Virus record (IMG/VR): IMGVR_UViG_3300037468_000006
Location: 1-22,828 of that record
From: a virus
DNA: 22,828 nt
Strand: one strand, 5' to 3'
The notes under the pieces: model-generated
Told to the model about the DNA's origin: nothing
Database searches by the model: none
What the model saw: the letters and a program-made list of their open reading frames with translations, nothing else
Shown: positions 1-22,828 of the stretch, in pieces
Position numbering within the stretch: position 1 is the stretch's first letter
How the letters are laid out: each line of letters begins with the position of its first letter
Position numbers and translations under genes: made by a program

Positions 1-1
1 C

Positions 2-124
2 AGATTGTGCAACCTGTTGCGAATCAGTAAAAAACAAGCGACAATTAAAACAACGGTTACCACCCAGCCGTTTAAAGTGGGTGAGTTGAATGGGGTCAAA
101 GATGAATCAAAAGGCAGTAATTGA
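2..124 (+). CDS. Possible 3' end of an upstream gene (portal position), frame uncertain
   Basis: In P22-like phages the gene before the scaffold is the portal, so its end is expected here. Frame 2 is open from the window edge to TGA 122-124 (ending GVKDESKGSN) and would overlap the scaffold start by 35 bases. Frame 1 is also coding-like at the edge (QIVQPVANQ) but stops at TAA 28-30. Frame 3 stops at TGA 87-89, directly before the scaffold ATG. Only one can be the true end. The sequence does not decide, and no domain can be recognised in so short a piece. The portal identity is inferred purely from position. Confidence 0.35.
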   Translation, partial: RLCNLLRISKKQATIKTTVTTQPFKVGELNGVKDESKGSN

Positions 125-935
125 AGACAATGATGTCGAGGTAGAACAAGAGGAAATCGAAATTAACGAACCCGTTGACGAGATTGAACCCGAAGATACC
201 GAAGAAGTTGTTGTCAGCATTGGTGAGGAAGCGCCACCTCCCGAAGAACATACTCCAGCGCCTGAATGGGTAAAAGAGTTGCGTAAGACGAACCGAGAAC
301 TGCAAAGGCAGAATCGTGAACTGCAAGCAAGGGTACAAGCCGCACCACCTGAGACCAAGCCAGTGGTGATTGGAAATAAGCCTAAGTTAGAAGATCACGA
401 CTATGACGCTGATGCATACGAGGAAGCATTGACCAGTTGGTTTGAGCGCAAGCGACAGGCCGATGAAATCAACGCCAAGCAAGAAGCTGAAGTTATGAAT
501 CAGCAAAAGGCATGGCAAGCTAAGTTGGATGGTTATGGTAAGGCGAAAGCTGAACTAAGAGTGAAGGACTTTGAGGATGCTGAAGAAGTTGCTCAACAAG
601 TTTTTTCTATCACCCAGCAAGGCGTTTTGCTGCAAGGTGCAGATAATCCTGCACTCGTTGTTTACGCACTCGGCAAGAACCCTGCAAAGGCTAAAGAGTT
701 GGCTGAAATCAAAGACCCCGTAAAGTTTGCCTTTGCGGTAGCAAAACTGGAGAAAGACTTGAAAGTTACAAACCGTAGGCAAGCACCCGCCCCTGAGCGT
801 ATCGTTACAGGAACTGGACGATCATCGGGTGCGGTTGACTCAACACTTGAACGGCTGAGAGAAGAAGCGGCACGTACTGGCAACATGACCAAGGTCATTC
901 AGTACAGGGCGCAGAAACGATCAGCATCCAAATAA
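90..935 (+). CDS. Phage scaffolding protein (P22 gp8-like)
   Basis: This is the internal scaffold that drives procapsid assembly of the coat protein and leaves before or during DNA packaging. It has 281 residues, close to P22 gp8 (about 300). The first 60 residues are very acidic, then a proline-rich spacer, a short helical segment (about 62-85), a charged helical body with the phrase DYDADAYEEAL near 108-118 that recurs in phage scaffolds, and a basic C-terminus ending near RAQKRSASK. A basic helical C-terminus is how P22 scaffold binds coat. The gene lies directly before the coat gene. Start 90 is preferred because GGTGA lies at 80-84, five bases upstream. An ATG at 102 (MNQKAV) is a reasonable alternative. 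The assignment rests on composition, position and recalled family resemblance. Confidence 0.85.
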   Translation: MGSKMNQKAVIEDNDVEVEQEEIEINEPVDEIEPEDTEEVVVSIGEEAPPPEEHTPAPEWVKELRKTNRELQRQNRELQARVQAAPPETKPVVIGNKPKLEDHDYDADAYEEALTSWFERKRQADEINAKQEAEVMNQQKAWQAKLDGYGKAKAELRVKDFEDAEEVAQQVFSITQQGVLLQGADNPALVVYALGKNPAKAKELAEIKDPVKFAFAVAKLEKDLKVTNRRQAPAPERIVTGTGRSSGAVDSTLERLREEAARTGNMTKVIQYRAQKRSASK

Positions 936-952
936 TTCATTAGGAGCTTATT

Positions 953-2239
953 ATGAGCAATAGTTTTTCAAAAGAAGAGCGCGTAGCGTTTGAGGACATC
1001 CTCGAAGGCTTTAACGATGCTTTGGTTTTATCCCGCAACGTGTCCATCTACAACACAGATGGCTCGATGATGGAACGCACCAACAACGTGATCTATCGTC
1101 CCCAGCCTTACATCGCACAATCGTACGATGGCATGGACCAGACTAACAACTTCACAGCTTACACACAGCTTTCAGTACCAGCGACACTCGGCTTTCAAAA
1201 GTCTGTGCCGTTCATTCTGGATGCTTTGGAATTGCGTGATGCGTTGCAAGAAGGTCGTTTGGGCGAAGCCGCCAAGCAAAAGTTGGCATCTGACATCAAC
1301 ATCGCAATCATGAACGTGGCTGCGGCTCAAGGCTCTTTGGTCGTGACCGTGAACACTGCCGCTGGTGACTATGACGATGTGGCCTTGTGCGACAGCATCA
1401 TGAACGAGCAGGGTGTACAAGCCTTTGATCGTTACTTGGCTTTGTCAAGCCGTGACTACAACGGCATCGCTGGCAATATTGCTGGTGGCGCTACTGGTGG
1501 TGGTGCATCACGCAGTTTCGCTGGCAATAAGTCCAACACCGCTTTCGAGCGTTCTTTCGTTGGTATGGTTGCAGGTTTTGAGACTTACAAATTGGACTAC
1601 GCCAACCGCCTCGCAGGTGCAACTGGTGCTGACCCAACAATGAGCACTCTGGCTGCCGCCAATAACTACTATGTTCCAGTGGCAACTTCCACCGCAGCAA
1701 CTGGTGAAACTCAGAACGTGGACAATCGTTTCCAAACGATTACCGTGTCTAGCACCACCAACTTGCCTGCTGGCTCAGCCATTGAAATCAGTGGAGTTGA
1801 GGCTGTCCATCACATCACTAAACAAGGTACTGGATTCTCCAAGACTTTCCGTGTGGTGCAAGTGGTCAATGCAACAACTTGCGTTATTACACCTCCTATC
1901 ATTTCTGCTCAAGGTGGAACTGATGCCGAGTTGCAATACCAAAACTGTATCGTGACTCCTAATGCATCAGCAACCATCAACCGCTTGAACACAGTGACTG
2001 CACCAGTTAACTGCTTCTGGCAAAAAGATGCGTTGGAGATTTTGCCTGGTCGTTACGCTGTCCCCTCTGATGCTGGTGTCGCAGTGATGCGTGCCTCTAC
2101 AGATCAGGGTATCGAGTTGGTCATGCAGAAGCAATACGATGTGAATACCATGAAGACCAAGTATCGTTTGGATACTTTGTTTGGCGTGGTCAATAAGCAG
2201 CCAGAAATGTCTGGTATTTTGTTATTCGGTCAGACCTAA
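953..2239 (+). CDS. Major capsid protein, P22 coat (gp5) family
   Basis: This is the shell protein of the capsid, with an HK97 fold carrying the P22-type inserted I-domain. It has 428 residues; P22 coat has 430. The N-terminus has the P22-like sequence of a helical arm followed by a segment around N42-N-V-I-Y-R matching SSNTIWMP in P22. The I-domain is recognisable from residue 256 (VDNRFQTITVSSTTNLPAG), which parallels VDNRFATVTLSATTGMKRG of P22, and continues through FRVVQVV and TCVITP. The C-terminus ends SGILLFGQT. A strong Shine-Dalgarno AGGAG lies at 942-946. It follows the scaffold by 17 bases, and a terminator sits after the next gene, as expected for a highly expressed late gene. Confidence 0.97.
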   Translation: MSNSFSKEERVAFEDILEGFNDALVLSRNVSIYNTDGSMMERTNNVIYRPQPYIAQSYDGMDQTNNFTAYTQLSVPATLGFQKSVPFILDALELRDALQEGRLGEAAKQKLASDINIAIMNVAAAQGSLVVTVNTAAGDYDDVALCDSIMNEQGVQAFDRYLALSSRDYNGIAGNIAGGATGGGASRSFAGNKSNTAFERSFVGMVAGFETYKLDYANRLAGATGADPTMSTLAAANNYYVPVATSTAATGETQNVDNRFQTITVSSTTNLPAGSAIEISGVEAVHHITKQGTGFSKTFRVVQVVNATTCVITPPIISAQGGTDAELQYQNCIVTPNASATINRLNTVTAPVNCFWQKDALEILPGRYAVPSDAGVAVMRASTDQGIELVMQKQYDVNTMKTKYRLDTLFGVVNKQPEMSGILLFGQT

Positions 2240-2251
2240 TAGGGGGCAACC

Positions 2252-2866
2252 ATGAGTTATCAAGTAATTTTTGCACAAGGCACAGCTACTGTTGCCGTAC
2301 CCGCAGGCGAGAAAATCGCTGTTCAAGCCTTTTCAACAGCACAAGTGTTTCAAGAAGTTGGGTTTCCCCAATTTCCTGAAGCCAATGATCTGTTGGCAAC
2401 GGTTGACAACACCACCTATGTTTCAGGCGCATTTACCAATGCCACTAACGTGATTATTCAAGCTGGTGCATCGGGTGCGTACTACTCTGTGGGTGTTTCA
2501 CCTGACATCAGCAACAATGGCAACTGGCAACCTCAAGGTGCGCCAGCCAACATTGCTGATGGCGGCTCAATGGCGGCAACTGCCGCTAATGTGCTAACTG
2601 GCATCATCACTGCAACGCCAACCGCATCACGCGATATTCAATTGCCAACAGGTACAAACCTTGACTTGGCAACTGAGTGGGCGATTGGTGATTCGTTTGA
2701 CTTCAGCGTCATTACTTTGGCGGCATATGCTTTGACCCTCACGGTCAATACAGATGTGACCATCGTGGGTTCTGCCGCAACTGCTGCTACGGCTGGTGCA
2801 TCTGCACGTTTCCGTTGCCGTAAGACTGCGGCTAACACATTTGTCGTCTATCGTATCGGTGGTTAA
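2252..2866 (+). CDS. Beta-rich virion protein, possible capsid decoration or head-fibre protein
   Basis: The product has 204 residues and no recognised domain name. It is rich in Ala, Thr, Val and Gly, with alternating hydrophobic residues typical of beta-sandwich surface proteins. It seems two-part: residues 1-95 (including YYSVGVSPDISNNGNW) and a second module from about 110 to the end that finishes FRCRKTAANTFVVYRIGG. A similar ending (FRMRFYQSTNSWYRIA) closes the protein encoded at 3886-4341, which suggests a shared C-terminal fold. The position directly behind the coat gene and before a strong terminator implies high expression and a capsid-surface role. This is inference from composition and position. 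AGGGGG at 2241-2246 is the likely ribosome site. Confidence 0.75.
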   Translation: MSYQVIFAQGTATVAVPAGEKIAVQAFSTAQVFQEVGFPQFPEANDLLATVDNTTYVSGAFTNATNVIIQAGASGAYYSVGVSPDISNNGNWQPQGAPANIADGGSMAATAANVLTGIITATPTASRDIQLPTGTNLDLATEWAIGDSFDFSVITLAAYALTLTVNTDVTIVGSAATAATAGASARFRCRKTAANTFVVYRIGG

Positions 2867-2869
2867 ACC

Positions 2870-2901
2870 AAAACAGGCCAGCAGAGATGTTGGCCTGTTT
2901 T
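2870..2901 (+). terminator. Intrinsic terminator after the coat/decoration genes
   Basis: A perfect 11-bp stem, AAAACAGGCCA paired with TGGCCTGTTTT, encloses a 10-base loop (2881-2890), and the right arm ends in TTTT. It starts three bases after the stop codon at 2866, and the next gene begins at 2916. Because downstream virion genes have no obvious own promoter, it probably reduces rather than abolishes read-through, giving more coat transcript than hub or ejection transcript. The A-run on the left arm would also allow function on the other strand. Confidence 0.85.
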
Positions 2902-2915
2902 ACATGGAGCATAAA

Positions 2916-3080
2916 ATGCCAATGAAAAAAGGTTACTCAGACAAGACCATTTCCAAGAATATCAAAATGGAAATGAAATCAGGCAAGCCCCAAAAGCAAG
3001 CCGTTGCAATGGCACTTGGCATGGCTACTAAGTCGGCAAAAGCCGCAGGCAAGCCTAGCAAAGCACCAATGAAAAAATGA
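2916..3080 (+). CDS. Small lysine-rich phage protein
   Basis: The product has 54 residues, about a quarter of them lysine (14 K) and only two acidic, ending AAGKPSKAPMKK. The core (KTISKNIKMEMKSGKPQKQA, about 10-29, then AVAMALGMATKSAK) has the look of small basic proteins that recur in aquatic tailed phages. No function is known to me. The start at 2916 is chosen because GGAG at 2906-2909 gives six-base spacing; ATG 2904 in the same frame overlaps that ribosome site. The stop overlaps the next start (ATGA at 3077-3080), so translation is probably coupled. A nucleic-acid or charge-neutralising role is possible but unproven. Confidence 0.8.
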   Translation: MPMKKGYSDKTISKNIKMEMKSGKPQKQAVAMALGMATKSAKAAGKPSKAPMKK

Positions 3081-3421
3081 TTAAGTCAGCCGCAATCGTT
3101 AAGACCAAGACTCTCGCCCCGTGGCGGGAGTTAAGGTTGCAAAAGCGCAAGCTGAAAAAAGCTAATGCCGCAGAGCGCAAAGCAATAAAGCAGATTCGCC
3201 CATCGCCCATCGGTTCACAGATTATTCAAATGCCTGAAGTGCCTGATGTGGTTGAGCAGATTGAAGTTGTTGAGGCTGATTTGGACAGCCCACCAACCCG
3301 TGAGGAAATGCTACAACAGGCTGAAGCCATTGGCATGAAGGTTGACAAACGCTGGTCAGATGCGACACTTCTGAAACACATTGAGGAATCAGCATGGGCT
3401 ACACAAAACGACAATTCATAA
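3077..3421 (+). CDS. Basic-N-terminus protein with C-terminal HeH/LEM-like helical motif
   Basis: The product has 114 residues. The first 45 are strongly basic (WRELRLQKRKLKKANAAERK). A Pro/Val/acidic linker spans about 45-72. The C-terminal segment 74-105 (TREEMLQQAEAIGMKVDKRW then SDATLLKHIEE) has the helix-extended-helix pattern with GMKVDKRWS between two helices, seen in HeH/LEM-like and SAP-like mini-domains often found at the ends of phage structural proteins. Such folds can bind nucleic acid, but no activity can be assigned. It is coupled to the previous gene by an ATGA overlap, and its last 28 bases overlap the gp4-like gene. It may be a head-tail accessory protein. Confidence 0.75.
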   Translation: MIKSAAIVKTKTLAPWRELRLQKRKLKKANAAERKAIKQIRPSPIGSQIIQMPEVPDVVEQIEVVEADLDSPPTREEMLQQAEAIGMKVDKRWSDATLLKHIEESAWATQNDNS

Positions 3422-3876
3422 GTGCATCTTTTGAGGAAATCGGACTTGCATCTTATGTGTTTGATTTACAGCCAGAGCAACTTCAATCTGCCTTGCGTCG
3501 ATTAGATGCAATGATGGCAGACTGGAACGCCAAGGGCATCCGCTTGGGCTACCCTTTGCCATCCAGCCCACAGGACAGCGATCTTGATGAGGAAACATTC
3601 GTGCCTGACTCGGCTTACGAGGCCATTATTTGCAGTTTAGCCATTAGACTTGCTCCGAGTTATGGCAAGCAAGTAATGATTGAGACCAAGGCAACAGCAA
3701 AGCAGGGTTACGATATTCTGTTGCAAAGAGCCACATTCCCGCTTGAACAGCAACTTCCTGCAACAATGCCATCTGGTGCTGGCAACAAACCTTGGCGCGT
3801 CTACGATAATCCATTTGTCAGACCACCATATTTTCCAGTGGATGCTGGGCCAGATGGCCCTATCCAATATAACTAA
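3394..3876 (+). CDS. Tail accessory/head-completion protein, P22 gp4-like
   Basis: In P22, gp4 forms the ring below the portal to which gp10 and tailspikes attach. This protein has 160 residues (P22 gp4 has 166). Shared features are visible along the length: a helical N-terminus ending in a LRRLDAMMADWNAKGIRLGY segment (about 34-53) matching DLEAMMAEWYQDGIITGY of P22, an alpha-helical middle (YEAIICSLAIRLAPSYG) matching the P22 LACRIAPDYA stretch, and a MPSGAGN motif near 126-132 matching MPTGSGN. The start has GAGGAA at 3383-3388. Its 5' end overlaps the previous gene by 28 bases. Confidence 0.93.
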   Translation: MGYTKRQFISASFEEIGLASYVFDLQPEQLQSALRRLDAMMADWNAKGIRLGYPLPSSPQDSDLDEETFVPDSAYEAIICSLAIRLAPSYGKQVMIETKATAKQGYDILLQRATFPLEQQLPATMPSGAGNKPWRVYDNPFVRPPYFPVDAGPDGPIQYN

Positions 3877-3885
3877 AGGACAGTC

Positions 3886-4341
3886 ATGCCACAAATCAAT
3901 CAGTTACCGTTTTTAAATACGATTTCAACTGGAGATCAGTTACCCGTTTATTCGCCCAATAATGGGGATGCAAGACGGATGTCCATTGGCAATTTGTTGA
4001 CGTTTTTCCAACAAAGTTTTGCATCGCCAACTGTAGCGACAAATCTTTTCACTCCTGGCACTGGTTTCAACATTGCAGTCCCAACCCCTGTTGCACAACA
4101 GCAATGGATGATTATTCAACCTGCTGCGACACTAGCAACAGGCACAGTTACTTTGCCATTGAATACACAAACGCCTGATGGTACTGAGGTGTTGATTACC
4201 ACCACTCAGCAGATCACAGCATTCACACTGGCACTTAATGGTGCAGCCAATGGTTATGGCGCACCCTCTACACTTGCAGCGCAGGACTTCTTCCGTATGC
4301 GCTTCTATCAGTCCACAAACTCTTGGTATCGGATTGCATAA
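3886..4341 (+). CDS. Beta-rich small virion protein of unknown role
   Basis: The product has 151 residues. The N-terminus (INQLPFLNTISTGDQLPVYS) resembles the adaptor-like starts of phage surface proteins that list stage-setting phrases such as GDQLPV and RRMSIGNLL. The rest is beta-rich, with TGTVTLPLNTQTPDGTEVLI near 91-110 and the ending FRMRFYQSTNSWYRIA. This ending resembles that of the protein at 2252-2866, so the two may share a trimeric beta fold found in head fibres or decoration proteins. AAGGA at 3876-3880 is the ribosome site. It sits between the gp4-like gene and a lysine-rich gene cluster. The function is inferred only. Confidence 0.75.
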   Translation: MPQINQLPFLNTISTGDQLPVYSPNNGDARRMSIGNLLTFFQQSFASPTVATNLFTPGTGFNIAVPTPVAQQQWMIIQPAATLATGTVTLPLNTQTPDGTEVLITTTQQITAFTLALNGAANGYGAPSTLAAQDFFRMRFYQSTNSWYRIA

Positions 4342-4526
4342 TGGCTACCAAGCCTAAGTCATCTGTCAATGAGGCTGGCAACTACACAAAGCCAACCATG
4401 CGTAAGCGTCTTTTTGAGGAAATCAAAGGTTCTGCTGTGCAAGGGACTGCGGCTGGTGAATGGTCTGCTCGAAAAGCACAACTGTTGGCAAAGAAATACA
4501 AAGAAAAAGGTGGCGGTTATAAATGA
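4341..4526 (+). CDS. Small lysine/arginine-rich phage protein
   Basis: The product has 61 residues, 14 of them K or R. The order EAGNYTKPTMRKRLFEEIK then GEWSARKAQLLAKKYKEKGG is a pattern I recall from small proteins scattered through aquatic phage genomes. No function is known to me. The start at 4341 forms a one-base stop/start overlap (TAATG) with the previous gene; an upstream ATG at 4323 would run into that gene. It ends in an ATGA overlap with the next gene. It belongs to a coupled trio of basic proteins (4341-5031). Confidence 0.8.
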   Translation: MATKPKSSVNEAGNYTKPTMRKRLFEEIKGSAVQGTAAGEWSARKAQLLAKKYKEKGGGYK

Positions 4527-4756
4527 AAGCCACACAAAAAAGTCTCAAAGATTGGTCAAACCAAAATTGGCGTACCAAGTCGGGAAAGCCATCGTCTGAA
4601 ACAGGCGAGAGGTATCTGCCTGAGAAAGCGATTAAGGCACTGACAGCGGCTGAATATGCGGCAACCACACGGGCAAAGCGTGAGGCTACAAAAGCAGGAA
4701 AGCAATTTGCCAAACAGCCTAAAAAGATTGCTGAAAAGATTAAGGGTTTCAGATGA
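4523..4756 (+). CDS. Small basic phage protein (KSLKDW / RYLPEKAIKAL type)
   Basis: The product has 77 residues and is lysine-rich with an alternating Thr/Ser pattern. The N-terminal half reads SLKDWSNQNWRTKSGKPSS then TGERYLPEKAIKALTAAEYA, and the C-terminal half is a basic helix (TRAKREATKAGKQFAKQPKK) ending KIKGFR. I recognise this as a recurrent family of unknown function in tailed phages. The WRTKSGKPS segment suggests a compact conserved fold rather than a disordered tail. It is coupled to both neighbours by ATGA overlaps. Its role could be virion-internal or DNA-binding, but nothing in the sequence proves either. Confidence 0.8.
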   Translation: MKATQKSLKDWSNQNWRTKSGKPSSETGERYLPEKAIKALTAAEYAATTRAKREATKAGKQFAKQPKKIAEKIKGFR

Positions 4757-5031
4757 AAGACCCAAGACTAACTCGTGCTGGCGTTGAGGGTTTCAATAAA
4801 CCCAAGCGCACTCCAAGCCACCCAACTAAAAGCCATGTCGTTGTGGCAAAAGCTGGCGATGAAGTAAAGTTGATTCGTTTTGGTCAACAGGGAGTATCTG
4901 GTTCACCAAAGCGTGAAGGTGAATCCAAGGCAGACAAAGCAAGACGTGAATCATTCAAGTCGCGCCATTCTGAAAATATTGCCAAGGGCAAAATGAGTGC
5001 AGCATATTGGGCTGATAAGGTGAAGTGGTAA
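4753..5031 (+). CDS. Small basic phage protein (DPRLTRAGVEGFNKPKRTP type)
   Basis: The product has 92 residues. Segments DPRLTRAGVEGFNKPKRTP (3-21), HVVVAKAGDEVKLIRFGQQG (28-47) and the C-terminal ENIAKGKMSAAYWADKVKW look highly constrained. The family is familiar to me from aquatic and marine phage genomes, where it often stands beside the type encoded just upstream, but I know no function. The central part looks like two beta-strands, the C-terminal half like a basic helix. ATGA overlap precedes it and the TAATG overlap follows, joining it to the tail-hub gene, so it is translated together with virion proteins. Confidence 0.8.
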   Translation: MKDPRLTRAGVEGFNKPKRTPSHPTKSHVVVAKAGDEVKLIRFGQQGVSGSPKREGESKADKARRESFKSRHSENIAKGKMSAAYWADKVKW

Positions 5032-6476
5032 TGCAAATACCTATCTTGAACGGTATATATACCGACAACACACCTGAACTGCGTACAGCATACCCAGTGA
5101 ATCTTGTACCAGTACCAAAACAGTCAGGCATCAGTAATGGTTTTTTGCGACCAGGCGATGGGATTGTGGCAAACGGTACAGGGCCAGGCATTGACCGAGG
5201 CGGCATCAACTGGCAAGGCAACCTGTATCGAGTGATGGGTACAAAGTTGGTTGAAATCGACAGCGCAGGCACAGTGACTGTGTTGGGTGATGTGGGTGGG
5301 CCAACAGATCAACTGGTGACTTTTGATTACAGCTTTGATGTGCTGGCGATTGCCTCTGGTGGTCGCTTGTATTATTGGATACCAGTAAACACAACAGCAA
5401 CATTGGTATGGAATCCGACTGCCCCAATTCTGAGACAAGTCACTGACCCTGACCTTGGTGTCGTGCTTGATGTGGCATGGGTTGATGGGTATTTCATGAC
5501 CACTGATGGCGCAAATTTGGTTATCACAGAGTTGACAGACCCAATGCAAGTCAATCCGTTTAAATACGGAAGTTCAGAAGTTGACCCAGACCCTGTGGTG
5601 GCATTGATTAAGCTACGAAACGAGGTTTATGCCCTTAATAGCAACACTATTGAGGTGTTCGACAATGTGGGTGGTGAGTTATTTCCATTCGCACGAATTG
5701 ATGGCGCACAAGTTCAAAAGGGCGTACTTGGCACACAGGCTTGCTGCATTTTCATTGATCGAATTGCTTTTTTGGGCGGTGGTCGAAACGAAGCGCCATC
5801 CATTTATGTTGGTGCAGCCGCAACAACTCAGAAACTAAGCACTCAGGAAATCGACAATCTATTGCTTCAATATACTGAAGCGCAGTTATCCTTGGTCAAG
5901 TTGGAAGCGAGAAATGATAAGAGTCATCAACACCTTTATGTGCATTTGCCTGATCGCACCATAGTTTATGACGCATCCGCATCTGAGGCATTACAAACTC
6001 CTGTCTGGTTCACGCTGACCACAACCATTGCTGGATTTGCACAATACCGAGCGAGAAACTTGGTTTGGATATACGACAGATGGATGGTGGGTGACCCGCA
6101 ATCCACCAATATCGGTTACTTGGTGCAAGACACAGGTCACCATTGGAGTCAACAGGTGCGTTGGGAGTTTGGCACATTGATTGTTTATAACGAGAGTAAT
6201 GGGGCAATTTTTAACGAGATGGAGCTGGTCAGCTTGACGGGTAGCATTGCATTGGGCAAAAACCCGAAAATCAGCACAAGTTACTCTTTGGATGGGCAGG
6301 CTTATTCACAGGAAAAGTATATCTCTGTTGGCACGATTGGCAACCGCCAAAAGCGTTTGGCTTGGTTTCAGCAAGGTCACATGAGGAACTGGCGCATCCA
6401 GCGTTTTCGTGGTGATAGTGATGCCCATGTGTCTTATGTGCGCTTAGAGGCACAGATTGAAGCATTGGCGTACTGA
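5031..6476 (+). CDS. Packaged DNA stabilisation / tail hub protein, P22 gp10-like
   Basis: P22 gp10 forms the beta-propeller hub ring below gp4 and helps close the head after packaging. This protein has 481 residues (P22 gp10 has 472). Matches spread over the whole length: PILNGIYTDNTPELRTAYPV with PVNLVPVPK at the start (P22 has PVNMLATPK), VAWVDGYFMTTDGAN near 150, the NTIEVF segment near 212 (P22 STIEYF), QVQKGVLGTQACC (P22 MVQKGIAGTYCK), APSIYVGAA, and HLYVHLPDRTIVYDASAS (P22 HLPRHVLVYDASSS). ATG 5031 forms a TAATG overlap with the preceding gene; the GTG at 5025 is less likely. Confidence 0.95.
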   Translation: MQIPILNGIYTDNTPELRTAYPVNLVPVPKQSGISNGFLRPGDGIVANGTGPGIDRGGINWQGNLYRVMGTKLVEIDSAGTVTVLGDVGGPTDQLVTFDYSFDVLAIASGGRLYYWIPVNTTATLVWNPTAPILRQVTDPDLGVVLDVAWVDGYFMTTDGANLVITELTDPMQVNPFKYGSSEVDPDPVVALIKLRNEVYALNSNTIEVFDNVGGELFPFARIDGAQVQKGVLGTQACCIFIDRIAFLGGGRNEAPSIYVGAAATTQKLSTQEIDNLLLQYTEAQLSLVKLEARNDKSHQHLYVHLPDRTIVYDASASEALQTPVWFTLTTTIAGFAQYRARNLVWIYDRWMVGDPQSTNIGYLVQDTGHHWSQQVRWEFGTLIVYNESNGAIFNEMELVSLTGSIALGKNPKISTSYSLDGQAYSQEKYISVGTIGNRQKRLAWFQQGHMRNWRIQRFRGDSDAHVSYVRLEAQIEALAY

Positions 6477-6898
6477 TGGCAACCGCACCCGTTTCCCGCA
6501 GACTTAACCTGACCCGTGACCAGCTTGCGGAGTTCCTGACCGACCAACAACAGATCAGACAGTTCGAGTTGCTGTTTTCCACTGTTGACCAACTGCAAGT
6601 AATTGTCGGGACTGACTTTGAATATCAGGCAGACACGGCAGCGGCAACAGCAAACGAGGCATTAGCACAATTAAGTGCCTTGGCGCAAGATACCGCAGTA
6701 GATGATGCTGTGCTGAATGCCAAGGTGCAACAGGCATTGGATGCTATTCCAAGATTGGCTCAAGCATTAGATTTGCTTGCCGTTGCCCCTGTGCGTAATA
6801 ATATCGAACTGGAGCATGATGTAAATGGCATCTTGCCGTATGCAAACCAAACCCCACGGGTGCGATCTAATCAGGTGCTGACATGGCTTTCGATGTAA
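6476..6898 (+). CDS. Virion protein of unknown role in the tail-needle (gp26) position
   Basis: The product has 140 residues. Residues 9-38 form a helical head (LNLTRDQLAEFLTDQQQIRQ then FELLFSTV) of a type I recall at the start of small phage structural proteins. Residues 50-102 are an Ala/Gln/Leu-rich helical stretch (TAAATANEALAQLSALAQ, VLNAKVQQALDAIPRLAQAL). The C-terminus is a short extended segment (GILPYANQTPRVRSNQVLTW). P22 places its trimeric coiled-coil tail needle here, directly after gp10. The helical middle would fit a short needle or plug, but there is no convincing sequence match to gp26. The start overlaps the previous stop by one base (TGATG). Confidence 0.75.
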   Translation: MATAPVSRRLNLTRDQLAEFLTDQQQIRQFELLFSTVDQLQVIVGTDFEYQADTAAATANEALAQLSALAQDTAVDDAVLNAKVQQALDAIPRLAQALDLLAVAPVRNNIELEHDVNGILPYANQTPRVRSNQVLTWLSM

Positions 6899-7218
6899 TT
6901 ACTCCTGTTAAATTAGGCCAAGCCGCCATCACCACTGGCGTGACTACGCTCTATACAGTGCCAGCATCAACTAGAACTCTACTCAAAGAATTCAGCATTG
7001 CCAACACAACTGCAGCCGCCATCAATGTGAGAGTGTTTTTAGTTCCATCAGCAGGCTCGGCTGGAACTGGAAATGCTTTCCTATACGATGTGCCTGTGCC
7101 AGCTGCTAATGCCTTGCAATATAACGGCATTGAAGTACTGAACGCAGGCGATACCATTCAAATTCAAGCGGCATCAACTGGTTTAACAATCATTGCAAGT
7201 GGTGGCGAAGCCACATAA
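6883..7218 (+). CDS. Beta-sandwich-like virion protein, first of a tandem paralogous pair
   Basis: The product has 111 residues, all beta-like in pattern (TTLYTVPASTRTLLKEFSIA near 20-39, then ANTTAAAINVRVFLVPS). It ends LTIIASGGEAT. The next protein has exactly the same length and can be aligned with it: LLKEFSIANTTAAAINVRV against IIDKFTATNTTAGNVTISV, and LTIIASGGEAT against LTIRASGREIT. The pair therefore arose by tandem duplication. Single-domain proteins of this kind are usually virion surface or tail proteins; no function is known to me. The start overlaps the previous gene by 16 bases, with AGGTG at 6873-6877 as ribosome site. Confidence 0.8.
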   Translation: MAFDVITPVKLGQAAITTGVTTLYTVPASTRTLLKEFSIANTTAAAINVRVFLVPSAGSAGTGNAFLYDVPVPAANALQYNGIEVLNAGDTIQIQAASTGLTIIASGGEAT

Positions 7219-7228
7219 GGAGTATGAA

Positions 7229-7564
7229 ATGACAGTATCAATCAAGGTGCTGATACCACCAAAACAGGCCGAAAACACACAGACTACGCAGTACACAGCG
7301 ACCAACTGTAAAGCGATCATTGACAAATTTACTGCCACCAATACAACGGCAGGAAATGTGACGATCAGTGTTAACTTGGTGACAAGTGGCGGCACAGCAG
7401 GAGCAGCCAACTTGATCGTGGATACACGAAGCATTGCACCAGATGAGACCTATACATTCCCTGAATTGGTTGGTCAAGCATTAGAGTCTGGTAGTTTCAT
7501 ATCCACCATTGCCAGCGCAGCCACATCGTTGACAATCCGAGCATCAGGCCGAGAAATCACTTAA
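7229..7564 (+). CDS. Beta-sandwich-like virion protein, second of the tandem pair
   Basis: The product has 111 residues and is a diverged paralogue of the preceding gene product. The shared core runs QYTATNCKAIIDKFTATNTT then VTISVNLVTSGGTAGAANL, with the same closing motif LTIRASGREIT. The start 7229 is set by AAGGAG at 7217-7222 with six-base spacing; an upstream in-frame ATG at 7193 lies within the previous gene and lacks a ribosome site. Duplicates with diverged surfaces often build heteromeric or alternative virion decorations; that is inference. A Cys at about 27 has no partner. Confidence 0.8.
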   Translation: MTVSIKVLIPPKQAENTQTTQYTATNCKAIIDKFTATNTTAGNVTISVNLVTSGGTAGAANLIVDTRSIAPDETYTFPELVGQALESGSFISTIASAATSLTIRASGREIT

Positions 7565-7575
7565 AGGAGCTAGAA

Positions 7576-7971
7576 ATGAAAGAATTTATGGTTATTCCAC
7601 GGGGCTTTAATGGCTTGCCGATGGAAGAAGAATTTTTGACCAACTCAGAGAATAAAAAGAACTATGCCGTTGCGGTTGCTGATTGGAACTATGGCCCTGA
7701 AATGCCCACCAATGAGGCTGGCGCAAATAAGGAGTTCTACGCAGGATTGGCAGAGGCGATGCAATGTGATGAAAAAGACGCAAGACGCAAGCATTGCTCG
7801 AACTGCGAGTATTACGACAACAGCTTTATGACCCAAGTCAGAATTGAGCGTATCCCAATGGCGGCTTATGACAAGGGCGCAGGGTTCAGGGGTCACTGCG
7901 AAAAACTGAACTTTATCTGCAACGATATGCGGGTTTGTCAGGCTTGGGAAGATGAAGAAGAAGAAGATTGA
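7576..7971 (+). CDS. Cysteine-rich protein with HiPIP-like (high-potential iron-sulphur) Cys pattern
   Basis: The product has 131 residues. Cysteines lie at 64, 74, 77, 108, 115 and 121. The pattern C74-x2-C77-EYYD, then GHC108, then C121-x2-W resembles high-potential iron-sulphur proteins, in which C-x2-C-aromatic is followed by GWC and a final C-x2-W; the last spacing here (12 residues) is near the 13 of classical HiPIPs. The segment between C77 and C108 is longer than in the short HiPIPs. No signal peptide is visible. The tail is very acidic (EDEEEED). AAGGAG at 7564-7569 is the ribosome site. It sits among virion genes, so a metal-bearing virion or assembly protein is possible. A zinc site is the main alternative. 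Confidence 0.75.
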   Translation: MKEFMVIPRGFNGLPMEEEFLTNSENKKNYAVAVADWNYGPEMPTNEAGANKEFYAGLAEAMQCDEKDARRKHCSNCEYYDNSFMTQVRIERIPMAAYDKGAGFRGHCEKLNFICNDMRVCQAWEDEEEED

Positions 7972-7995
7972 CCTTTTGCCAATTTGTGCGAAAAT
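7968..7995 (+). promoter_or_regulatory. Candidate sigma70 promoter before the cupin-like/ejection genes
   Basis: TTGACC (7968-7973), a 16-base spacer and GAAAAT (7990-7995) with an extended TGC directly before it make a fair sigma70 promoter. It begins at the stop codon of the cysteine-rich gene, in one of the few intergenic gaps of the late block (7972-8046). The predicted start is near 8002. It could boost ejection-protein transcription beyond the attenuating terminator at 2870. The -10 box matches only 4 of 6 positions, so it is a candidate only. Confidence 0.4.
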
Positions 7996-7998
7996 CAA

Positions 7999-8024
7999 GC
8001 CGCTGAGTTCTGGCATCCAGCGGC
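7999..8024 (+). other. GC-rich hairpin in the leader of the cupin-like gene
   Basis: A perfect 7-bp stem, GCCGCTG with CAGCGGC, encloses a 12-base loop (8006-8017). No T-run follows, so it is not an intrinsic terminator. It may be an RNA processing or stability element, or an operator-like dyad next to the candidate promoter. If transcription starts at about 8002 the left arm would be partly missing from that transcript, so it would work mainly in read-through RNA. Confidence 0.5.
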
Positions 8025-8028
8025 CTGC

Positions 8029-8038
8029 CCTAATTAGG
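8029..8038. promoter_or_regulatory. Perfect 10-bp palindrome overlapping the ribosome site
   Basis: CCTAATTAGG reads identically on both strands and overlaps the Shine-Dalgarno AGGAG (8036-8040) of the gene at 8047. Its half-site ATTAGG also forms the perfect dyad near the leftward promoter at 22754-22773. A shared DNA-binding protein is conceivable but a 10-bp palindrome can also arise by chance. Confidence 0.3.
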
Positions 8039-8046
8039 AGTTGTGC

Positions 8047-8496
8047 ATGGTTGTCCAAATAATAGATGCAAAAGTCCCTGCTGAACATTTGCCTATTTAT
8101 CGCTTAGAAGGTGCGCTTTTACAGCTTCCACAAGTGGATATGCCTGTTCAGCACGCATTTTGTGCTGGTCTATACGCACGAACAATGCACATTCCTGCTG
8201 GCACGGTATTGACTGGCGCTGTTCACCGCGAAGAATCTTTTTTCTTGGTACGCAAAGGTGACTTGATTGTCAGCACTGATACAGGCCCAAAACGTTTAGG
8301 GGCAGGTGACATGAGCATTTCACGAGTAAATACAAAACGTGCTGGCATTGCTTTGACCGATGTCGAGGTAACCACATTTCATGCAAACCCAACCAATGAG
8401 CAAGAACCACAAAAATTATGGGACTTGTTTACCATTCCAGCGCCAGCACCAGTTCTTGAAACTGCACAGACAGCGCAATTGGAGGAATCAAAATGA
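8047..8496 (+). CDS. Cupin-like (double-stranded beta-helix) protein
   Basis: The product has 149 residues. Residues 35-113 read like a single cupin barrel: a strand pair with HIPAGTVLTGAVHREESFF (48-66), a VRKGDLIVS turn (69-76), GAGDMSIS (86-93) and VEVTTFHANP (107-115). Canonical cupin motif 1 (G-x5-HxH-x3-4-E-x6-G) is only partly kept: H60, E62 or E63 and G71; H112 could complete a metal site. The last 30 residues are an acidic, Ala/Pro-rich tail. It has no signal peptide. It sits between the Cys-rich gene and the ejection proteins, suggesting a virion or assembly role rather than metabolism. AGGAG at 8036-8040 supports ATG 8047. Confidence 0.75.
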   Translation: MVVQIIDAKVPAEHLPIYRLEGALLQLPQVDMPVQHAFCAGLYARTMHIPAGTVLTGAVHREESFFLVRKGDLIVSTDTGPKRLGAGDMSISRVNTKRAGIALTDVEVTTFHANPTNEQEPQKLWDLFTIPAPAPVLETAQTAQLEESK

Positions 8497-9215
8497 CATT
8501 CGGACTATCAGGAGCAGCACTGGCAGGCATTGCCGTTGGTGGTGCAACGCTTATCTCTGGCTTGGCTCAATCAGAAGCAGCAGAAAGCGCTGCAGCAGCA
8601 CAAACAGGTGCAGCTCAAGCAGGCATTGAAGAACAGCGCAGACAGTTTGATGCTTTACAAGCGCTATTAAAACCCTATGTAGAGGTTGGTGTGCCAGCAA
8701 TGGCTCGTTTTCAAGCATATGGTGAAGCAGGGCCAAAAGCATTTGAACAACAGCAAGCATTAGCGGGTATTCTTGGCCCTGAAAGACAGAGAGCAGCGAT
8801 TGCCGAAATTGAGCAAGGCGGTGGCTTTCAAGCCAGAGTGCAAGCTGGTGAAGAAGCGTTATTGCAACGTGCATCTGCAACAGGTGGATTGCGTGGTGGG
8901 AATATCCAAGCTGCATTGGCTCAATTTAGGCCACAAATGTTGGAACAAGAAATTCAACGCCAATATGGAAGACTTGGTGGATTTACAGATATTGGTCGTG
9001 AAACAGAAGCTAATTTGCTAAAAATAGGTCAAGCATCTGCGGCAGGCGTAGGCGCACAGGGTATAACTACTGGAACAAATATTTCAAACTTGTTGGCTCA
9101 ACAAGGTGCAGCACAAGCTGGCGCTGAGATAGCACAGGGCAGAGCAATTGGTGCAATCCCAGCAGCAATATCTGGCGGCCTTGGATTATTCAGCGGTCTC
9201 GGAGGTAAATTCTGA
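8493..9215 (+). CDS. DNA ejection/transfer protein, P22 gp7 position
   Basis: The product has 240 residues. The N-terminus has a Gly/Ala-rich hydrophobic segment (about 6-27, AALAGIAVGGATLISGLAQ) followed by an Ala/Glu/Gln-rich helix. The middle QRRQFDALQALLKPYVEVG (about 48-66) and RVQAGEEALLQRASATGGLR with GGNIQAALAQFRPQ (about 115-148) are hallmarks of phage proteins usually annotated as DNA transfer or internal virion proteins. The C-terminus is again Gly/Ala-rich. Such proteins are carried in the capsid and injected to form a conduit through the cell envelope. The ribosome site is GGAGG at 8481-8485; ATGA overlap with the previous gene. Confidence 0.85.
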   Translation: MTFGLSGAALAGIAVGGATLISGLAQSEAAESAAAAQTGAAQAGIEEQRRQFDALQALLKPYVEVGVPAMARFQAYGEAGPKAFEQQQALAGILGPERQRAAIAEIEQGGGFQARVQAGEEALLQRASATGGLRGGNIQAALAQFRPQMLEQEIQRQYGRLGGFTDIGRETEANLLKIGQASAAGVGAQGITTGTNISNLLAQQGAAQAGAEIAQGRAIGAIPAAISGGLGLFSGLGGKF

Positions 9216-10723
9216 TGCAACCTATTAACTATGGGGTTCAAATTGCTGACCCAACACAAACATTCTTGGGTGCATTCCAGACTGGAGCAAGCATCCAAGA
9301 GGCAAGGCTTAGACAAGAACAGCAACAGCAACAAATGGCAAATCAGAAACTGATTCAACAAGGATTAGCCAAGTTACGTCAGCCTGGTGCAACTACTGAA
9401 GATGTTTCAAATCTTGCAATGATTTTGCCAAAAGATCAAAGCGAAACCGTAATCAAAGCATGGGCGCTAAAAACAGACGCACAAAAACAGAATTCACTTA
9501 ATCAAGCAGGAAAAGTTGTATCTGCTTTTTTTGCTGGTGAAAATGATATTGCACAACAACTAATAAACGACCAAGCTGTTGCAATGCGTAATTCAGGAAA
9601 TGAGGAAGGTGCAAAGTTTTTGGAAACGTGGCGTGGCGTTACTGAAGTAAATCCTACTGCCTCACAAAACTTTTTCACAGCAGAACTTTTGCGCTTACCA
9701 GGTGGTGAGAAAATTGTTGAAAATATTGTTAAACTTAATGTAGAACGCAGAGCAGAAGCCCTGCAGCCAAGTGCATTGAAAGAAGCTATTGCTAAAGCTG
9801 AGAAAGCCGTGGCAGATGCCACCACAGCACAGCAAACAGCCAAGAATGCACCAGAGAAAGCAGCCGCTGATGCGGCACTAGCAAAAGCTCAAGCAGATAA
9901 AGCAAAAGTGGAGTCACAGTTTGCAGAACGGCAACAACTTGCCACTCTTGAGAAAAGTAATTGGGATGTTAGAAATCTGAAAAGCCAAATTAGTGACCGT
10001 TCAGCACAACTTAATTTAAAAACACAAGAAGTTGCCGCAACTGTGGCTGAAAAATTAGCATCTGTTGGTCAAAAATTAAATGAAGTTCCAGCAGACACAA
10101 AGAAACTTATAAATGAATCTGCTGTTGCAGCGGCAACATCTAAACAATCTGCTGGTCAATTTAATGATCTAGCAAAACGCCTTGAATCCGAGGGTGGTGG
10201 TTATGGTGTTTTTTCAAGCGCATCTGACTATTTGAAAAGGGGTGTTGGTTTTCAGGGTGGCATGACTCAACTGCGCCAAGAATATACGCGCCTTAGAAAT
10301 ACAGCGGCAATAAAATCCTTGCCGCCAGGCCCTGCAACTGATAAAGATATTGCTTTGGCATTGCGTGGTTTCCCAAGCGAAACAGCATCAGCTTCAGATT
10401 TATCGAGCTTTTTGCGTGGCATGGCTAAGTTGCAAGACATTGATGCTTCAATCAATAACGCCAAAACAGATTGGTTGACGAATAACAATGGGTCTTTGGC
10501 ACGAGCTAAGACTACTTTTGTTGCTGGTGACTATGCGGCAAAAGCAGGTGAAAATTTCAATGATTTTTCAACACGAATTATTGATGATGTAACAAAGAAA
10601 TATGACCCTAGAACGCAGACATCATTAGTCGAGCAAATCCCAACGCCTAGAAGTCCGCAACCAATGGCGGCACAAAATAACATTCGATCAGCGGCAGATG
10701 CAATTTTGAGTGGAGGCCAATAA
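9215..10723 (+). CDS. DNA ejection protein, P22 gp20 position
   Basis: The product has 502 residues; P22 gp20 has about 470. It is almost wholly helical by composition. A Gln-rich N-terminal helix (about 28-50) is followed by helical repeats, then a long Ala/Lys/Gln-rich coiled-coil-like stretch (about 185-330; AIAKAEKAVADATTAQQT, AKAQADKAKVESQFAERQQ) and a more globular C-terminal part. The gene is second of three adjacent ejection genes of rising size, as in P22 (gp7, gp20, gp16). The assignment comes from position and composition, not from a clear sequence match. The start has GGAGG at 9201-9205 and a TGATG overlap with the previous gene. Confidence 0.8.
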   Translation: MQPINYGVQIADPTQTFLGAFQTGASIQEARLRQEQQQQQMANQKLIQQGLAKLRQPGATTEDVSNLAMILPKDQSETVIKAWALKTDAQKQNSLNQAGKVVSAFFAGENDIAQQLINDQAVAMRNSGNEEGAKFLETWRGVTEVNPTASQNFFTAELLRLPGGEKIVENIVKLNVERRAEALQPSALKEAIAKAEKAVADATTAQQTAKNAPEKAAADAALAKAQADKAKVESQFAERQQLATLEKSNWDVRNLKSQISDRSAQLNLKTQEVAATVAEKLASVGQKLNEVPADTKKLINESAVAAATSKQSAGQFNDLAKRLESEGGGYGVFSSASDYLKRGVGFQGGMTQLRQEYTRLRNTAAIKSLPPGPATDKDIALALRGFPSETASASDLSSFLRGMAKLQDIDASINNAKTDWLTNNNGSLARAKTTFVAGDYAAKAGENFNDFSTRIIDDVTKKYDPRTQTSLVEQIPTPRSPQPMAAQNNIRSAADAILSGGQ

Positions 10724-12646
10724 ATGGCAACCGCAGACGAATACGCAGCATGGATTGTAAGAAACTCGGCTAAACGTGGTACGCCTGAGTTTGATACAGT
10801 GGCGCAGGCTTATCAAATTGCAAAAGCAGAAGAAACTACTGCTCGTACTAAACAACAACTTGCCCCTGCACAAAAAGCACCAAGCGTATTAGATCGTATT
10901 ATTGGTGCTGGTGAAACAGCTTTGACTTTGGGGACAGCCGCCACAGGTGGAACGGTAGGAACAATTGTTGGCACTGCTAAAGGTCTAACAGAGCAAATTT
11001 TATCTGGCGAGTTTGGCACACCACAAGCCGCACGTGCGGTTGAAAAAGCTGCATCAGAAGGAGCGCAGGCATTAACTTATCAGCCAAGGACAGAGGCTGG
11101 CCAAGAAATGGTGCAGGCTACAGGTCAATTTTTGGGTGAAGTTTTACCGCCTGTTTTGCCAACTATTGCCGCACCTACTGCTACCACACAAGCAATTAGA
11201 AGTGCAGCCCCCATTACACAAGCCACAGCCCAGCGTGGTGCTGTAGCGGCACGTCAAGCGGCACAAGCAACTGGAGAGGCTATTGCAAAGCCTATACAAG
11301 CGGCTACAACAGTCGTTCGTGAAACTTTAGGTATGGAGACCACACCAACTCCAACAGCGGCTGGTGGGCGTGTTTCTGTTGGGGCGGCAGCGACTCCAGC
11401 AGATTTACAAAGAGTAACGACTGCCGAACAATTAGGATTTGTTGGCCCTGCTGGATTGACTGCTGGTCAGAGGACAAGAAATTTTGCAGACTTACAGTTT
11501 GAAAAAGAGACTGCTAAATTAGGTGAGGCTGGCGCACCTTTGCGTGAACGAGTCAGTAATCAAACAGCAAATTTAATTCAACAATTTGATGCAATGGTTG
11601 ACCGTACTGAACCAATGCTGGCAGATGCAAGAGATATTGGCAAAGCCGTAGATAAAGCAGTGGTCAATAAAGCCGAAGTGCAAAGAAGAAAAATTCGTGA
11701 TGCCTATACCAAGGCCAGAGAAGATGGTTCTATGCTTGAGCCAGTTACTCTGAATGAGTTGGCAACAACTGCGGCAGATGTTCAGCGTTTTGAAGGCGTT
11801 GCGCCCAATGTTGCGCCAATTCGCAAAGAAGCAATTAGGCTTGGTATATTGGTAGAAGATGCAGATGGCAACTTGATTGCACAAGCCAAATCCATTGACG
11901 ATACTGAATTGCTAAGACAATTTGTCAATGAGGCTACCGATTGGACAAATAGACGCGAGTCTTTGATGGCAAGAAAAATCAATAACGCAATTGATGCTGG
12001 AACTGAAGGTAAGGGTGGGGAATCTTACAAATCAGCCCGTAAACTTCGTCAGGATTTTGCCAATGAGTTTGAAAACGTAGGATTGACAGCAAAACTTTTG
12101 TCAACTAAACGAGGCACAGATGAGCGTGTTATTGCTTTTGATGATGTATTCGACAAAATCATCATCAATGCACCACTTGAAGAAATGAACAAAGTCAGAA
12201 AAACTTTGCTCACAGCAGGGCCTGAAGGTAAGCAGGCATGGAATGAATTAAAGTCCAACACAATTCGTTACATTATCAATAAATCCTTGTCAACAGCCCA
12301 AAGGGATGAACGTGGGCAAGCATTAGTTTCGCCTGACAAACTTAACAGTGTCATTCGATCATTGGATAGAGAGGGCAAGTTAGAAGGTTTATATGGCAAA
12401 AAGCAAGCCCAACAAATCCGCGATCTAGGCGAAATAGCCATTGACATTTACACAGCACCACCTGGTGCTATAAATTTTTCAAATACAGCATCCGCTTTGC
12501 AAGTTGCTTTAGACTCGGTTATGACTTTTGGCTTAACTGGAATACCAGCACCAGCAGTCACAGCTTTGAGGGAAGCATCAAAATACGTCAAAAACCGTGA
12601 AGTTAGAAACAGAGTTCGACAGGCTTTGAAACCATTAGGAGAATGA
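10724..12646 (+). CDS. DNA ejection protein, P22 gp16 position
   Basis: The product has 640 residues; P22 gp16 has 609. It begins with a short helical module (ADEYAAWIVRNSAKRGTPEF, 3-22, then DTVAQAYQIAK) that recurs at the starts of large phage internal proteins. Next comes a Gly/Thr-rich hydrophobic segment (about 55-90, including GTAATGGTVGTIVGTAKGL), then an Ala/Thr/Gln-rich linker to about 230, and a long charged helical C-terminal region. No lytic transglycosylase motif was seen. A membrane-active conduit role is inferred from position. The ATG directly follows the previous stop, with GGAGG at 10712-10716. Confidence 0.82.
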   Translation: MATADEYAAWIVRNSAKRGTPEFDTVAQAYQIAKAEETTARTKQQLAPAQKAPSVLDRIIGAGETALTLGTAATGGTVGTIVGTAKGLTEQILSGEFGTPQAARAVEKAASEGAQALTYQPRTEAGQEMVQATGQFLGEVLPPVLPTIAAPTATTQAIRSAAPITQATAQRGAVAARQAAQATGEAIAKPIQAATTVVRETLGMETTPTPTAAGGRVSVGAAATPADLQRVTTAEQLGFVGPAGLTAGQRTRNFADLQFEKETAKLGEAGAPLRERVSNQTANLIQQFDAMVDRTEPMLADARDIGKAVDKAVVNKAEVQRRKIRDAYTKAREDGSMLEPVTLNELATTAADVQRFEGVAPNVAPIRKEAIRLGILVEDADGNLIAQAKSIDDTELLRQFVNEATDWTNRRESLMARKINNAIDAGTEGKGGESYKSARKLRQDFANEFENVGLTAKLLSTKRGTDERVIAFDDVFDKIIINAPLEEMNKVRKTLLTAGPEGKQAWNELKSNTIRYIINKSLSTAQRDERGQALVSPDKLNSVIRSLDREGKLEGLYGKKQAQQIRDLGEIAIDIYTAPPGAINFSNTASALQVALDSVMTFGLTGIPAPAVTALREASKYVKNREVRNRVRQALKPLGE

Positions 12647-12650
12647 ATAA

Positions 12651-14633
12651 ATGTCCGCACTATCAATTCAACCCACATTCCCAATATTCACTGATATTGA
12701 TGGGCAACCTCTTGAGAATGGATACATCTGGATTGGAACAGCCAATCTAGACCCCCAGACCAATCCTATAAACGTGTATTGGGATGTGGCTTTGACTATT
12801 GCAGCGCCTCAACCAATCCGCACATTGGCTGGCTATCCTTCGCGCAATGGAGCACCTGCTCGATTGTATGTAAACAGCAACTACAGCATTCGAGTCCAGA
12901 ACAGAAATGGCAGTATGGTGTACAGCGCATTGACTGCGACTGAGCGTTACAGTGATGCTGTAATTAGCGAAATTAATGCTTCTCAAGTTATTTACAATCC
13001 TGCTGGAACTGGTGCTGTGGCCACCAATGTGCAGGCTAAATTGCGCCAAACTGTCAGCATCAAAGATTTTGGTGCTGTTGGTAATGGCGTAACTGATGAC
13101 ACAGTAGCTATTCAAGCCGCTTTTGACAGTGGTGCTGGTGCTGTTTATGTTCCATCTGGAACATATTTAATTTCATCAGTTCAGCCCGCATCAAATCAAT
13201 ATATTTATGGCGATGGTGCATCAAGTATTTTTAAACAAAAAGCAGGCGGTAATTTTGTTCGCCCGATTTTGATTTCCGCAAAATCATTTGTAACACTTCA
13301 AAATTTTGCAATTGATGGTAACGGCAACGCACAAGCCGCTGGTGAACAAAATCACGGTGTTTTTATTGCAGACAGCACAGATATTAATGTTTATGATTTG
13401 AGTGTGCATGACTGCCAAGGCGATGGCATTGGTATTTATTCAAACACTAACAGCATTTTGTCTAGACGCATTCGAATCCAAAACTGTACTGTTTACAACT
13501 TTGGTCGATGCGGTATTGTTATCTCTGGCACAGGCGCTTTCAATGTTTTGATTGACAGCAACATTTGCCGAGTTGGAACACGGGTTACAACATCCACTTC
13601 GGGTGGAAATAGTATTCACCTTGAGTTGGATAGCAACCCACCCGCAAGCCCAGGTTATGTTACTGTTTCAAACAATGTGACAGACGATCCGATTACATCT
13701 TCAGGCATATTCCTTGGCTTGGTGATTGATGGAAACAGTATTTTCAACTCAGTTATTGGTGGTGGATTTGGTGTTATCACTGTAATTAACCCAGCCAACA
13801 CAGTTATTTCAAACAACACAATTGCTGGCGGTAACTTTGCTAGTAATGCTGGCATCTGGGTTCAAGATGCTATTGGTGCAGTATCTAGCAACATAAACAT
13901 TTCAGGAAACGCAATCAGTGACGTTACCAATGGTGGTATTTTTGCCTTCAGTTCTGCTGCTGGTTTAAATGGTGCTATCAATATTTCTGGCAACACTTTG
14001 TTTAGTAATAGTGGTTATGGCGTTACTGTTTTGACTGACTATCATAATGTTGTGATTGATGGCAATTCAATGCGTCAACAACTTGGTGGCGGTATTCGTA
14101 TTGGTGGAACAAACGGCATTTTAATTTCCAACAATGCCATCTTTAATATTGGTAATTTTACGGGTATCTTTTTTGAAAATCAAGGCGCAACCGCTTCAAA
14201 TGGTTCATTTGTTATTGGTAATACTGTAGCAAACGCTATTGCTGGCACAAGTTATGGAATTTATCTTTCTGATACTTCTGCGGTCAGCAACATTGTCATT
14301 ATTGCAAATAATTTTTCAGGAACTAACACACCAATGTTTTTGGGGACAAATCCCACAGGAATAACTCACATAAACAATACTGTTGGAATTGGTACATTGA
14401 CAGGTTCATTCACATTGGGTGCTGCGGCTACTACAACAGTGACAAACGCAAATGTTTACTCTGATTGCAAGATTACCTTGACACCCACTAATGCGGCTGC
14501 GGCTACTTTAATGAGCGGTGCAAAATCTTTGTATGTTTCTGCTAAAACTCAAGGCACATCGTTTGCGGTAACTACGGCAGATGGAACAGCGGCTGCGGGT
14601 ACGGAAACTTTTGATTATCAGATTAACAACTAA
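12651..14633 (+). CDS. Tailspike: P22-type head-binding domain plus right-handed beta-helix (pectate-lyase-like)
   Basis: This is the receptor-binding, probably polysaccharide-degrading spike. It has 660 residues (P22 tailspike has 666). Residues 1-115 match the P22 head-binding domain: FTDIDGQPLENGYIWIGTAN, then QPIRTLAGYPSRNGAPARLY (P22: QPIIINAAGYPVYNGQIAKF). A pectate-lyase-type start follows at about 140 (SIKDFGAVGNGVTDDTVAIQ). Residues 160-590 have beta-helix rungs with repeats such as VSNN, ISGN and IDGN. The last 75 residues (TLTGSFTLGAAATTTVTNAN onward) form a separate beta module typical of phage spike ends. The catalytic residues cannot be named without structure. Its head-binding domain predicts docking to the gp1/gp4-type ring. 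Confidence 0.93.
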   Translation: MSALSIQPTFPIFTDIDGQPLENGYIWIGTANLDPQTNPINVYWDVALTIAAPQPIRTLAGYPSRNGAPARLYVNSNYSIRVQNRNGSMVYSALTATERYSDAVISEINASQVIYNPAGTGAVATNVQAKLRQTVSIKDFGAVGNGVTDDTVAIQAAFDSGAGAVYVPSGTYLISSVQPASNQYIYGDGASSIFKQKAGGNFVRPILISAKSFVTLQNFAIDGNGNAQAAGEQNHGVFIADSTDINVYDLSVHDCQGDGIGIYSNTNSILSRRIRIQNCTVYNFGRCGIVISGTGAFNVLIDSNICRVGTRVTTSTSGGNSIHLELDSNPPASPGYVTVSNNVTDDPITSSGIFLGLVIDGNSIFNSVIGGGFGVITVINPANTVISNNTIAGGNFASNAGIWVQDAIGAVSSNINISGNAISDVTNGGIFAFSSAAGLNGAINISGNTLFSNSGYGVTVLTDYHNVVIDGNSMRQQLGGGIRIGGTNGILISNNAIFNIGNFTGIFFENQGATASNGSFVIGNTVANAIAGTSYGIYLSDTSAVSNIVIIANNFSGTNTPMFLGTNPTGITHINNTVGIGTLTGSFTLGAAATTTVTNANVYSDCKITLTPTNAAAATLMSGAKSLYVSAKTQGTSFAVTTADGTAAAGTETFDYQINN

Positions 14634-14659
14634 CGTGAAAATTCAAACTGGAGTTTAAT

Positions 14660-15970
14660 ATGTTAAAAACAATTTCATCTATAACCAATGCTCTTGGTGC
14701 ATTGAATTACAAAGGCACATGGAATGCGTTGACCAACAGTCCAACTTTGGCTGATGGCACTGGTGCAAAGGGTGACTACTATGTGGTCAGTACCGCAGGA
14801 ACGCAAACTTTTGGTGGTGTGCAATTATTCTTTGGCATAGGTGATTGGATAGCATATAACGGTGCAGTTTGGCAACGAGTTGAAGGTGGTTCAGATGGCA
14901 ACTTTGCCAATGTAACTTTGACTTCAACGGATGCTGGTGCAACAGCCGCCCCATTACTTGACCTCTATCGAGATTCAGCATCACCTGCGGCCTCTGACAC
15001 ATTAGGAGAAATTGAATTTAATGGTGAAGATTCAGCAGGGAATAAACAAACTTACGGTGTAATTCACGCATCTATTCTTAGCCCAACGTCAACTGCCGAA
15101 CAAGGTCAACTTCATTTTGAAACTGCGACTGCTGGCGCATTGACAGAAAAGATGATTATCGGTACAAGCAATCTTGTAATTAACGAGATAGGTGCAGTCT
15201 TTAACGTGAGGATTGAAGGCGATACGGATGCCAATCTGTTCTACACCGATGCGACAAATAGTCGTGTAGGTATGGGCACAATTACTCCAGCGCAAAAACT
15301 TGATATTGTTGGAAATATTCGTATGGGAACGAATACCAACGGTGGTTCTGGTGATGAATTTGCAAATTTGGAGTTCTATTGGGGTGACCCCGATGCTGCA
15401 GAAGTCAAGGCAAAGATATATGGCAAAAACGTGGGCAACGTTGGCCCTGGTGGTGGTGGCGCAGCAGACCTTCTCCTTGCAACCACACCAGCGTTTGGTG
15501 CATTGACTGAGCGTTTTCGCTGGACTGCTGATGGCAAAGTATTGTCGCTGCCAATCTATAACACTACAGTCGGCGCAACCAACCGCGATGTATTCGTGGA
15601 TAACACTGGTCTGATTGGTTATGTTTCATCCACAAGAGAATCGAAAACCAACATTAGCGAAATGGGTGATGTTTCTTGGTTGTCAGCATTACAGCCCGTC
15701 ACATTTAATCGTAGAAAGAAAGAACCTATTTATGGTGGCGAAAACGGCACAGCTATTGTTGGCGAACAATACTCATCCGAGCATTACAATGAACTTGAAT
15801 ATGGTCTGATTGCTGATGAAGCAGAATCAGTAAATTCAGAATTGTGCTTCTACGACATTGTTGATGGAGTTAAAGTTCTTCGCGGTATCCATTACAGCAA
15901 ATTGATTGTCCCATTGCTGAAACGTGTTCAACAACTTGAGGCTGATTTAGCCGCACTGAAAGGAGCCTAA
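14660..15970 (+). CDS. Tail fibre/spike with C-terminal S74 self-cleaving chaperone domain
   Basis: The product has 436 residues. An N-terminal module (about 10-75, YKGTWNALTNSPTLADGTGA then GDYYVVSTAG and DWIAYNGAVWQRVEGG) is common at the bases of phage fibres. A beta-rich shaft follows. The C-terminus is an intramolecular chaperone of peptidase family S74: SSTRESKTNI at 323-332, with S324 and K329 in the Ser/Lys dyad spacing (five residues) known from K1F endosialidase, then SALQPVTFNRR and YGLIADEAESVN. Family knowledge predicts trimerisation, then cleavage before S324, releasing about 113 residues. The last 15 residues form a short coiled coil (KRVQQLEADLAALKG). There is no P22-type head-binding domain, so its attachment point is unclear. 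Confidence 0.92.
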   Translation: MLKTISSITNALGALNYKGTWNALTNSPTLADGTGAKGDYYVVSTAGTQTFGGVQLFFGIGDWIAYNGAVWQRVEGGSDGNFANVTLTSTDAGATAAPLLDLYRDSASPAASDTLGEIEFNGEDSAGNKQTYGVIHASILSPTSTAEQGQLHFETATAGALTEKMIIGTSNLVINEIGAVFNVRIEGDTDANLFYTDATNSRVGMGTITPAQKLDIVGNIRMGTNTNGGSGDEFANLEFYWGDPDAAEVKAKIYGKNVGNVGPGGGGAADLLLATTPAFGALTERFRWTADGKVLSLPIYNTTVGATNRDVFVDNTGLIGYVSSTRESKTNISEMGDVSWLSALQPVTFNRRKKEPIYGGENGTAIVGEQYSSEHYNELEYGLIADEAESVNSELCFYDIVDGVKVLRGIHYSKLIVPLLKRVQQLEADLAALKGA

Positions 15971-15972
15971 AA

Positions 15973-16326
15973 ATGGCATCAAATAGTCAAATTGCATTTG
16001 CCCCACTTGGCAACACAGTCGTTATTCCTGCCGCTGCTAGTGCATCTACTGGTGTTCAAGCACTTGTTGATTCACGCTTTGATGGGCAAGGCACAGGCCA
16101 GTATCGTATCGTCAACCTCAGTACCAATACAGTGTTTTTGGGCGTTGGTAGTACGGCTGCAATCGCTACGGCAAATGCTGTTGCGCCCACGGCTGGTTCA
16201 CCTACTTCCGCCATCGTGCTGGCTCCTGGTGCTGTTGAGGTATTGCGCTTTGGTCGTGAATCGTTCTTCAGTGGCTTGGCCTCTTCCGCCTCTACGGTCT
16301 ATATCGTGCAGGGCGAGGGTATCTGA
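15973..16326 (+). CDS. Small beta-rich protein next to the tail fibre
   Basis: The product has 117 residues and is mostly beta-strand by pattern: QIAFAPLGNTVVIPAAASAS (6-25), YRIVNLSTNTVFLGVGST (44-61) and VLAPGAVEVLRFGRESFF (82-99), ending VYIVQGEGI. It has no cysteines and no signal peptide. Similar single-domain proteins are common beside fibre genes in aquatic phages, where they may decorate the virion or act as fibre accessories; I know no proven function. AGGAG at 15961-15965 precedes ATG 15973 and TGATG couples it to the next gene. Confidence 0.75.
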   Translation: MASNSQIAFAPLGNTVVIPAAASASTGVQALVDSRFDGQGTGQYRIVNLSTNTVFLGVGSTAAIATANAVAPTAGSPTSAIVLAPGAVEVLRFGRESFFSGLASSASTVYIVQGEGI

Positions 16327-16523
16327 TGCTTGAGGATACCGACACACGGCTGGCGGTTCATGAGGCGGTTTGTGCTGAAAGGTACACCGCCATTGAGAAG
16401 TCGTTTGATTCAGGTTCACAGCGCATGACCCGCATTGAGTATTTACTTTATGTGGTGATTGCGGCTGTCTTGCTCGGGCCAGGCTTTGCTGGCGAGTTGG
16501 TCAAAAAAATCATAGGTTTGTGA
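16326..16523 (+). CDS. Small single-pass membrane protein, holin-like (XhlA-type layout)
   Basis: The product has 65 residues. The first 40 form a charged helix (TRLAVHEAVCAERYTAIEKS, 6-25) and residues 41-58 are a hydrophobic span (LYVVIAAVLLGPGFAGEL), ending VKKIIGL. This helix-then-membrane-span layout resembles XhlA-type lysis accessory proteins, though the sequence does not prove it. The start overlaps the previous stop by one base (TGATG). Its position opens the lysis region, so a pore-forming or lysis-timing job is plausible. Confidence 0.75.
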   Translation: MLEDTDTRLAVHEAVCAERYTAIEKSFDSGSQRMTRIEYLLYVVIAAVLLGPGFAGELVKKIIGL

Positions 16524-16535
16524 GATCGGTAATGG

Positions 16536-16820
16536 ATGCGCTTTGTTATCCTATTACTGTTTCTTTTGTTGGCTGGTGCAACTGCAAAACCACCATGTTT
16601 AGTCACTGATTTTTATGGTCTTAGTTGGATAAGTGAACCGACCATGCGCCACATGGAATTGTCTAGGTGGCTGACGACAAATGGTGATTCATGTAATTCA
16701 GAGCAACTTATAGGAATTTGGAACAACCTTGCTGGATGGGCAGGAGTTGCAGATAGTGCGGAATTAAGAGCCAAGGTGCTCTACTATTATGCAAGAGCAC
16801 GTGAAAGGGAAAAGAAATGA
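16536..16820 (+). CDS. Small exported protein with signal peptide, unknown function
   Basis: The product has 94 residues. Residues 1-18 are a classical signal peptide (MRFVILLLFLLLAGATA), with cleavage likely after ATA and before KPPC. The mature part has two cysteines (21 and 53), suitable for a periplasmic disulphide, and a helical end rich in Arg, Lys and Glu (AELRAKVLYYYARARERE). C21 is four residues past the predicted cleavage, so it is not a lipobox. The location in the lysis region suggests an envelope role, but it does not look like a classical Rz1 spanin. The start is chosen for the signal peptide; the ribosome site is weak. ATGA links it to the next gene. Confidence 0.75.
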   Translation: MRFVILLLFLLLAGATAKPPCLVTDFYGLSWISEPTMRHMELSRWLTTNGDSCNSEQLIGIWNNLAGWAGVADSAELRAKVLYYYARAREREKK

Positions 16821-17053
16821 TTACCCTGAACAAATGGTATCCGATGGTGCAGCCGACCCACACGGCTAGAGAATTGGCTTTTGACAAGGCGGTTGAGAAA
16901 GTTCAAGAAGAATACAGATACGCAATCGAATGTTTGAAACAAGTCAGAAAAACAGAAGATTTAGAGCTTGAGTTGTACGACAAAAGGGCTAGACAAAACA
17001 CAATTGAGCTGGGGTCGTTTGAAGACCGTAGGCGATTTCAGATTTTTGTATGA
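16817..17053 (+). CDS. Small helical protein, unknown function
   Basis: The product has 78 residues. Residues 18-58 form a charged helix (ARELAFDKAVEKVQEEYRYA then IECLKQVRKTEDLELELYD) suited to a coiled coil; the ends are short and unstructured in look. There is no membrane span or signal peptide. ATGA overlap with the previous gene and a six-base gap to the next suggest it is translated with the membrane proteins of the lysis region. I do not recognise a family. Confidence 0.7.
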   Translation: MITLNKWYPMVQPTHTARELAFDKAVEKVQEEYRYAIECLKQVRKTEDLELELYDKRARQNTIELGSFEDRRRFQIFV

Positions 17054-17059
17054 GGGCAT

Positions 17060-17794
17060 ATGGTTACAGCAAAAAAAACTCCAGCAAAAACATCTACAAA
17101 AGCGCCAGCCAAAGTAGCGCCCATTAAACGTAGAACGCCTAAACCAAAAGTGGAAGCTGTTGTTGCAAAACAAAAATCAAGCGACCCTGCAAAAACAGAT
17201 GCTATTGGGCGTATTACAGATCTAATTAAATGGGTGGATAGCCCATTTAAATTGCTGACCGTTATTCTGCTTTCATTCTTGGCATTTGCAGGATACTTTG
17301 CTTGGGATTCACGACAAGTTATTCTTCAAGCAATACAGAACCAAGATCATATGCCCCAACTTGTAAAGCAAGAGGACTTGGTTGAACCAGCCAAAAATTT
17401 GCTCAAGGATGTAGACGGTTTGGTTGTGATAGTACATAAAGCCAATCTTGCAACTAATTCACGTACCACGGTGCTTGCTTTAAATGCTGATGGTTCGCGT
17501 GAAAAGAAAATTGAAGGCACAGTTACATCTCTTTTCAATGCCAGCTCAGATCGCAATGCAGCAATGGTGGCGATGCTGAACAATGAGGTTCTCTGCGAGG
17601 AGTTCAACCCATCGTCTAAGGTGGGTGAGTGGGGAAGCAAGCAGGGCGTGAAGTTTATGTGCCGAGGTTCAATACCACCTGACCCTGGCAAGTTTGCAGG
17701 ATATATTGCTGTTGGGTTTAAAGACAAACCTGAAGATATTTCAGCTCTAAAAACCCGCATTAATTTGGCTTCAACTGATATGTCTGACGAATAA
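17060..17794 (+). CDS. Bitopic membrane protein with histone-H1-like cytoplasmic tail; candidate holin or lysis regulator
   Basis: The product has 244 residues. Residues 4-42 are a Lys/Ala/Pro-rich tail (KKTPAKTSTKAPAKVAP) resembling histone H1 tails. Residues 64-82 are one membrane span (KLLTVILLSFLAFAGYFAW). Flanking charges predict N-in/C-out topology. Residues 105-230 then form a periplasmic domain with two cysteines (C179, C201), a DGLVVIVHKANLATNSRT stretch and a GYIAVGF strand. This plan (one span, large periplasmic C-terminal domain) resembles phage T4 holin T, but there is no visible sequence match. It sits just before the 3-span holin candidate and the lysozyme. A role in lysis timing is an inference. 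GAGGG at 17052-17056 is unusually close to the ATG (three bases). Confidence 0.75.
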   Translation: MVTAKKTPAKTSTKAPAKVAPIKRRTPKPKVEAVVAKQKSSDPAKTDAIGRITDLIKWVDSPFKLLTVILLSFLAFAGYFAWDSRQVILQAIQNQDHMPQLVKQEDLVEPAKNLLKDVDGLVVIVHKANLATNSRTTVLALNADGSREKKIEGTVTSLFNASSDRNAAMVAMLNNEVLCEEFNPSSKVGEWGSKQGVKFMCRGSIPPDPGKFAGYIAVGFKDKPEDISALKTRINLASTDMSDE

Positions 17795-17803
17795 GGAAAA
17801 CAA

Positions 17804-18319
17804 ATGCTCACTCTACTTTCAACCTTAATTTCTTTCCTAATGGGCGGTCTGCCAAAGTTACTCGACTTCTTACAAGATCGTCAGGATAAAAAGCACGAAC
17901 TAAATTTGGCTCAGATGCAAATACAGCGCGAGTTGGAGATGCGTAAGCTGGGCTTTGAAGCTCAAGAACGGGTGGAGCATATCCATACCCAACAATTAGA
18001 AATAGAGACGAAGTCGGCTGAGAAGCAGTCATTGGTTCAGGCTCAACAAGCTGAAATGCAGGCCATCTATGCCCACGACACAAGTTTAAACGAGGGTACA
18101 TCTACTTGGATGAAAAACCTTCGCGCCTCTGTCCGACCAGTTATTACTTACGGCTTCTTTTTCTTGTTGTTGTTTATTGACATTGGCCTGTTTGCTTACG
18201 GCTGGAATCGTGGTGTGCCGTTCACCGAGTTGGCTGAGATGCTGTGGGATTCTGACACCCAAGCCCTGTTTGCATCAATCATAGCTTTTCACTTTGGTGG
18301 TCGGGCATTTGGTAAATGA
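17804..18319 (+). CDS. Putative holin (GTA holin 3TM-like layout)
   Basis: The product has 171 residues. An N-terminal hydrophobic/amphipathic stretch (1-20, MLTLLSTLISFLMGGLPKLL) is followed by a long charged coiled coil (25-90), then WMKNLRASVRPVITYGFFF leading into a membrane span (about 113-133) and a second hydrophobic region (about 152-168, TQALFASIIAFHFGGRAF). The R-P before the span and the layout resemble gene-transfer-agent-type three-span holins. It overlaps the lysozyme gene by four bases (ATGA), which is typical holin-endolysin pairing. The lysozyme lacks an export signal, so it needs a holin; this protein or one of the two other membrane proteins upstream must supply it. Confidence 0.75.
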   Translation: MLTLLSTLISFLMGGLPKLLDFLQDRQDKKHELNLAQMQIQRELEMRKLGFEAQERVEHIHTQQLEIETKSAEKQSLVQAQQAEMQAIYAHDTSLNEGTSTWMKNLRASVRPVITYGFFFLLLFIDIGLFAYGWNRGVPFTELAEMLWDSDTQALFASIIAFHFGGRAFGK

Positions 18320-18792
18320 ATATCTCAGCGAAATGCCTTTACATGATTCGCCATCACGAGGGCGTGAGGCAGAATCCGTATAAATGCCCAGCAAAGTTGT
18401 GGACTGTGGGTGTTGGTCATGTCATGTTTCCCGAACAGGGTAAGCTGAAGATAGACCAGCGGGATGCCTTTGTGCCACCGCCAGAAGCCATGCGTAAACA
18501 TTCAATGGAGCAAGTTGATGCAATACTTAGGGCAGACCTTGCTCGCTTTGAGAAAGGCGTGGCTACTTATTGTCCTGTGCCTCTTACTCAGGGACAGTTT
18601 GACGCATTGGTATCATTTTCTTTCAATGTAGGACTTGGCACTCTCCAGCGGTCAACCCTGCGCCAAAAGGTACTCAGGGGTGACATGGAGAGTGCTGCCG
18701 AGGAACTTTTAAAGTACTGCATGGCTGGCGGCAAAGTTCTCAAAGGCTTGCAAAAGCGCAGAATTGACGAAAGAGCATTATTTTTGAGTTAA
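18316..18792 (+). CDS. Endolysin, T4-type lysozyme (GH24)
   Basis: The enzyme cleaves the beta-1,4 bond between N-acetylmuramic acid and N-acetylglucosamine in peptidoglycan at the end of infection. It has 158 residues, close to T4 lysozyme (164). The catalytic Glu is E15 in HHEGVR. The T4 Asp20 position holds C24 (E-8 residues-C-5 residues-T pattern, with T30 in LWTVGVGH). Cys at this site is known in a subset of GH24 endolysins and keeps activity in T4. A later segment, PLTQGQFDALVSFSFNVGLG (about 89-108), matches the T4 fold core. There is no signal or SAR sequence, so release must be holin dependent. The 3' end overlaps the convergent gene by 15 bases. Confidence 0.94.
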   Translation: MNISAKCLYMIRHHEGVRQNPYKCPAKLWTVGVGHVMFPEQGKLKIDQRDAFVPPPEAMRKHSMEQVDAILRADLARFEKGVATYCPVPLTQGQFDALVSFSFNVGLGTLQRSTLRQKVLRGDMESAAEELLKYCMAGGKVLKGLQKRRIDERALFLS

Positions 18793-18963
18793 GTTCTCGC
18801 GCAAATGTTTGCCTGTCAAACGCGCAATCCAGCAAGATTGGCAAATCCATTTATGCCCCATATCAATCCCGCCCTCTGGCGGTTTAACCACATCACATTT
18901 ATTACAGGTTCGTAATCTGTGTACTGGCTGATTGCCGCCTAGTTCAATTGGGTACATTGCCAT
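18778..18963 (-). CDS. Small zinc-ribbon protein
   Basis: The product has 61 residues with two CxxC knuckles: C20-x2-C23 and C41-x2-C44 separated by 17 residues (RTCNKCDVVKPPEGG, WICQSCW). This is a four-cysteine zinc ribbon. It has no other domain. Such mini-ribbons occur in phage recombination and transcription operons; the role is unknown. It is the last gene of the leftward operon, overlaps the winged-helix gene upstream by 25 bases, and overlaps the lysozyme gene at its 3' end. ATG at 18963 is favoured because AAAGAGA precedes it; an ATG two codons later (MYPI) is possible. Confidence 0.75.
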   Translation of the reverse strand: MAMYPIELGGNQPVHRLRTCNKCDVVKPPEGGIDMGHKWICQSCWIARLTGKHLRENLTQK

Positions 18964-19265
18964 TCTCTTTCACTTCTGCCTGAGTTGGATTTGACTGTGT
19001 TGCCTGTGAGTTCAATCAAACCCATCATTTTCATTTCATTCAAGCGCCTAGCGACCTGATTGCTGTCCAAGTTGGTGTGAGCTGAAATGCCATCCTTACC
19101 CAAAGCACCATGTATTTGAAGGCACTCAAAGATTGTCTGGTGATGTTGGGTAGCGGACTCTTTGATTGAATCTGCTGCTTGAAATGATGTGAGTGGGTCA
19201 TTGGTTCTGACTCTTGGAAATTCTGGTATGGCGAAAATCTTTTTAAATGCGTCTTTATAGTCCAT
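18939..19265 (-). CDS. Winged-helix DNA-binding protein
   Basis: The product has 108 residues. The N-terminus (DYKDAFKKIFAIPEFPRVRT then DPLTSFQAADS) leads to a helix-turn-helix region from about 44: HQTIFECLQIHGALGKDGIS, AHTNLDSNQVARRLNEMKMM, GLIELTG then a wing-like SGRSEREWQC. SNQVARRLNEMK is the likely recognition helix. It probably binds DNA, perhaps as a regulator of the leftward or late genes. The start at 19265 is chosen for AAGGA seven to eight bases upstream. An in-frame ATG at 19319 with GGGGGA before it would add 18 residues and cannot be excluded. Confidence 0.8.
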   Translation of the reverse strand: MDYKDAFKKIFAIPEFPRVRTNDPLTSFQAADSIKESATQHHQTIFECLQIHGALGKDGISAHTNLDSNQVARRLNEMKMMGLIELTGNTVKSNSGRSEREWQCTQLN

Positions 19266-19335
19266 GATTAATCCTTGTTTGGTGGGGTACTTACCATTCG
19301 TCCGCAAGCAAAATTGCATGGCTTTCCCCCGTTAC

Positions 19336-19578
19336 TCAAAATGGTATATCGTCTTCGTCTTTTGGCAAACCTTGATAACCCTCTTTAGGTTTTGGTGTAT
19401 TCATGTATGCCCAGCCATTCCAGCCGCCATCAAGCAGTGGGATGTTGTCAAGTTTGAGCATCGGACCATTCTTGGTCTCGATGACTGAACCAATGGTTTG
19501 GTAGCGTGATTTCTCTTGACCATCTTTGTTGGTGTACTTACCTGACACGATGGTAATTTCGTATAGTTTTTTAGACAT
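19336..19578 (-). CDS. Mini SSB-like protein with bacterial SSB C-terminal tip
   Basis: The product has 80 residues, less than half of a bacterial SSB. The N-terminal 60 residues read as small beta strands (KLYEITIVSGKYTNKDGQEK, SRYQTIGSVIETKNGPMLKL) suitable for a compact OB-like fold. The C-terminus, KDEDDIPF, is the conserved acidic tip of bacterial SSB (E. coli ends DDDIPF), which docks host repair and replication enzymes. The tip is the strongest evidence. The gene lies directly after the YqaJ nuclease with an eight-base overlap and two genes before the ERF gene is reached further upstream, so it probably coats single-stranded DNA in the recombination module. The OB fold is inference. 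Confidence 0.85.
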   Translation of the reverse strand: MSKKLYEITIVSGKYTNKDGQEKSRYQTIGSVIETKNGPMLKLDNIPLLDGGWNGWAYMNTPKPKEGYQGLPKDEDDIPF

Positions 19579-20197
19579 TTTTTAAATCCATAAGTTGAGC
19601 AATTTTTATATCAAGTTCATTCAAGAATTTGACAACTTCATCTTCCATTTGCTTGATGAATTCGTTGTCCCGTGGGACGCGTTTCACAAACAATTGAAGT
19701 TCATTGGGTAGGCGATTGTCAAAGCTGACGAAATCACACCACTGTCGCCCTGTGCAAGCCATTTGAAACTGCATCTGGGTGTTGTACTTTCCTGGCACTG
19801 ATTGACTAAGCAAAGTCTCAATATGCGTGGCTGTATTGGGGCATTTAATCTCTAAAAGACCATCATCACCCACCAAACCATCAGGTGAAGCACCAGCCAT
19901 AATGATTGAGGGATGTGGAACAAATCCAACTTCATCAACCAAAATATCTTGGAATGCTTCATAAGCTGCCCTAGCAAGTGGTTCTGTATCTGTTCCGTGT
20001 TGCATTGCAGCATTGCTAAAACTTTCACCCTTTTGGTTAGTTAAGCGTTCACACACCAACTGAGCCATGTAGTTGTCTCTGGTCGCTGAATAACCAGTTT
20101 TTGTCTTGGCGATAACATCAGCCACTCGGGATGCTGTGACTTTACCAATGCGAATGGTGAACCATTCCTCTGTGCCTTGTTCCATCATTTCAATCAT
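19571..20197 (-). CDS. YqaJ/lambda-exonuclease-family nuclease
   Basis: A 5'-3' dsDNA exonuclease that makes single-stranded ends for recombination. It has 208 residues, near lambda Exo (226). Family motifs in order: EEWFTIRIGKVTASR (10-24), HGTDTEPLARAAYE (67-80), GASPDGLVG (102-110) with D106, GLLEIKCP (113-120) with E116 and K118, and YNTQMQFQMACTG (138-150). D106, E116 and K118 match the catalytic D-ExK of lambda Exo (D109, E129, K131). The start at 20197 overlaps the upstream gene by eight bases; ATG codons at 20188 and 20185 are alternatives. It pairs with the ERF-type annealing protein and the SSB-like protein. Confidence 0.95.
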   Translation of the reverse strand: MIEMMEQGTEEWFTIRIGKVTASRVADVIAKTKTGYSATRDNYMAQLVCERLTNQKGESFSNAAMQHGTDTEPLARAAYEAFQDILVDEVGFVPHPSIIMAGASPDGLVGDDGLLEIKCPNTATHIETLLSQSVPGKYNTQMQFQMACTGRQWCDFVSFDNRLPNELQLFVKRVPRDNEFIKQMEDEVVKFLNELDIKIAQLMDLKNV

Positions 20198-20450
20198 AAT
20201 TTTTCTCTCTTAAAGCTAGTTCTATGTCTTTTGCGAAATCGTGCATGATTACAGAATCTGGTGAAAACTTACTTGAGATGTTCCATAACTCACATCGTTC
20301 TTTGTAGGTCAGACCAACCCAAGGCTTTTCAGGAATGTCTACCACCTCCAGTAAAGCATCGTGAGCCTTATCTAACTCGGTTGTTTCGCCAGTCCAATGC
20401 CATAAATGCAAAGCATCTAACGCTAACTTAATTGCTTCATTTTTGCTCAT
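20190..20450 (-). CDS. Small helical protein of unknown function
   Basis: The product has 86 residues. Residues 1-38 (MSKNEAIKLALDALHLWHW, then ETTELDKAHDALLEVV) form a helical pair of a type common in phage recombination operons (ALxALxLW, AxxALLEV). The second half, KPWVGLTYKERCELWNISSK, is more specific, but I do not recognise a family. It overlaps both neighbours (ATGA with the upstream gene, eight bases with the nuclease). No catalytic or metal-binding motif is seen. Confidence 0.75.
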   Translation of the reverse strand: MSKNEAIKLALDALHLWHWTGETTELDKAHDALLEVVDIPEKPWVGLTYKERCELWNISSKFSPDSVIMHDFAKDIELALREKNYD

Positions 20451-20653
20451 GATTTCATACTCCTTACAAAATCGGCAAAAATTGCAGATGTCATGCCATA
20501 AGGCAAAACGGCTAATTTATTGGCTACTTCCTCAAGCACTGCGTTGCGCTGTGAGGGTGAGACAAAAATATCAAAGTGGTATGGTTGCCCACTTTTTATT
20601 TCCGCTTCATGTTGGATGCGGTCGAACTCATCATCTTCGTCAGTTTGAATCAT
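20447..20653 (-). CDS. Small acidic protein of unknown function
   Basis: The product has 68 residues, with an acidic start (IQTDEDDEFDRIQHEAEIKS). Residues 28-66 (FDIFVSPSQRNAVLEEVANK, LAVLPYGMTSAIFADFVRSM) look like one or two helices. No motif is recognised. Four-base ATGA overlaps tie it to the genes before and after, so it is translated as part of the recombination operon. Confidence 0.7.
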   Translation of the reverse strand: MIQTDEDDEFDRIQHEAEIKSGQPYHFDIFVSPSQRNAVLEEVANKLAVLPYGMTSAIFADFVRSMKS

Positions 20654-20892
20654 GCTTGTCCCCTTGCTCGGATGGCTTCAGCACATTCATAGGCAGTTCC
20701 ATCATCTTCCCAAAGGTCATCACACACCTTTGCACACGCCTCACGCTCGGTTTTGGCGACTAGGGTGGCAAAAGCTTCAAGATAACTGATGTGAACATCT
20801 TGTTCTACATTGTTAAAATTAGTAAACCACCATTCGCCATCAGCCATTAGACCAGCCTGTTTAAGCATCTTAATAATGTCTTCTCTGTTCAT
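20650..20892 (-). CDS. Small protein with ERExCAKVC-x-ECAxAIRARG motif
   Basis: The product has 80 residues. The ending TEREACAKVCDDLWEDDGTA then YECAEAIRARGQA is a motif I recall from many short phage proteins, often at the ends of unrelated N-termini. The N-terminus, MNREDIIKMLKQAGLMADGE, is helical, followed by WWFTNFNNVEQ. Three cysteines (C53, C57, C69) might bind metal, but the spacing is not a known site. The function is unknown. It is coupled by ATGA overlaps with the ERF gene upstream and the next gene downstream. Confidence 0.75.
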   Translation of the reverse strand: MNREDIIKMLKQAGLMADGEWWFTNFNNVEQDVHISYLEAFATLVAKTEREACAKVCDDLWEDDGTAYECAEAIRARGQA

Positions 20893-21434
20893 AATTTAGC
20901 CTTTACTTTGTCTTTGGCTGCAATCACTTTCTTTTGCCATTCAGAATCACCATTGCAAGCGGCATAAGCGGCTTTGTAGGCGTTTTTCAAGCTGTCTTGA
21001 TCGGTAGATGCCTCGATAGCCGCCAAGTGATCTACAAGGGCGCTTTCATTGACTTGAGGTCTACGGCTGGCAGTATTGCCATCGTCATCTTCTGGTGCAA
21101 TACCGCAAGCCGCCATCAGGGAATATCTACGGGCATAAGTCAAAGCAGAACCAAAACCTTGGGCATCGTGTTTATTGGCTGGAACAAAAAGTTGTCCACA
21201 ATTAAGGGATTCACCAGATTCGTGCAAAAAGATAGTTTCTACAATCACACCATCAGGCGATGGTTGGTTCTGTTGGATAAGCGCAATGCCATTGTTGTTC
21301 AGAGAATCAACGACTGCCTCAACGCAAGCCGCCAAGTCTGCGTAGCGTGATTTGAAATGTGGGTTTGTTGAGGATTTAAGAGCTGGACCAAAAGCCTGTT
21401 GTGCTTTTACCAATGCAGTTGCGAGATTTTTCAT
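20889..21434 (-). CDS. erf: ERF-family single-strand annealing protein
   Basis: It anneals complementary single strands during recombination and genome circularisation, working with the exonuclease downstream. It has 181 residues (P22 Erf has 204). Family hallmarks are TNPHFKSRYADLAACVEAV (23-41), IQQNQPSPDGVIVETIFLHE (53-72), the motif FGSALTYARRYSLMAACGI (94-112) and the acidic turn PEDDDGN (114-120). The C-terminus from about 120 is a helical region that varies between family members. The start overlaps the upstream gene by four bases (ATGA). Confidence 0.95.
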   Translation of the reverse strand: MKNLATALVKAQQAFGPALKSSTNPHFKSRYADLAACVEAVVDSLNNNGIALIQQNQPSPDGVIVETIFLHESGESLNCGQLFVPANKHDAQGFGSALTYARRYSLMAACGIAPEDDDGNTASRRPQVNESALVDHLAAIEASTDQDSLKNAYKAAYAACNGDSEWQKKVIAAKDKVKAKL

Positions 21435-21625
21435 TCCTGTTCCTTTGAAAGTTCGATTTGAATTTGTTTAAGTTCATCTGAGGTGATGTTGATTAAGTAG
21501 CAAAGACTGCGAATCTTGCCCTGAAGCATCCCGACTTGGTAAGCCAGACGATCTCGTGGGTCTTGTCCCTCGTAGATTGAAGCGGCATTTTGTGCAATTT
21601 CATTGATGATGTAATCAGCGTTCAT
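21431..21625 (-). CDS. Small helical protein of unknown function
   Basis: The product has 64 residues. It is helical by composition: NADYIINEIAQNAASIYEGQ, then DPRDRLAYQVGMLQGKIRSL (22-41) and SDELKQIQIELSKEQ at the end. The RLAYQVGMLQGKIRSLCYLI stretch would suit a dimerising helix. No family is recognised. It sits immediately before the ERF gene, with ATGA overlaps on both sides, and may act with it. Confidence 0.72.
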   Translation of the reverse strand: MNADYIINEIAQNAASIYEGQDPRDRLAYQVGMLQGKIRSLCYLINITSDELKQIQIELSKEQE

Positions 21626-21807
21626 GTTTCGTCCCTCAAATAAGCTGTCAGTCGTTTGATTCGGTCTGAATGGTAGTCAGCCATCCGTTTTGCATATTCT
21701 TGGCCACTGAGAGCCTCCAACAGCTTGCGTTGTGCTGTTTCAAGTTCTTTAGCCGCCAACTCTTTGGGTGATGGCAAGCGGAAATAATCTTTGAGCTGGT
21801 CAATCAT
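21622..21807 (-). CDS. Small helical phage protein (FRLPSPKELAAKELE type)
   Basis: The product has 61 residues. It is a short amphipathic protein: MIDQLKDYFRLPSPKELAAK, then ELETAQRKLLEALSGQEYAK and a closing ADYHSDRIKRLTAYL. This pattern recurs in small phage genes in early operons; the function is unknown. The start at 21807 is fixed by AGAGG six bases upstream. A longer frame reaching 21870 has no ribosome site and overlaps the membrane microprotein. Confidence 0.78.
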   Translation of the reverse strand: MIDQLKDYFRLPSPKELAAKELETAQRKLLEALSGQEYAKRMADYHSDRIKRLTAYLRDET

Positions 21808-21809
21808 GG

Positions 21810-21902
21810 TTAACCTCTCCAAGCCAAAAGAACACCCCAGCCACCAAAAATAACAATGGCAAGAGTCCATTCAATCAAAGCGGTAATGATCTTAGATTTC
21901 AT
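21810..21902 (-). CDS. 30-residue single-span membrane microprotein
   Basis: The ORF encodes only 30 residues: a basic start (MKSKIITA), a hydrophobic span (IEWTLAIVIFGGWGVLLAW, about 10-28) and RG at the end. The gene exactly fills the space between its neighbours: its start overlaps the end of the upstream gene by 11 bases and its stop ends two bases before the next ATG. This packing, with no other gene covering 21808-21891, supports it as real. The ribosome site is weak. Its function is unknown; such microproteins can modify host membrane complexes or exclude superinfecting phage. Confidence 0.62.
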   Translation of the reverse strand: MKSKIITALIEWTLAIVIFGGWGVLLAWRG

Positions 21903-22164
21903 TGCGGTCTTTCTGAAGTTGAGCAAAGTTGGATTTGGTTTCTTGCATGAGGCGTTTGTATTCATCATTAGGAATGTCATAAGTGATGTGCTTGCCTTGA
22001 GCATCAAACACAAACACATCAAACATTTCCGCATAGTCATAATCGTGGGGCTGATTGATTTCTGCGGGTAGGTAGTCATAGCCAACCTTGACGTTTTCAA
22101 CTGTATTGCCGTTGTCGTAAGAAACAACATCATCAAAGTAATATTCGAGTTTGTAGTCAATCAT
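21892..22164 (-). CDS. Small acidic, tyrosine-rich protein of unknown function
   Basis: The product has 90 residues, many Asp and Tyr (DYKLEYYFDDVVSYDNGNTV, 3-22; PHDYDYAEMFDVFVFDAQGK, about 39-58), then a charged helix (DEYKRLMQETKSNFAQLQKD). The first part looks beta-rich. Its strong negative charge could suit a DNA-mimic or protein-binding role, but this is speculation. The start at 22164 has AAGGTGA upstream; a longer in-frame ORF to 22284 lies over the upstream gene and lacks a ribosome site. Confidence 0.75.
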   Translation of the reverse strand: MIDYKLEYYFDDVVSYDNGNTVENVKVGYDYLPAEINQPHDYDYAEMFDVFVFDAQGKHITYDIPNDEYKRLMQETKSNFAQLQKDRNEI

Positions 22165-22174
22165 TTTGGTCACC

Positions 22175-22372
22175 TTATGCGTATTCAGCATGGTGCATTT
22201 CGTAATAGGCCTGAGCATCCTCTGGAGTTGATGCCTCCCATTCGCGGCAAATGGCAACTTCATGACCATTGTTGAAAACAGCAATCCAAGCGGCAGGGAT
22301 TGTGCAATTAATGCGATGATTGAAATACTCAGCCTGAAGATAAACTTCGGTGATTTTGATTTGTTTGAACAT
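22175..22372 (-). CDS. Small protein of unknown function behind a duplicated leader
   Basis: The product has 65 residues: FKQIKITEVYLQAEYFNHRI, then WIAVFNNGHEVAICREWEAS and an ending TPEDAQAYYEMHHAEYA. The first 45 residues look like a small beta sheet and the end is a helix. No family is recognised. AGGAAA precedes ATG 22372 by eight bases. The 26-base leader is a near copy of the one before the next upstream gene, so the two genes are probably controlled alike. Confidence 0.73.
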   Translation of the reverse strand: MFKQIKITEVYLQAEYFNHRINCTIPAAWIAVFNNGHEVAICREWEASTPEDAQAYYEMHHAEYA

Positions 22373-22395
22373 TTTGATATTTCCTAAAAAGACCC
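22370..22395 (-). repeat. Duplicated translation-leader element, copy 2
   Basis: Read leftward, this block starts GGGTCTTTTTAGGA and ends at the ATG. It differs from the copy at 22659-22684 at only a few positions near the ribosome site. It follows a short CCC-GCAA-GGG hairpin whose tetraloop is GNRA type, directly before the T-run. It supplies the ribosome site for the gene at 22175-22372. Confidence 0.6.
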
Positions 22396-22421
22396 TTGCG
22401 GGATTGATAAATTTTTAAAGA

Positions 22422-22661
22422 TTAAGCGAATGATAAAAAACCATGATCTTTTTTGTGACCATGCTTTTCGTTTTCTTCGTATCCTGAGTTGTATTCGGCA
22501 ATTTCTTTTTGATTGAGTTTTACAATCATCTCGCCATTGCCAGTTCCTAAAGGCCACCAGTGTGGGTTTTTATCCCTACCGTAGTAAGAATCTGCTGCAC
22601 CCCGATCAAACAAAGAACCATGCTGTGTGCGAATGAATTGAATTTCAATTTTTTTTGACAT
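22422..22661 (-). CDS. Conserved small phage protein (FDRGAADSYYGRDKNPHWWP type), first gene of the leftward operon
   Basis: The product has 79 residues. The middle, SLFDRGAADSYYGRDKNPHW (15-34) with WPLGTGNG, then LNQKEIAEYNSGYEENEKHG, matches a small family I recall from many phages, of unknown function. It combines invariant-looking aromatic and glycine residues and a His-rich C-terminus (EKHGHKKDHGF). The start is 22661 with AGGAG eight bases upstream. A longer in-frame ORF to 22709 would start inside the promoter -10 box and is rejected. As the first gene after the leftward promoter it is probably the earliest product made. Confidence 0.82.
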   Translation of the reverse strand: MSKKIEIQFIRTQHGSLFDRGAADSYYGRDKNPHWWPLGTGNGEMIVKLNQKEIAEYNSGYEENEKHGHKKDHGFLSFA

Positions 22662-22684
22662 TTTGATTTCTCCTAAAAAGACCC
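22659..22684 (-). repeat. Duplicated translation-leader element, copy 1
   Basis: Read leftward this is GGGTCTTTTTAGGAGAAATC followed by AAAATG. It provides the ribosome site of the first gene. Apart from two or three bases it matches the block at 22370-22395. In both, a hairpin stands directly before the T-run. Confidence 0.6.
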
Positions 22685-22698
22685 CGAGAAGTTCAGGG
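22675..22698 (-). terminator. Terminator-like hairpin in the 5' leader of the leftward operon (possible attenuator)
   Basis: On the leftward strand CCCTGA-ACTTC-TCGGGG (22698 to 22682) forms a 6-bp stem (one G-U pair) with a five-base loop, directly followed by TCTTTTT (22681 to 22675). This is the shape of an intrinsic terminator, but it lies between the promoter and the first gene, and its T-run abuts the ribosome site. It may attenuate the operon, or be only a 5' stabilising hairpin, as the stem is short. Confidence 0.5.
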
Positions 22699-22707
22699 CA
22701 TGTGTGC

Positions 22708-22735
22708 ATTGTATAGGGTTCTTAACAGTTATCAA
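22708..22735 (-). promoter_or_regulatory. Leftward (early) sigma70 promoter
   Basis: On the leftward strand TTGATA (22735-22730), a 16-base spacer and TACAAT (22713-22708) match sigma70 at 5 of 6 positions in each box. The predicted start is near 22701, 40 bases before the first gene. All leftward genes from 22661 to 18778 overlap or are closely spaced, so this one promoter could serve them all. Confidence 0.75.
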
Positions 22736-22753
22736 GAGTTTTTTATCAGTTTT

Positions 22754-22773
22754 TATTAGGACTTTCCCTAATA
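22754..22773. promoter_or_regulatory. Operator-like perfect dyad TATTAGG-N6-CCTAATA
   Basis: Two perfect 7-bp arms flank a six-base spacer (ACTTTC). The centre is about 62 bases upstream of the predicted leftward start, a place typical of class I activator sites, and also near where a rightward promoter beyond the window could be controlled. The flanking T- and A-rich runs suggest flexible DNA. It looks like a binding site for a dimeric regulator. Confidence 0.55.
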
Positions 22774-22799
22774 CGATGAGGCCGAAGCCCCATCTGTAT
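22771..22799 (-). other. Stable RNA hairpin with UUCG tetraloop
   Basis: Read leftward, ATAC-A-GATGGGGC-TTCG-GCCTCATC-GTAT gives a 12-bp stem with one bulged A, one G-U pair and a C(UUCG)G loop, among the most stable loops known. It overlaps the adjacent dyad by three bases. No T-run follows, so a simple intrinsic terminator is unlikely. It may end, protect or regulate a leftward transcript that enters from beyond the window edge. Confidence 0.6.
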
Positions 22800-22828
22800 C
22801 AAGCCAATAAAAGTGATTCTGCTTCTGA

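Follow-up and report, generated by a model that had tools for sequence, protein, structure and literature searches.

The gene at positions 7,576 to 7,971 of the viral DNA analysed here (IMG/VR record IMGVR_UViG_3300037468_000006; the window is the whole stretch of 22,828 nucleotides, which makes up the entire record) encodes a small five-cysteine protein, P0001, for which a HiPIP-like nature is the best-supported reading on the strength of sequence comparison and predicted structure. We estimate at about 50% the probability that P0001 is a HiPIP-type [4Fe-4S] metalloprotein of a phage-specific family, which is made late and serves as a virion-associated redox or iron module. The features of the gene and its neighbours were as follows.

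5025..6476, + strand: upstream neighbour, P22 gp10-like head closure/phage stabilisation protein (phrog_578, E 1e-95; PF11134, E 8e-37).
7563..7569, + strand: Shine-Dalgarno sequence AAAGGAG, 6 nt 5' of the ATG (read directly).
7576..7971, + strand: HiPIP-like five-cysteine protein P0001, 131 aa, acidic C-terminus (ORF reading, family and dN/dS).
7795..7806, + strand: C74-S-N76-C77, proposed first ligand pair, with C, N and C invariant (aligned with HiPIP C43/C46).
7891..7899, + strand: G106-H-C108, proposed third ligand, with G and C invariant; AF2 strand 105-108 (aligned with HiPIP C63).
7918..7920, + strand: C115, fifth invariant cysteine, without a HiPIP counterpart; strand 113-116, facing the strand of C108 in the hairpin.
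7936..7947, + strand: C121-Q-A-W124, proposed fourth ligand and conserved tryptophan (aligned with HiPIP C77/W80).
8047..8496, + strand: downstream neighbour, cupin-like, related to short tail fibre proteins (phrog_12032, E 9e-31).
8493..9215, + strand: downstream neighbour, DNA ejection protein (phrog_598, E 8e-28).

The open reading frame, its coordinates, the 131-residue length, C74-x2-C77-EYYD, GHC108, C121-x2-W and the acidic tail had been described in an earlier note on this DNA and were found exactly as stated there. The protein reads C74-S-N-C77-EYYD, GHC108, FIC-N around C115 and C121-QAW, with the tail EDEEEED; all four cysteines named in the note stood, but the invariant fifth, C115, had been overlooked. 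Judged by eye, the N-terminus (MKEFMVIPRGFNGLPMEEEF) carries neither a twin-arginine signal nor a hydrophobic stretch. A loose regular expression for the cysteine pattern matched 39 of 100,000 shuffles of P0001, and zero of the other frames of at least 60 aa in the window. Scans for promoters, terminators and RNA structure flanking the gene revealed nothing above chance, and an antisense ORF that overlaps it (7645-8088) was unsupported.

Far stronger evidence than this shuffle-based estimate of chance comes from conservation. The family was collected by six IMG/VR scans (the best 80 loci of each, with hundreds more matching) and from GenBank phages, and at least 364 loci were reduced to 242 unique domain sequences among the matches listed. 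In these 242 non-redundant relatives among the matches listed, C74, C77, C108, C115 and C121 were 100% conserved, G40, N76 and G106 were likewise invariant, and F113 and W124 were near-invariant; a further cysteine of P0001, C64, was poorly kept (17% C among relatives). Homologues lacking any of C74, C77, C108 and C121, which the earlier note had regarded as fatal to its reading, were thus absent from this set. In 52 distinct close nucleotide variants of the gene dN/dS was 0.029, and all changes in the cysteine codons were synonymous.

The relatives fell into five groups. Group A (window-like, at least 95% identical) and group B (about 60% identity) carry the gene in a P22-like tail/ejection module. 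In group C (about 36% identity) and in the marine, CRP-13-like group E (about 33% identity) the gene lies upstream of the terminase gene and outside the tail module, in part adjoining NinB-like genes. Roseophage CRP-13, which is in culture, has a distant homologue, gp68, at 34% identity across half of the query (E 0.3), which was kept on profile search. The genes of group D (about 26% identity) are found on giant actinophage-like contigs, adjoining capsid maturation proteases. Among bacterial genome contigs there was a single match (L366), itself on a phage-like contig, and the family was present in 1 of 300 genomes of the order concerned, which implies that it is essentially viral. Searches of PHROGs, Pfam and NCBIfam with P0001 returned no significant family; the matches to UCH_1 (E 0.11), DUF7140 (E 0.004, below its cut-off) and L32 were taken as chance or motif-level.

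To judge how firmly the gene belongs to its locus, a blind set was assembled from loci found through a neighbour, either the ejection gene downstream or the stabilisation gene upstream; the cysteine protein itself was left unused, and enough flank was required. A homologue of P0001 was present in 54/54 and 41/43 of the loci selected by these neighbours. The blind loci contained 130 homologue matches, 122 of which had the full five-cysteine motif, seven were cut by a contig end and one (L427) carried Q in place of W124 with its five cysteines kept; all matches uncut by contig ends therefore retain the five cysteines. In L480 the place of the HiPIP-like gene, between a g7193 homologue and the ejection gene, is filled exactly by an unrelated 173-aa ORF (7091-7610), which implies that a P0001-type protein is not strictly indispensable as a structural component. 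The gene is near-core but replaceable in the P22-like tail/ejection module. The cupin-like gene at 8047-8496 lies directly 3' of the P0001 gene, only some relatives possess such a gene, and the Cupin_2 match to its product was weak and under its cut-off.

The relationship to HiPIPs was assessed with a profile of eight solved HiPIP rows, four of them confirmed as full-length identical PDB matches and four taken from PDB alignments. When 46 family sequences were aligned to these eight HiPIPs with hhalign (E 2e-4, probability 46%), C74, C77, C108, C121 and W124 were paired with the HiPIP ligands and tryptophan, and C115 remained unpaired. The four cysteines in the HiPIP order (C-x2-C, C, C-x2-W) are invariant in the family, with the fifth in addition. 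The HiPIP motif given in the earlier note was slightly off: its GWC and C-x2-W are not separate sites, since both belong to the one fourth cysteine (..NGWCASW); the third cysteine of HiPIPs usually lies in G-x-C or GC. The loop between C77 and C108, which the note had called longer than in the short HiPIPs, indeed has 30 residues as compared to at most about 16 in the aligned solved HiPIPs.

At the level of sequence models the resemblance was fainter: PF01355 (cut-off 22 bits) and NCBIfam left P0001 unmatched, and among the family members the best match to PF01355 reached only E 0.044. These unmatched models and weak E-values could reflect a convergent cysteine pattern that is unrelated to HiPIPs and possibly metal-free (e.g., with disulfides). 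However, when columns were shuffled with the HiPIP cysteine columns held fixed, 0 of 100 shuffles attained the observed score (27.7 observed, best shuffle 21.7). Moreover, two fold searches concur, and the reducing cytosol speaks against disulfides. We consider such convergence very improbable.

In the fold searches, the AF2 model of P0001 (pLDDT 86.7, pTM 0.76) was compared with 350,542 PDB chains, and the top 15 matches were all HiPIPs (probability up to 0.97). A second AF2 model, headed by a 103-residue, 34%-identical marine member of the family (pLDDT 87.0), returned HiPIPs in 8 of its 9 top matches (probability up to 0.99, TMt 0.64). The remaining match, 2y8n_B, we take to be a small [4Fe-4S] subunit as well. 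Apart from HiPIPs, the two models had practically no credible match in the PDB. The models were built without metals and are not fully independent of each other, because they share alignment rows. The Foldseek matches of both models to HiPIPs had E-values of only 0.02-1 and TMq of 0.40-0.54; as no fold match reached E 0.001, the fold evidence is strong in specificity and weak in raw significance. According to DSSP, C108 and C115 of the model stand on facing strands of one hairpin (105-108 and 113-116), so that both could point at one site. The earlier note had named a predicted fold with the four cysteines far apart as evidence against its reading; the model instead appears HiPIP-like.

The main rival to the HiPIP-like Fe-S reading is zinc binding, whereby the five cysteines would hold structural zinc and P0001 would be a fold-stabilised adaptor or scaffold for head or tail assembly, devoid of any redox role. 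Compact Cys-rich phage domains usually bind zinc, C115 could serve as a ligand, and a cytosolic location is ill-suited to a classical HiPIP. The first phmmer match was the zinc-ribbon ribosomal protein L32 (E 1.4, not significant), but its cysteines sit in two CxxC-type pairs, unlike those of P0001. Moreover, no zinc ribbon was recognised in the PDB fold matches of either model, whose top ranks are filled by HiPIPs, and paired CPxCG-type knuckles, with their characteristic glycine, are absent from the motif, whereas the HiPIP-type CxNCxx[FY] and CxxW are present. We regard zinc as a somewhat unlikely explanation. As for the HiPIP-likeness proposed in the earlier note, the profile register, the fold search with two models and independent GenBank names speak for it, but membership in PF01355 did not hold: the failure of the Pfam model, the missing export signal and the invariant fifth cysteine lead us not to assign P0001 to the HiPIP family. 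Functionally, P0001 probably behaves as an Fe-S module of the HiPIP type.

Fusions of the five-cysteine domain were informative about its surroundings. On a Burkholderiales MAG contig (L366:849-3926) it is joined to an S78 prohead protease and an HK97 major capsid protein in one ORF of 1025 residues, and L362:2650-4746 combines ChaB, the five-cysteine domain, anti-CBASS Acb1 and an XkdF-type protease in a single ORF, which places an anti-defence domain inside a head-maturation polyprotein. An ORF of 2218 aa (L160:3517-10170) contains the domain together with ferritin, DUF5824 and matches to portal and head-maturation-protease PHROGs. In a viral structure library, the domain was found in proteins named prohead protease, portal, Dps and XkdF. 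The ORFs of group D possess a second, four-cysteine domain (C-x2-C-x8-C-x12-C), which matched HiPIPs better than the five-cysteine domain did (probability 89%, E 2e-6). In 21 of the best 80 giant-phage loci the ORF also contained a Dps/ferritin domain; Dps fusions were limited to the giant-phage group among the matches listed, and the window showed no recognisable Dps. Two different HiPIP-like domains were observed within one ORF in L147:3726-5969, L118:3945-6017, L160:3517-10170 and L172:5773-7626, and the first three of these add Dps/ferritin (and DUF5824) and lie near capsid proteases; they possibly represent a packaged iron/redox system.

Given its fusion partners (prohead protease, major capsid protein, Dps/ferritin and Acb1), the domain probably serves as cargo linked to head assembly or as part of the virion, and a putative virion link of P0001 is supported by both gene position and fusions. 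Alternatively, a HiPIP-like Fe-S protein could act in the infected cell, in redox or iron handling late in infection or in defence evasion, and its proximity to virion genes would then reflect late expression only. The genes of groups C and E outside the tail module, the replaceable slot in L480 and the fusion bearing Acb1 are in accordance with this. However, in several lineages the prohead protease and major capsid protein fusions put the domain in the assembling head, and in groups A and B the gene keeps a stable place, flanked by head closure and ejection genes; a role confined to the infected cell appears quite unlikely to us.

In the virion-associated model that we infer for the cluster type, iron, virion presence, ejection and redox role, P0001 would be a small protein that folds in the cytosol and shares the HiPIP fold. 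C74, C77, C108 and C121 would most likely be the ligands of a [4Fe-4S] cluster that W124, F113 and the aromatic residues at 79/80 shield, and C115 would stand beside it as a fifth, phage-specific cysteine. Produced late, alongside proteins for head closure, the tail and DNA ejection, P0001 would most likely serve as a redox or iron module in the capsid interior or neck, possibly delivered with the DNA, and other phages would make the same module within head-maturation-protease or capsid polyproteins. More speculatively, five-cysteine HiPIP-like [4Fe-4S] modules might constitute a dedicated, phage-specific capsid cargo made in the head-maturation polyprotein, to which some giant phages add a second HiPIP-like domain and Dps/ferritin domains. 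Iron or redox capacity would then be packaged with the DNA for protection or for action on the host at entry, and the fifth cysteine would enable cluster chemistry unseen in cellular HiPIPs. We hold this broader proposal to be unlikely.

Should P0001 indeed bind such a cluster, the abundant P22-like phages would possess an Fe-S protein as a near-core late gene product, one that is also found in several further lineages and has, in part of these, a tie to capsid assembly. An unexplained annotation would thereby become a testable question, namely whether phage particles contain redox-active iron and what purpose it has, and the fusion partners Dps, prohead protease, major capsid protein and Acb1 offer handles on function. 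Since this widespread virus-borne family appears related to the iron-sulfur electron carriers of bacteria, and its domain is joined to capsid-building enzymes in other viruses, many virus particles may contain built-in Fe-S chemistry.

The resemblance itself had already been noticed, as the homologues UOF82792.1, UOF80684.1, UOF77097.1 and WJZ48512.1 (27-55% identical) are named 'high potential iron-sulfur protein' in GenBank. Such names on phage homologues are automatic or HHpred-based only; the authors of phage DSL-LC01 demanded an HHpred probability >95% for HHpred-based names (PMC10611076). Our literature search on phage HiPIPs found no description of the family, the fifth cysteine or the fusions. 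Like the phage polyvalent proteins (Iyer et al. 2017, PMC5512222, whose main text leaves HiPIP, iron-sulfur and ferritin unmentioned), the fused forms are multidomain and are encoded next to virion proteins or as one with them; polyvalent proteins are thought to be injected. P0001 resembles HiPIPs (PF01355; PDB 1b0y, 1hlq) in the C-x2-C ... G-x-C ... C-x2-W order, in CxNC followed by an aromatic residue and apparently in the predicted fold. In contrast, HiPIPs have four cysteines and a Tat signal, whereas the phage family has five invariant cysteines and P0001 has no recognisable signal peptide; it also differs in its extra N-terminal helices, its acidic tail, its gene in a phage late module and its score below the Pfam threshold. 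The earlier note had thought iron or redox chemistry in a virion unusual, but precedents exist: according to PMC7296036, which cites Tam 2013, an Fe-S cluster is present in the RcGTA hub and in tail tips of the lambda gpL type. This is a different protein, with four cysteines in a domain of the long-tail hub, and we saw no sequence relation to P0001; the likeness would lie in an Fe-S cluster held by a tail or particle protein.
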